From: Tridacna crocea | Taxonomy: Eukaryota; Mollusca; Bivalvia; Cardiida; Cardiidae | Direction of reading: 5' to 3' | DNA length: 64,000 nucleotides | NCBI GenBank assembly: GCA_943736015.1 | Contig: OX031058.1 | Span: 24,577,001 to 24,641,000, forward strand | Shown: positions 1 through 64,000 of the stretch, piece after piece | Position numbering within the stretch: the stretch's first letter is position 1 | Layout: each line of letters begins with the position of its first letter | Translations under genes and position numbers: made by a program | Notes under the pieces: generated by a model | Database searches by the model: none | Told to the model about the DNA's origin: nothing | What the model saw: the letters and a program-made list of their open reading frames with translations, nothing else

Positions 1-111
1 AAACATCTTCATGGCGACCAGGGCGAATACCACAATCAGGAAATAGAACAAGACTATTACGTGTATAATCTCGTGAATGGTAAGTCGAATGTTGCTCCAG
101 GCACGCCGTAA
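1..111 (-). CDS. TPC exon 6: start of segment S5 (partial)
   Basis: 37 codons from a GACAG acceptor to the window edge. It encodes LRRAWSNIRLTIHE and a hydrophobic S5 ending VAMKMF. The exon may continue beyond base 1. Confidence 0.85.
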
Positions 112-3100
112 CTGTCACAAAACGATAAAGAGGTGAACTATGTCTATGAAATCTAAAACTGAACCATATTCTGGCAATACAGGGTCTAATGCATTTCAAT
201 AATGCATGAAACCGAGCCAGTCATCACATTATAATGGATCAATAACCCTTTCCCATACAATCCCTGGCTTTTAGGGGTCTGGAATAGTAGCCTTTTGAAA
301 ACATTGTGGGAAAAGGAGAAAATGCTGGTTACCAGCATTTTCTCCTTTTCCCACAATGTTTTGTACCCTATCTAGACAGAAATCATTTTTTTTCACCAAG
401 AGTTGGATTGTCGCCTGCAAATCCTTTGAATTTAGTCGAGTCCAATAGTTTGTCGTTTGGGAAAGGGTTAACCCTTTACCAAACGAGAAAATTTAATACC
501 GGTCCACATTGAAAGCTCTTGCAGACGCCGGACAAGTTTGACACAAATTGTAATTTGTTTCCAGCAGGGTAGAAAATATTGTGGGAAAAGGAGAAAATGC
601 TGGTTACCAGCATTTTCTCCCTTTCCCACAATAGTTTCAAAAGGCTTCTATCTTAGGGACGTAAAAACCAGGGATTGTCTGGTAAAGGGTTAACATTGAT
701 TTTGTCTAACATCAAACTTACTCATGAGGTAAAATGGTCTTTGAACATACAAAAAACTGACCAAACAGTTTCGAATCCGGTCCACCTGTGCAAAGCCGCC
801 GAAGTCATCCAAGTTAGAAGGTTGACCAATAGCTGGATAGTGAAGTTTTTTTAGGGCCTACTATAAGTAATAATTCAAATTATGCAAAAGCCACTCATTT
901 GTGACCCGTCAGGCTACAAGGGACATTCTGGGAAATCTGAACATCATTTAGATGAAAATAGATCAAAGATGGTACCGGTCATTTTAAGTTGATAGTTCAA
1001 AAATGACTGTATATTGAGGTAAAATGACCACTGATTATGCTGAACATATCATAAAAGCGAAAAATGTCAACCCTGGTCAGACTGCGCAATCCGGGCAGTC
1101 TGACCAGGGTCGACACTTTTAGCAGCTTCCAAATGGTACCTTTTTGCTTGACGGATCTTATTTGAAAGAAAAGGAAGGTTGTATTCCAATGACATTTGGT
1201 CTATATGTAAAAAGAAACAGCTGTGTGTATGACAGAAACTTGTTTTTTTCCCCAAACTATTCAAATACCTGTCCTCAAGAGGTGTGAAAGAAATAAGGTT
1301 TGATAACATGTATATAAAGTCACCAGAAATATCAAAATGAGTCAACAGTAGAAAACTTTACCAACAAATACCAGAGTAGAATAGACACGGTGGGTACACG
1401 TACACCGGATATAGCAACATAAATGAGAAAATGTTTACAGACGGAGGAATTACTGCTCGTATAACAGGTAAGAATTCATGTATTATACCAGTGTTTGTAA
1501 CATTCGTGTGTCATATGTGAAGATGCAACAAACCTTCTTTTCACAGAGTATTACTTATTCATAAACTGTCCGATAATCGTCAGCTCTGGATTGCTTGTCA
1601 ATACTCACGTGTGTTCCATCTGAGAAATTCATAATAAGTAGTGGTCGTAGAACACGTGACCACCGAATTGGCTTCCAGGTCGAGACCTTAAGAACAATTA
1701 TGTAGGCTATGATATCGATAACAGTGACCTAGAAAAGAAAACGAAAACGTATTACGATAACTCAAACACTTATTATCTCGAATGTACTGATCAGTTTGAA
1801 GAAACGTCGGGAGATGCCATGAGAAAACAGTGAAGAAATAGTTACCCACATTTTTTTTTTTGCAGCAAGTTACTATGAAGAAATTATTAAGGTAAGACCT
1901 GTGTAATGCACTTCCGGTGAACATTTGGCAAAAATTCTAATTGGTTGTTAAATAAGGATAAATAAGGATTTATGCAGAAATAATATTTTTGCACATTTCT
2001 ACAGGATCAGAAATTTCGTTTATGTCTATCTTAAAACTATTTTTTGATACTTTTGTTTGTTTTCTAAAAAGGGAGGTAATTATTATCTCTTTTTTAATTG
2101 AGAATATAGCGGTTTTAGATTTATAAATGATAATTCAAAGAAGGAAAAAATGGAAAAAATGAAAAGGTGAAAGTAGTTCAATAACATTAATTTTTAATTA
2201 TAGTTATTTTTGCATGATGATATTTTAGTGGAAATAGCTGTTTTCCATTACACAGGTCTTACCTTAACTTCGTTATCATACCATAACTGGAACTATACTT
2301 AACGCTTGTAGATATCAAATGACTGATTTTTCTCGACTGTATCTTATTTCATCCATATGAGATGTTTGTATTGGCTTGCAACACGCGAAAAGGGCATTCA
2401 GACATTTGCGTAAAGTGTCGTCTCGGATCAGCCTGTGCAGTCCGCGCAGTCTTTTTTTTTTGTAAAAAAGACTCTATTTTCAGGTCATTTTTCTTGAAAT
2501 TCTGTCTTAATGTTTTAACCTTCAAGAAATAAAGATTTTATTATCATTATTACTATTAATAACAACATTATTATTAGTATTATTATAGACGGCACTTTAC
2601 GACTACATTAAATTTCGTCCTACAGTAGACTTGAGCAAAACAGAAATCGTAAATGTCGTTTCGGATCAGGCTGCGCGGAGTGGGCAGGCTGATCCGATAC
2701 GACAATTGACGCAAATGTCCGAATGCCCTTGTTCGCGTGTTGCAGGCCGATCACGTGACACATGTATTTGAGTGAAAAAAAAAACTTTTGCACACGGCCT
2801 GTAGTTAATTGAATTACCCCACGAGGCATTTTTTTATAGTCGGAGTATTTAAAATAATACTTTAAAAGAAGCAGTTCTCTATACTTACAACGATGCAGAC
2901 AATGGCTGTTATATTTTTAGCGTCTTTTTTGAAACTGTCCAGCAGTCGCCAGTAGGCATGGTGACTCAGACGGGCGGTAAAAATCACCAGACAAATAGCC
3001 TCGGCTATCATCGTAACCTAGTTGATATGGTAAAAACAATAATCAGTTCACGAAACCAGCATTTTCTCCTTTTCCCACAATGTTTTCAAAGGCTTTCTTG

Positions 3101-6100
3101 CTCAGGGTCGTTAAAAGTCGGGATTGTGTGGTAGTGCATCTGCGAAAAGTATTGACAAATGTCAGGTTACACAGTCTGAAAAAAAACTGACGTCAAAGCT
3201 TTGTTATTGGTCAATTTTCTTCTTGTCAAAGAACAATCTACTCCAATTTTGTCAGAGTACCGTTCATTGGAGAGGTCATCAGACCTCTCCAACAGTGTTG
3301 AGTTTAAAAGGCAGACTGCCTCAGAAATTGCTGTCTAAATCCAATCTTTGTAGGGGAATTGTTCCGATACACAGTCTGTTTCGTCATGATTTTATAAAGA
3401 AATCGAAGTCTAAAAACTGAAATAGGAAATAGACGTGGTTTGTTTCTATATCACGAATTTCAACAAAATTGTAAGGATTTAATTGCATATTCCCTTTCCA
3501 GCAATTTTAATTTTGTATTACAATCTTAAATCTTAACAAAAAGAAGAAAAAGAAAAAAGAATTTCGTTAAAAATAATAACGAACACAGCGGGAAAAAATC
3601 ACGTGACCTTAAAACGCGGGAAGAAGGTCGTGTGACTTACATAAATTACAAGGACGGATGAATACGGAATCCTGTTTTTGCCATCCACTTTGATGAATGT
3701 GTATTTATAACTGAACAGATTTCAACTACCCGTTTATTGTCTTGCTTGTTTCTTTACATGTACCTAGATTATATTTAACCTAAAAGAATAAAAAGTATTA
3801 GAAAAAAATGATGTCGACCTCTCCTGGCTTCTTTTTTAAAGAAGCCACTTGTTTATCGTACAACAACAGGCAATAACATGGCTTACAACACGCCAAAGGA
3901 GGCGTTCCGACATTTTTAAAGTGTCGCATCGGATCAGCCGAGGAGGTCCTCGCAGGCTAACCCGAAACGACACTACGTTTTCTGTTTGCGCAAGTCTGCT
4001 GGAGCATCGAATCTAATGTAGTGGTAAAGTGCCGTCTCGGATTGGCCTGCGCGGAGTGCACAGGCTGATCCGACATGGCACTTTATGGGAATGTCCAAAT
4101 GCACCTTTTGGCGTGGTGCAGGCCAATTATGATACATGGACGAATAAAAGACTCTAGACGGGCTCGACATAAATTATGCATTTGATGCCTGCCTTTCGCC
4201 ATAAGAAATGATATTAATTAGCTTCGCAAGATGTAGAAAAGTAATTGTTCCCAGTTATAAGTGATAAAATTGCAACTTTCAGAGCACGATTTAACCCTTT
4301 TCGAATCAAGAACGGCTTGTCAAGTCCCTGTGAAAGTCCCTCTTAGAAAAATGCGGGAAAACAAGAAAATTTTCGAACCCAGCAATATCTCCTGTTTTTT
4401 ATAAAGTGTTCTACCCTGTAAAAGACATAGTCCGTTTTTGCCACATTTCAATTTGTAGCCTGCAAATGCTTTAAGTTTTAAAAAGATTAATTTTTTGTGT
4501 TCTTGTACAGAATTAGAATTAATCAATCTCCTTAGACATTTACGATGTACGTCTAAAAAGAAAACTGCAAAAAACCGTGCTTATATAGAATCTTTAAAAT
4601 CAGCAAAATTTCGTACAAAAGCGATGCGTTTTAGACTTTATATAGAAGGGAAACTTTGTAATGTAAATATTTATATGAAATGCTGTTTTACTCCGAGTTT
4701 CATCGCCAAATATAATCTGAGCCACACTCCAGCAAAATGAGCTTAACTCTTTCCCAAACAATCCCTGGTTTTTACGGGTCAGGAATATAAGCCTTTTGAA
4801 AACATTGTGGGAAAAGGAGAAAATACTGGTAACCAGCATTTTCTCCTTTTCCCACAATGTTTTCTACCCTATCATATAGAAAAATCATATTTTTAGCGAC
4901 TGTTAATTTGTCATCTACAAAATGCTTTCAATTTGGTCTGGTTCAAAATTTGCCGTTTGGGAAAGGTTTAATGCATAGTCGTGATCTATGGTACCAAGCA
5001 AGCAATCGGATTAATATGAGTCTATAGCAACCTTTTTCGTTAACAACCGACGTAATCATGAGGTAGACTGGTCCTTTGACAGACATTAAGATAACCAATA
5101 GCGAAATGTTTTGGCTCAGGTCATCCTGCGCGGACTGTGTTGGCTGACCTGTGTCGAAACTTTTCGCAGGTTCATCAAGTACCCTTTTCACAGAGCATGA
5201 CTCATGTACATTCAACCGTTTTCGTCCACTAAAGACAACTACAGCCATGCGCCCACAGTCTAAAACAAGCACAGAGTAATCGACTCGTGCTCTCTGAAAA
5301 AGGGACTTGATGTATCTGCAAATGGTCTCGACCAAGTTCTGCCTGCGCATTCCGCACAGGCCAACCTGAGTCGAAGCTATCTGCTTTTTGTCAATTTTCT
5401 GCATGTCAAAGGACGAAACTATCTCATGATTCAGTCGGTTGGATTTTATGGGTCCATGATTAAGAGATGACTCGCGTTATATAATGTATCACGGAAGTGC
5501 ATCCCTCCCCCCTCCCAGCCCCATCCCTCCCCCCCCCCCCCCCACACACACACACACAAATAAAACCATACCCAATACGGTAAAGCCATCGACTCATATG
5601 CTGGGTCCTCAAACAAGGCCAGAAATAGGTTGATCATGATGGCGCCGTACAAGGAAAATCGCATAGATTTCGATTTGTACAGGTTGTAGGACCTGAAAAA
5701 CAAAATATTAGCCCTTTGTTTAGGCTGTAAATATCGACCTGGCAGGGCGAAGCTATGCTGCAGCTCACAGCATTTCAGACTGAGGTATAATACATAATTC
5801 GTAAATCATCGTGAAAAGCCGTATGAAATACAATACGAAGGGTAAGGAACGCGAGAATATAATAGCATGGATAAAAGGCACCTTTTTTTTCACAATGTTT
5901 TCAGATAATAAAAGAGAGTGCCCATATCGTACATCATACAGTAGAGGGCTGATAAAGTACTGTTGTGATGCGTGTGTTTACGTCTCTTTAAAGGTCGTTA
6001 CAATTTGGCAGTGTGTGGTAGAAACGGTTAAACAAACATACTATAATTCAATACTTCATTGGTCAATCTCGGCTCGGAAAAGGGGCTCAAAAATTACTGG

Positions 6101-9100
6101 AAGCTGATACAATTTAAGATTTAATACAGGAATACATGTGAACATTGTAGCAACAGGAGAAGTTGTTCTCCATTCCTTTATGAAACAACCCGGAGAGTTC
6201 ACGACCAGCAATTTATTCTATCCCCGCATTGCTATCAGCATCCTTTTCGTCAAGGTTCTCCAGTCTAACTGTTTTGTCGTTTGGTAAAAAGCTAGGATTT
6301 CGATGAAAGCGATAGTCGATAGTGATTTAGTTTAAACATATTTATTTTACATCGATTGAGAAACAAGTTCTTACAACTTATACTAATCTCTCTCGATTCA
6401 GCTTTGTCCCGTTTGTCCAAGTGGTAGAACTTTTTTTCAAGATGGGCGGATCACAAATGAGCCAAGCCCCGTGACAAGGGGGGGGGGGGGGGGGGGGATT
6501 GTTCTGCAAATCTAAGGACCTCGCTACACAAAGTACAGCTAGTTGTTAGAGAAAACGGTTTAAATAAATGGTTTTATATCTATATTGGGCATCATGGCGA
6601 TCCACTAAACCCCCTTTTGTTTTTATTAATAAGTTTAATAAAAACTTCTTAATTATCTTAGAATAAATGTTCCCCCACTCTGGGAAAAGGGGGCTGAATG
6701 CATCTCCGTAATATTTTATATAAAACAAGTCATCACATAGTTATGGATCCATAATAGCCACTTTTTTAACAAACCGCCTTAATCATGAGGTAGACTGGTC
6801 CTTGGATATACAGAAAATTGACCGATGGCGAAAAGTTTCAGCCAAGGTCAGCCTGCGCGGACTGCGCAGGCTGACCTGGGCTGAAACTATTCGCAGTTGC
6901 ATTGAGTCCTCTTTTCATAGAGCATGGTTAAAATCAAAGTATATTCTGACCTGACAAATCTTGGCTCCGTTTTCAAATCATGGCTTTGTCCTGATCTTGC
7001 ATCCGCAACCAGTGTAGCAGCAAGCAAAAGATCCTGCAAAATATAAACATGCTTAAATTTTCTTCTGGGTCATTTTATTCGTCGTCTGCAAATCGCGACT
7101 TACAAAATGTACAGATCTGAAGTTTAACGTCTGCTTAAGACCTCTATTGCGACGACTTAATCTGTTCCAATGGCGGCAAAATCTATCAGTTCAGTACTAT
7201 AAGGCGTCTGGTTCTCAATTTAACGCATGTAAGACCCACGATAAGAAATTTAAGAAGTCTAAGTACATGAATAAGCTTGATAGAATATGGTCTTGAAAAC
7301 TTTCTCAAAAAGAGATACGACCGAGACCATGTATACTACTCAACATTTGCTAGGGATCACCATATAAAATTCAACCGCCAAAATGTTTGTGAGTTGTATC
7401 AGGTATGGTTTTTCAATATGATACATTACTATACTGATAAAATACACTGCCTATGGTAGTGTGTGTTTTTAATACAACACTGCATATTTGCAAAATATGA
7501 CCATATGTAAATACCTAAGTGATCCCTAGCAAATGTTGAGTAGTATACTATAGGTCGAAGGCACTTACACTATAATGTGAAACTTGAACGGTGTAAATGC
7601 CACAGGTAGATTAAAAAAAGTTAACATTTTGTGAATACAAAGTGTCAGACGTATTTCCTTGACTTCTTAAGATAAATTTTAGGTTTTCCACCACGTAATG
7701 AATGATTAGCGCCCATTAAGTGATCATACATAATAAGTACCATGACGTCATATTCGATCTCATTGAAAAAAAAGAAGGTATTCACGATTGCAAAGCTTTC
7801 AACACCTTATTTGAATGTCACGTCTATCCTTTCTTCTTAATTCAAATGGATGTACACAATAAAGACTCTCACTGCCTGTAAACCTATACAGGGACCCAGA
7901 TCAGACTGCATCGATACGTAGGCTGATCTGCGTCTTAGCTGGGTGTCCATGTCACATTGCTGTTAATGCCATGCGATGGCTCATTTATTATGTATCTTTG
8001 CATAAGTATGTATTATTTAGTATATTGATATGTGTTATGTATGCCCTTAAAAGGGTCCACTATGGATATAATAAAACCCTTCTATTCCAATTTGTTTAGT
8101 ACATCCGTAATGCGCATGTGTTTTTGTAATGGATAGTGAATCAAAAGTGTACCTTTGTATTATACGCACATATGGTACCACTGTTGGTGGACTAATAGAA
8201 GTAACACTTTCTTCTAGTAGTATAATAAAGAAAAATGATCTGTAAACTGCTAACGTGAAATGTTTATGATATCTTTGAAACGGCATGCTGGCAAAAAAAA
8301 GTAAACTAAAGCAGAAAATGTACAGCTGAGGAAGTATAGCTGTTTCCACTTTGAAAATAACTGTGGGAAAAAGGAATCGCTTTAATGAGCAATTTTAGCT
8401 CTTCCAACTGCATCGGCTGAGCTTTTATCTTTTAGCTATATTTTTTGTTTTCCTTTAAAAAATAACTTCCATAGTTACATTTATCACTGTTTTATAACGA
8501 AATAAGTAAGGATAGATCCCACTTTTATTTCTTCTTATTGTTTAGAATTATAAATACTATATAATTATGTGGAAATTTTAAGGAAAAATACGTCTGTTAG
8601 AAAGTATATATTTATGAAATAAGAACTTTTAATTCGGTCTAATTATCTCCCTTTCGTATATGTACCATGCTCAAAACCAGAATTTTATATATTTCTTGTG
8701 CAAAACTAAATTAATTTTCATAAAAATTATGAAGATTTATACTTGTATTTTTTAAAATAATTTTCCTATTTAGCTGACTACTAAAGAAAAGCGCTTTAAA
8801 TCCAATATTAGCTGAAATTTGGAATTGAATATACCTTTTTAAAAGGCAAATTTCTCAGTAACGAGCATGGTTACCAAATATCGTTTTTACTGTAATCTCC
8901 TAGAGACATGATGAATTTCGTTTGTACAAAGTCTAAAAAAAATCTGTCCGTTAGAAAAAATATGTGTTATATGTCGCTAATTCATATAATAGCACAGTTC
9001 CTGTATGTTTGTTGAGGAGTGTATTTTTTTTTTGTTATTGTCAGTCTTTCACAAAAAGAAACATTAACCCTTTGCCAAGCGACAAAATTTTAGACTGGTC

Positions 9101-12100
9101 CAGATTAAAAGCACTTGCAGACAACAAAATAAAGGCAACTCAAAATTTGAAATTTGTTTCGAGTAGGGTAAAAACACTGTGAGAAAAGGAGAAAATGCTG
9201 GTTACCAGCATTTTCTCCTTTTCCCACAATGTTTTCAAAAGGCTTCTATCTCTGTGTCGTGAAATCCAGAGATTGTTTGGGAAAGGATTAATTTGGAGGA
9301 AAACAAACTAAATAAAGTTATATTGATCGACATGAAATAAATCTCGAGTTAAAATTTACGATGATGACTGAAAATGATAAAGAGCATCAAATTTTATAAT
9401 ATGAGAAAGGGAACGTTATAGTTCCCATAGCAACAAGTCCTGTTCGAGAGGCGAAGTTTCGAATTGCTTTCATCTTTTAGGTATGTAGCCGACGTGTACC
9501 AATAAATCTATATCCTGTTCCTGAGCAGTTTGATCAGAGCCTGCTTTTCTTAACAACCGAATCCATCTCACTATTTCAAATAAAGTTTGAAATAAGTATA
9601 GCCTATCTAATCGGTGATTCAATATCCACTGATGTTTGGTTGAAACCCAGTTACATTATGTAAATATTCCTCGGGTCTTTTTACTAGTAGAAAATAAATT
9701 AGACTCATCCAAATTAGTCAATCACACTTTGCCAAATAAAGAAGATCCATAGTAGGAGCGATTTTGATAATCAGCGTTTTCTGCACTTAATACCTTTATA
9801 AAGGCAAGTCCCATCGTTTTACCCATATCCAATTGGTCGTCTGCAATTGCTTGGAATTTAGAGGGATACACCATCGGACTGTTAGAGGTAAAACTGTACC
9901 AGTATCTACTTAGTGCTGCTGAAGGAAGATCAAATTTGAAACGGACTCGTCCTATTTTTTCTTTACTGTCTCTATCGATATATATATATAGATGATATTT
10001 GTTTTTTCGAAATTTATTTCATTGAGTAAACACCATCGGAAATATTACCGATGGTGTTTACGACATAAAATGCATTTCGATCTTTCACCGAAAAAAAAAA
10101 CAAACAAATATTCTATTTATTTCATGCTTTTAACCCTTTGTGGGAGTAGTTTTATCAAAATCCAGTACAGCTCTTTTCCGTAATTCCCCGTGGCGTACCC
10201 CTCCCGCATAGCAACGGATTACAATATTACGTCAAGCGCGAGAAATGTAAGGTAAATGACGCCATATTTCCATATGGTTGTGAGGCACGCGCAAGTTACC
10301 TAAACAACAAGAACATGAAAATCGGTATTTTCACTGGTCGTACCCGTGTAATATCCAAAAATATTTTCACTGCGCTTTCTCGATATCCTACCAGAAAGCA
10401 TGAAATAAATTAACAGTTTTCGAGGATGTCGAAGATCCAAGATCAGAACTGACAGAACATGCAGTCCGAGCATGGATCCAAACCGTCCGCTATTTGATAC
10501 CCTGCAATAGTATTACACACTTTTTTTTTAAATAATCTTGGAGGGAAAAAAAAGAGTTGTTTAGCGCGAAGGAGTCATGTCTAATAAATCATCAGGTAAT
10601 TGGCTTACTGAAATACTGTCACTTATTGATCTGGAATTTTACAGTCATACAGTATAGGAGAATGAATATGATGTCATTTCTTGTTTTCTTGGGGGATGTG
10701 GAATGATCGAGATCAGTCAGCAAAACATGAACAGTCGGGCCATAGATCTGCACTCTCCAATTTGTTCGGACTGAGAAATGAAGTTGCGTTTCTTTTTTCT
10801 ATATTATTCTCACTGAAAATAGACCCATTTATGTGGGCTGTTCAAGGGTAAATATAAACAGTTTAGATACTTTGAATTTCTCAGGGAATGATTATAACAC
10901 TATGAAAAATAACATTCTAGTGTGCAATATTTCGGCTATTGCCTTTACGACACTTTACGCAAATGTCCCAATGTCCCTTTTACCGTGTTGCAGGTCATGT
11001 GACACAAAGACGTTACCCGTGAGCGTACTACTTTAGCTTGGTTGCCGATTTGCATGGTCAAAATGTTACGTTATAGGCCCCACTTGTAATTTTCACATGA
11101 TTTAGCTCGAGGCAAACACAAGAAATAATCCGTAAGAGCAAGACTTGTAGATTTTGCATGACCTCACAATTTCCTGTACTGTAAAGGGTTATTCTTTATA
11201 CTATGGTCACAATGTGACTGCCACTTGCCGATTTTTAGATACACAAGTGTGTGAGTCGCTCTGGTGCTGTTAGAATAGCCATGACTACAATTCGTTCATT
11301 GTGAATAGCCTCGGATTTATATTTAGGGGCCTGGGAGTCTGCACTCGGCAGATCGCCGTCCTGCCACCTACCAACACCGACAGCCGCCTTCCACCTGCTT
11401 TTCAATCCGCCCTGCCGCCGGAAGATATTTTGAAATCGCACGGTGGCATGACGGTAGCAGGCCGGATGCTGGAGAGTGGCAGTTAGTTCCTACCGATCGC
11501 CGGCCGAAGATTGAAGGCCCTCGAACCCCGTGACGACCGAGTAAAAATCGTGCTGCAGCCCGTCTGCCGCTTGATTGCAACCGCGCGACTACGAAATGCA
11601 CCCGGCCGGCGCCCTGACGACAGGCACAATTGGAAGAAATCGGCCGGTGGCAGTCAGAATTTTAACTTTTTCTTAAAACTTCAGCGGCGTCCTGGCGGCG
11701 TCTAAAATGCCGCCTGCCGCCAGCCGATTGTGCCTGCCACCGAGCTGCCACTGAGCTGCCACCGGCCGAATTTGAGTGAAAACTGGCAGTTACCACGTCG
11801 GCAGGCGGCATTTACTGATTTGTGACCGTACTATTAACTATCTGAAATGTTTTACGAGTACATTTAAGCCTTACAATGGTGTTTGCTTTGTTGGATGCTA
11901 ATCTGTGTAAACTAACATCGCGATATCTAGCTGAACTAACATTGCGAGGAGTTATCGGTTGTTGCCCTGTATAAAATTAAGCATCCACCTCATGCAAAAT
12001 TATAGATGAGTGGTTAATTCTTTTTTTTTTTTTGCATAAAAGCTTTGACATCGTCCCCCTTAAAGGATGGTTCAATCGGATTGCAAGTGTCGGAATTTAG

Positions 12101-15100
12101 AATTTGGGAAAAGTTCAGCCCTGTGGTCCCCGGTCAGGTTCCTCATGCGAACAATTAAATGGTTTCAGTTTACAGACTTGCAAGAGCGGAAGTCATATCG
12201 GGTGCATACTTACCATTTTGATCAAACTTGTGAAATTTGTGGAGGTTGCCTGGTTGAAGAAAATAAAACGCACCAACTAAGCGTAGAACAGCAGCTTGTG
12301 TCATATCCTCATGCTTTCAACCATCCTTGTAAATATCATCCAAATATAGGAATAGGTTTTTTTCCCCTTTTGGTGATTTATAATAATTAACCCATTACCA
12401 AACGACAATATTTTAGACTGGTCCAAATCAAAGGAATTTGCAGACGACAAAATAAAAGTGACTGAAAAATTGAAATTTGTTTTGTGAATGGTAGAAAACA
12501 TTGTGGGAAAAGGAGAAAATGCTGGTTACCAGCATTTTCTCCCTTTCCCACAATGTTTTCAAAAGGCTTCTTTCTCAGGGGCGTCAAAAGTATGGATTGT
12601 GTGGTAATGGGTTAACTTCGTTTTTCGAGGTAACTTTATTTGAATATTGACCTCAAAGATTGTTTTGAACACGTCTTAAAAATGAATTACGCAACTACAC
12701 AGATGCTTAAAATAGCAGGTATGCTATAAACAAGGATGAAGACATGGTAAGAGATTTGCCCGTGAGGAATTTTTCATGTTAAGGATAATATTAATTCATT
12801 ATGGGTGTCATTAATAGACAATTTGTCTCGAGGGACTGAAATATTCGCTCCGTAAAGGCCAAACTGCTTCTATACATGGAAAAAAACGTAGAGTTTACAC
12901 TCCATTGACTAGTTCAACTTGTAGTTATTTTGAGACTCTTTAGCTTTTTTAGTGGACTTCATAGATCAGCTTTAGACTGAAAAACGAAATGGTGCATTTT
13001 GTTGATCAGACCATACTTCACTTGGGGGAATGGGGCAAAGGGTCGGGGGCTAAAATGCGATTTCTTTTGTAGCCTGCATTATTCGTTAAATCATAGACCT
13101 TATTGCGTTTGATACTTACAAAGTGAAGTATTTCAGTAGCAAATATAAACGTATGAACTGCATTTGTTTAGCTATACTATGCTATGGAATGCAGGAGTCA
13201 AGTGGCGTATTTGTGAAATGCAAAAAAATCTCCCATAGTATCCTTCGTGTGGTGCAGAAAAAAATGTCACCAATTGCAGTAAGCCGATCACGAAATTTTA
13301 TTTAGAAAAAATCATGTTCTACAGGCCCGTAGAAAGCAATTTTGGATGGAGGGAGTGGGGGCGGCCCCCGTCCCCTCCCGCCCCCTTCCTCTGTTCCTAC
13401 CGCCCCGCTCTAGTGAGTAAAATTAATTATTATATTCTCTTTGGTGCCATATTAACCCATTACCACACAATCCCTACTTTTGACGCCCCTGAGAAAGAAG
13501 CATTTTGAAAACACTGTGGGAAAAGGAGAAAATTCTCCTTTTCCCACAGTGTTTTCTACCCTTCCCAGAACAAATTTCATTTTTTATCAGTCACCTTTAT
13601 TTTGTCGTCTGCAAATGCTTTCAATCTGAACCACCAGTCTAAAATTTTGTGGTGTGGTAAAGAGTTAAAGGTCTTTGATGTCCAACTGAAACACTAAAAT
13701 AAAGGAATGAAATGATCAACGAGGAACTAAATATAAAGTGACAAAAACTTGCTGCTACATCATTTTCCTATCGCCTACTCCTCATTGCTTATTCGCTTAT
13801 TAAAAAATCGATTACAAATCTACAAACACAATCGGCAGCAAAATCCCCTGGGGGAATAGAAACAAAGGCAGGCTCGGCATTTTAAGTTTCAGATACAAAG
13901 CACATGAACCATGCCCTGGTTTTTATGACCCTGGGAAAGAAGCCTTCTGAAAACATTTTGGGAAAAGGAGAAAATGCTGGTTACCAGCATTTTCTTCTTT
14001 TCCCACAATGTTTGCTCCTCTTTCCAACACGAATTTCAGTTTTCAAATAGCATTTATTTTATCGTCTGCAAATGCTTTCAATATGGACAGGTCTAGAATA
14101 TTGTCGTTTGGTTAAGGGTTAAAGGTGGGTCGAAACATTTAGCTACCTGTGAATTTTCTGCATCCCCCATGGACCACTTTGCCTCTTGTTTTTGTCTGTT
14201 AATTCTTCACCAAACGACAAAATTTAAGACTTGTCCAAATTCAAATCATTTGCAGACGACAAAATAAACGTTACTCAAAAAACTGAAGTATGTTTCCAGC
14301 AGCTTAGAAAACATTGTGGGGGAGAAAGGAGAAAATGCTGGATACCAGCATTTTCTCTTTTTCCCCCACAATGTTTTCAAAAGGCTTCTTTCTCAGGGAC
14401 GTAAAAAATCAGGGATCGTTTGGTAAAGGGTTAATAGACAAATTGGTTTGTATGAATCAATTGTCATGTAAAGACCGGCATGGAATCCCTCTTGACAGAA
14501 CGCCGCTCATATAAATTTAAACTGCTGTTTATCTATTTCTAAAACTCTTTACCAAACGACAAAATTTTAGACTTGCCTAAATTGAAAGCTTTTGCAGACA
14601 ACAAAATAAAACTTACTTAAAAATTGAAATAAATTTTTTTAAAAGGTTGGAAAAACATTGGGGGAAAGAAGAAAATGCTGGTTACCAGGATTTTCTCCTT
14701 TTCCCACATTTTTTTCAAAAGTCCTCTGTTACAGGAGTGTTAAAACTAGAAACTGTTTGTTAAAGGGTTAACAATGGTGCAGAATCGTACTTATTGAGCA
14801 ATTTCAACTTTTCCCACCATGTCTGTTGAGCTTTTATCATTTTTTTTTCCTTGGAAAATTATTAATTTCCATAGCGACCTTCAACTTTGTTATCTGACAA
14901 AATAAGCATGGGCAGGCGCTATTTTATTTATTAATTATTCTTTAGAAGTATAAATGCTATTAGTGTGGAAATATTTAGAAAAGTCTGTCTGTTGGAAAGA
15001 ATGTATTTTTTTTTTTTAAGATTTACCCTTAATTCGATCAAGTTATCTTCCTTTTTAACTCAAGGGTCTATGTATGACATGCTGATATTTGTATATTTCT

Positions 15101-17958
15101 CTTGCTCAGAGCCAGGCTTTTATATATTTTGTGTGCAAATATATATGATTTTTCATTAAAATGATGCACATTTGTATATTTTTCCTGTAATGTTCCTGTT
15201 TTACTGACTATGAAAAAACAAAAAACGGTATAAATCCAAAATAAGCCAAATTTTGGGATTGTACATGTATATATACATTTTTCAAAGGCGAATTCCTCAG
15301 AAACAAGCACAGATACCCACATCCTTTTGTACTGTAATCTCCTAGAGACATGATGAGCTTTTATGTGCATCGTTTTTTTTTTTTTTTTTTCAAATCTACT
15401 CGCTAGAAAATCTGTCCTTCAGAAAAAAAGGGGGAAAGGATATTACATCAATAAACACCTGAGATTTTGAGTAAAAAGAAAAATCGCTCAAAACAGTAAA
15501 TGTGGTACCAAAAGTACATAAAAGGCTTCGTTCTTTGAAATGGAAGTCGTTTACGAATGGGACAATAGCAAACTAATGAAAGAGATTTTGAAGCAGGCGA
15601 AAATCCTGTCAAACATAAGAATGCAAAAATCAAAGCAAAAGACTGAAATCTAGACGGTATATATACTGAGTCCAGTAGGTGTCATGCTCTACACAGTTTT
15701 TGTTCCGAAATAACGAAATCCTAAATCGTTCAAACCAAATAGTTTTTCGAGAAAAAGAAATACTAAATCGTTGAAACGAAATACTATTTCGAGAAAACGA
15801 AATATATTAAATTCGAGAAAATGAAATATACTAAACTGTTAAAACGAAATGTTATTTCGAGAAAACGAAATAGGTATGTTCAGAACACTTGCTTGTCATC
15901 GTATACAGACTGTATAGTCACTCATCTCACAAGTCCATGATAGACGGTTTCGTTTTCTCAAAAGAGGAAGTATATATTTCGTTTGAACGATTTCAGATTT
16001 CGTTATTTCGAAATAAAAATGTGTAGAGCATGACACCTACAGGGCTCCATATGCCAAAAGTTGTTTGTTTTACAATTCTGTACATAGATCAAACAAACGA
16101 GTAAACTACTGTAGAAGGAAAAAAATATTTTAAAGACTTGTGATACCAACAACAAGTAAATATCAGAAGTCAAGGCAACAAAAAACTGCGAAGGACACTT
16201 GGAATCAAAGGTATTTCGTGAACAGCAAATAACGTAACACCAGAACACTAGGTTGAAAATCTGGCGACAGAAAAAAGTCGTTTAAAACAGTCCTTTTCTG
16301 GGAACAAACCGAAAGTTTAAGTCTTTGAAAAGAAGTTGTGATGCCGAGAGCCAACAATGCAAGTGTAAGCAACACAAGAAAATGTCTCAGATGCTCGTAT
16401 TTGTACAAAGCGCAACCAATGGATATTCTTGAATACAAGCTTCCAGGCCCCAAGCTGGTGAATACCAAGAAAAAACATGATTCACAGAATAAATTATATA
16501 TAAAACACTTTTTAAATCATTGTTTTCAAAGACAACTCCCATCACCTGAGTCACGTTAATCTGCCACATGCAAAATGCTCTAATTTATACAAGTCTAGAA
16601 TTTTGTTGTCTAGTAAAGGATTAACCAAAGGTTTGCCCTTGTCAGCCAATATTTCGATTTTTTACGCTCTCAATTTATCGACAGCATATTACCCATGTGA
16701 GACCAGGACTTCTGTTTGAACTCTTTCCCGAGGGTGGCATTATTTCTTATCTTTATTACCTTGCTCTCTCAGTTTCACCATTGCGACGTTCATTCTAGAA
16801 AACTTATGAAAAAGTTTAGCATATCAGTATATTTTATTTCTTATTGTTTACTTTGATAGTGAAATTGCATAATTAAAAAGATAGACAGTTTCACCCAGCA
16901 GGAATCAGACTTGAGTTTCTGTAATCAGCTACAATTTAAAAGTTATCATTCAGTGCGTAAATCTGCGCATCAGGCAATTTTCGTAAATTTTTCGTTTATT
17001 GTAAACTATCAGTACACTCTGAATCAGAAAAGGTCATTCACTTTAACTTGAAAGGTTATCAAAGGGCTCGAAAATGTACATTGATCAGCGAATTTTCCGT
17101 ATTAGTTCGGAAATTTTTTGTGTCAGTTTAACCCGTAAGTAAATTTGAGTAAGACATGAGTTTCTTTAATTTAAATTAATAATGACTGGTTATCAATCAC
17201 TTACAGTGTAGGCTATTTTATATTCAAACGACAAAAGTTTTAAAAGAATTAATTTTTTTCAACAACACATTATAAAGAAAAACAAATGGAGTTTGAAAGA
17301 AGGAGCCATTAGTTGTTACAAACGATTACTACCTTTTCTTTTTCAATTTGGTATACTACAATGCAATAAAAAGTACCATTTGTATGCAAATCAATCAAAG
17401 CTTCTATAGTATAATGTATTCATTACTTACATCATTCGTTATCAAGTTTTCGGAACCAATCTCAACGCCTCGTCTCGATCTGAACTCTCTCGGCAAGTAA
17501 GTTGGAACATCTTCGTTTTCTTCGGCAATATTTGACAAGTCAGTCAAGGACCGCCTGACATCCATGGCAACGATTTTACCCTCAACCACATGTTCAACGG
17601 TCAAATTGTTACCCAAGCTACCATTCTCGGTGTCATTTCCGGTTATGCTACCATTTCCGGTCACATGACCATTGTCCTTTTCAGAAGCAGTTCGTTGGTG
17701 TAGCCCGTTTCGATTTTGTGTCCCAACTTCATCCCCATCAAGCTTCAGGCTAGGTTTTGTGTTATTTGAATCTGCCATAGAGTCTACTACTTCCTCTGGA
17801 ATAGCGTCCAGTTTACGATTGTCTTCAATTACAACCGCTTCAAGTCCAACACTGTTCATTTTATTGTTTTGTATTTCATTTTCTACATTCTCTTCATGTA
17901 TTCTATCTTCGAATTTTTTCTCATCATCAATAGGTTTGTCTTTCAGTTCAGTCACCAT
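1..17958 (-). CDS. Two-pore channel (TPC) gene, N-terminal six exons; 3' part lies left of the window
   Basis: Exons, in transcript order: 17958-17431, 7033-6951, 5692-5572, 3017-2889, 1728-1609 and 111-1 (continuing). All junctions are GT/AG and keep phase, giving 364 residues so far. Residues 1-176 are acidic and disordered. A conserved TPC-like N-terminal segment follows (LVADARSG), then S1 (GAIMINLFLALFEDPAY), S2 (MIAEAICLVIFTARLSHH), S3 (IVCIVVTVIDIIAYIIV), an arginine-bearing S4 (IRWSRVLRPLLIMNF) and S5 starting RRAWSNIR. The S4-S5 pattern is what I know from TPC cation channels of endosomes, lysosomes or plasma membrane; by eye it is nearest the TPC3 type. Domain I pore, domain II and the C-terminus are outside the window. 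The 10.4-kb first intron is full of transposon debris. The gene looks intact where visible. A different two-domain cation channel is possible but less likely. Confidence 0.85.
241..471 (+). mobile_element. TTAA/hairpin MITE (family H1), complete copy
   Basis: Family H1, ~230 bp: ends TTAACCCTTTACCAAAC and its complement. One arm continues AATCCCTGG, the other GACAAAATTTTAGACTGG. The middle is a ~64-bp palindrome, TTTTGAAAACATTGTGGG then AAAAGGAGAAAATGCTGG and its mirror. The TTAA at both ends and CCC start suggest piggyBac-type transposition; no transposase is encoded. Plus means the AATCCCTGG end is on the left. This copy has TTTCCC in its ends and shares its right TTAA with the next copy. 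Confidence 0.9.
468..693 (-). mobile_element. H1 MITE, back to back with the previous copy
   Basis: Full length, inverted relative to its neighbour. One TTAA (468-471) serves both elements. Confidence 0.9.
1060..1132. repeat. H3-type hairpin in TPC intron
   Basis: AATGTCAACCCTGGTCAGACTG and CAGTCTGACCAGGGTCGACA pair around a 14-base centre. Confidence 0.8.
1609..1728 (-). CDS. TPC exon 5: segments S3 and S4
   Basis: 120 nt (40 codons, phase 0 both ends), bounded by TTTCTAG and GTGAGT. S3 carries the acidic VIDIIAY. S4 reads KPIRWSRVLRPLLIMNF, with the first Arg residues of the voltage-sensor-like helix. Confidence 0.88.
2374..2750 (+). mobile_element. GC-palindrome MITE (family H2) interrupted by an AT-rich insertion
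   Basis: H2, ~265 bp: inverted ends TGCAACACGCGAAAAGGG and CATTCGGACATTTGCG, then GTGTCGTCTCGGATTAGCC TGCGCAG, with a central AAAACAGAAAAT stretch. Here bases about 2450-2588 are a foreign piece starting with poly-T and ending in (ATT)n. Confidence 0.85.
2889..3017 (-). CDS. TPC exon 4: segment S2 and S2-S3 linker
   Basis: 129 nt (43 codons, phase 0 both ends), bounded by AACTAG and GTAAGT. It encodes S2 and the basic linker RLLDSFKKDAKNITAIV. Confidence 0.85.
3053..3133 (-). mobile_element. H1 MITE, right half only
   Basis: It keeps one hairpin arm and one end (GATTGTGTGGTAG) and starts abruptly after the TPC exon 4 acceptor region. Confidence 0.75.
3298..3862 (+). repeat. Dispersed repeat R1, copy 1
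   Basis: About 560 bp, from GTTGAGTTTAAAAGGCAGAC to CTCCTGGCTTC...AAGAAGCCA; a second copy is at 34168-34656 in the same orientation. Shared landmarks: GGAAATAGACGTGGTTT and GCGGGAAGAAGGTC/GCGAATAGAAGGTC. Unidentified. Confidence 0.85.
3880..4130. mobile_element. H2 MITE, full length, diverged
   Basis: Ends CTTACAACACGCCAAAGG and CCTTTTGGCGTGGTGCAGG around two GGATTGGCCTGCGC-type palindromes. Confidence 0.82.
4284..4490 (+). mobile_element. H1 MITE, highly diverged
   Basis: TTTAACCCTTTTCGAAT, a weak hairpin (GGGAAAACAAGAAAATTTTCG) and a GCAAATGCTTTAAG remnant are still visible. Confidence 0.5.
4743..4971 (+). mobile_element. H1 MITE, complete copy
   Basis: TTAACTCTTTCCCAAAC left end and GGGAAAGGTTTAA right end; the hairpin is intact. 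Confidence 0.9.
5040..5213. repeat. Dispersed palindromic repeat (family H3)
   Basis: H3: TCATGAGGTAGACTGGTCCTT, then a palindrome of type CAGCCTGCGCGGACTGCGCA between GAAA and TTTC arms, then AGAGCATG. This copy's palindrome is imperfect. A second piece follows at 5300-5450. Confidence 0.75.
5572..5692 (-). CDS. TPC exon 3: segment S1
   Basis: 121 nt; the first base completes the split Arg codon. It encodes SYNLYKSKSMRFSLYG, the S1 membrane helix and the FEDPAYE motif after it, ending ALPYW at a GTATGG donor. A (CA)n and poly-C stretch lies immediately inside the next intron (5528-5559). Confidence 0.85.
5876..6296. mobile_element. H1 MITE fragments, highly diverged
   Basis: Two decayed pieces: CACAATGTTTTC with a terminal-like GTGTGGTAGAAACGGTTAAA (5880-6035), and AACATTGTAGCAACAGGAG with GTTTTGTCGTTTGGTAAA (6140-6294). 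Confidence 0.4.
6325..6410 (-). mobile_element. SINE S1, 3' part
   Basis: TTTATTTTACATCGATTGAG and CAAGTTCTTACAACTTATAC match the S1 tail in reverse. Confidence 0.65.
6750..6927. repeat. H3 repeat, well-preserved palindrome
   Basis: AGTTTCAGCCAAGGTCAGCC pairs with GGCTGACCTGGGCTGAAACT around GCGCGGACTGCGC. Confidence 0.85.
6951..7033 (-). CDS. TPC exon 2
   Basis: 83 nt after a TTTTGCAG acceptor, ending at CAG|GTCAGA. It starts in phase 0 and leaves 2 nt of an Arg codon. It encodes DLLLAATLVADARSGQS and onward, a conserved helix just before S1 in TPC proteins. Confidence 0.8.
7331..7548. mobile_element. Small element with perfect 30-bp inverted repeats
   Basis: Arms 7331-7360 and 7519-7548 are exact complements (GTATACTACTCAACATTTGC ...GGGATCAC). 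They are 158 bases apart in the TPC first intron. Confidence 0.88.
8380..8962 (+). repeat. Dispersed repeat R2, copy 1
   Basis: It shares with 14795-15430 the blocks GAGCAATTT, TTGAGCTTTTATC, CTCAGxAACxAGCA and TACTGTAATCTCCTAGAGAC, in order over ~600 bp. AT-rich, no coding signal. Confidence 0.85.
9064..9291 (-). mobile_element. H1 MITE, complete copy
   Basis: TTAACCCTTTGCCAAGC left end, intact hairpin, GGGAAAGGATTAA right end. Confidence 0.9.
9292..10946. other. TPC intron sequence without recognised features
   Basis: AT-rich; apart from the hairpin at 10026-10061, no gene or repeat family was recognised. Confidence 0.6.
10026..10061. repeat. Short hairpin
   Basis: GTAAACACCATCGG and CCGATGGTGTTTAC, 14-bp perfect arms with loop AAATATTA. 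Confidence 0.85.
10947..11003. mobile_element. H2 MITE, one end only
   Basis: ACGACACTTTACGCAAATGTC then CCCTTTTACCGTGTTGCAGG. Confidence 0.7.
11325..11815. repeat. GC-rich island with short CCGCC/GGCGG repeats
   Basis: This stretch is strikingly GC-rich in an AT-rich window. It is dense in GCCGCC, GGCGGC, CGGCCGG and TGCCACC words on both strands, with inverted pairs such as GGCACAATTGG/CCGATTGTGCC and CAGGCGGCAT/ATGCCGCCTG. Short ORFs occur in several frames and none looks real. Confidence 0.7.
12387..12615 (-). mobile_element. H1 MITE, complete copy
   Basis: CCCATTACC/GGTAATGGG version of the ends, with an intact hairpin. Confidence 0.9.
12616..13451. other. TPC intron sequence without recognised genes
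   Basis: Only a GC-rich patch (13345-13410, GGGGGCGGCCCCCGTCCCC) stands out, possibly an end of an unidentified transposon beginning near CAGGCCCGTAG (13321). Confidence 0.5.
13452..13668 (+). mobile_element. H1 MITE with symmetrically shortened hairpin
   Basis: The ATGCTGGT/ACCAGCAT hairpin tip is missing from both arms (AGGAGAAAATTCTCCT remains). Ends CCCATTACCACAC and GTGTGGTAAAGAG. Confidence 0.9.
13905..14122 (+). mobile_element. H1 MITE, left end eroded
   Basis: The hairpin and right end (TTTGGTTAAGGGTTAA) are clear; the left TTAACCC is lost. Confidence 0.85.
14199..14434 (-). mobile_element. H1 MITE, complete copy
   Basis: The hairpin arms both carry an extra GGG(G)A/TCCCCC change relative to the usual arm. 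Confidence 0.9.
14541..14771 (-). mobile_element. H1 MITE, diverged complete copy
   Basis: CTCTTTACCAAACGACAAAA left end, GTTAAAGGGTTAA right end, several mismatches in the hairpin. Confidence 0.8.
14795..15430 (+). repeat. Dispersed repeat R2, copy 2
   Basis: Same orientation as copy 1, 6.4 kb away in the same TPC intron. Both could be remnants of an old intronic duplication. Confidence 0.85.
15672..16043. mobile_element. TIR element with internal TTTCG repeats
   Basis: ~60-bp inverted ends starting GTAGGTGTCATGCTCTACAC. The body repeats GTTTCGTTTTCTCGAAATA-like units (either strand), e.g. ACGAAATACTATTTCGAGAA and ACGAAATGTTATTTCGAGAA. Confidence 0.85.
16555..16624 (+). mobile_element. H1 MITE, right-end fragment
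   Basis: GCAAAATGCTCTAATTTATAC and GTTGTCTAGTAAAGGATTAA match the H1 right end. Confidence 0.5.
16625..17430. other. TPC intron sequence next to exon 1
   Basis: AT-rich; nothing recognised. Confidence 0.6.
17431..17958 (-). CDS. TPC exon 1: disordered acidic N-terminus
   Basis: This exon has 176 codons, from ATG (context ACG-ATG-G) to a GAT|GTAAGT donor. The reading frame stays open upstream of the ATG but has no earlier ATG. The protein is rich in Glu, Asp, Asn and Lys, with no membrane segment, and includes GNGSITGNDTENGSLGN and the basic LPREFRSRRG near its end. Attribution to the TPC gene rests on strand, matching phase (0) and order, not on homology. It could instead be a neighbouring gene's exon, but no other partner is visible. 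Confidence 0.65.
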
Positions 17959-18161
17959 CGTTTTTGTTTTAGAGCTACTCAAAAACCACAATTTTCTTTG
18001 AAATGATAATGATAACAACAGTTATACTTGTGAGTGTTGCTGTTGTTATTGCTGTTTCGCTGCTTCTGCTTTTGTAATCGTTCTTGGTGCAAGTATTGAT
18101 GGTTGTATTGTTGTTCATGTTGTTCTTATAAGTGTAGTAGATGATGTTATTGATAATGGTA

Positions 18162-19150
18162 CAAGGTGTCCGAAAAGTATGATAAGTTTTAACATTTATG
18201 TTGAAGGTTTCAATTTCAGATGAAAATTAAGAAATAAGTAAGCATGCATATGTATTTTTCTTTTTTGTAAAAGTTTCGTTTAATTTTACGTTACGCACGT
18301 TCATACGGATTTTAAATTAGGAATACCATTTCGTCACCGGCGTCCTTTTATTAAATGGCGTTTTCCCACTTCTTATTGTCTGGACATGTCTGTAACAAAA
18401 ACATGCATTTTTTGGCACATGACATCATACTTTTTAAAAGACACCTATATACATTGAAAAAAAAATACCTGTGTAATATGCAATGTCATAACTATCACGG
18501 TGTGATTGTACCATATATCTATAAAGACACAATTTCCGATGATAACTACGCTTTTGAAAAACAAGTTTGTCCCTACATCCGACTAGATTTCAAAACACGT
18601 GGTTTATGCAGGATGGTGCTTCGACAGAAATATACAACACTGTGATAGACTTTTTATATGATTTGTTTAGTGATGGAGTAATATTAAAAACGATAATTGG
18701 AGGTAAGAAATTGAGACCTGTACACAGTCGTGACCTCAACCCATGCGACGTTTTGGAATTGTTCAAAGTCAAAGGTCTAAAATCCCACACCAGGCAGCAT
18801 AGGCATGTTTTTAAAAAATATTAAACGCGAAATCAAGAAGATTGATAAATGATTGTATGCTAAAAGACTGACAATTACGTTATGCTTGTTAGGCATGGAA
18901 AGTGTAAATAAGGTCGTCATATTTGAAAGGTCATGAATTACTAAAATGACGTCATTGACAAAAAAGTACCTTAATTCAAAATCAGTGTAAAAGAAATGTA
19001 ATGTAATCATGATTGAATGTAGTTACCTCTCACACACATACACAAAAACACATGTCTTATGTACATATTGATACATTTTATCTCTTCATTTGAAATGAAA
19101 AGCTAGATTATAGAATGACAAAAGTTTTACCTTAATTTTCGGACGCCCTG
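18162..19150 (+). mobile_element. IS630/Tc1-mariner-type transposon relic
   Basis: The ends look like TA-CAAGGTGTCCGAAAAGTA at the left and the complement of TACAGGGCGTCCGAAAATTA at the right, the usual TA-flanked CAGGGTGTCC ends of this superfamily. Inside, on the plus strand, are DDE transposase pieces in two frames: GVIVPYIYKDTISDDNY with CPYIR (18495-18590), then WFMQDGAS and RDLNPCD (18597-18760). The QDGA and SPDLNP-like motifs hold the second and third catalytic acids. The ~990-bp length, frame break and missing N-terminus make it a dead copy. It sits about 200 bases upstream of the TPC start codon. Confidence 0.78.
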
Positions 19151-19399
19151 TATCTTCATGGTGTTGTGTTTTGTTTCATTATTGCTGGAGGAGGAATTGT
19201 TGTTGGTTTTGATTTTGCTGTTGTTGATCTTATTCATGATGTGAACGTTGTTTTTGATTTTGTTTACGGTGGTGATGTTTGTGGTGTTGTTATTTGTGTT
19301 TTTGTTATATTAGTTATGTAATTTACTTGTTATCATTATTTCCTGTTTTTCTTAACGGTCAGAATAATTTTGCAAACAGTTTGATCGAAAGATAGTCAG

Positions 19400-19401
<2 letters not shown>

Positions 19402-19434
<33 letters not shown>
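19402..19434. repeat. (GA)n microsatellite
   Basis: Sixteen or so uninterrupted GA units. Confidence 0.97.
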
Positions 19435-19438
<4 letters not shown>

Positions 19439-20327
19439 TGTAGCATAATCAGCATAACCTAAGTCAGAAATGACAATGAAAAGTTTTTTAACACATTATG
19501 TAAAAATCTTTACCTTTGCTTTTTCAAAGTGCTAACAGATAAAATCGCGTGATATAACCTAAAATGTAACAAGCGCCAAACCAACATTAATTTCCTTTTC
19601 GGACAATATATATCGAGACCAGACTTTAATTCAATGCAGTCTGATCTTGATCTACACGTTCCGATATATTTTAATTCAGACGTTCCTGTTTAGAAAAAAA
19701 AGTCTTAGAATAAAACTATATCTCTTCCACATTTTCCAATCACTTAAAATTATCTATATATGTCCCAAAACGATTGATACCGATATATTCCGACTGTCTA
19801 CCAGTTCCATCAGTCAGCGTTCATTGGAGCAAGCCACACAAACATATAGAGATAAACTCTGCGATCTATTGTATTAATTTTCAGTGGCTGTGAAATCGTT
19901 TCGTAAACCCTGAACTATTTGAGCGCCGATGAAACCAAACATACTTTATAGGTCAAGAAAAGAGCTGAAACAATTGCAATTTCAGCATTTGCTCTTGTCC
20001 AGGTATTCTTAGTAAAGTTGACATCCAAGATCAAGGATCAGATTGCACGTTTTTCATAGTCCGATCCTGATTTATACCGACTGAAAGGCAATTGTGGTTA
20101 TGAAAGGCACTCAAGGGTTAATTTCCGATAATTGCACATCCTCTCATTGTCAAAGAGAATTTGTCAACAAATTCTGAGGCATCAGCAAATGACAAAGAAA
20201 TCTAATTTTCTAGCACCTGTGCTCAAGTAGACATGGTATTTCGTGTACAAAAGATTTAGGTGCTAAAACGGCATCCACTGTCCGCTCCAGTCTGATCTTC
20301 TTCTGCACTTTCCAGAAAAAGAGCGGA

Positions 20328-20528
20328 GCGGTGCTATGGGAAAAAGTACTTTTATACAAGTATATGAGCCATCTGCGAGAAGTATCAATTCAGATCAGCC
20401 TGCGCGGACTGCGCAGGTTGATCAGAATGGAAACTTTTCGCTACTGGTCAAATTTCTGTATTTCCAAGGGCCAAGTTTATTTCATGATTAGGATGATTGT
20501 TGTAACAAAAAGGGGGGGGGGGGGGGGG
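20328..20528. repeat. H3 repeat followed by a poly-G run
   Basis: TTCAGATCAGCCTGCGCGG and GCGCAGGTTGATCAGAATGG, then a run of about 17 G at 20512-20528. Confidence 0.75.
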
Positions 20529-20687
20529 CATGGGGGCATATAATGGACCCATATGTATGTAATAGCTTGCTTGGTACTATAGCTCTCGGAGATGCATTAA
20601 ACGAGTTGTCGCTACGAGTGATATGGATCTGTCGTGCTTGGTTCAATACTTTTTTTGCGGATGAATAAGTCCCCCTTTCCAGAGAGC

Positions 20688-20916
20688 TTAACCCTCTAGT
20701 GGCTTTTTCCAAACAATCCCAGAGATAGTTCTCTAATCCTTTTGAAAACATTGTGGGAAAAGGAGAAAATGCTGGTAACCAGCATTTTCTCCTTTTCCTA
20801 CTATGTTTTCTACCCTGCTGGAAACAAATTTCAGTTTTTGATTTACGTTTATTTTGTGATCTGCATGTGCTTTCAATTTGGACCAGTCTAAAATTTTGTC
20901 GTTTGGTAAAGGGTTA
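20688..20916 (+). mobile_element. H1 MITE, complete copy
   Basis: Left end partly changed (TTAACCCTCTAGTGG), hairpin intact, right end GGTAAAGGGTTAA perfect. Confidence 0.88.
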
Positions 20917-21169
20917 ACCTTTTTATCTATATAAAAACGAACATATTTTTTTAGCCTGAAAAGGATGGACCGAGTACCGTATGCTGGAATATTTTTATTT
21001 GTTTCGGGGTTTAAATATAAATAGAAATAATGAAAAATAAATTACAAGTAATTGCCACTGTTTGGGTGCGGCTGATTACGCTGGATTTTGGTCTTTTTTC
21101 TGTTAATGATAAACAGCAGGTTGCAATGCGTGAGAGATGCAGGTATGTTTATTTCACATTATATAACAT

Positions 21170-21640
21170 AACATAAGCTTTATTTGGCACTACACTGTGA
21201 TAATTCATGGCCAATACATAAAGAAATGTAAATGTGGAGTGTAAACACAAGCAAAATAAGGATAATAAACGAAAGAAGTATACAGAGATTTCAATGTATC
21301 CGAAAGAATGGGAAAAAAGTTTATTTTAGTCCTCAGTGAATTCTTTCTTTAAAGGTAAAGAAGATATATTTATGTCTTCTCAATTTTTGGATGACGTGAT
21401 TTGGATAAATTTAAAAGCAATCGGTCTTCTGGAGTAAAAGGGTCTTAAAAATCTGTTTCTTAGGTTGCATTATTTTTGACGTTCTGATAAAAAGTGGTAT
21501 TCGTCATCAATTTTATTCAAGTATAAGCAATTATGGCAGCTTCTGAGATTTCTGTCAATTCCATTATGTCGGCCGATTCGATCGCAACTTTGTGAACAGG
21601 TAATCTGAATTTTGTCAATGCATATCTGAATTTCTTTGTA
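21170..21640 (-). mobile_element. Non-LTR retrotransposon relic: C-terminal end of the reverse transcriptase ORF and 3' UTR
   Basis: On the minus strand one frame reads CDRIGRHNGIDRNLRSCHNC, then IDDEYHFLSERQ, and after a stop RNRFLRPFYSRRPIAFKF. This is the conserved tail (R-x-C-x2-C...DEYHFL) of jockey/CR1-like reverse transcriptases. Stops at several places and no upstream RT domain mark a 5'-truncated dead copy. The ORF tail is followed by an AT-rich 3' UTR ending near the TTATGTTATGTTATA direct repeats at 21165-21180. Confidence 0.7.
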
Positions 21641-22185
21641 CAAATTTGTGTTTGGTAAAATTAAAGTTCAAATTCTTGTTTGTATAAACAGAATGAAGAC
21701 TGTTATTTTACGGGCCCCTGTAGTTCCATTTGCGGGCAAATATATGAATACTATATACATGCACTGTTCACGCAAAAGGATACCTGGAGGCGCTTATTCA
21801 CGCCATAGCAAATGGTTTGATTGGATTTGTGATCCTTATCTTGTACTAATTACAATGTCGATATTTTCTCTAGCGTTACGCTGATACCTTTAACCTAAAA
21901 TACATAAATTTTAGCAGTACCTGTCTCTTTTCTGGCAAGATTTTGATCAAAATATAAGTAGTCGAAAATACACTTTCTATGCAAAATATGCAAAATAACG
22001 TGGAAAAGGAGACAGCTAGTGGCGAAGTCACTTTTCATGATGTTTCTCTATATTGAACAACAAAAGAGTTTAAAAGTGGTTTTGTCAGACAATACAGATG
22101 AACCATGCTCTGTGAAAAGAGGGCCTAATGTATCTGTTAATGCCATCAACCCCGATCAGCCTACATTTGTAAGAGAAACTTGATA

Positions 22186-22448
22186 TAATATGGCTTGCAA
22201 CAAGCAAAAAGGGGCATTCGGACATTTCCGTAAAGTGTCATCTCGGATCAGCCTGCCCAGGCTAATCCGAGACGGCACTTTACGACTACACTAGATTTTG
22301 TGCTTTAGTATACTTGCGAAAAACAGAAAATTACATAGAAACGGAAAATGTCCTTTCGGATTAGCCTGCGCTGACAGTGTAGCCTGATCCGAGACGAGAC
22401 TTTACGCAAATGTCCGAATGCCCCTCTTCCCGTGTTGCAGGCTATATG
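22186..22448. mobile_element. H2 MITE inserted into an H3 repeat
   Basis: Full-length H2. The sequence left of it (22098-22180, GAACCATGCTCTGTGAAAAG) and right of it (22455-22530, CTTCTGCCAGAGCATGGCTC) are the two halves of one H3-type repeat. Confidence 0.75.
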
Positions 22449-23080
22449 ATGCATTCATTGTGACTTGAATTGTGAGAGGCATCAAGGAGATGTTTTAAGC
22501 CCCCTTCTGCCAGAGCATGGCTCGTATATTCTACACCCTAATGAGTCATACTGCAGAGCATGAAAAAAACAACAACAAGTAAGTGTAAGGAAATTACTGT
22601 CTATTATTATAATTCATGTGCTGAGGTGTGAATGAGCGCCGCGGGGTATCGATTAAATGTATCAACCCTTATTGGTCGCCCGGCAGAAGCCGGCGACCTT
22701 ATATTTAATATAGTTCAGAAGAGATGTTCATGGAGAGTGTAGGTACTTCCGGTTGAAATCTTTCATCATATTCGCCAGGTTTAATTTGGTAAAATAGGTG
22801 TGAATGTTTGTGAAATTGTTGTGTGGGGTTTTCTTCACCTTTTTTGAGGTTGTTTACTTGTTTTTAAACCGATAAAGAATCGTGAAAGAATTATTAACGG
22901 TCTGCTGCGCAACATTTTGTGAAACTATGAATGTTCTTGTGCAGAATGCATCTATTTTTAACGCAAATGAACTCGTCCAGTCACATGATCTTAGGAACCA
23001 ATGGAAATGCAGAACTGCTCCTACTCTTTACCGTTGTCTGTGCATGTCATAGTCTTCGATGATTCGAGTATTTATAGAAT

Positions 23081-23092
23081 GCCATCTAGCGG
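23081..23092 (-). promoter_or_regulatory. CTCF-like motif
   Basis: CCGCTAGATGGC on the minus strand, one mismatch to the core CCASYAGRKGGC. Confidence 0.3.
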
Positions 23093-23099
23093 GAGATAA

Positions 23100-24685
23100 T
23101 GCTCTTTACCGGTAGGCCTAAAGAGCGGAATGGAAATATTTTAGAGCAATGGACGGAATGGAAAAGAAAATACGCATGGAAATATATCATGCTTGTTTAT
23201 TAAATAGAATAACAATAATGATTTGATTTTTTTCCACCAATTAAAGGTAATTTACAAGTAAAAACCAAAAATTGTGTTTTTGTACCGCTGAAAGTATGTA
23301 CTTGTAGTGATATTTTTCCGTTATGCATGTATTCCTAGATGGCGAAATGAAAAATTTACCAACAGTATATTGTACCTAAAGTGCTACAGGTCTTTAATGT
23401 ATTTTCTTATGGGTAGTTAATTGAAGAAAATGATTAGAATTTCTTTATGCTTATAAGTACAAATGTTAAAACCTTTTAACCCTTTCCAAACGACAAACTT
23501 TTGGACTGGACCAAATTGAAAGCATTAGAAGACGAAATTTAAACTCTTGCTGAAAAGATGATTTCTGTCTATGATAGGGTAGAAAACATTGTGGGAAAAG
23601 CAGTAAATGCTGGTTACCAGCATTTTCTTCTTTTCCCACAATGTTTTCAAAAGGCTACTATTCTTGATCCGTAAAAACCAGGGATTGTTTGGGAAAGGGT
23701 TAAATTTCCTTTGTGCGGGACTGGCGCAATGGAAAAGAAAACTTGTACGCAATAGACATTATACATTTGTTACTATATAAAGTAAATATGTATGATTTCA
23801 AACGTGTGTATTTGTACTCGTATATCTTTCCTAGGGTATATCTACAGGAATATTGAAAAATAAAGTTTTTACTGTTAAAAAAATATATTTGTAGCAATAT
23901 TTCCATCTTTAAGCAGGTAATCTCAGAAGGGGAAATGGAAAAATTACCAAGTTAGAACAAGTACAATATAATGCACCCAACACAGGTCTTAAAGTTCAGA
24001 TTGAATTTTAAAATGGATAATAACTTGATTTATATATCAGCTAACATGCATTAGACTGCATGAATCTAGGATCAGACTTCAGTTTTGGTAAGTCTGATCT
24101 TGATCTACACCCTCTTCAGATATTTCACTGATCGGCTTTGGTTACATGTATCATCTTATATACCGGTACATTACATTGCGTGAATCTAGGATCAGATTGT
24201 AATTTTGGTAAGTCTGATCTTGATCTACACCGTCCTCATACATTTCGGATTGTTCTTAAAATTGTGTCATTTGGTGTGCAAAATAAAGATTATATGTTAA
24301 GTTACAAGTTAAACTGAAACTTTTTCCCCAATACCTATAGAGTACCCAGATAATAAAACTTCATTTCAAATTTCCATTGCGCGGGATAGGCGTAATGGAA
24401 AAACGAAATTCGCATTGGAAATATAATGTTACTATAATATAAGTTGTAAAGTAAAGTATTTGGTAACCATATATGGTTTCAAATGTGTCTATTTTATTTG
24501 TAGTCATTGACCAATTATATCTCCAGTTATAAACGAAATACAATATTTTTGTAATCATGGCTGAAAAACTATATTTGTAGCATTTTTTTTTTTTTCATTA
24601 TGCAGTTATTCTCAGATGGCGAAATTGAAAATAGACATTAAAGTATCAAAAAATGTAAATCGGGCATTTGAACGTTTTCCAGCCC
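23100..24685 (+). repeat. Three diverged tandem units of about 640 bp
   Basis: Units start near 23110, 23712 and 24370. Each has GGCGxAATGGAAAA, then CGCATGGAAATATA-like, TTTCAAAxGTGT and TATTTGTA blocks, and ends ATTCTCAGATGGCGAAAT or a variant. An H1 MITE sits between units 1 and 2. The tail of unit 2 holds two ~124-bp tandem pieces with CTAGGATCAGA...GTCTGATCTTGATCTACAC (24058-24235). Confidence 0.8.
23476..23703 (-). mobile_element. H1 MITE, complete copy
   Basis: It lies between the first and second units of the ~640-bp tandem repeat, so it inserted after or during that array's growth. Confidence 0.9.
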
Positions 24686-25251
24686 GAAAACCCATACTTT
24701 ATCTTGACATTTGGTTATATGATTTTGTAGGTCACTATTGTCATGTCAATTTATTGGAAAACAATATCTATTTTTTTTTCTCAAATGAAAAATAACTGAA
24801 AAAATTGAAGTCGGACATATTCTCTTGACTGCATATTTGTTTAATAATGGAAAGAAGAAAAAAAATCATTTTCGGGCGACCTTTGACGCTCTTGCGTCTT
24901 CTTTTTCTCTTGTATATAATGGTGTAACTTTACAAATAGGTCTGTTAAGAGGCCCGCAGAAAAGCTCACACAGACCCGCAGAATAAACATGTCCAAATTT
25001 TTTTAACCAATCATGAGTTACTAGATATTCGTTGGCGACTAATTCCACGAAGTAGGTCACAGCCAGCCTGCACAGCTACGCTGAAAAGTGTAGTTTAAAA
25101 AAAAATGGAAACTTTGTCAAGAGCAATTTATACAGAGAGATAGAACTCCTAGAACATTACATATTTGTTAGCGGGATGTAATAATGAGAGAATCGAATCG
25201 CCAAATTAATTTACTAAATGACGCGAAATACACAAGGGTAAAATCTGACAT

Positions 25252-25580
25252 TTAACCTATATCTCCGTCACAAAACGAACTCCTTTCTTTACGAGCCTTG
25301 GACAGAAAGCATTTGAAACATTATGGGAAAATGATAAAATGTTGGTTACCAACATTTTATCATTTTCCCACAATGTGTTCTTTTTTAAAATCCGTACAAC
25401 TCATTTTTTGACCTACAACCATTTTTTTTTTTTTGTTTGGCAAAGAGTTAAACATTGACCATCCCTTGTCAACTATCCCTAACGATCCCTTTGGCAGAAA
25501 GTATGTGAAAGCATTGTGCAATAAGTATGAAAGGCTGTCTACCAGCTTGTTTTTTCCCATGTTCAACGATATTTTCAATC
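25252..25580 (+). mobile_element. H1 MITE with changed but still paired hairpin, plus a second decayed copy
   Basis: The arms read AATGATAAAATGTTGG and CCAACATTTTATCATT: the same substitutions are on both sides. A degenerate second copy follows from the right TTAA (25448) to about 25580. Confidence 0.8.
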
Positions 25581-25879
25581 GCTTTCGCCCTCAAATTATT
25601 TAAAACACCAGTTTCTTTTGAAAAGTTTAAAGTTTTCGTACCTGTTTCACGAAAGCTGTTGAGACTCCAATAGCTGATGTAAGTAAATATTTGGTATTAC
25701 TGCTGTAAGTGGAGCGACTTACCGAAAAAATACTTCACTTAATGATGCAAGGAGCAAACTTTCAGAACCTGTACATGTTCCTGCCTTGTATTTCAAAATA
25801 AAATCAAGGGTCACACGAAATTGTGTCATTTTAAGCCTTATTTTACTTAATTTATTCAAGTTTAATGAATAAATGTACC

Positions 25880-25882
<3 letters not shown>

Positions 25883-25912
<30 letters not shown>

Positions 25913-26046
25913 CACACGTACATACATACGTACATACGTACATACATACACACCTATGTACATACATACATACACACATACATACGTAAATACATACGTA
26001 CATACGTACGTACATACGTGCATACGTACATGCATACGCACGTACA

Positions 26047-26079
<33 letters not shown>

Positions 26080-26232
26080 TCATTCATACTCGTATACATA
26101 CATACATTATCAGTTGTTCGGTCAGGTGGCAGGGGACTTTGTAACTTGTTCACGGCTGTGGTGAATCACGTCGCCCCGTATACATACATACATTACACTA
26201 CATACATACATACATACATACATACATACATA
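25883..26232. repeat. (ACAT)n tetranucleotide array with ACGT variants
   Basis: About 225 bp of CATA/TACA repeats (25883-26106) with scattered TACG units, a 70-bp unique gap, then a second block (26182-26232). Confidence 0.97.
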
Positions 26233-26642
26233 AGTGTACATTTGCTGTACTTAATTGTGGGTGCATTTGTGACTGTACAGAAGACGACCAGTCTATGACT
26301 TCGGATGTACAGTACCCATAAAGGTTGAAAGGCAATGCACGGAAAACTAGGTTTAACATTTAACCCGCCAAATAAGTAACCTGAAACTCTCAAGCCAATG
26401 GTAATACCCCTGCCGACGTAGAAAGATGACATGGGTCGATACTTTTTGCTAATGCATTAAACTACTATACTATATTTCATGTGTCTATTTTTAGAAAGGT
26501 TATGGGTCAAGAAATAACGTAATTTAAGCCGGGGGGAATTATTTCCCCGTCACAGTGAACATTTTCCTCCTGCCGAAAATCTAGTGAAATGACTTGAGAT
26601 CACTAGTTTTAAAAGTGGCATTCCCTCAAAAAGGGAAAGGTC

Positions 26643-26682
26643 CGCGAAAATAACTCGTGCCTTACGGCACTCGTTATTTTCG
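26643..26682. repeat. Hairpin inside a larger foldback region
   Basis: GCGAAAATAACTCGTGCC faces GGCACTCGTTATTTTCGC (two mismatches). Outer AAAAAGGGAAA/TTTCCCTTTTT and GGGGAATTATTTCCCC motifs suggest an element of about 26505-26735. Confidence 0.7.
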
Positions 26683-26734
26683 CATACATTTCCCTTTTTC
26701 GGCAAATATTTCCCCATATTAACCACAAGCTGAT

Positions 26735-27287
26735 GAAATAAACTCTATTTTTCACAGGTTATGACTCTTACTTAACGTAATTATTGTTTCTGTGACGGGA
26801 TATCTGTAGCCACGATGGTTTCAGCAGCCGACCTATTATAGTTTATACTGTATATTATTTCTCTCGTAATTTTTTAGGCTGTACAAAATAGTTCATCCGA
26901 CATTTTAGGAATGTCAGCACTTTCTCCTTGGAGTAACAAGAGAGTTGATGGTAAATATCAATAAATATTCAAAGAAAAACAAAATAACGTGGTTTCTTTG
27001 CTTGTCTTTAATTGTCAGAATATCAGACAATTTAAATCCTGTGGTCAGACTGCTCGTTCTGTGCTGTCCGATCTCAATCCATCATGCCCTCAGATTAAGA
27101 ACAGACTTGTAATTCTAAGAGTTGTCATTAAATCACATTAATGATATTAATTTTGTTAATTAGACCGCTCTAGCAAATTAATACACGATTTAATGTTATA
27201 ATGCTATTTTGACATATATGTAAATGCCACGAAGCGAATAGAACAGAACAGAACATAACCCTTTCAAATCCGCGTCTTTCACAACTA
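26735..27287. other. Intergenic, nothing recognised
   Basis: AT-rich unique-looking sequence with no credible coding frame. Confidence 0.55.
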
Positions 27288-27378
27288 TATCGTCGGTTTT
27301 TCTTCGAAGACCTCGTAACTACAGCTTATAACAAGCTGTAGTTACGATGTTTTCGAAGTAAACCGACGATATCATCAT
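27288..27378. mobile_element. Long palindrome, family H4
   Basis: The arms ATCGTCGGTTTxxCTTCGAA-ACxTCGTAACTACAGCTT and their complement meet at ATAACAAG: about 40 bp per arm with a few mismatches. Confidence 0.88.
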
Positions 27379-27542
27379 TGCTGTCAATGTAGATCAAGAT
27401 CTAGCTGCACAAAACGTGCAGCCTGATCTTTGGTCTACTCTGTTCACTTTGCTGAAACACTTCAAACAAAAGCAATCTTGAATCTTTTTTCTAGACTGGA
27501 AATGTCTGTTTTGTTATTCGGCGCTCATTGTGTTATTAGAAA

Positions 27543-27772
27543 TTATCCCTTTACCAAACAATCCCTGCTTTTTGCGACCCTGAGAAAAAAGCTTTTGGAA
27601 AACATTGTGGGAAAAGGAGAAAATGCTGGTAACCAGCATTTTCTCCTTTTCCCACAATATTTTCTTGCCATTTAAAAACCAAATTTCAACTTTTGAGTCA
27701 CTTTGATTTTGTCGTCTGCAAATGTCTCAATTTGGACCAGTCTAACATTTTGTCGTTTGGTAAAGAGCTGAA
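27543..27772 (+). mobile_element. H1 MITE, complete copy
   Basis: The hairpin is intact. The outermost bases have drifted (TTATCCC left, AAGAGCTGAA right). Confidence 0.88.
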
Positions 27773-27821
27773 CTTCATCATTATACTTTGTAACAATCGA
27801 GATGTGTAAGAGAAAAACGGG

Positions 27822-28045
27822 AGCTAGGATCGTCTCAAAAGCCTTCGAATTTTAACTCTACCAGCGCCAACTGCCGAAACTCGAGATCTTTGGCCTCCAG
27901 AAAATGCATTCCTACCAAACTCGCTCCTTGGACAAGACACTTCAGAGCCTAGCCTAGTACTGGTGAAACCCAGGAAACATGAATATGTGAACTGTCGCCA
28001 TGATATGACTGAAATAACGTTGAAAGCGACGTAAAACACCATTCA
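27822..28045 (-). mobile_element. SINE-like fragment with conserved central domain
   Basis: CCTTGGACAAGACACTTCAG and a tail CGTTGAAAGCGACGTAAAAC recall invertebrate V/MESC-type SINE centres and tails. Related fragments may be at 48945-49100 (CCTTTGGCAAGGCATTGCAG) and 55477-55550. Strand uncertain. Confidence 0.4.
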
Positions 28046-28382
28046 AACAAACCTACCAAAATCGATACTGTTTTCACCTTGTTTAGCCCTAATAAGGCGG
28101 ACGGCTTATAACATAGATCAGACAACACGTTTTGTGCTGTCTGATCTTGATCTTTGGCGTCCGCAAGAGCCTATCTTTTTGCTGAAAATTGTGATGATTG
28201 GGTTAACATCGGACACGAATAAAAGTTACAAATCTGACAACTTAAATATTTTTTTTGAAACTTCTAGCAGACCAACACACTGCAAAATTTCATGACAACT
28301 CAAAGAACCAGCCTGTTGTACCAGCATTGCTCTGCTCAAAGGTTATCGCTGGCCGGTGCACCATGTTGACGTTGATAACGGT

Positions 28383-28584
28383 ATAATGCAGAGAAATGAC
28401 CCTCCCCTACAAAATGACACATGGGTCTCTTCTCTATGTAGAGGAATGACCCATGGGTCATTTCTTTACGTAGAGGAATGATCCGGGTCATTCCTGTACG
28501 TAGTGAAATGACTTCTGGTGTCATTTCCCTATGTAGAATAATGACCCGGGTTATTTTGTAGGGGAGGGTCATTTCTCTGCGTTA
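28383..28584. mobile_element. Foldback element, family H5
   Basis: Ends TAATGCAGAGAAATGACC and the complement (GGTCATTTCTCTGCGTTA), next TCCCCTACAAAATGA/TxATTTTGTAGGGGA. Inside are direct and inverted repeats of ATGACCCATGGGTCAT and TACGTAGAGGAATGA. Confidence 0.85.
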
Positions 28585-29430
28585 CAACGGCGAGATTTGG
28601 GCGGAACATTCCTTGTGTTTTTCATATCCATACTACAACATTACTCTCACACTTTCTTCAAGCCGGAAATCTTGACTTTGGCTGACATGGGGCAACACAT
28701 TTTTTGGGGTGCATAGAACCCCATTTCACAGAGGCTTATAACATTCATTCAGGCGGGGAAAAAACTTTGAAAGTTGCATTACTTGGGTTTTCACCGAAAA
28801 CTGTTGGTTTTTATTCATATAGGAGAGGCCACTAAAACGCTTACAATGGTAATATTACCAAGCACTTCAATAGTGATCAGGGATCGGTAAAGGATGCATT
28901 CACATGCACGAGAGAGAGAGAGAACAGACAGACAGACAGGGAGTTTAAGTTTTCCTTAAAATGTAATGACAGCATTCAATATTTAGTATTGTAGCAATTA
29001 TGACATACGCCAAGGTTCTCAATAATGCATGTGTAACCCTGTCAGCTCCTAATGCACTTTCCATAATGGAATATCTTTCTGACTGGTCTAAGAGAAAAAA
29101 ATTCTTCCAAAGACTCTCATAAATCGGAGATCATAAAGACTGATCTTAAACTTCACTGTCCGCACAAGGCAATTTTAATTGAAGTTGTACGTCGTGAGCA
29201 ACAAAATTTTCCTGGTTCAATCCTGAAATCCCTGAACGCAGCTTTAGTTGTTTTTGTGATCGGTATGAAACGAAATCAGACTGCAAACAATGTGCATCCT
29301 AATTTTTTAAATCTACGCTATCCGTTTTTTTTTTAATATTGTCTGACCAAAACAAATTTGAAAGTGCAATAATTTGGTTCTATTTCTTAATTTGAAACAT
29401 TGGTTTTATTAATTTGGCATTCTAAATGGT

Positions 29431-29605
29431 AACCCTTTGTCACACAAACGGTAGTTTTCACGACTCCGGGATCTTTTGAAAACATTGAGTGAAATGTAAT
29501 AATCATTTTCTCATTTTCCCACAATGCTTCTACCTTACCACAGATAATTTTCTCATAGGTGCAGTTTTGAAACGTTCGGGATTTTGTTATCTGGTAAATA
29601 GTTAA
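29431..29605 (+). mobile_element. H1 MITE, diverged
   Basis: GTAACCCTTTGTCACAC left end and TCTGGTAAATAGTTAA right end around a decayed hairpin. Confidence 0.65.
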
Positions 29606-29826
29606 CGCCTGCCCAGGAGACAGAATTCTGGACTGGTCCAAATCCAAAACGTTTGCAGACGACAAATTCAATATGACTCAAATGAAGGGAACTCAAAGCG
29701 TAGAAAACATTGTGGGACAAGGAGAAAATGCTGGTTACCAGCATTTTCTCCTTGTCCGACAATGTTTTCAAAAGCTTCCTCTCTCTGGGTCGATAAAACA
29801 CATACGTGAATTGTGTGGAGGATAGT
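29602..29826 (-). mobile_element. H1 MITE sharing a TTAA with its neighbour
   Basis: Its left TTAA (29602-29605) is also the right end of the previous copy. Both hairpin arms carry the same change (ACAAGG/CCTTGT). Confidence 0.85.
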
Positions 29827-30451
29827 TAGAAATATCACATAGCTCGCTGATCATTTTATCATTACGTTCTTTTCTGTATTGCATCAAAGGCCTTATTCCT
29901 TCGGGATGACACTTTCAACGCTTCGATGATTGTTTTCTTCATGATGCATGTTTGCAGGTTGTTCGCTTAATTTTCAGGTGTCTAGCCTCAATAACAATAT
30001 TATTCCAGTTGTATCACAACAGCAAGTCCACCTTTTCATGCGTTCCTAGAGTACTTTAGACAACACTATTTACAAGATACTGACTGCTTTTCTGCAAATA
30101 AGAACGTCAAAACAGCTTTATTTCAAAATTTATTTTTAAAAGCTTTAGTTCTAAAGGTTTTTATTCAGTAAAATATTAACGCCACTAGTATCGACCACTG
30201 AATTCCCTTATGCGGTAATATTTCTCTAAATAGACTTTTTTTTTTATTTTTGACTTCATCTCGAGATTTAACTGTGACCTGTGCACTGTTGGATTACAAC
30301 TTGGCCGCTAATTTGCATTCTAACTGCATATATTTAATCTACCATTAATGCAAAACACTTTAGAATATTCATTCTCTTGAACATGTCTTCGCCATTTATT
30401 CAGCAGTATAAATGGACCGAGTTTTGTAAAAAAAAAGTTTTATGCGTCTGT
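29827..30451. other. Intergenic 3' of the Kunitz gene
   Basis: AT-rich; no gene or repeat recognised. Confidence 0.55.
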
Positions 30452-30600
30452 AAAAAGTATATACCCTGGTAAGCCTGCGCAGTCCGCGCAGGCTGACCTG
30501 AGTCGATACTTTTTGCTATAGGTAAATTTTATGCTGCATTACAAAGGACCATTCTACCTCAAGTTTCAATTGGTTTTGAGACAAAATGGATCCATAATTG
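30452..30600. repeat. H3 repeat
   Basis: AAAAAGTATATACCCTGGTAAGCC pairs loosely with GGCTGACCTGAGTCGATACT around GCGCAGTCCGCGC; ends AATGGATCCATAATTG. It lies 270 bases beyond the Kunitz gene stop. Confidence 0.75.
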
Positions 30601-30871
30601 TTATTTACATGGCAAAAAAACCCGACAAAATCTATGAAGAAGCAGATTTGTAGAGAAGCAAGTGCGTCCATTTTTTTTCTCTCGGATTATTCGATACAGA
30701 AATTATGTAATGGCCCTTGCAAAGGGCAAATAAAGTGTACAAAACAGTTGATCTTTTTTTACTATAAGCAATTTTCTTGTGCAGTCTTAGTCTCTAGTGT
30801 TTCTATTTGACCAATTAACCTTATTTTACAAACAAAGCAATTGACGCATGTGATGTCAATCTTGGTCAGTA

Positions 30872-33474
30872 TCAAGCTCGTCTGAATGGCCCCATTCTCC
30901 TCGAACCAGATGTATATACCCTCCAGGACCCCGAACCTCCTTTGTTGGACATATTCATTAATCCTTCTATCAACCTTTGCATGTTTATATTTCCATTTCG
31001 GTCAAGCGCCCCATAAGACATAGCAATCCGTTTTAAATCTGCAAGGTTCGAGTGTTTGGCCGAGCCCATCAAAGAGTTTACCATTACTTGGGCAAGTTTA
31101 TCGATGTCTATCGTTCCAGAAGAACTCATAGCCCCGTAGCGGCTTGCTAACTGCTGAAGATCTGATAACCTGGGATTTCCAGACGCCATATTTCCAATAA
31201 TATTCATAAAGTCCATGGCCGTGTTTCCGCCGATGCCAGGTCTGGTATAAGTACCGATAACCCACCCTGAATTCGGAAGGCCCGGCACTACGTTTTGTAA
31301 TGCGTTCACCATACCCTGTACAAACATTTCTACATTGATGTTGCCATTTCTGTCGAGAGCGCCAAGAGACTGAGCCACAAAACGTAATAGAGATGCATCA
31401 CGTGACGTCGTTGGAGTTTGTAACGATGCAACCATACGTCTAGCAAGGAGTCGTATATCAATATTACCATTTCGTTCTCGGGCACCATACCGTATTGCAA
31501 GCCCAACTAAATCATTGTGTTGCATCGTTCCAGAGTGAATTCGCCTAAAAATATTGTGCATCTCTACAGCACTTGTTTGTGCAACACTTGGTAAACCATT
31601 CGGCAGTAATTGTGATAAGGCAGACATCAGACCCTTGAGAAATATGTCGATATTTATATTTCCATTTATGTCGAAAGCATTAAATGACCTTGCTAAATCT
31701 CTCAGGTCCGATAAACTGACACCACTCCCCGGGCTTACAAGAGACTTCATCATCTGGTCCGCAAGAACACGAATATTTGGGACACCGTTTATATCAAACG
31801 CCACAAACATTCTTGAAAGTCTGTCTAGATCTTTTGGACTCAGATAGCCTGCCTGGAGTTGACGGATTATTCCAACGGTACTCGGAGCGCCGCTCTGTGT
31901 TGTGGATGTCGATCCTTTCATACTTGGTCTGACAGCTCCTCCGAAATTACCACCTGAAGAGCCTACCATACCTTGATTCGTGTCAGTCGTACTGCCCAAA
32001 GACCCCATTATACCTCGGTTCAGACCGATATTACTACTCATAGATCCAGTCATGCCTTTATTCAGACCTGCCCTACTGCCTGCAATCCCTGTCATACCTT
32101 GGTTGCTCATAGATCCCATCATACCTTGGTTCGAACTGGATGCACTACTAATGGACCCTGCCAGTCCCTGATTTAAGCGGTTGTTACTTCCAGAAGAGCC
32201 CATCATGCCTTGGTTCAAATTGGTGCTACGTCCCATACTGCCAGCTTTATATTGCACCCCTCTTTGAACTGCTGCAGCAAGTGCTTTGATGAACATATTG
32301 GTGTTGATGTTACCTTCAAGGTCAAGTGTCCCCAGAAGTTCCGCAACGCCTCGCAAAGCTGCCATGTTGCCTCTGCCACTATTGCTCATCAAGGATCCTA
32401 CTAAACGCTGTGCTAGCATATCGAAATTGACTTGACCATTTCTGTCCATGGCGCCGAATGCATGAGCTATAGCATGTAAATCGAGTTGACTTAGTTCTCC
32501 ACTACTCAGTTCGGCAATTATCCTAAAGACGTCAAATGCTGTACCCCCAAGACCGTTACCATTCATACCAAAACCATCGATATCTGATAGCACTGAGCCA
32601 AAACCTTGTCCAAACTGTGACCCGAGCCCTCCAAAACCAGACTTCGTCCACTGTCCTCTATTTACACGATTCCATATGTCGCCGCCCATTTGTGGGTGAA
32701 TCAAGTTTTCAACAGAGCCCACGTGACCAAGGGGAGTGAAAGACCCTGGTTTCGTGAGTCCCATAGAATCAAATCCCCGAAGTGACGATCCAAAATCAAG
32801 ACCAAATTTTGACGATCCTGCACCGAGGCCAAATAGTGACGATTCGGCTCCAAGATCGAAAAGTGACGATCCGGCACCAATACCAAATTGTGACAATCCA
32901 GTATTACGGCCAAACTGAGATGACATACCGGCTGTCATGTTATACATATGACTCGCTGCTACCATGGAGGCTAACTCTTCCATTTCCATACCCTCTCCTC
33001 CCATTAGTAACATCCATAAAAACCAATCTCGCATGAAGTCGTTCTGTCCATACGGCTTCTGACGACTACCTGAAGTACCTTGGGATCCTCCTGAGCTATT
33101 GCCTCTCCCAGTTCCCCATTCAGCGCCCCATTTCCACCAGTTACTACCTGCATTAGGAAACCCACAATGCTTGCTACACTCCATCCATGTTGCATAGTTG
33201 TTGACGTTCCCACCACAACCACCATAAATGAATGGTCTGCAACATCCATCAGCTGGGCTATAAAACCATCGCCACATATTACCTCTACATGGACCTGTTT
33301 CAGGTGTTAGAGCGCATGAGCAAACGGACGTACACTCAGCATGTGAGGAAAATCTGTTCATATTGCCACCACATCCACCATACTCAAAGACTTCACAACT
33401 GCCTTTCTTTGTGTTAAAAAAGTACCGAACTTCGTTTCCCCAGCACGATCCTTTATCACTTGCAATTAGACATC
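30872..33474 (-). CDS. Kunitz protein exon 2: Kunitz domains and repeat region
   Basis: 2603 nt from acceptor TTTACAG to TGA. Its first two bases complete the Arg codon, and the next codon is the first cysteine of Kunitz 1. That most of the protein lies on one long exon, with repeats in frame, suggests the repeats grew by duplication inside the exon. Confidence 0.9.
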
Positions 33475-34948
33475 CTGTAAATATATAGACATTTCTATTT
33501 TATTCGTGTCAAAACTGATCTTTCTTCCCTCTCTTGCTATTTATTCCTATCTGAAGAAATCAGGTCTGACGGGAATTTATACACAGCAAGTACTTTACAA
33601 GAATGCCTGCAATGTGTACACTACAGTCGTAATTGTTTTCTTGAATTCTTAAAAGTATTCCGAAATTGCCCTAGCAGCGTTTTAAATTAACCTGAAAGTA
33701 TCTGTTGCACTTATTTAGGACCCTGAGGTTTTTCTAACCAGTATCCTATCCTGCTAAATTACTGAATGAAATTTTAAACTTTATATAAAAAACCCAAATA
33801 TTTCTATTTCAAGGTTCTGTTTTGAAGAATAATATCGTCTATGGGACAGAGTAGATCAAAGACCAGACTGCGTGTTCAGTGCAGTCTGATCTTGATCTGC
33901 ACTGTCCGCAAAAAGATCAGTTAGTCGCGCTAAGCATCCTGTGGTTCAACTATACATTGAGTTCTACAAATGTTTCGGGGTCAGTGTAAATTCACAATAC
34001 ATAAATAATCACAATCGGAAGTTTTCAGCCTTAAGTTCCGAGAGTAATCGTATAGACTTTACAGGAGTCATACCAATGACCTGAGGCAAGGTGTTAAAAA
34101 AAAAAAACAGATGTATCCTATATTCTATGTATAGATATACTACTAATTTATGGTATAGCCAACTGTGGTGAGTTTAAAAGGCAGACTGTCACAGAATTCG
34201 CTGTCTAAATCCATTTTTCTTGCGAAGTTGTTCTGCTTCGTCATGGTTTTGTAAATAAATCGAAATCAAAAAACCGAAACAGGAAATAGACGTGGTTTAT
34301 TTTTATATGACGAATTTCAGAAAAATATTTGTTACATTAATTTGCCATGGCTGCAAATGACCACTAAAATAATTGTAACTTTTTCAATAAGTAAATAAAT
34401 CCAAGCAGAAGAAAAAATAAGAATAATTTCGTTAAAAAAGAGAAGGGAGACTGTTGGATAAGATCATGCGACTTGAAAACGCGAATAGAAGGTCAAATAA
34501 CCGCAATTAAAGCATAAGACGTTTGTACGCGGCGGCTTTTTCACTTGTTTGTTTACATGTATCAAAATGTATTGAAATTAAAAGCCAATGATCTATTTGA
34601 AAACACTATTGCTGACCTCTCCTGGTTTCTTTTTCAAAGAAGCCAACTTGTTTATGATATAGCGAGCGCTTCCACTATTTAGATATCAGCAGCAAAGGTC
34701 GAATGAACACAGATTCATTTATTCATCTTTCCATTGAATACACTTTTAAACTTTCATTTTGAAAAAAAAAGAGCAGAAATATCATACTAACGCTGTGGTA
34801 CGTGCGTCAATGACCCTTGTTTGATGTTAATTGGTCCATTCATTACAGCCATATTGCTCGGAGCCTGGCTGAGGCGTGCGGCTCCCTCAGTGACACGTGA
34901 CATCCTGGAGGCAAGTAGAACTAATGCAGCGTAAATTAATGTCCTCAT
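30872..34948 (-). CDS. Secreted two-Kunitz protein with eight degenerate EF-hand-like repeats (919 aa)
   Basis: Two exons, 34948-34792 and 33474-30872, join C|GA to make Arg53. Residues 1-22 are a signal peptide (MRTLIYAALVLLASRM). Kunitz 1 spans Cys54-Cys104 and Kunitz 2 Cys106-Cys156, both with the exact 8-15-7-12-3 spacing and only one residue between them. The P1 position is Trp in Kunitz 1 and Arg in Kunitz 2, so only the second looks like a trypsin-type inhibitor. Kunitz 2 has an extra Cys130 next to its third Cys. Then come a Trp-rich patch, FGLGAGSS-type Gly/Ser repeats (about 240-290), and four double modules at about 367-460, 586-678, 690-782 and 807-896. Each half-module ends like LGALDRNGNINVEMF. 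A Met/Gly/Ser/Asn spacer (NQGMMGS repeats) splits modules 1 and 2. An extracellular, perhaps shell, mucus or byssus matrix role is inference. No stops or shifts. Confidence 0.9.
33843..33912. repeat. Short palindromic repeat (family H6), best copies
   Basis: H6: GATCAAAGACCAGACTGC and GCAGTCTGATCTTGATCTGC around about 13 bases. Other copies: 7886-7945, 19612-19660, 20020-20085, 24058-24118, 24180-24235, 27385-27440, 28105-28165, 39382-39438, 48540-48598, 61157-61208. Confidence 0.85.
34168..34656 (+). repeat. Dispersed repeat R1, copy 2
   Basis: It lies in the Kunitz gene intron, ending 135 bases before exon 1's donor. Diverged and somewhat shorter than copy 1. Confidence 0.85.
34792..34948 (-). 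CDS. Kunitz protein exon 1: signal peptide
   Basis: 157 nt from ATG to donor CAGC|GTTAGT. The open frame runs 24 nt upstream but lacks an ATG, so 34948 is the start. It encodes a hydrophobic leader and a short linker ending THVPQ. Confidence 0.85.
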
Positions 34949-35097
34949 CGTCCCGACGTGTTCACCTGGCAATTAAGAGTTTAATTCAGATCGTGCATTA
35001 TTACATATGTTAGACTTACTGCAATAAATAAACCCTTAACGTTATGAGTGGAACTATTATTGCTTACAAGACAACCTCGTGCTTTTACAACACTAAA

Positions 35098-35165
35098 GAA
35101 GAAGAAGGCATTTGAAAACATTGCGAGAAAAAGAAAAAAATATTGGAACCAGCAATTGTTTGTTC
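35098..35165 (-). mobile_element. H1 MITE hairpin remnant
   Basis: GGCATTTGAAAACATTGCGAG then ATATTGGAACCAGCAATTG; only the core survives. Confidence 0.45.
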
Positions 35166-35637
35166 TACGATGGGGGCTTACAAAGTTTTTACAGCTGCTC
35201 AAGAGGGCCCTTCATGGTGGTGGTTGAATTCATATTTCGTTTTAACAAAATTCCACTAGGCACTTGGAAAATCAGTGTGTTCTGCTTTGCCGAGATGTTC
35301 AGTATTACGGCCTGGAAGAGGTATACTCGTAGGAATCCTTGGCACGGGAAAGCCTGAAGGAGACTTTACAAAGGCATTTGGTTGCAGCAGAAGTACAACT
35401 GACCACGTATTGAAAAATCATTAGCAAACTGTACAGATGGCTAAAGATCTTTAACGACCCCATGCAATAGATGACTGACGTAACAGGAAACTACACTTAC
35501 GATGCAAGATGCAAACAGCAGACGTACGAGCGCAGAATTGTTTAGAGGTAGTGTTTTAGTTCCCGGTGTCTTTCGATTTTTTAGGACGTGTATTTAAGTG
35601 CGAGGATGCACAATAGCAGTGCAATTGGGCTCTCGTT

Positions 35638-35923
35638 TTACTCAGAGTTATGGTAAACATAAAAGATCACGATTATAACCGGTGCACCTATCCATGCTTT
35701 CCTGCAGTTTATTTTACCAATACTCCGCACAAATTTCTTTCCAAGCCCCTGGATGCTTTTCCATCCAACTATCGTCAAAACAATAGTCAGAGGTGGAAAT
35801 AGTATGAATCCTGTCGCACTGGCTATCATCAATTCTCGCAAAGAAATTGGCCGAGCACAATCTCTTCACAACTATAGAGATCTCTAGTACAAGAGTGAAG
35901 ACGGATCTCTCGGCAGACGTCAT
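35638..35923 (-). other. Unidentified short ORFs, one hydrophobic
   Basis: Two overlapping minus-strand frames, one encoding a hydrophobic stretch (TGFILFPPLTIVLTIVGW) with a second (APVIIVIFYVY). Neither has a convincing splice context or recognised family. It could be an exon of a membrane protein or chance. Confidence 0.2.
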
Positions 35924-36040
35924 ACGTCGTCTATCATGTTCTATGAGACGGCCCTGTATGGCAGAGATCGATTCAAAGAATGACCAAATAAATGATTGTT
36001 TATTGAGATTGTCTTCTGAGAATAAAACTCTAATTTCAGA

Positions 36041-36440
36041 GCTTTTTTTTAAAGTTAGAATTTAGACCCTACGTAAAGGATTCGCGCGACACTGTCAAAT
36101 TTTAACTGATTGATTTTTGAATGGGGCTAAATCCAAAGACAAACCCCTAAATCAAATATAAGCAATGGTTGGCCAAACGTGAAAAGGAGCTTTCTGACAT
36201 TTGCGTAGAGTGTGTTCTCGGATCAGCCTGCGCAGTTCGTGCTTTTTTTTAAAGTTAGAATTTAGACCCTACGTAAAGGATTCGCGCGACACTGTCAAAT
36301 TTTAACTGATTGATTTTTGAATGGGGCTAAATCCAAAGACAAACCCCTAAATCAAATATAAGCAATGGTTGGCCAAACGTGAAAAGGAGCTTTCTGACAT
36401 TTGCGTAGAGTGTGTTCTCGGATCAGCCTGCGCAGTTCGT
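36041..36440 (+). repeat. Perfect 200-bp tandem duplication
   Basis: 36041-36240 and 36241-36440 read identically base for base by eye. The unit runs from GCTTTTTTTTAAAGTTAG to GCGCAGTTCGT and contains the left end of an H2 element; only the second copy continues into the rest of it. Confidence 0.97.
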
Positions 36441-36618
36441 GCAGGGTGATCCAAAACGAAACTATCCGTTTTTATCCACTCTTCTGTTATGCGAAAACTC
36501 TACTGTTGCACAGAATCGTAAGGTGCCGTCTCGGATTAGCCTGTGCAGACTTCGCTGGCTGATCCGAGACGACACTTTACGCAAATGTCCGAATGCCCTT
36601 TTACCGTGTTGCAAGCCA
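36374..36618. mobile_element. H2 MITE, full length
   Basis: Its left third was copied in the 200-bp duplication. Right end CCCTTTTACCGTGTTGCAAGC. Confidence 0.82.
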
Positions 36619-37142
36619 TATATGCCTACTTTCACACAGGTAATCCGAATGCAAACAAGAAAACCTTGATGTATAACATCAATGGCGCCGCAAATCAGTT
36701 GTTTCTGAAATAAGGCACGTTACAACATTTCAAATTGTCCAAAGTAAGTTTATGCAGAACTCGGTGAGAAATGAACTGGGAAGCTCTAAACAATATTTTT
36801 ATTCCAACTAAAAACTTAAAAAAGAAAGAGGCAATAACGGTAAGACACAATGATAGCCATTCTTCGGCGAAATTTAACGTTAGTTCAATTGAAACTATGC
36901 ACAAAAGCAGTTGTCACTCGGCAAACAACACAAGAAAACAGTATTAAAACTAAGTTGTACATTTTCAAATTGATATTAAAAACTGAGTATGAAATTACCA
37001 AAGTAGGTACGAATGATCAAAGTGAGTACGAAATGATCAAAAACAACAAGTATAGGTGGGTACGAAATGATCAAAGTTGTACAAAATGGCTTAGGTACGA
37101 AGTGATCTTATTGCGAAATGACTTGATACCGAGTAAACAATA

Positions 37143-37412
37143 ATATGGCCTGCAACACGCGAAAAGGTGCATTCGGACATTTGCGTAAAGTGTCGTCCCG
37201 GATTAGCCTGCGCAGTCCGCGCAGGCTAATCCGAGACGGCACTTTACGACTACATTAGATTTTGTGCTACAGTAGACTTGCGTAAAACAGAAAATCACAT
37301 AAAATCGGAAAGTGTCGTTTCGGATTAGCCTCTGCGGACTACACACGCTGATCCGAGACGACACTTTACGCAAATGTCCGAATGACCCTTTTCGCGTGTT
37401 GCACTCCATATG
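37143..37412. mobile_element. H2 MITE, best-preserved copy
   Basis: Near-perfect inverted ends (GCCTGCAACACGCGAAAAGG / CCTTTTCGCGTGTTGCACTCC) and the perfect inner palindrome GATTAGCCTGCGCAGTCCGC. Confidence 0.9.
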
Positions 37413-37568
37413 GCTCCCTCCATAGGTACTTTTTAAAAGCGAATAAAAATACAGTGCCGCTGCTCATGCGGCGCCAAAATAATGAGTTCGCTCCAAAATC
37501 GCCATAAAGCCAGGGCACAGTTTTACGACTGAGATATAATCAATTAATTTTAATCTAATTTGATTTAA

Positions 37569-37760
37569 ACTCATTTATTTTACATCGATTGAGGAGAAAC
37601 AAGTTCTTACAAATTATACTAATCTTTCTCGATTCTGCTTCCTGGGAACTACACCAGTGCTCGTGCCGAACGTGTGAGCCAATGAAAAATCCCAAAGTTG
37701 ACACCTTCAGAGCCTTATGGTTACGAGGCCGACGCTCTACCTCACGACCACGGACACCAC
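37569..37760 (-). mobile_element. tRNA-derived SINE S1, inverted copy
   Basis: Read on the minus strand: GTGGTCGTGAGGTAGAGCGT, GGCCTCGTAACCATAAGG, GAGCACTGGTGTAGTTCC and the tail CAATCGATGTAAAATAAATG. Confidence 0.75.
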
Positions 37761-37902
37761 ACATTAACCATTACTGGACGAAGATTTTGATAAAGTATTG
37801 TTTCAAAGTAGTAGCGGGAACGTATCCACTCAACACTGAATTTCAGTTATGCTCTGGTAAAACGGGCATGTCAAGGCATCTCACTGTAATTATGGATTCA
37901 AA

Positions 37903-38060
37903 AATTAACCATCTATCAACCAACCGAATCTTAAGGGAGAATGGTCCTTGGACATGCAGGATATTGACCAGTAACAAAAACTTCGACTTAAGTTAGCCTG
38001 TGCAAGCAGATCCGGATCGACAGTTTTTGCAGATGGATAAAACCCCCTTTATACAGACTG
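37903..38060. repeat. H3 repeat, diverged
   Basis: CAACCGAATCTTAAGGGAGAA, GGTCCTTGGACATGCAG and a weak GCCTGTGCAAGC palindrome. Confidence 0.6.
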
Positions 38061-38115
38061 TATAGGTCGTTTATTTTTATGCCAAGACGAGCTTCTTGAT
38101 GGGCCTAGACATCGA

Positions 38116-38340
38116 TTAACTCATTACCAAACGACAATGTTTTAGGCTTGTCCAAATCGAAAGCATTTGTAGACAACAAAATAAAAGTGACTGAAAATTT
38201 TAAATTTGCTTTGGAAAGGGTAGAAAACTTTGTGAGAAAAGGAGAAAATGCTGCCAGCATTTTCTCCTTTTCCCACAATGTTTTCTAAAGGCTTCTTTAT
38301 CAGGGTCGTCCAAAGTAGGGGTTGTGTGGCAATGGGTTAA
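38116..38340 (-). mobile_element. H1 MITE with symmetrically shortened hairpin tip
   Basis: The tip reads ATGCTGCCAGCAT instead of ATGCTGGTTACCAGCAT. Both ends are intact (CTCATTACC, GGCAATGGG). Confidence 0.9.
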
Positions 38341-38396
38341 TCGAGTAGGTAGTTTTAGAACTAAGAATTAAAAGAACGTTTTAGTTTTAGACGGAT

Positions 38397-38905
38397 GGTG
38401 AATACTGGAGAAAAAAAAATGCTTTCTACTTTAATAATTACACAGATTTCGAAAAAATACAATCCAAACTTAAAAAAAAAAAAAAGATTTACAGAAACTT
38501 ATGGACTTAAGATTAAGAAGAACACTTAAAAAGGTTAGTGAATACTGGGAAGAGAAAATGTTGCTTTCAAATACTTACAAAGATTTTGAAACAGCGTAAA
38601 AATACAAGCCAAACTAAAACTTAAAAAAATCCAGAGACTTTTGGACTTAAAAATAAGGACACCTAGAATGGCTGATGAATACTGAAATGTGAAAGTTTTG
38701 TTTCAAACAATTACAAAGATTTTTAATTTGCATTGGAATATAGGCCAAACTAAAAATAAAATACTCTTAGAAACTTGTGGAATTAAAAATAAGAAGATAC
38801 TTTTTAGAATTATTGGTGAATCAAGAGACATGATAATATTTTTATAACAATTACAGAGATGTTAAAACAGTGATACGAGTAAGTTATCAACTAAATAAGT
38901 CATAA
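38397..38905 (+). repeat. Four diverged tandem units of about 140 bp
   Basis: Units start at 38397, 38538, 38672 and 38813 with GTGAATACTGGA or a variant. Each goes on with TTACAAAGATTTT, CCAAACTAAAAxTTAAAA and GGACTTAAAAATAAGAA blocks. AT-rich and non-coding by eye. Confidence 0.85.
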
Positions 38906-39493
38906 TACTTAAAGAAATATACTTACAAAATACCGGTCCAGAATAAAATATTATCTCAAAATACTCTGTCTTCACTCAGGAAAATGTAGCTTGAGTACTG
39001 GTATTTTATATTCGGTAACTTGTACGAAATGAGGTGGGTCCGAACGAACAGCCTACGGGCTCTAGCATGATTAAAGTCCATTTAACGCGAACTGAGAAAA
39101 AAAGTACAAAAAGGAAAGATTAAGTGGTATACCCATTTATTTTCGTCGTCTGACCAGGGATAATCTGTCTCCTTATGCAACACGCATCGTAGTATTGCAC
39201 AGTACTTAAATTGTGGTTTATAGTAACAGATCAAGCCTTGAATATGCGCCGAGCCCATTTCCTCGGCTGAGGGCTTTTGTTTTATTGTGGTATAAACCAA
39301 ATGAAACTTTCAAGTTGATAGTATAACCCAACATCTTGCTAATTCAAAGGTACTTTTGGGAGAAAATATCTCCTTATCGATAGGGTAAATCCAAGATCAG
39401 ACTGTCCGTTCTGAGCAGTCTGATCTTGCTCTATACCGTTTACTAAGGGTCAGTGAGTCGCGCTTAGCAGACTTAGGACTGATACCGCGACGT

Positions 39494-39723
39494 TTAACCC
39501 TTTACCCCATAGATACTCAGTTTGACGTATCAACAACAGACAGCTTTTGAAAACATTGTGGGAAAAGGAAAAATTGCTCGTTACGAGCAATTTCTCCTTT
39601 TCCCACAATGTTTTCTACTCAATCAGATGTTTGTATCCTCATTTGTCCATATTTTAGACATCATATTTTTATTTGCTGCTGAAATGGAAGAGCCTCAAAT
39701 TGGCATATCAGGTAAAGGGTTAA
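39494..39723. mobile_element. H1-related MITE, variant subfamily H1b
   Basis: The ends are TTAACCCTTTACCCCATAG and ATCAGGTAAAGGGTTAA. The flanks between end and hairpin differ from H1. The arms carry a paired change (AAATTGCTCG/CGAGCAATTT). Confidence 0.85.
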
Positions 39724-39912
39724 AACCATCTAGCTGCTAGGTTGCACTCACTGTGCTTTTTCAGACAGATTTGGTCAAGATGAGACAGCACGGAGCGTCT
39801 AATCTTATGATAGATTTACATCGTCCGATACCGGAAGATTTGTCCTAAATTTATAAATCTCAAAATTTGGGATTTTTTACATTAACTCCAGACATTTTGA
39901 ATGGAATTAGCA

Positions 39913-40141
39913 ATTAAATCATTACCAAACGACAAGAATTTGGACTAGTTCAAATTGAAAGCATTAGTAGACGACAAAATAAAAGTGATTGTAAATTTGA
40001 AATTTGTTTTGTGAAGAGTAGAAAACATTGATGTATAAGGAGAAAATGCTGGTTACCAGGATTTTCTCCTTTTCCCACAATGTTTTCTAAAGGCTTCTTT
40101 CTCAGGGGCGTCAAAGTAGGGATTGTTTGGTAATGGGTTAA
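39913..40141 (-). mobile_element. H1 MITE, complete copy
   Basis: The ends are intact; one hairpin arm is decayed (GATGTATAAGGAG). Confidence 0.88.
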
Positions 40142-40642
40142 ATAATTAACAAGAGAATCATCAAAGTGATTGATAATCTTTTCGATCTATATTTCGGACT
40201 ATTGATCAGACCTTACGTTTTGAAATGTTTTTGGCCGAAAAAGGCCCTACAGACCGAGAATACATGGGTCTGTTTTACCGACAAAATAATAGCACGCTTG
40301 GCGTTATTTTGGCGCTCAGCTCTAGGTTAATGTGTTTATGACCTGAAAGTGTTACTTTATACAAATTAATCTTATTTATATGTCCATAATGTCTCAACCT
40401 TTACTATCCCCACAGCCATACAAAAGTCGTGTGCAGAAAAACGTTTCATTATTTGACGATATATAAATGAACTAAGCCGACCTTCAATCAAAACTGATGG
40501 AAAGACTAAAACATTTCGTTTTCAGGACCATCTAGACTGGAACACCTTACAGAACTACGGGTGGTAAAGATCTGAAACCAAATTGCAGGTTCTAAAGAGT
40601 CTGGTCCTCACTTAGAATGTCAACAAGAAGGACCCATACTGT

Positions 40643-40870
40643 TTAACCCTTTACCAAACAATCGCTGGTCTTTACGACTCTGAGATAGAAGCCTTTTGAA
40701 AACATTGTGGGAAAAGGAGAAAATGCTGGAAACCAGCATTTTCTCCTTTTCTCTCAATGTTTTCTACTCTACCAGGAACAAATTGCAGTTTTGAGTTACA
40801 GTTAAATTATCGTCTGCAAATGCTTTCAGTTTGGACCAGTCTGAAATTTTGTCGTTTGGTAAAGAGTTAA
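40643..40870 (+). mobile_element. H1 MITE, complete copy
   Basis: Both TTAACCCTTTACCAAAC-type ends are intact. The hairpin tip is changed to GGAAACC. Confidence 0.9.
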
Positions 40871-40920
40871 ATCTGCATGCCGAATGATATGATATGACCA
40901 TACCACCATACTGTAGCTCA

Positions 40921-41322
40921 TCTTTGCGAGCCAAGGTTACGATCACTACGTGGATCTTACCTTGGCTGACTGAGCCCGATTTCGAGATTCCTGCGATGCG
41001 CCCTCTGTTGGATGCTGGTTAGTATACCCCCTTTACATCATATTTCTAAAAGCAAATGAAATATCGTTTTACAAACCGCTTACGAATACACATGAAGCAA
41101 TAAGCAGACATCCACGTGGGTTTTCATGTTTACCTTCTATTCAAAAGGTAGAGATCTTGTTCTATTTTTATCACAGATGAAATGCTACCAGTGATTTCAT
41201 TCGTTGCAGCTAGAGCTGGCTGCATCCAATGAAAAAGTGAATCGCGTGAATGTAAAAATCAAGCTCGATCCGCCAAGGGTAGAGTAGCGTAGTGAATCGT
41301 CAGCCTTGGCTTGCAAAAGTAT
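40921..41322. mobile_element. ~400-bp element with long diverged inverted ends
   Basis: TTTGCGAGCCAAGGTTACG at left pairs with CGTCAGCCTTGGCTTGCAAAA at right; the pairing extends through ACTACG, CCTTGGC and ATTGGATGC-type blocks. Confidence 0.75.
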
Positions 41323-41609
41323 TAAAAGGAACGAAAAGGACTTATCTAACCTTGTTTGTGTGTGATTAATTGATAATTTAATCGGAGTAAAACGCTGTTT
41401 TAACAGCTTAGGTCATATCACAGCGGTCAGCGCACCTATGCATGTATTTCTGGGCTTTCTCGCCCTACCACAACTTACTCTCTAGGTCACTGACTACTTT
41501 TCTCACTCGCATCAGACGTGAGAGGCGAAAAAATGCCTGAAGGACAGTTTGCCTCAACTGGGCATGGAACTCACAGCCACCGGGTCACAAGTCTTATATC
41601 GTTGGTTTA

Positions 41610-41685
41610 CTTCAAAAATCTCGTAACTACAGCTTGTTTCAAGGTATAGTTATGAGGTGTTGGAAGTAAACCGACAATATGCTGT
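41610..41685. mobile_element. H4 palindrome, diverged
   Basis: TCGTTGGTTTACTTCAAAAATC with GTGTTGGAAGTAAACCGACAA at the other side. Confidence 0.8.
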
Positions 41686-42020
41686 AATCACTGAGCCTTC
41701 CGGGCGGTCCCTATACAAGATTTAAAAACAAAAGATGTTTAAAGAAAAAAAATCAAAGTACTTTTCAAACATTCTGTTGCTTTACCACTTGAACACGTCT
41801 GACTAAAACCAGAACTTGTCGAAAAAAGTTGTCAATGCGAAGGGATACTCAAACTGTTATGGCAAATGATGATGGCGCTCAATCTGAGCAGTTTGTCCAT
41901 TTGTAACGATGTTAATGTATAATATTGTCAGTGACTGCAGTGTCAAAAAACGTCAGTTTCTAACATGGCGTTATTAATCATTGGTAATCATGGTGTGCAT
42001 TTCACACATTTCTGTGTCTA

Positions 42021-42249
42021 TTAACCCATTACCACACGATCCCTACTTTTGACGCCCCTGAGAAAGAAGCCTTATGAAAACACTGTGGGAAAAGGAGAAA
42101 ATGCTGGTGACCAGCATTTTCTCCTTTTCCCACAGCGTTTTCTACCTGTCTCAGATCAAATTTCGATTTTTCAGTCACCTTTATTTTGTCGTCCGTAGTT
42201 GCTTTCAATTTGAACCAGTCTAAAATTTTGTCGTGTGGTAAAGAGTTAA
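42021..42249 (+). mobile_element. H1 MITE, complete copy
   Basis: CCCATTACCACAC subtype; hairpin tip GGTGACC. Confidence 0.9.
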
Positions 42250-42311
42250 ACGTGTTGACGGTATCAACAGCTATTAACCTCGTTAGATGACAATTCACCC
42301 ACTTCAAGCGT

Positions 42312-42682
42312 GTTAAAGGGACATGAAACTAGACATTGAAATGCGAAAATTCAAGAAAATGTTCGAATTCGGCAGTAAACTTGATTTTGTTCGGATGGGT
42401 TTAAAACAAAATTCCCTCATTTTTTTTCCTATAGCGTTAGTAACGCCATTATCTAAATTTAGAGCGCGCACCTGATTTTTTCGCAAAACTCAAAATCGCT
42501 AACAGTCGGCTATTTTGAATCGAATAAGAAAATATATATCAGCGGAATAAGTACACACATGTAAAGTTTCATGAAATTCTGTCCAATGGTATTGGAGGTA
42601 TTGTTCCTCACGAACACTCGGAATGACGGACGGACGGACAGACAACGTTAAAAACTATATCCCTCCGCCTTCGGCGGGGGAT
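42312..42682 (+). repeat. Dispersed repeat ending in GGAC units and a GC hairpin
   Basis: TTCATGAAATTCTGTCCAATGG, then GACGGACGGACGGACAGACAACG, then CCTCCGCCTTCGGCGGGGG (stem). I recall this tail from many mollusc genomic sequences. Confidence 0.6.
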
Positions 42683-42743
42683 GATAACGGCTTGTTTGTT
42701 GTTAATGTCAATATGGCTTCATAACGTGAAATAAATAACTTCT

Positions 42744-42974
42744 TTAACCCATTACCACACACAATCCCTACTTTTGACGCCCCTGAGAAAGAAGCCTTTA
42801 GAAAACATTGTGGCAAAAGGAGAAAATGCTGGTAACCAGCATTTTCTCCTTTTCCCACAATGTTTTCTACCCTTCACAAAACAAATTTCAAATGTTCAGT
42901 CACTTTTATTTTGTCGTCTGCAAATGCTTTCAATTTGGACCAGTCTAAAATATTGTCGTTTGGTAATGAGTTAA
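42744..42974 (+). mobile_element. H1 MITE, complete copy
   Basis: CCCATTACCACAC left end, GGTAATGAGTTAA right end, near-perfect hairpin. Confidence 0.9.
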
Positions 42975-43126
42975 ATCATACAATACGGAAAAAAAGACTG
43001 TTTCATTATACCATACAATACGGAAAAATAAAAATGCTTTATGCCCACAAAAATGTCAAGTAATTCGATAGGGAAAAAGTTATGGTCCAAGGTAATTACA
43101 TCCCTTTGATAAATGTAGTTTAATAA

Positions 43127-43163
43127 TAAAACTGTTAATGTTCTTATTCGGACACCCTGTACT
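43127..43163. mobile_element. Solo end of a related IS630/mariner-type element
   Basis: TTCGGACACCCTGTA is the same terminal motif as in the 18162-19150 relic, here without a recognisable partner or coding sequence. Confidence 0.5.
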
Positions 43164-43407
43164 ATTTCCGGTAGATCTTGTGATTTTTTTTTTCAAGCTC
43201 CTTTTTCATATAAAGAGGAGTGCATTTTTGCAAATACTGTTTCACTCAAGAGATTCCATGTGAGTATACATGAACTGTGATGTACACTTAGCAAGACGAA
43301 AAATAAGATGAAAAAGTTAAAATAATTTATATTGTACCTTGATTTTAATAATACTGACATCATTTAATAACAAAACAAGATATAATTTCTGAACAAGTAG
43401 TAACATT

Positions 43408-43590
43408 TAACCCTTAACCAAATAGTAACGTTTTAAGCACTTCCAAATTGAAAGCATTTACAGACATCAAATAAATTGTGCCTTGAATAATGAAGAGGTA
43501 AAAGCATTTTCTCTTTTTTCCAAAATATTTTCAAAGGCTTTCTCTCCTAGGATCGTTAAAATTCGAAATTGAGTTGCAAGGAATTCTCTC
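43408..43590 (-). mobile_element. H1 MITE, diverged, one hairpin arm lost
   Basis: TTAACCCTTAACCAAATAG left end; only the second arm (AGCATTTTCTC) is left. Confidence 0.65.
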
Positions 43591-43825
43591 TCTCCATATG
43601 TATCACTGTAACGTGTGTTAAACAGCATTCAAAGTCAGTGTGGAATTACAGTTTTGTGTAATGAGAACGGCGCTTCCCATACCTTCAAATTTCATGTACG
43701 CTCCATACGACTAACTCTAAAAGCATTCTGTATTTAAAAAAGTCGGTAGTTGTTCCAGTAATATGGACCAACTGGATGAAAGAAGATAAGACTGCATTAA
43801 CAAATCGGTACATAACATCCATATA

Positions 43826-44091
43826 TAGCCTTGCAACACGTGAAAAGGGGCATTTGGGCATTTGCGTAAAGGGTCGTCTCAGATCAGCATACGCGGACTG
43901 CGCATCCGATATGGCACTTTCCGTTTTTATGTTATATTCTGTTCTGCACAAAACTATTGTAGAGCAAATTCTAATGTAGTCGTAAAGTGCCGTCTCGGAT
44001 TAGCATGCGCGGATTGCGCAGGCTGATCCGAGACGACACTTTACGAAAATGTCCGAATGCCTTTTTTAGCGTGTTGCATGCCAATTATAGC
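43826..44091. mobile_element. H2 MITE, full length
   Basis: GCCTTGCAACACGTGAAAAG left end and AGCGTGTTGCATGCC right end. The two inner palindromes have partly lost pairing. Confidence 0.85.
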
Positions 44092-44628
44092 CTTGCGGTT
44101 TGTTGGTTCACGGTAGTTACGGTCCGATCAAGAAAAAGCCTAAATTTTAACAGAGTGCTGAATAAATCACCAAACAATTTTCTATTTCATCTTTTAACTA
44201 GCGTCATAGAAAAAAGTGATGCAGTTTCATCAAAACGTTGTAAAGAAAAATCAACCTGAACCTTCACCACTGCCCCAGTGCCATTCTGAAAGAGATGCAT
44301 GTGACTTCGATGGTTTTCATAGAAAAAAAATCAGTACAGCTCGATATTTTTGGCGCCAATTTGCAGTCACATGATCAGAAAATATTGCCACATGACCTAG
44401 CAGATGATCTAAATACGTCATCATGCATGTTTTGATGTAAAACTGCTTGAAATGAAGGATTTCAGAGGGTGGGGTAAATAGTGTTAAGCATGTATGTGCC
44501 GATGACATCGTTTTCACTTCCGGTACATTTTTCTTCCATTCTAATCTTTTATTTTGAAAAATTAAGTTGGTTGAGATACAGAAATGTTCAGTTCAAGACA
44601 TTTACAATCAAAACAGAGACCAGAAAAG

Positions 44629-44640
44629 CCGCTAGATGGC
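44629..44640 (+). promoter_or_regulatory. CTCF-like motif
   Basis: CCGCTAGATGGC followed by GCC; same 12-mer as at 23081-23092, in opposite orientation. Confidence 0.35.
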
Positions 44641-44886
44641 GCCGACTTTGTTTTGACGGAAAAATACTGATTACTTCAAACAATGTGTACCGTGAACCAA
44701 CATGTCGTGGCTATACAGTCTCGTACTTCTTTAACTGCCATTCCGATAAATCGAACTGCAGAACAGAAGATTCGAGAAGATTCGTTTTGTGAAGAACATA
44801 CTTCTGATCTAAGATCTACATTGAGCAAACATCCTATACCCCAAAAAAGATCTTTTGTAAAATTACATTATTTGATTTTTGTATCC

Positions 44887-45102
44887 TTAACTCTTTACAA
44901 ACAAAATCCCAGGCTTTTAGGACCCAGAAGAAAAAGCCTTCTGAAAACATTGTGAGAAATGGAGAAAATGCTGGTAACCACTCCTTTCCCCACAATATTT
45001 TCTACTCTTCTAGTTTCAATTTGTGGGTCATGTATATTTTGTCGTCTGCAAATGCTTTCAATTTGGATAGATCTAAAATTTTGTTGTTTGGTGAAGAGTT
45101 AA
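44887..45102 (+). mobile_element. H1 MITE, partly deleted second arm
   Basis: The CAGCATTTTCT segment is missing from the second arm. Ends TTAACTCTTTAC and GGTGAAGAGTTAA. Confidence 0.85.
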
Positions 45103-45208
45103 TGAAAATGAAAATATTCGTAATCTAGCATTTATTCTGTACCTTCACGGTTATGTTAAAAAAATCTTAAATGACTAACGCTGATCTCCCCAACAGGCAA
45201 ACGTAATG

Positions 45209-45438
45209 TTTAACTCTTTACCAAACGACTAAATTTTAGACTGATCCAAATTGAAAGCACATGCAGACGACAAAGTAACCGTATCTCAAAAAATGACATT
45301 TGTTTCTGGCAGGGTAGAAAACATTGTGGGAAAAGGAGAAAATGCTGGATACCAGCATTTTCTCCTTTTCCCACAATGTTTTAAAAAGGCTTCTATCTCA
45401 GGGTCGTAGAAAGCAGGGATTGTTTGGTAAAGGGTTAA
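45209..45438 (-). mobile_element. H1 MITE, complete copy
   Basis: Intact ends and hairpin, 107 bases after the previous copy and in opposite orientation. Confidence 0.9.
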
Positions 45439-45953
45439 AGTAAATAATCCATCAACCTGTGTTTTCCTCTAAAAGTGTCTCTCTAATTTTGGAAAAATGG
45501 TGTCATTTTGAAAAGTGCACCTAGGTCCAATTAACCATTTGAACGCCATAGGTGAAAAAAGGGGTTTTGTCCACACAAATAGGTTTTACAGTGATACAAT
45601 TAAACAAAGTTTGAAAACATAGAACTCTGAATAAACTTCGTCACGTTGATCAGTTTCATTGTTTGCCACAACGATTCAAACGGCAGGGGGATAAAGCACC
45701 TGAAAGCTGGAGAGACTGAAATCTCTGTTTTTTTTACTGAATTCAAGGACCGATTGGTCTCAGTGAAAGACGCTGAATATTGCTTATTTCTTGGCCAAAA
45801 AGCTATGATAAGGTGCTTTTTATAAAAGGAAAAATGACAGGAAAATGACATATTTTTCAAGCAAAATCTTTTTATCATGACCTTCTTTCAAACACTTAGT
45901 ATTGCTTATTTCTACCCAGAAGCATTAATACGCCTTTAAGCAAAGACAGACTG

Positions 45954-45957
<4 letters not shown>

Positions 45958-46003
<46 letters not shown>
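45958..46003. repeat. (TC)n microsatellite
   Basis: About 23 TC units, 140 bases downstream (in transcript sense) of the Rab stop codon. Confidence 0.97.
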
Positions 46004-46008
<5 letters not shown>

Positions 46009-46144
46009 ATGATTCAAACTTAATCAATTTGACATTGAGTATTTTGGTCATGACTGTGTCTGCAAAATCTTCCCCAAACTTGCAATCGAAAACGTTTCAT
46101 TTTCATTAACAAAATAGTCCCTAGATGTCTATATCAGCTACGTT

Positions 46145-46338
46145 TCAAGTACAGCATTCTGACTGTTTTTTATGCGTTTTCTCTTGCTCAAAGGGTGTGT
46201 CAAAAGGAGAGTGGTCACGGTCAGTTTCATCGAAGTCCCAGTCTAAGGATCGATCCGGTATAGAGATGTGGTCCGGGGGCTGTTCGCTCTCCGAGGGCAG
46301 CGCCATGATCTGCTCTACCAGAAACTGCATAGCTTCAT
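46145..46338 (-). CDS. Rab last exon, prenylation tail
   Basis: 194 nt from acceptor TTGTACAG to TGA. It encodes the last helix ([12 protein letters not shown]), an acidic linker ([10 protein letters not shown]) and the C-terminal KKQSECCT. No canonical AATAAA is evident within 60 bases downstream. Confidence 0.88.
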
Positions 46339-47127
46339 CTGTACAAAAAAAAAACATTAACTTTAACCCTTTCCCAAAGTTTTGGACTGGACCAAATTGA
46401 AAGCATTTGCAGACGGCAATTCAACTCTTGCTGAAAAGATGATTTCTGTCTATGATAGGGTAGAAAACATTGTGGGAAAAGGAGAAAATGCTGGTTACCA
46501 GCATTTTCTCCTTTTCGCACAATGTTTTCAAAAGGCTACTTTTCCAGACCCGTAAAAACCAGGGATTGTTTGGGAAAGAGTTAAGGCAACAGCGCCAATT
46601 AGCAGAGAGTAATGCAGAGAAATGACCCTCCCCTACAAAATGACCCATAGCGAAGGTCATTTCTCTGCATTACACCGGCATTTGTGAACAGTGTAGATGA
46701 AGATAAGACCGCATATTTTGAATATGCAATTTAATCTTGGGAGATCTGTTTCAGTGAAAAAGCTTTGAAATTATGTTCTTGTATTTGTGGGGGGGGGGGG
46801 GTTATCGTAAAACCTGCTGCAACATTTCATTCAACCCCTTTACCAAATAATCTTGAGCTTTCAAGTCCTGTAGGAAGCCGACTTTTCTAAAACATGCGAA
46901 AAAGAGAAAATGATAGTAACCAATTTTTTTTTTAATTTTCCCACACTTATGTTTCTTATCATTTCCAAAGCAAATCCCAGCACTTGAGCAAAACTAAATT
47001 TGTTTTCAGCAAAAACCTTTAAAATGAACAGGTCCATTTCTTTTTTGTCTGACACGGGTTTATTACTGAATAGATAGGATAGAATTTTCGATCTATGAAT
47101 TAAATTCGAACATTGCCATTTCAAAGT

Positions 47128-47185
<58 letters not shown>

Positions 47186-50100
47186 CTTCCCTCAACCCCT
47201 AAGAGAAATCTTATTAAATTAGACAGTGCAGATTCAAGCTTAAACATACTGCACATTCTAAGGACATTGGGACGTCCTATTAGGCAAAGGGCCAAGTGCT
47301 TTTCCAGTATCGGGTACTACAGCTTTTTAAAAATCTGACCTAAGTGCTTATTCTCAGGGGGTGCAGACTAAGATCAGTATGCATGATAGTCAAACACTGG
47401 ACTTACACATACAGCCAAATTGCTTCTTTTACAGAGTCGTAAAAAAAAACGGGATTTTTTGGTAAAGAGTTAATATATCTGCTGCCGGTATCGACCTTTT
47501 TTGCTGTTGGTAATTCTTCTGCATATCAAAGGACCAGTCTACGTCAAGATTCTGAGGGCTGTTTTATAAACTAGATTTCATGGACCCATAGTTACGTGAC
47601 GTCTTGCTTGGTATATAACATTATGGAGATGAGTTAAACCTCCTTTTGTCGCAGCAAGGCTCATATATTTGCTCAGCCTCTCAGGTGAAAAATGGAAAGC
47701 ACTTAACTTCTGCACATTTTTAAAATTCTGATACAATATAAGAAAAATGCGCAAAAGCACACCCAATATTGATAGACTGACAGCATTTAAAGGCAAGTAT
47801 AGCAGATCGCCTGGTAATTCTACAATCGAAGATTTTTTTCATAAACCAGCAATCGGAATACAGAGAGAGCACAGAGGCAAATAAGTAACACAACGATAAA
47901 TCTCAGAAACACATCTTACCTATATTTACATTGTCTTTTGCAGAGGTTGGATACCAACCAATCAAGTTATTAGTTTTACAAAAATCATCCAGACGCTTAG
48001 AATCTAATTCTGCATCTTCTACATCACACTGAAATGACATCACAGGGCACTTAATTATTTACCAAATAATCCAATTTGTAACGACCCTATGTGCGTGATT
48101 GTGAGGTAAAGCGTCGGCCTCTTAACCATAAGGTTCCGACCTCAAATACCCGGAAGCGTGTGTAAACTTTGAGCTTGTTCATAGGCCCACACATTCGGCG
48201 GGAGCACTGGTGTAGTTCCAGGAAGCAGAATCGAAAGATATTAGAAGAGGTTGAAAGAACTTGTTTCTCAATCGATGTAAAATAAGTATGTTTAAACTAA
48301 ACTACCCTAAGGTAAAACGCTTTTTGAAACACAATGGGAAAAGGATGAGATGCTGGAAAATACTTGTTCCCTCCTACCAGTGTCTTCTATCCTTTCATTT
48401 CCGGTAATTTGAGAAATGTCAAATGGGGGCATATCGTCTGCACTTTCTCTCAATCTAGACAAATCTAAAATTCTGTTGTCTGGTAAAAGAATTGAACACT
48501 CTAACACTTAGGGAGCGACTCAATGGCCCTTAATGGGCAGTGTACTTCAAGATCAGACAGCACAGAAAGTGCAGTCTGATCTTTGATCTACACTGTCCAA
48601 CGAGGAGATATTTTTTCTGAAAAAATACCTATGCATAAGCAAAGTCATATATAGTTTTTACTATCGACTTCAAAGTTTCATCCTACTATAGAAAGATAAA
48701 AGTTTAATATCTAGAAACTGCTGCATATGTATGAGAAATGAAAGAACACTTAAAATATAAGAACACAATTTAAAAAAAGTCAAAAATGGTAATTCCTTCA
48801 AGAGCCTCGCTTTTAGGCTTGAAAAATAAACGAATAATAATTATGTGATGCTTGTGTTACAAAGATCATTCAAGATGACCGTAGAAACATTTTCTTTTCT
48901 ATTGAGAAAATGCGCGACTCAGTTTAAGGTGTCCGATAGGTAATCCAGAGGTCCTGAGTTTGATCTTTACTCGCAGCAAAGGATTTTCTTTAATGCAACG
49001 TCCTTTGGCAAGGCATTGCAGAGTCTCGGTCAATGATTTTGGTGAAAGACCGGTCACACATTAATTGAATAAAATGTCGTCATGGCATAACTGCATGGTG
49101 TTAAGAGTGACAGACGACATTTTTTTCGACCATTTGCCGATCAACTAAATATTAGTTCAATTTATAGAAACAATACCGAGATAGTAACCAATAGCATCAC
49201 ATGACTACTTTGTTGGCATTCAAAAGGGCCCCAGTATTACTTTTGTTGAGTCATGCCGTTGCTCAAGGTTGCAAATGTTTTTAATCAATTAAAACTACAT
49301 TGTCTTCTCTATGTTAATGGTTGACAGGTTGGCTATTAAAATATCATAAAATTCGGAAATGTTTGTGCAACATAATGGGAAGTTTACTTACCTTATTGGC
49401 TAGTAACATCACAGGAACCGGCTCCTCATTGGCTAACATCACTTTGGTATTGACGTCATTCAACCACTGTATTGGGTATGGGTAGAAAAATAATATGAAT
49501 CAAAAGATCAATGGTCAAAAGTATAATTATAGAGATCACATCGTATTTCAATCTTGATCGCATCATGTTAGATGTGCCAATTTATTCGCATCAATTTGTC
49601 GGTTTGCTTCCAAAACCTCGTAACTACAGCTTGTAACAAGCTGTAGTTACGAGGTTTTGGAAGCAAACCGACGAATTCTGGTTCATCCAGTTTTTCATTA
49701 TAGCATGTCTATCTATGTATGTAACGTTTAACGAATTCAATTAAAATATACATGTACTGGTATTTTTACGAAGATTATTTGAAAGATAGCCTTCAGTCAA
49801 TACAAAGAAATTAGATATCACAATTCGTAATATTTCACAAACAACAAGAAAATTAGATACAAGAATAGACTGTTTGTATTCTACAGTCTGATCGTACATT
49901 ACAAAACCAAAAAGTTTTGCCTAAAAAGCCAACGTATTTTAAGTGTTTTAAAAGTAATGCGGATCAGGAACCAGTGCACACAGAAAAGTTATACAGTCTG
50001 ATTGCTGGTACTCTTTGTCATTACTTTGATATAAAAACTGTAACCAACCTAAAATTTGCTTTATCTAGATGTTTCCCCGTTAAAGCTTAGAAGAGATTGT

Positions 50101-51252
50101 CTTATAAATGTGTATAGTTATTTTTGCATGGTCACAGTGTTCATTAGGCAAAATAAGACAGGCAATAGTAATACATTTTATTATATGAACACGTAAATAT
50201 GCTTTTGGTTTCAATTTTTACAAAGTTTAAACAAAAATGTGTTTCAGGGTTTTTTTTTTTTTTATCAGGAGCAATCATGTTACCTTCAATGTGTTCGTCC
50301 ATTTATTACAAAATTCTGAAACCGGAAGGGTGTTGGTTTTTTTGAGGCGGTAGTATATTATAACTGAATCAGTCCATCGAAATCAACTTGTAACAGAATG
50401 TGTTGCTTTCTGATATACATGTACACAATATTTTATCATGTCTAGAGAAAATTTACTTCATTTACCTTTGGTATTGAGTCAAATGTGGCTGGTCTGGAAA
50501 AGAAAAATAAATAGGTAGAAAAACAAGAACTGTCTTTAACCCTTCACCAAACAACAAAATTTTAGACTTGTCCAAATTGAAAGCATTTGCAGTTGACAAG
50601 ATAAACATGACTCAAAAATTGAAACTGGACTTTAGAAAAATAGAAAACATTGTGGGAAAAGGAGAAAATGCTGGTTACCAGCATTTTCCCCTTTTCCCAC
50701 AATGTTTTCAGAAGGCTTCTTCCTTGGGGGTCGTACAAACCAGGGATTGTTTGGTAAAAGGTTAAAGAATTTAGACAGCTTAAGAGGATCAGGGAAAAAA
50801 ACTTTTTCTCCTGAGAATAATGTGTCTCAAAATACATTGAGAGTTCCGGTATTGCCTTTAATACATGTATTTGATAACCAATTATCTAATCACCGATTAG
50901 AAATAACGATAATGGTAATAGATTTTTCACAGGCATTGCTACAACACGTAACAGTTGTCACGTGATATTTTATGAAGGCAGGGATTTCATTTCACACAAA
51001 GTTTGCGTACTAAACGTCACATAACTATTGCTATGAGGATTATGTATAAATGGGTAAGGCGTGTTATAACAGAAGACAAACTGCATATCATTATACAAGG
51101 AAATACTGAAGTAACTGCAGGGCTTAAATCACATAAGGTGGGATGTAAGTGTGTCCCTGTGTACACAGCATTAGAACACAGAAAGTACAATAATGATGTT
51201 TGAAGAAAGAAAAACTCACCTGGACAAATCAAAAACTATAATAGCAGCTATT
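46145..51252 (-). CDS. Rab32/Rab38/Rab29-type small GTPase, 3' five exons
   Basis: Exons, in transcript order: 51252-51220, 50493-50466, 49466-49392, 48028-47920 and 46338-46145. All have GT/AG borders in phase. The product has IVFDLSR, then [10 protein letters not shown], the G4 motif NKCD split across two exons, [14 protein letters not shown] (G5, with the GW before TSAK typical of the Rab32/38/29 group) and [12 protein letters not shown]. The tail ends SECCT, a CCX-type geranylgeranylation signal. This group acts in lysosome-related organelle and Golgi-lysosome traffic. The exon(s) for the P-loop, switch I and DxAGQ were not found between 51253 and 64000. They may lie beyond the right edge, which would put the transposon below inside this gene's intron. 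The C-terminal linker (about 45 residues) is acidic and unusual. Confidence 0.85.
46363..46584 (-). mobile_element. H1 MITE, complete copy
   Basis: CCCTTTCCC subtype, a few bases upstream of the Rab last-exon acceptor. Confidence 0.88.
46609..46673. mobile_element. H5 element, short internal-deletion copy
   Basis: GTAATGCAGAGAAATGACC at left and GGTCATTTCTCTGCATTAC at right, perfect inverted ends with 27 bases between. Confidence 0.9.
46833..47060 (+). mobile_element. H1 MITE, diverged
   Basis: CCCCTTTACCAAATAATC left end, decayed hairpin, TTTTGTCTGACACGG at right. Confidence 0.6.
47131..47181. repeat. (CT)n microsatellite
   Basis: About 25 CT units in the last Rab intron. Confidence 0.97.
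47418..47475 (-). mobile_element. H1 MITE, end fragment
   Basis: CAGAGTCGTAAAAAAAAACGG then TTTGGTAAAGAGTTAA. Confidence 0.5.
47488..47660. repeat. H3 repeat, one side
   Basis: GGTATCGACCTTTTTTGCTG to AGGACCAGTCTACGTCAAG and onward to GCAAGGCTCATAT; the palindrome is lost. Confidence 0.6.
47920..48028 (-). CDS. Rab exon with the G5 motif
   Basis: 109 nt from [16 protein letters not shown] through [14 protein letters not shown], leaving one base of an Asp codon; acceptor ATTTCAG, donor GTAAGA. Confidence 0.9.
48051..48495 (+). mobile_element. H1 MITE split by a SINE insertion
   Basis: The left end TTAATTATTTACCAAATAATCC (48052-48092) and the hairpin and right end (48300-48495, TCTGGTAAAAGAATTGAA) flank a tRNA-like SINE. 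Confidence 0.7.
48093..48299 (+). mobile_element. tRNA-derived SINE (family S1)
   Basis: The tRNA-like head (GTGATTGTGAGGTAAAGCGT, GGCCTCTTAACCATAAGG, GGTTCCGACCTCAAATACC as box B) is followed by a body ending CAATCGATGTAAAATAAGTA. Other copies are at 37569-37760 and 6325-6410. Confidence 0.7.
48945..49105 (+). mobile_element. SINE-like fragment
   Basis: A box-B-like GGTCCTGAGTTTGATC is followed by CCTTTGGCAAGGCATTGCAG and GTGAAAGACCGGTCACAC. In a Rab intron. Confidence 0.45.
49392..49466 (-). CDS. Rab exon ending in the G4 motif
   Basis: 75 nt (25 codons), phase 0 both ends; acceptor AATACAG, donor GTAAGT. It encodes [16 protein letters not shown] and ends LLANK. The Cys-Asp of NKCD is on the next exon. 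Confidence 0.87.
49597..49677. mobile_element. H4 palindrome, near-perfect
   Basis: GTCGGTTTGCTTCCAAAACC, then TCGTAACTACAGCTTGT, mirrored exactly to ACCGAC; about 36 bp per arm without a loop. In a Rab intron. Confidence 0.92.
49691..50465. other. Rab intron sequence
   Basis: AT-rich; two faint H6-like pieces (49870-49895, 49990-50005) and a poly-T run; otherwise nothing recognised. Confidence 0.55.
50466..50493 (-). CDS. Rab microexon, 28 nt
   Basis: The exon lies between TTTTCCAG and GTAAAT. It starts with one base completing Arg and encodes PATFDSIPK. It is identified only because both neighbours demand it in phase. Confidence 0.82.
50536..50765 (-). mobile_element. H1 MITE, complete copy
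   Basis: It lies in the Rab intron about 40 bases upstream (in transcript sense) of the 28-nt microexon. Confidence 0.9.
51220..51252 (-). CDS. Rab microexon, 33 nt
   Basis: The exon lies between TTTTGCAG and GTGAGT and encodes [10 protein letters not shown] plus split codons at both ends. The G-domain strand matches the Rab pattern VGAFIVFDISR. Confidence 0.85.
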
Positions 51253-51481
51253 CTGCAAAATACAAAATACATATTAATTTAAATACATCCTTCTTATGAT
51301 AGTCTTTCTTTCCAAGAATTTAAGCGAGTTGTATGGCCATTTATAAAAAAGTTGTACAAGTTATTAAAGCTCGGTCAGAGCGGCTAATGGATATATAACG
51401 GAGGTAAAACGGACATAAACGTGCAGAATTCGGTTATCCGGTGAAAAGATTCATCTCCTCTGCCATTCGAGACTCACGACA

Positions 51482-51590
51482 TCAGTGTGTGGAGCGAAGA
51501 AACCACACAAAGACTGTACGAGTACTGCACAGGTTATCAGTGTGTGGAGCGAAGAAACCACACAATAACTGCACGAGTACTGCACATGTT
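51482..51590 (+). repeat. Two 54-55-bp tandem copies
   Basis: TCAGTGTGTGGAGCGAAGAA, ACCACACAxxxACTG, ACGAGTACTGCACA repeated once. The following 400 bp is scattered with ACCGGA/CCGGAC words. No gene recognised. Confidence 0.75.
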
Positions 51591-51592
51591 AC

Positions 51593-52631
51593 AGAAAAAC
51601 TGCACCTGTACCGGATATGTGCCGGATAATAAACGGTCTGATAACGAATGTCAAAGTTCGAGTAGCGGACAAGTACCGGATTAAACGGAAGTGCAACGCA
51701 TTAGAACCGGACAAAACGTTCTTCCAACGTACGATGACCGGAAATGTACCGAACACCAACGTACGAGGAACGTACCTGTCACGTGACATGCAAAGGGTAT
51801 AAATCGTCAGAGGCATCCAAAGCCTGTCATTTGCATGTCTCTGTCCGTTTTGTCCGGTGGAATTTTTAAACATGTTCAAAACTTCCCAACGGACAGAATG
51901 GGTATCACCGGACGTCGCCAGACAAGTATACTGGATTCACTGGACATAGAACGGATACGAACGGGTAAAATGTGACCAAACCTTTAGATTTTTTTTTTTG
52001 ACGAAGTATCGAGCACTTTCGTCCTTCTTTTTTTTCATACGGTACTTTTCAATTTCCGCAATTACATGTATTTACAATGGTTTTGCTTCAGTGTCATGCT
52101 TAATTCAGCAAAAAAAAAAAACGTTTATCGGCTACAATGATAGTGTCAAACCTATATCAGTGGTCATGTCTATTTAGCAGCCACATGTATTTACATGTAG
52201 TAACCACAGTGCTAAGTTACAAAAGTTGAAGTCACGTAAATACACTGACGTCGTTCTTAAACAGACACTTGTCTTTTAAGACCAGTATTTTTTTTTTTTA
52301 TCCTGCTTGATAAATACAGATTTGAGTGTTTCTCTTTTGTCATTTAACGTAAAAAAAAGAGCCCACACTTTCTCGTGGTCAGAGATTTTGAATCTACATG
52401 TATTGTAACTATGACAATTAACAACGGCGATCATTTAAAGGTCTAAGATTCGTTTAGAATATATCAAATAAATACAAAGCAAAAATTAACTCTGATGAAA
52501 TAATAAAAGTATCTTTGAAAATTCGACGAGGAGCAAAAAATAATAACATACGCATATTTGTAGTACACCCGAGTCATATGCCCGAAACGTTCATGGCCTG
52601 CAATGTCCCTGTTTGCAAACGGAAAAAAATT
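51593..52631. other. Sequence upstream of the visible Rab exons
   Basis: I looked here on the minus strand for the Rab P-loop/switch exon and saw none. Two poly-T stretches and ACATGTATTTACA repeats only. Confidence 0.5.
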
Positions 52632-52710
52632 ATATTAGAGGGAGAGAACACACTGTGGGAATTGGAGAAAACACTGGTTACCAGCTATATTTTCTCCCTT
52701 CTCCATTTCT
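52632..52710 (-). mobile_element. H1 MITE hairpin remnant
   Basis: ACACTGTGGGAATTGGAGAA and TTTTCTCCCTTCTCC around ACTGGTTACCAG. Confidence 0.55.
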
Positions 52711-52991
52711 TTTTTTTTTTAGCCTTCTTCGTCTAAGCATTTGAACACAGAAAGTACAATAAAAATTGTACATATATACAAAATTTACGGAGTATACTCC
52801 ATCCATTTATTTCATTTGTTCTTTTGCAGTACTTAACTTCTACTGCATCTTACTGAAAGTGTAAAACAATGTTCAGAGTAATCCAGTCATCTAGATTCCG
52901 TCTAGATACCCAGTCAAACTACGGATACACAGATTTCTGGTCACTGGGACAAGTGCATTCATTTCGATTTCGAAGTCCTTTATTTAATTTA

Positions 52992-53205
52992 TTAACACAC
53001 AATCCCAATTTTTAACGATCCTGGGAAAGAGGCCTTTTGAAAACATTGTAGGACAAGGAGAAAAAGCTGGTAACCAGCATTTTCTCCTTTTTCCACAATG
53101 TTTTCTACCCTTCCCGAAACAAATTTAAGTTTTGGGGTAATGTTTATTTAGTCGTCTGCAAATGCTTTCAGTTTGGACAAGTCTACAATATTGTCGTTAG
53201 CTTAA
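52992..53205 (+). mobile_element. H1 MITE, right end shared with next copy
   Basis: TTAACACACAATCCC left end. Its right TTAA (53202-53205) is also the left end of the next element. Confidence 0.85.
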
Positions 53206-53328
53206 CCCTTTCCCAATCCCTGGTTTTTACGGGTCTGGAATAGAAGCCTTTTAAAAACATTTTTGGAAAAGGAGGAAATGCTTGTAACCAGCATTTTCTC
53301 CTTTTCCCACAGTGTTTTCTACCCTATG
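53202..53328 (+). mobile_element. H1 MITE, truncated after the hairpin
   Basis: It stops at TTTCTACCCTATG, where the minisatellite region begins. It may mark the left edge of the large transposon. Confidence 0.8.
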
Positions 53329-53344
53329 TAGTGATTATTCTAGA

Positions 53345-53410
53345 CCAAGCAAAAGGGCAGGGAGGCAGGAAAAAGGGGCAGGGAGGCAGGAAAAAGAGGC
53401 AGGGAGGAAC
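53345..53410. repeat. Three-copy ~20-bp minisatellite (GGGCAGGGAGGCAGGAAAAA)
   Basis: Three near-perfect tandem copies on a purine-rich strand, between a truncated hairpin element and the palindromic array. Confidence 0.9.
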
Positions 53411-53547
53411 ATTGCCTTGTTGAATGACTTCTCATATCAGATAAAGGCAAATCAGTGTCCTTCACTCTTTTCGAAACAAGTTCTAACTAGAACTTTGGTT
53501 ATGAACTTACGGTGGCACAAAAGTGACATGGAAGATATATTTTATAC

Positions 53548-53828
53548 TACGTGCGCACGCAGTAGTTAATACGTGCCCACGTAATAACTAATACGTGCGC
53601 ACGTAATACTATTGCGTGCGCACGTATTAGCTAATACGTGCGCACGTATTAACTAATACGTGCGCACGCAGTAGCTAGTACGTGCGCACGCAGTAGCTAA
53701 TACGTGCGCACGTAATAACTAATACGTGCGCACGTAATACTATTGCGTGCGCACGTATTAGCTAATACGTGCGCACGTATTAACTAATACGTGCGCACGT
53801 AATAACTATTACGTGCCCACGTATTAAT
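53548..53828. repeat. 13-unit array of a 22-bp palindrome (TACGTGCGCACGTA core)
   Basis: Thirteen units, period 21-22 bp, each centred on the self-complementary TACGTGCGCACGTA or a variant (GCGTGCGCAC, TGCCCAC), linked by TAAYTAA-type spacers. Units 2-5 and 8-11 are near-identical blocks, a higher-order duplication. The core strictly alternates pyrimidine and purine, so it is prone to Z-DNA. It ends 70 bp before the transposase ATG. Confidence 0.95.
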
Positions 53829-53830
53829 CG

Positions 53831-53860
53831 ACCAATCAGACCTCTACCCCTATGACGTCA
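53831..53860 (+). promoter_or_regulatory. Candidate transposase promoter: CCAAT box and CRE
   Basis: CCAAT at 53832-53836 and a perfect CRE palindrome TGACGTCA at 53853-53860, 39 bases before the transposase ATG. No TATA box is clear. Confidence 0.45.
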
Positions 53861-53898
53861 CTCTGGTAAACAAATATCAGTCGCGCTGCATTTTCACA

Positions 53899-54300
53899 AT
53901 GCCTCGAGTAAATTATTGTGTTCCTTTGTGTACTGCCGAATCTAAAGGTAACCTACCTTTTTATCGGCTTCCCAAGAAAGGAACGCGTGAAAGACAGACT
54001 TGGATAAGGCTGATTCGGAACGAAAACTTGCGAACAGAGTCTCAATGGACCAGCGTGTGCAGTCTCCACTTTGTTAATGGACGCAAGACATATGATGACT
54101 CTTGTCCTACAATCTTTCCATGGTCGCAAGATTAGGAGAAAGTAATTTACACGTATAACAACAGATCTGACACTGCAAGACCGAAATTCAGATCACTCAA
54201 AATGGTTCAGCCTCAGTCTTACAGGAAAAGACAGAAAACTGGTGAAGACGGAAGTACAGCAAGAGAAAAGAGGATGAGAAAAAGACTTTTTGATACACAG
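53899..54300 (+). pseudogene. Transposase exon 1: THAP zinc finger and basic tail, with in-frame TAG
   Basis: The THAP C2CH module takes the first ~78 codons. TAG at 54133-54135 interrupts the frame, which then stays open for 55 codons of Lys/Arg-rich sequence to a CAG|GTATAC donor. Confidence 0.85.
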
Positions 54301-54369
54301 GTATACCATATTCTTTTAAATCAATAGATGCAAATGGATGCATATTTTGGACAATAACCAACCAATCAT

Positions 54370-54547
54370 TTTTTTTTTACCAAACGAGCCCGACTTTAAA
54401 ACGACCATGTGAAAGAAACATTTTGAAAAGATTATAGTAACCAACAATTTTTCCTTAACCCACAATGTTTTCATACCTGTCAGTGACAAATATGTCATCG
54501 GCAAAGTTGGATGTGTCAGATATTGTCTGTTGTTTGGTCAAGGGTTA
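54370..54547 (+). mobile_element. H1 MITE, diverged, in transposase intron 1
   Basis: TTTACCAAACGAGCCCGAC left end and GTTTGGTCAAGGGTTAA right end; most of the first hairpin arm is deleted. Confidence 0.7.
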
Positions 54548-54611
54548 AAATCACAACCCGTAACTTACTAAGATTAAAGTTCAATCAAACAAACTAACAG
54601 CAAATCAGCTT

Positions 54612-54860
54612 AGTTCTTTACCAAACAACAAAGTTTTTAAATGGACCACATTCGAAGCATTTGCAGACAAGACATCATACCAAATGATGATTTCTGTTGC
54701 CTATAGAAAACAGTGTGAGAAAAGGAGAAAATGCTGTTTAACAGCATTTCTCCTTTTCCCATCTGGTTTTCAAAATGCTTCTTCCATATGGTTGTTAAAA
54801 GTTGGTATTGGCTTAACTCTTTACCACACAATCCTACCTTTTAACGACCCAACGAAGGCA
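54612..54860 (-). mobile_element. H1 MITE plus fragment of a second sharing its end
   Basis: The first copy ends at a TTAA (54812-54815) that starts a new CTCTTTACCACACAATCC end, broken off at about 54860. Confidence 0.7.
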
Positions 54861-55174
54861 TGGGCGGCTCCAGAGGGGGGAACTGGGGGTCCGGACACTC
54901 CTGGAATTTTGGCAAAAATGTGGTTGCCAGATTCGTGAAATGGTACTGGTTTAATATTGCACAGCATTTATGTAAAATACAGCCATAACTTTAAAAAAGA
55001 AAGGTTCTAAATGTGGACACTTCCTCATGGTTAGAACTGGAAACGTTGACTTTTCTTGTAAACGGCTTACATCCACTGAAATCCGGAAACCAAAGTATCA
55101 TATAATAAGACGAGTGTGTTTTCGGTGGGACCCCCCCCCCCTGAGAAAGATATCTGGATCCGTGCTTGGAAGGG

Positions 55175-55318
55175 GTGTTGTCGAAAGATTTTGAATGCTG
55201 GTTACCGGCATATTCTCCTTTTCCCAAAAGGTTTTCCACCTTTCCCAAAACAATTTTGATTTTTTAGTCACCTTTAATTTGTCATCTGCAAGTGCTTTGA
55301 ATTTGGACTAGTTTAAAG
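55175..55318 (+). mobile_element. H1 MITE, right two thirds
   Basis: Hairpin remnant and the segment CACCTTTAATTTGTCATCTG; both ends are lost. Confidence 0.65.
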
Positions 55319-55629
55319 AGGGTAGTCCACTGGCCTAACATTGAAAGGATTCATTCTGTCTCTTGCTATTTCACAATATTTGGTCTAACATATTACCCTT
55401 GATCTTGATGGTGTAGTTTTCTTGATTGAAGGATTGTTTAACTGGTATCACATATTCATGTATTTCCTGGGTTTCTGTAGTACAAGGCTGTTGCCCTGAA
55501 GTGTCTTGCCCAGGACACTCCAATAAAAAACATAGTGTATCCAGTGACGCTTTAACTCGGAGCCTCCACTATCTTTTGGTCCACATGAAGGTGTAATTTT
55601 TTCTTTCCATACTGTATTGTCTATTTCAG

Positions 55630-55746
55630 GCAAATATCAGTACCTTAAATGTGGAGAGAACATCATATACAGTAAGCTTGGATGAATCTACAATCGCAGA
55701 TGAAAATCATTTGTTGTTAGAGACAGTCGGACAGCCAAATGCTCAG
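55630..55746 (+). pseudogene. Transposase exon 2
   Basis: 39 codons, phase 0 both ends, acceptor CTATTTCAG, donor CAG|GTTATA. It encodes an acidic linker (ANISTLNVERTSYTVSLD). There is no domain of its own; it is placed by phase and splice signals. Confidence 0.65.
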
Positions 55747-56252
55747 GTTATAATATTGTCTTTTTCTTAACTCTTTACCAGGCAAGAAATTTTTATGAAA
55801 GAGTCTGTACATAGATAACAGTTAAAATGTTACACAAAATATGCATCTTGTAGGGTTGAAAACTTTGTGGTCACTGGTACATGTATTTTTGTCTTTTCCC
55901 AAAGTTAACTTTAAATTGTCAATGTTTTAAGATTTAGAATAAATTTTGTAACATTTATAACCCATGATGTTATTTTGCATTGTGGTTGAGAAAAACTGGC
56001 AAGACTGTAGCATAGCATTTCAGAGCCCTAGCATCGAACAAAGTTTTAGTTTTGGTTGCAGATTACAAATGTTATCAAAAGTATGAAGTTTGTTTCTCCT
56101 ACTGGAGAAAGAAGTATGGAAAAAGGAGGAAATACAGAACACAAGCATTTTCTCCCTTTTTCCCTTTTTCACTCCTCAGTTTTTGATAGGTTCATAATAG
56201 ACCTGCATTCTTTGATTTGGCAAGATGAACAAATACCTAAAAAAACAGCTAG

Positions 56253-56481
56253 TTAACCCTTTACCCCATAAGGCATTTCTGTGGTATTTCTAATTGACCC
56301 TAAATAACAACAAGGATGAAGCCGTTTCTTATGTGTATATGTTACCTTTTGACAGCATAGAAAACATTGTGACAAAAGGTGAAATTGCTTGTCAGGAGCA
56401 ATTTCACCTTTTGCCACAATGTTTTCCATAGGCTCCTGCAAGCAATGAGTAGAAATGAGTATCTATGGAGTAAAGGGTTAA
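56253..56481. mobile_element. H1b variant MITE in transposase intron 2
   Basis: Ends TTAACCCTTTACCCCATAAG and GGAGTAAAGGGTTAA as in 39494-39723. The hairpin is changed on both arms (AAAGGTGAAATTGCTT/GAGCAATTTCACCTTT). It sits 73 bases before exon 3. Confidence 0.85.
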
Positions 56482-56553
56482 GGAACAAAATCAAGTCAAA
56501 AAGACTTGTGCCTTTATGACTATCATATTCCAAATCATATTTTTGTATTTCAG

Positions 56554-57856
56554 GAAAAAGCCTGCAAAAACCAAAAGGGTAGTACAGTAATAGTAAAAGA
56601 CGAACTTCAACAGCTGCTCCAAAGTATTCTAAACAAATTATCCTCCCAAGATTCTGACCCTGATCAAAACAGTATAAGGGAATTACAAGCCCTGCTGATT
56701 GTTGTGACCAAATTGCTTATGAATGTGAAAGAGCAGTTGGACTGTGTGGTTGAGTTGAGACATTATGACAGATTTTTCCTAAAAAGGTTTGAGGGAAGTG
56801 ATTTGGACATTAGGTTTTTGGACAGGATTTTACTCCTACCAGGCTTTGATGACATTCTATCATAATATACTGGAGCAGGAGGCAAAGTGTTTACAGTACT
56901 GGGGCGCAAATAACTCAACCACAAAAGATGGAGACAGTTTGAAATGTGGCAGAAAGAGAACACTTATTCCAATGGATGAAATGTTCATGACCCTAGTGAA
57001 ACTAATATACTGGAGCAGGAGGCAAAGTGTTTACAGTACTGGGGCGCAAATAACTCAACCACTAAAGATGGAGACAGTTTGAAATGTGGCAGAAAGAGAA
57101 CACTTATTCCAATGGATGAAATGTTCATGACCCTAGTGAAACTAAGGCAAGGCTCTGCCAACTTGGATCTGGCAGAGAGGTTTGGTATTAGTGAAATCCA
57201 TGTGTCACGCATATTTATTACATGGGTGAACTTTATGCACAGTGTCTTGTGCAGTTTAGACATTTGGATGTCAAGGGGAAAAATAAGGCGTAACAGTCCA
57301 AATATATTCAAGGAAATTTACCAGGATGTACGGATTATAATTGACTGTACAGAAATATCACTGGAAAGACCATCTGACTTTGAGGTACAGGCAGCAACTT
57401 ACTCCACGTACAAGAGTTGCAACACGTTGAAAGGCCTCATTGGTACAAGTCCAAATGGAATTCCGACATTCGTTTCAGATCTTTTCGAAGGGAGTATTTC
57501 TGACAATCAGATAATTTTTGATAGTGGATTGGTTGAAAAACTTCAGGAGGGAGATGCCATCATATGGCAGACCATGGATTTACTGGACGGGAGTCTCTTG
57601 CAAAACATAAAATTAGACTTGTAATCCACATTTCTTGAGCGATAAAGACCAAATGCAAATACAGAATCTTGTTGAATCTGTTTCTATTGCTCGTGTCAGA
57701 ACTCATGTTGAAAGGCTCCCGGGGCGCTTGAAGCAGTGGGTCATTTTGTCTTCTAAAGTGCCTATCACTTTTTGGAAGCACATTAATCACATCTTCCAGT
57801 TGTGTGTAATGTTGGTTTTATTTTGGCCCCCATTAGTAGATAAGGACTCTGAGTAA
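56554..57856 (+). pseudogene. Transposase exon 3: HTH and DDE catalytic core, frameshifted
   Basis: It begins after GTATTTCAG. The catalytic core is readable only by switching frame at four places. All three acidic catalytic positions can be located (DCTE, MAD, HVER), and the C-terminal NFxPPLV-like end appears as FWPPLVDKDSE before TAA. Confidence 0.85.
56863..57142 (+). repeat. 140-bp direct tandem duplication inside the transposase
   Basis: Copies 56863-57002 and 57003-57142 are identical but for one base (56923 A, 57063 T). The unit covers the codons from ILEQEAKC to FMTLVKL. 140 is not a multiple of three, so the duplication itself shifts the frame. Confidence 0.97.
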
Positions 57857-57875
57857 ATTGATGAGTGAGTGCAGA

Positions 57876-57924
57876 ACCATTCTAAGTGCCTATACATGTA
57901 CATTGTATAGGCACTTAGAATGGT
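57876..57924. terminator. Perfect 20-bp-arm hairpin between the convergent transposon genes
   Basis: Arms ACCATTCTAAGTGCCTATAC (57876-57895) and its exact complement (57905-57924) enclose a 9-base loop. It begins 20 bases after the transposase stop. Its type is uncertain: it may be a 3'-end or bidirectional-terminator-like structure, or a small insertion. Confidence 0.5.
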
Positions 57925-58130
57925 ATTGAACTCATCCAACAAAATGGTCATGATACATGTACTTTTCAACAGAATTATGAATGCAGAGCAGTCATTATTT
58001 AACAAAGTGAACTTGTCATCTGCAGATACAATTTTGACAAAGGTCTGAAATTTTGTCGTCTGGTAAAGATTTGAACCTTTATCCTGCAATGCCAACTGTC
58101 AACTCCTCTTGGAAAACTTTAAAGTTTTAA

Positions 58131-58298
58131 TTAACCCTTTCCCAAACAAGCTCTGGTTTTTACTTGTCTGCCATACAAATCTTTTGAAAATACTGTGGGA
58201 AAGGAGAAATTGCTTGTAATGAGTGAAACTTAAAATTATCGTCTGCAAGCCCTTTCAATTGAGAAGAGTCTAAAATTTGTCGTTTGGGACAGGGTTAA
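58131..58298 (+). mobile_element. H1 MITE with internal deletion
   Basis: Both ends are good (TTAACCCTTTCCCAAAC, GTTTGGGACAGGGTTAA); the second hairpin arm is missing. Confidence 0.8.
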
Positions 58299-58571
58299 TA
58301 ATTAATCTTTCTGTGCAAATGTGTTCCATTTTTACCCACCTATTACTTGTCAGTAAAACAAATGTTAGCTATTAAAGGTTTCTCTGGAAAAGGGAAAAGC
58401 ATCCACCTTCATAAATCTGACTGCAGGCTAACCAGAGTCTAAATTTTCACTTACATTTTATTTCCATTTTCATCAGGACAAATGTTTTGAAGAAGTAACA
58501 ATTACTAAATTTCAAAATTTTTTATTAAAATGGCACATTTTATAAACATGGTAAGTGTTGTGAATTTCAAT

Positions 58572-58792
58572 CTATTACCACACAGTCCTGAATTAAGCAT
58601 TCCACTATAAGAAACTTTTGAAAACATTGTGGAAAGATAGAAAAAATGCTGGTAACCAGCATTTTCTCCCTTTCCAAGTTTCCTTTCTTTAGATGAGAGA
58701 CAAATTTCATATTTCATTGACATTTTATTTGTGATCTGCTAATGCTTTCAAAGTGAGTAAGTCTACAATTCTGTCATCTAGTAAAATAAATT
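58572..58792 (+). mobile_element. H1 MITE, diverged
   Basis: ATTACCACACAGTCC left end; the hairpin is still paired around GGTAACC. Confidence 0.7.
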
Positions 58793-58905
58793 ATGTGTCA
58801 ACTTTCCTTAGTCTTTTTTACATAATACATGTATTTTATGTTTATCAGTGAAAGTCTTAAATGGAAGAAAAAATGCATAATTGTAGACATTGTGGACATC
58901 TTAAA

Positions 58906-59252
58906 TTAACACATTACCAAACAACCTTGAGTTTTAATTATCATAAGAAAGAAAGCTCTTGAAAACTTTGTGAGAAAAGGAGGAAATGCTGGTTACCAGT
59001 AGTTTCTATTTTCTCACAAGTGCTCTGGGTTTTACCAAACGACAAATTTTTAGATTTGTCCAAATTCAAAGCATTGGCAGACGACAATATAAACATGATT
59101 CAAAAACTGAAACTTGACTTTAGATGTGTAGAAAAAATTTTGGGAAAAGGAGAAAATGCTGGTTACCAGCATTTTCTCCTTTTCCTGCGATGTTTTCAGA
59201 GGGCTGCTTCCTCTGTGTTGTAAAAACCAGGGATTGTTTGGTAGAGGGTTAA
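58906..59252. mobile_element. Two adjoining H1 MITEs in opposite orientation
   Basis: A diverged plus copy (58906 to about 59030) abuts a good minus copy (about 59031-59252, TTTACCAAACGACAAAT to GGTAGAGGGTTAA). Confidence 0.8.
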
Positions 59253-59269
59253 ATGCAAATTCTTTGTTC

Positions 59270-59393
59270 TAACACATAGCATACAATCCCATCTTTTAAC
59301 ACTCCTTAGAAAAAAGGCTTTTCGAAAAAATTGTAGGAAAAGGAAATAGTAATGGAAACATTTTCTCCTTTTCCCACAATGTTTTCTACCACT
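59270..59393 (+). mobile_element. H1 MITE, truncated after the hairpin
   Basis: It runs from ACACATAGCATACAATCCC to TTTCTACCACTC and then passes directly into the end of the YqaJ exon. Confidence 0.75.
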
Positions 59394-59410
59394 CAAGACC
59401 TATTTTCATC

Positions 59411-60121
59411 CTTTTTTTATAAAACCCCTGTGCTACCAAAGTAGGTACAATGTTCATTGTGTGGAAGTCCAACAACTTTTCTTTCACTTTTTCCAAAAAA
59501 CTTGGATCAAAGTTCACACGAAGTATCAAAACTTCCTCATCTTCTTTAGTGAAAAGAACAAAGTCACACCATCTTCGTTTCGTCACTCCCATTTGCATTT
59601 GAATTTAATAGTAATGATAATGGCTTTCTTTCATAATGATTGTTTCTCCAACTGCTTTAAGTGAAAACTGGCTAGAAACCTTTTTCTTTCAATGGCTTCT
59701 TTAGGAGAAATATCTCTACAAGAATAAATACACTTAATTTCAACCAATCCATGTGGATCTTTCTCTGAAGGATCTGTAATCAGGCCATCAGGACTAATGT
59801 AGCAGCAAGCTGCCCAAATTCCAAATCAACAAACAAACCACACCCACAGACTGTTATATTTACACCTTGTGCTGCTTTCTGCTGCTTGTATTTAAGGACA
59901 ACAACTTCATTATCTATCCCATATTTGACAGCTGGAATGGATGTCAATTTTGGTTTTCTTATCTGAATAATATCTTTAACTAGGGTTCCAATATCTCCCT
60001 TTCCGACAAACTTTTTGGCCTTGCTTGCTGTAATCCTGTCTTTCTTGTGCCTGAACCACAATGGGTTTTTTACTTGTCCATGAGTTTGCTTTTCGATTTC
60101 TTTCTGTCATGCCTCTGTGAC
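59411..60121 (-). pseudogene. YqaJ-like nuclease exon, with TGA, TAA and two frameshifts
   Basis: It starts after CTTTATAG. The TGA four codons in (60109-60107) could be a CpG-decayed CGA. The nuclease motifs are spread over three frames. Similarity fades at about 59411, where the sequence turns into a truncated hairpin element. Confidence 0.82.
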
Positions 60122-60169
60122 CTATAAAGGCAATAAATTAGCTGTTTTCATTTATCAACTGCTTTCAAG

Positions 60170-60385
60170 TTAACTCTTTATCACACAATCCCGACTTTTA
60201 ATGACCCTGAGAAAGAAACCTTTTAGAAAACCCTATGGGAAAAGGAGAAAATGCTGGTAACCAGCATTTCATCCTTTTCACACACTGTTTTTGACCCTGT
60301 TGGAAAAAAAATCAACCTTTTTCTTTCTTTACTAAACCTAATGTAAAATATTGCAGATGAAAAATGTTGCTTGCTTAAAGATTTG
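60170..60385 (+). mobile_element. H1 MITE, right end lost
   Basis: TTAACTCTTTATCACACAATC left end; hairpin with scattered mismatches. Confidence 0.75.
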
Positions 60386-60391
60386 ATCTCT

Positions 60392-60621
60392 TTAACCCTT
60401 TACCAAACAATCCCTGGTTTTCAGGACTCCAGAGGCAGAAGTTGTTTGAAAACATTGTGGGAAAAGAAGAAAATGCTGGTAACCAGCATTTTCTCCTTTT
60501 CCCACAATGTTTTCTACCCTTCACAAATTAAATTTCATTTTTTTTGTCACATTAATTTTGTTGTCTGCAAAAGCTTTCAATTTGGACAAGTCTAAAACTT
60601 TGTCGTTCTGTAAGGAGTTAA
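60392..60621 (+). mobile_element. H1 MITE, complete copy
   Basis: TTAACCCTTTACCAAACAATC left end and CTGTAAGGAGTTAA right end. Confidence 0.9.
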
Positions 60622-60655
60622 CAGAACTTTATGTTAACTTTCTTACTGAGGTCAT

Positions 60656-60886
60656 TTAATCCATTACCACACTATCCCTACTTTTGACGATCCTGAGAAA
60701 GAAGCCTTTAGAAAACATTGTGGGAAAAGGAGAAAATGCTGGTTACCAGCATTTTCTCCTTTTCCCACAATGTTTTCTACCCTTCACAACACAAATTTCA
60801 AATTTTCAGTCATTTTTATTTTGTTGTCTGCAATAATTGCTATCGATTTGGACCAGCCTAAAATATTGTCCTTTTGTGATGAGTTA
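60656..60886 (+). mobile_element. H1 MITE, complete copy
   Basis: CCATTACCACACTATCC subtype with a perfect hairpin; ends 52 bases from a SWIM/YqaJ exon donor. Confidence 0.9.
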
Positions 60887-60937
60887 AACTGAGGTTGTTG
60901 ATAAAAAATTATAAGATAAAGTCTTATATGTAAATAC

Positions 60938-61033
60938 CTTAAGTTTTTGACAAACTATTTCCTCTGGAAGCTGATGAGTATTAATCCTCTCTTCTTCACT
61001 TTCACTAGCAGTATCAGTGCTTGAGTTAAGAAT
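60938..61033 (-). pseudogene. SWIM/YqaJ gene exon, acidic linker
   Basis: 32 codons, phase 0 both ends, acceptor TCTTCAG, donor AAG|GTATTT. It encodes SSTDTASESEEERINTHQ and then PEEIVCQKLK. Confidence 0.7.
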
Positions 61034-61471
61034 CTGAAGAAAATAAATTAAATAGTTTTTCATGTATGTTGGGTTATTTTTTATCCTTTTTATCCTTTGC
61101 TTTTCATTCTAACCTTCACAATGCTAAAATCAAGTAAACTTGCTTTTACCATCAGTGCAGATCAAGATCAGACTACACAGAGCATGCAGACTAATCTTTG
61201 ATCTATATTGTCCAATACCTTACTACAGGTTATGGTTGAAACAACCTTGCACAATGTTTGAAAAAAGTTCATCATGTTTACCCAGCATTGTAAATGTTGA
61301 CAAAAGTCAACGTAAATGTTAAAGAATACATTTGTCAACCACCTGAAAGATTGGCACAGTGCTGTCCCTGTGATTATTTTCAACAACGAAAAAGACACTG
61401 CATGTAAATGTTACTTATTTCAAAGAAGCTCCAAGAATGGTTTTCGTCAATGTTGAAATTTTAGTGCTTAC

Positions 61472-61635
61472 CATCAGCAAGTCTGTTTCATGAGGTAATT
61501 GCTTCAAGTCTTCTTTTAAGGCACTGGTATCTAAGATGGCCTTTTTCATTCGTACACTGTACCCATCATAGTTTTCAAGAGGTCTTTTTCGTCGTACAGA
61601 GCGTCCAAATACATGTTTTTGGACAACACGAACAC
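61472..61635 (-). pseudogene. SWIM/YqaJ gene exon, linker
   Basis: 164 nt, acceptor ATTTCAG, donor GTAAGC. It encodes VRVVQKHVFGRSVRRKRPL and an Asp/Glu-Leu-rich end (ETDLLM). No known domain. Confidence 0.7.
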
Positions 61636-61757
61636 CTGAAATGGAAGAATCAGATTTTTTGTAAAAATGTTGAAAGAACACAGTTTGATTAGCATGGATC
61701 TTTTGCTCACCAAACATTTTGGTTTCCATTCTTAGTCCAAGTTTATTTCAAAATGCA

Positions 61758-61860
61758 TAACAGGGTTGGTGAGGCTCAGTGGTTAAAGCTTGTAATCTCA
61801 GACCTGTGAGGTATTGTGGTCACACTGATTGTGGTTCAAAGTTTCAAGTCCCAACAACAG
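61758..61860 (+). mobile_element. tRNA-like SINE head
   Basis: GGCTCAGTGGTTAAAGCTTG resembles box A and TTTCAAGTCCCAACAAC box B, too far apart and too degenerate for a working tRNA. Confidence 0.45.
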
Positions 61861-62054
61861 ACCTTCTGGTCACATGAGAAATATAAAATGAAAAAAAAAT
61901 TGTCGAAAGCGGCAGCAAACATTATAAATACACTTCGAAAGCGATGCAAAGCATCACACAAATGTCACAAATTTTCAGAACAAATGGGGAAAGCTTCTGA
62001 TGTTTGTTGTAGTACTGTACACATTGTATAATGAAAATGCACAAGACCTCTATT

Positions 62055-62190
62055 TTAACTCTACCACACAATCCCGAGTTTAAACAACCCAAACAAAGAA
62101 GCATTTTGAAAACATTGTGGGAAAAGGAGAAAATGCTGATAACCAGCATTTTCTCCATTTCCCGCATTGTTTTCTACCCTATCAAAGACA
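62055..62190 (+). mobile_element. H1 MITE, truncated after the hairpin
   Basis: TTAACTCTACCACACAATCC to TTTCTACCCTATC. Third copy that ends at this same internal point. Confidence 0.75.
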
Positions 62191-62235
62191 TTTTATAGAT
62201 TTCTTATCACAACTGGACAATGTAAAAAAAAATAC

Positions 62236-62873
62236 CTGTTTTTATGGGTTTGGTTAGCTTCTTTGCTTTTCTTGAAGGCTGGTGCCATTTCTGTTCCTTG
62301 GAAGTGCAGCTTTCTGGTGCATCATTTAAAGATTCTTGAAAGTCCAATAGGCCAAAAAGTACAATGGCTATATGATTGCACTTTCCTCCAAGTCCTGCTG
62401 CACATTTGCACTTTCCTTTCATAACTTCACCAGTGCTGTTTTTTAAAACTAAATCTGTTTGAAATGTCTTGCTCTTGTATGATGACAACACCATTCCACT
62501 GACATGTGTGTAGTCTTCCAGTTTATTATATTTTACATCACTTACATGACCAGATTTAAAAAAGTTAAAACCTTTCCTCAGTGGTTTCTGGGCAACAGGC
62601 AAATCTGTGATTGTAACAGAGTCTTCATTGTCAGAGTCTGCAGCATGAACTATCATTAATTTTCTTTTAACTAGATAGTCAACTATGCAAGCATAGTTGA
62701 AACCTCTTGGAATAGAACCCATATTTGTTGTCCAGTTTCTCAGTAATGGAAGTGGAAAATTAATATCTTTACGGATTCCGCAGTCTGCCTCAGTTAACAC
62801 ATTCTGACTACATTCTGATCCATCCAGGTCAACAACAAACTTTGAAAGTCCATTCTCTTGAAGATCTTTCACC
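62236..62873 (-). pseudogene. SWIM zinc-finger exon
   Basis: 638 nt, open throughout. It starts with one base of a split codon, so an upstream exon is required. The SWIM motif lies about two thirds along. It ends ACAG|GTATTT, leaving one base of a Gly codon. This exon by itself shows no lesion. Confidence 0.88.
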
Positions 62874-62880
62874 CTGAAAT

Positions 62881-63254
62881 ATCAAACAATGCACAATATT
62901 TTAAAAGTTATTCTGTACATCAAGTGTAGAATGTTACTAGTCCTAGCTTCTATGTGATAGGCTTTTCAAGTTATAAGTATGCTAGCCTATAGTTAGATAT
63001 ATTTATAAATAAATAAATCATTAATAAATGCCGTTTACAGGTGTTAAATTTATTAATAACAGCTGAATGGGAATCTAGTGCATATTGCTTAAGTTTGCAT
63101 ATGCTGAAGTCATCTTTTTCCACATTGGTTTAGACCAAATACAGAAAATATTCTTGTGGAAAATAACTAGAGGCGCTTGAGCACCTGTATCGCTCCACAG
63201 GCCTGATTTTTCTGTAACGGTGAAGAGAAGTTTTTAACAATTACCATTCATTAC
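62881..63254. other. Right flank of the SWIM exon
   Basis: No upstream exon, inverted end or palindromic array matching 53548-53828 was found. AGGCGCTTGAGCACCTGTAT at 63172 looks like a piece of a common dispersed repeat. Confidence 0.45.
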
Positions 63255-63448
63255 TGCATTTTAAGAAAAAAGGCTATGAAAAACATTGTGAGAAAAGAAG
63301 AAAATAAAAGTAACCTGCATTTTCTTAGTTTTACACAATAATTTCTACCCTTTTTGATACAAGTTTTACTAATTTGAAGATTTATGTTGTCTGCAACATC
63401 TTTCAATTATGGCCAGTTATAAAGATTTTGTCGTCTGGTTATAGTTAA
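63255..63448 (+). mobile_element. H1 MITE, diverged, sharing its right TTAA
   Basis: Decayed hairpin; right end TCTGGTTATAGTTAA. Confidence 0.65.
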
Positions 63449-63648
63449 CTCATTACCAAACGACAACATTTTAGGGTTGCCCAAATGGAAAGCATTTGTA
63501 GATGAAAAAATAAAAGTGACTGAAAATTTGAAAGTTGTTCTGTGAAGGGTAGATAACATTGTGGGAAAAGGTTACCAGCATTTTCTCCTTTTCCCACAAT
63601 CTTTTCTAAAGTCTTCTTTGTCAGGGATCAGTTTGATTGGATAACAAA
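63445..63648 (-). mobile_element. H1 MITE, hairpin shortened
   Basis: TTAACTCATTACCAAACGAC left end. The first arm lost GAGAAAATGCTG; the right end is eroded. Confidence 0.75.
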
Positions 63649-63797
63649 ATGCCTTATCACAACAGTAAAGCCCTGTCCCTCTTTGTACTAGGTCACCAGT
63701 AGGTCAACAAACCTTTACCAGAACTACATGTAATCAAAGTGCAGAGGTTCTCTTGTTTTATATGAAAAGGATTATAGATTATGTAAAGCAACCATCT

Positions 63798-64000
63798 TTA
63801 ACTCTTTACCAAACGACAAAATTTGGGATGTGACCAAACTGAAAGCATTTGCAGACAACAAATTAAACATTGATGAAATGATTATTTCTCTCTTTGATGG
63901 AGTAGAAAACACTGAGGGAAAAGGAGAAAATGCTGATTACCAGCATTTTCTCCTTTTCCAAGAGTGTTTTCCAAAGACTTCTTCTTTAGGGTCGTTAAAA
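63798..64000 (-). mobile_element. H1 MITE, runs off the window
   Basis: TTAACTCTTTACCAAACGAC left end with a full hairpin; the right end lies beyond base 64000. Confidence 0.85.

Follow-up and report, generated by a model that had tools for sequence, protein, structure and literature searches.

A decayed transposon of Tridacna crocea combining ISL2EU-like genes with TACGG ends and 6-bp target-site duplications

Results

The window, the whole stretch of 64,000 nucleotides of Tridacna crocea DNA that was analyzed, contains a transposon whose ends were located at 53508 and 65283, giving a length of 11,776 bp, part of which lies beyond the 64-kb window. The interval of 53548–62873 assigned to the element in an earlier sequence-only reading is too short. 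That reading had also expected that extension past position 64000 would supply the right inverted end and the missing 5′ exon of the second gene; the right end was found 1.28 kb past the window edge, but in the candidate stretch for the 5′ exon the frame phased with the SWIM exon described below has stops, and no exon is assigned in the remainder of the element within the window (62874–64000).

The element is flanked by the target-site duplication TGAACT (53502–53507, with the right copy at 65284–65289, past the window), and its termini are TACGG..CCGTA, with 22-bp palindrome arrays inside. The left terminal inverted repeat, TACGGTGGCACAAAAGTGACATGGAAGATATATTTTATAC (53508–53547, plus strand), is an exact match to the right end, and the inverted repeat of the element is the TACGGTGGCAC repeat. 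The 36-bp core of the terminal repeat has 365 genomic sites at up to 3 mismatches, and the reversed-pattern control has none. The left palindrome array (53548–53827) consists of about 13 units of 22 bp, TACGTGCGCACGTA-ATAACTAA, with a single-strand fold of z = −20, and is followed by the inner edge of the repeat (53828–53840, plus strand) with CCAATCAGA, which is CCAAT-box-like as judged by eye; this inner-edge pattern has 234 sites at up to 3 mismatches. The right inverted repeat runs from its inner CCAATCAGA at 64996 to 65283 in window numbering (C3:24641996-24642283). The inverted repeats, of about 290–330 bp and built of palindrome arrays, enclose two convergent spliced genes, and the start codon of gene 1 lies about 60 bp inward of the inner edge of the left repeat. 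A comparison of the left and right inner stretches gave no sign of a further end pair nested within the element, the longest inverted match being 9 bases against up to 11 in shuffles. An ISL2EU element nested within an unrelated repeat is unsupported, given this short distance and the lack of an inner end pair.

Gene 1 lies on the plus strand. Exon 1 (53899–54300) encodes a THAP domain according to Pfam and the translation (E = 1.9e-10 at 53899–54132) and has one in-frame stop in the window copy. Exon 2 (55630–55746) is in phase 0, and its splice sites are retained in all seven sister copies compared. Exon 3 (56554–57856) comprises a linker, HTH_Tnp_4 (3.6e-13) and DDE_Tnp_4 (2e-20), both Pfam matches falling at 56980–57621, and a further DDE_Tnp_4 match (3.1e-8) at 57617–57853 is in a different frame. 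The exon carries a 140-bp tandem duplication (56863–57142) and, near 57560, a lesion of 2 bp. In the window copy, gene 1 is disrupted at several points. The DDE residues (IIIDCTEI, GDAIMAD, VER) were found in the ORFs of 6 of the 7 sister copies, the seventh having no ORF that passed the filter. The plus-strand THAP, HTH and DDE gene that had been proposed is confirmed by these profile matches.

Gene 2 lies on the minus strand, with the SWIM exon at 62236–62873, internal exons at 61472–61635 and 60938–61033, all three with GT/AG sites, and a last exon at 59386–60121 carrying the YqaJ/alkaline-exonuclease domain. In the window copy the SWIM exon is open, and the last exon stops early, its frame being broken near 59800. 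In Pfam, the window exons match Viral_alk_exo (1e-7), with YqaJ at 0.23, under its cut-off. Because the SWIM exon of the window copy has no Pfam match, the SWIM call rests on the motif CKCAAGLGGKCNH (CxC..CxH), read by eye. A 243-aa ORF of the sister copy L017 matches both YqaJ (2.5e-9) and Viral_alk_exo (6e-12). The proposed SWIM/YqaJ gene is thus supported in its nuclease part, by the sister ORF and by Viral_alk_exo in the window, but not by Pfam in its SWIM part or for YqaJ in the window copy itself.

Ten exon pieces yielded only THAP, HTH_Tnp_4, DDE_Tnp_4 and Viral_alk_exo above cut-off, and 10 further ORFs of the window element yielded no domain above cut-off; IS3/IS481-like, alpha-kinase or TET domains were absent from these 20 pieces. 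NCBIfam gave no match above cut-off for 5 exons, and PDB sequence searches gave no useful match. Ten GT/AG splice sites were compared across the seven sister copies, whose loci do not reach the exon-1 donor of gene 1; 9 sites were intact in all seven, and one gene-2 donor had lost its GT in four (L013–L016). The description of the element as a spliced, convergent two-gene transposon, decayed in the window copy, is borne out. In a small window-versus-sister test, the ratios of synonymous to replacement codons were 1:34 for SWIM, 7:45 for YqaJ, 20:44 for DDE and 7:21 for an intron. This pattern appears close to neutrality, gene 2 being the clearest case, and it was counted against the reading preferred below.

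Gene-bearing copies number at least 104 in the genome, a lower bound from 150 scored among 323 candidates, after removal of second fragments of one copy (the duplicated piece in the window among them) and of every row with 46% identity or less. Whole-genome pattern counts are consistent with this number (102 + 1 for the junction and 67 + 35 for SWIM). Both genes are present in the same arrangement in 102 of the 104, gene 2 being judged by its SWIM haplotype. The first 100 end sites of the listing, all of them exact matches on C1–C4 (C4 as far as 58.2 Mb), include 38 facing pairs and 24 sites without a partner. The pairs enclose both genes on opposite strands in 30 cases (one of which spans two copies), neither gene in 8 and a single gene in none. 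Separation of the two genes in sister copies, which the sequence-only reading had named as the observation that would speak against it, is thus not what was found, and chance pairing of the transposase and nuclease genes is ruled out by the 102 copies that hold both. Of the 8 gene-less pairs (244, 337, 355, 403, 1055, 1686, 2159 and 7907 bp), the three shortest were read whole, as were the first 3 kb of the longest, which contain a gag-like ORF.

Nearly every copy found has damage in one gene or in both. An open DDE exon is combined with a common 4-bp insertion in the SWIM motif in 59 copies, and an uninterrupted SWIM motif with a short or stopped DDE exon in 33. The same SWIM-breaking insertion occurs in 67 copies in total, and one DDE-exon lesion is common to 12. 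Here, an open DDE exon denotes a stop-free frame of at least 303 aa, and an uninterrupted SWIM motif was scored on 32 bases, 5 such copies having a stop elsewhere in the SWIM exon. The suggested search for intact sisters returned many copies, but only 2 with both open, and each of these has the frame offset described below; a 280-aa limit adds two more both-open copies (C9:16.33 and C10:56.46 Mb). The window copy is a broken member of a recently multiplied element family.

Comparison of the flanks showed identical 6-bp target duplications in 26 of 28 copies; of the other two, one has a 7-bp duplication and one a 6-bp duplication with a mismatch. The duplicated 6-mers vary between sites and directly adjoin TACGG on its outside. 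The TACGG termini were present in all 28 copies, the sites having been picked by a pattern that begins at GGTGG. Two of the first seven sister copies were omitted, their right core being outside the piece examined. Derivatives that consist of the ends alone share these termini, and each of the three read whole is flanked by a duplication of this kind. Tandem duplication as the origin of neighboring copies is ruled out for the pairs at C1:49.86 and C3:57.69 Mb, where the target duplications differ within the pair. Three copies at C3:6.02–6.05 Mb all lie on one strand.

At a T5 run in exon 3 (56815–56819, plus strand), the upstream frame of gene 1 is one base out of step with the DDE frame in all 12 copies read across the junction, and none of these 12 has the two transposase halves in one frame. 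In the genome, the one-base offset is found at 102 of 103 sites (T5 form 102, T4 form 1, each at up to 2 mismatches). Homologous proteins of two other families of the same genome, C and D, read through this position in a single frame. By eye, no donor/acceptor pair of plausible length was found for an intron that would remove the offset. That gene 1 is never in one frame in the copies read at the junction was counted against the reading preferred below.

In family C (L020–L023), a SWIM/YqaJ gene faces a DDE_Tnp_4-type transposase, with 41% identity over the matched part. The same reading method gives an AT duplication and the ends AGGCCTTTCC..GGAAAGGCCT in both copies of family C with two ends read; a third has the same single end, and the fourth (L020) is without the outermost bases. 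Family C thus differs from the window element in its AT rather than 6-bp duplication and in the linker and DDE of its transposase, which share one frame. A 6-bp repeat was absent in two of two copies of family D, and the ends of family E (L029/L030) were not found.

Discussion

ISL2EU elements, so far reported only from animals, have inverted repeats of 6–259 bp and pair a gene for a transposase with THAP, HTH and DDE domains with another that encodes a YqaJ exonuclease domain (PMC4482050); PMC9179366 also describes this pairing. The window element encodes the same three transposase domains, in halves mutually out of frame, and a YqaJ second gene, weak in the window and above cut-off in a sister copy. 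Since the pairing is a published ISL2EU hallmark (PMC4482050), it is not new, and the earlier view of it as unusual is not upheld; Han et al. state that the role of the PHIS second gene is unknown (PMC4482050). The assignment to the ISL2EU type holds for coding capacity but not for the ends. ISL2EU is defined by an AT duplication at A|AT|T, its ends usually start with GG and its average length is about 4.8 kb, whereas the present family has 6-bp duplications and TACGG ends, and the window element is 11.8 kb long with palindrome arrays inside its repeats. For PHIS elements, target duplications of 0–4 bp are reported (PMC10045372).

The 6-bp duplication and TA..TA ends are instead shared with IS3EU, for which PMC12730594 and PMC10045372 give these features together with repeats of more than 30 bp, and TAYGG..CCRTA ends for IS3EU/GingerRoot in rust fungi. 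This correspondence with a group that has a different transposase was counted against the preferred reading. The IS3EU transposase is unrelated, whereas the window element has DDE_Tnp_4.

The element is probably a PHIS-lineage class II cut-and-paste transposon with ISL2EU coding capacity but different ends, whose own DDE transposase joins its ends 6 bp apart; the placement of its DDE domain within PHIS is tentative and draws on its resemblance to families C and D in this genome. In favor of this reading are the domain matches, the DDE residues in the sister ORFs, the constant gene pairing, the 6-bp duplications in 26 of 28 copies against AT in family C, and a gene 1 that begins close to the repeat with no inner end pair. 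In such an element, the palindrome arrays would be bound by the THAP domain, and the DDE domain would cut at TACGG and insert the ends with a 6-bp spacing between the target strands. Where the transposase of a copy is dead, that copy may move in trans. The single SWIM-breaking insertion common to 67 copies suggests that the YqaJ nuclease is dispensable in cis.

It is possible, though rather unlikely, that these are the ends of an IS3EU-type transposon. Its transposase would then act in trans and cut with a stagger of 6 bp, and the ISL2EU-like pair would be cargo that has ceased to drive movement. Such an origin would account for the duplications and TA..TA or TAYGG..CCRTA ends, as described for IS3EU (PMC12730594, PMC10045372), and widespread damage to one or both genes is expected of cargo. 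However, the gene pair occupies 30 of the 38 end pairs, and no other transposase was seen in the portions read between such ends, which for the remaining 8 were three whole pairs and the first 3 kb of a fourth; no IS3-type domain occurs in the 20 scanned ORFs or exons, and the start of gene 1 follows the repeat after about 60 bp.

A more elaborate history seems improbable, in which the ends of a PHIS element and the cut of its transposase changed jointly, the latter from 2 to 6 bp, a programmed +1 frameshift at T5 fuses the THAP and DDE halves, and the family spreads in the form of two lineages with reciprocal defects, of which one provides the transposase and the other the YqaJ nuclease. That this is an ordinary ISL2EU with an AT duplication and misread ends is scarcely credible despite its equal gene content, since the 6-bp comparison already contradicts it, the duplicated 6-mers differ per site directly outside TACGG, and family C, read in the identical way, yields AT.

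The frame offset is a separate matter, and the case is evenly balanced for its being a fixed lesion. Every copy seen here would then be non-autonomous, and the true source copy would be polymorphic, lost or missing from the assembly. This interpretation concerns the offset alone and is compatible with either the self-mobilizing PHIS-lineage element or the cargo model. The near-uniformity of the offset favors it, as does the finding that the only 2 of 104 copies with both an open DDE exon (at least 303 aa) and an open SWIM motif have the offset. On the other hand, a programmed +1 shift would give the same picture, with families C and D in a single frame there, and the downstream DDE frame is still open in 61 of 104 copies.

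Target-duplication length serves as a defining character of transposon groups and mirrors strand-transfer complex geometry. What sets this family apart is the 6-bp duplication and TACGG ends on an ISL2EU-like gene pair. The presence in one genome of a PHIS-type element that makes 6-bp duplications and a relative that makes AT would be either a natural experiment on length control or a case of one group riding on the ends of another. The need for each product is directly testable, since 59 copies combine an open DDE exon with a broken SWIM motif and a common DDE lesion is found in 12.

Structure of the element and its genes

In the genome G000 (1.05 Gb, 31 contigs; window at C3:24577001-24641000), the element spans 53508-65283 in window coordinates, which run on past 64000. 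Both ends of these 11,776 bp were read, the right one beyond the window. The sequence-only reading had placed two convergent genes in one element and proposed extension to the right of 64000 to find the right inverted end; both genes are present and face each other, and the end was found at 65283, but the interval assigned to the element was too short. TGAACT adjoins the element on the left and on the right. The inverted repeat at each end starts with TACGGTGGCACAAAAGTGACATGG, the first ~50 bases being identical between the ends. Further in, each inverted repeat has copies of a 22-bp palindromic unit in an array, ~13 of them on the left, and the inner edge carries CCAATCAGA, at 53832 and 64996, a pattern found at 234 sites genome-wide with up to three mismatches.

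A short way left of the insertion, a purine-rich 21-bp tandem repeat occupies 53351-53407. A palindromic repeat of up to ~230 bp with the core GAAAATGCTGGTTACCAGCATTTTC is present in at least 14 copies within 14 kb (50000-64000); many copies lie inside the introns of the element, and the repeat also occurs in several of the other loci examined.

The start of gene 1 lies ~60 bp inward of the left inner edge. According to Pfam, the gene has a THAP exon, then a short exon 2 and a long exon that encodes HTH_Tnp_4 and DDE_Tnp_4. Gene 2 runs from the right toward gene 1; its SWIM exon, assigned by motif only, is followed by two small exons and by one for the YqaJ/alkaline-exonuclease domain. The start at the repeat holds for gene 1 only, and no settled exon was found in the 2.1 kb from the SWIM exon to the right inner edge. 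Left of 64000, 10 exon pieces and 10 other ORFs of at least 80 aa gave no further domains above the Pfam cut-off. The decay of the reading frames, recognized earlier from the sequence, is borne out in the window copy: the THAP exon is interrupted by one stop, the DDE exon has a tandem duplication of 140 bp and a lesion of 2 bp, the latter common to 12 copies, and the YqaJ exon contains both a stop and a break in frame.

Copies in the genome

The 36-bp end pattern was found at 365 genome sites with up to three mismatches, against 0 for the reversed control. Ends facing each other within 30 kb were paired for 100 of these sites, which are the exact matches on contigs C1-C4 (C4 to 58.2 Mb). Among the matches listed, there were 38 facing pairs and 24 unpaired sites; in 30 of the 38 pairs, one of which covers two copies, both genes were present and lay on opposite strands, and eight contained neither gene (244, 337, 355, 403, 1055, 1686, 2159 and 7907 bp). 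In the 7.9-kb end pair at G000:C4:1684015-1691916, the first 3 kb (locus L062) contain an ORF of 345 aa that looks gag-like by eye; the pair is probably an end-only derivative that harbors a retroelement.

At least 104 copies of the DDE exon were counted, once the second fragments of a copy and all rows no more than 46% identical had been set aside. In 102 of the 104, a SWIM partner is present with order and orientation conserved, and these partners account for all 102 SWIM-haplotype sites found, so that the search for sister copies with the two genes apart upheld their pairing. The window copy is 95-98.5% identical, segment by segment, to seven sister copies read across 10 kb, and sister copies are 98.7-99.8% identical to each other (five pairs compared), which indicates a recent spread of the family.

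Adjacent pairs less than 25 kb apart number nine among the 104 copies, compared with 0.26 expected at random and a maximum of four in 5000 simulations. Clusters are located, for example, at C1:49.86, C3:6.02, C3:57.69, C11:31.39 and C11:44.69 Mb, and in three clustered cases the ends are 50, 63 and 228 bp apart. The members of two adjacent pairs are separate insertions because their target duplications differ, which reflects either local hops or an attraction of new insertions to copies already present.

Target-site duplications and the origin of the ends

Duplications were compared in 28 copies, consisting of 25 long copies, the window copy included, and three end-only copies. Identical 6-mers adjoin TACGG..CCGTA in 26 of the 28 copies, compared with 0.9 on average in the shuffled-partner control; one of the remaining two has 7 bp, and the other 6 bp with one mismatch. 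The duplicated 6-mers follow a loose strong-weak-weak-weak-weak-strong pattern, and all three end-only copies read have the same ends and duplications. It is the whole element that spread, with a stagger of 6 bp.

As described by Han et al. (PMC4482050), ISL2EU has AT duplications, usually GG starts, and a THAP-DDE and YqaJ gene pair; the element shares the gene pair, but not the AT duplication or the GG starts, having 6 bp and TACGG instead. Kojima and Bao (PMC10045372) give duplications of none or 1-4 bp for PHIS, the superfamily containing ISL2EU, and, for IS3EU, TA..TA ends with a duplication of usually 6 bp, as in the element. Rust-fungus IS3EU ends are TAYGG..CCRTA (PMC12730594). The transposase of IS3EU is unrelated to that of the element. 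From the gene content, the TACGG..CCGTA ends and the 6-bp duplications, it follows that ISL2EU genes and IS3EU-like ends are combined in one element, a combination for which no published report was found in the literature searched (Repbase and subscription papers being outside the search).

We favor, with some reservation, a 6-bp cut made by the element's own DDE_Tnp_4 lineage. Two other ISL2EU-like families of this genome, C and D, have transposases 41% identical to that of the element over the matched part; by the same reading, the duplication is AT in both family C copies with both ends read, and neither of two family D copies has a 6-bp repeat, which fits AT. An IS3EU-type source acting in trans, which the likeness in ends and duplication length would suit, is rather unlikely as the maker of the cut. 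Copies may be mobilized in trans, the THAP domain could bind the palindrome arrays, and the nuclease may be dispensable in cis.

Broken genes and two subfamilies

In all seven sister copies read across 10 kb, the CxC motif of the SWIM exon is interrupted by an insertion of 4 bp, and the exon also has a stop. Across the genome, 67 sites have the insertion and 35 the uninterrupted form, judged on 32 bases. An open DDE frame (at least 303 aa) occurs with the SWIM insertion in 59 copies and with uninterrupted SWIM in two, a short or stopped DDE frame with the insertion in eight and with uninterrupted SWIM in 33, and two DDE exons have no SWIM partner. The association of the two states (Fisher p 7e-17) is overstated because the copies are related, and the split represents two subfamilies, not 102 events. 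An open DDE frame does not equal a whole gene 1, as THAP-exon stops were present in two of three open-DDE copies checked.

Gene 1 also has a one-base frame change at T5 (56815-56819), between the exon 3 linker and the DDE part, in 12 of 12 copies read, as well as in both copies with DDE and SWIM open. The T5 form is found at 102 sites and T4 at one, in a damaged copy; families C and D have a single frame across the corresponding point. The offset is either a +1 shift used by the family or a lesion in the source of all assembled copies but one. Synonymous to replacement codon changes between the window and the seven sisters are 19:33 in exon 3, 20:44 in DDE, 1:34 in SWIM, 7:45 in YqaJ and 7:21 in the intron, and on these same coding and intron counts the changes are near neutral.

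Other ISL2EU-like elements

At G000:C5:3239322-3254785 (loci L006-L008 and L027), three tandem units are spaced by ~6.15 kb, each with an open 536-aa SWIM-YqaJ ORF and a facing DDE_Tnp_4-like ORF. The tail of the SWIM-YqaJ ORF is weakly PHD-like in the one unit scanned (PHD-1st_NSD, 8e-4, below cut-off). Either another ISL2EU-like element is arrayed here in tandem, or the units are genes derived from such an element. Loci L020-L026, with those of family C (L020-L023) among them, represent two ISL2EU-like families besides that of the window; since their copies are 98.8-99.8% identical in the pairs compared, several ISL2EU-like families have been recently active in this genome.
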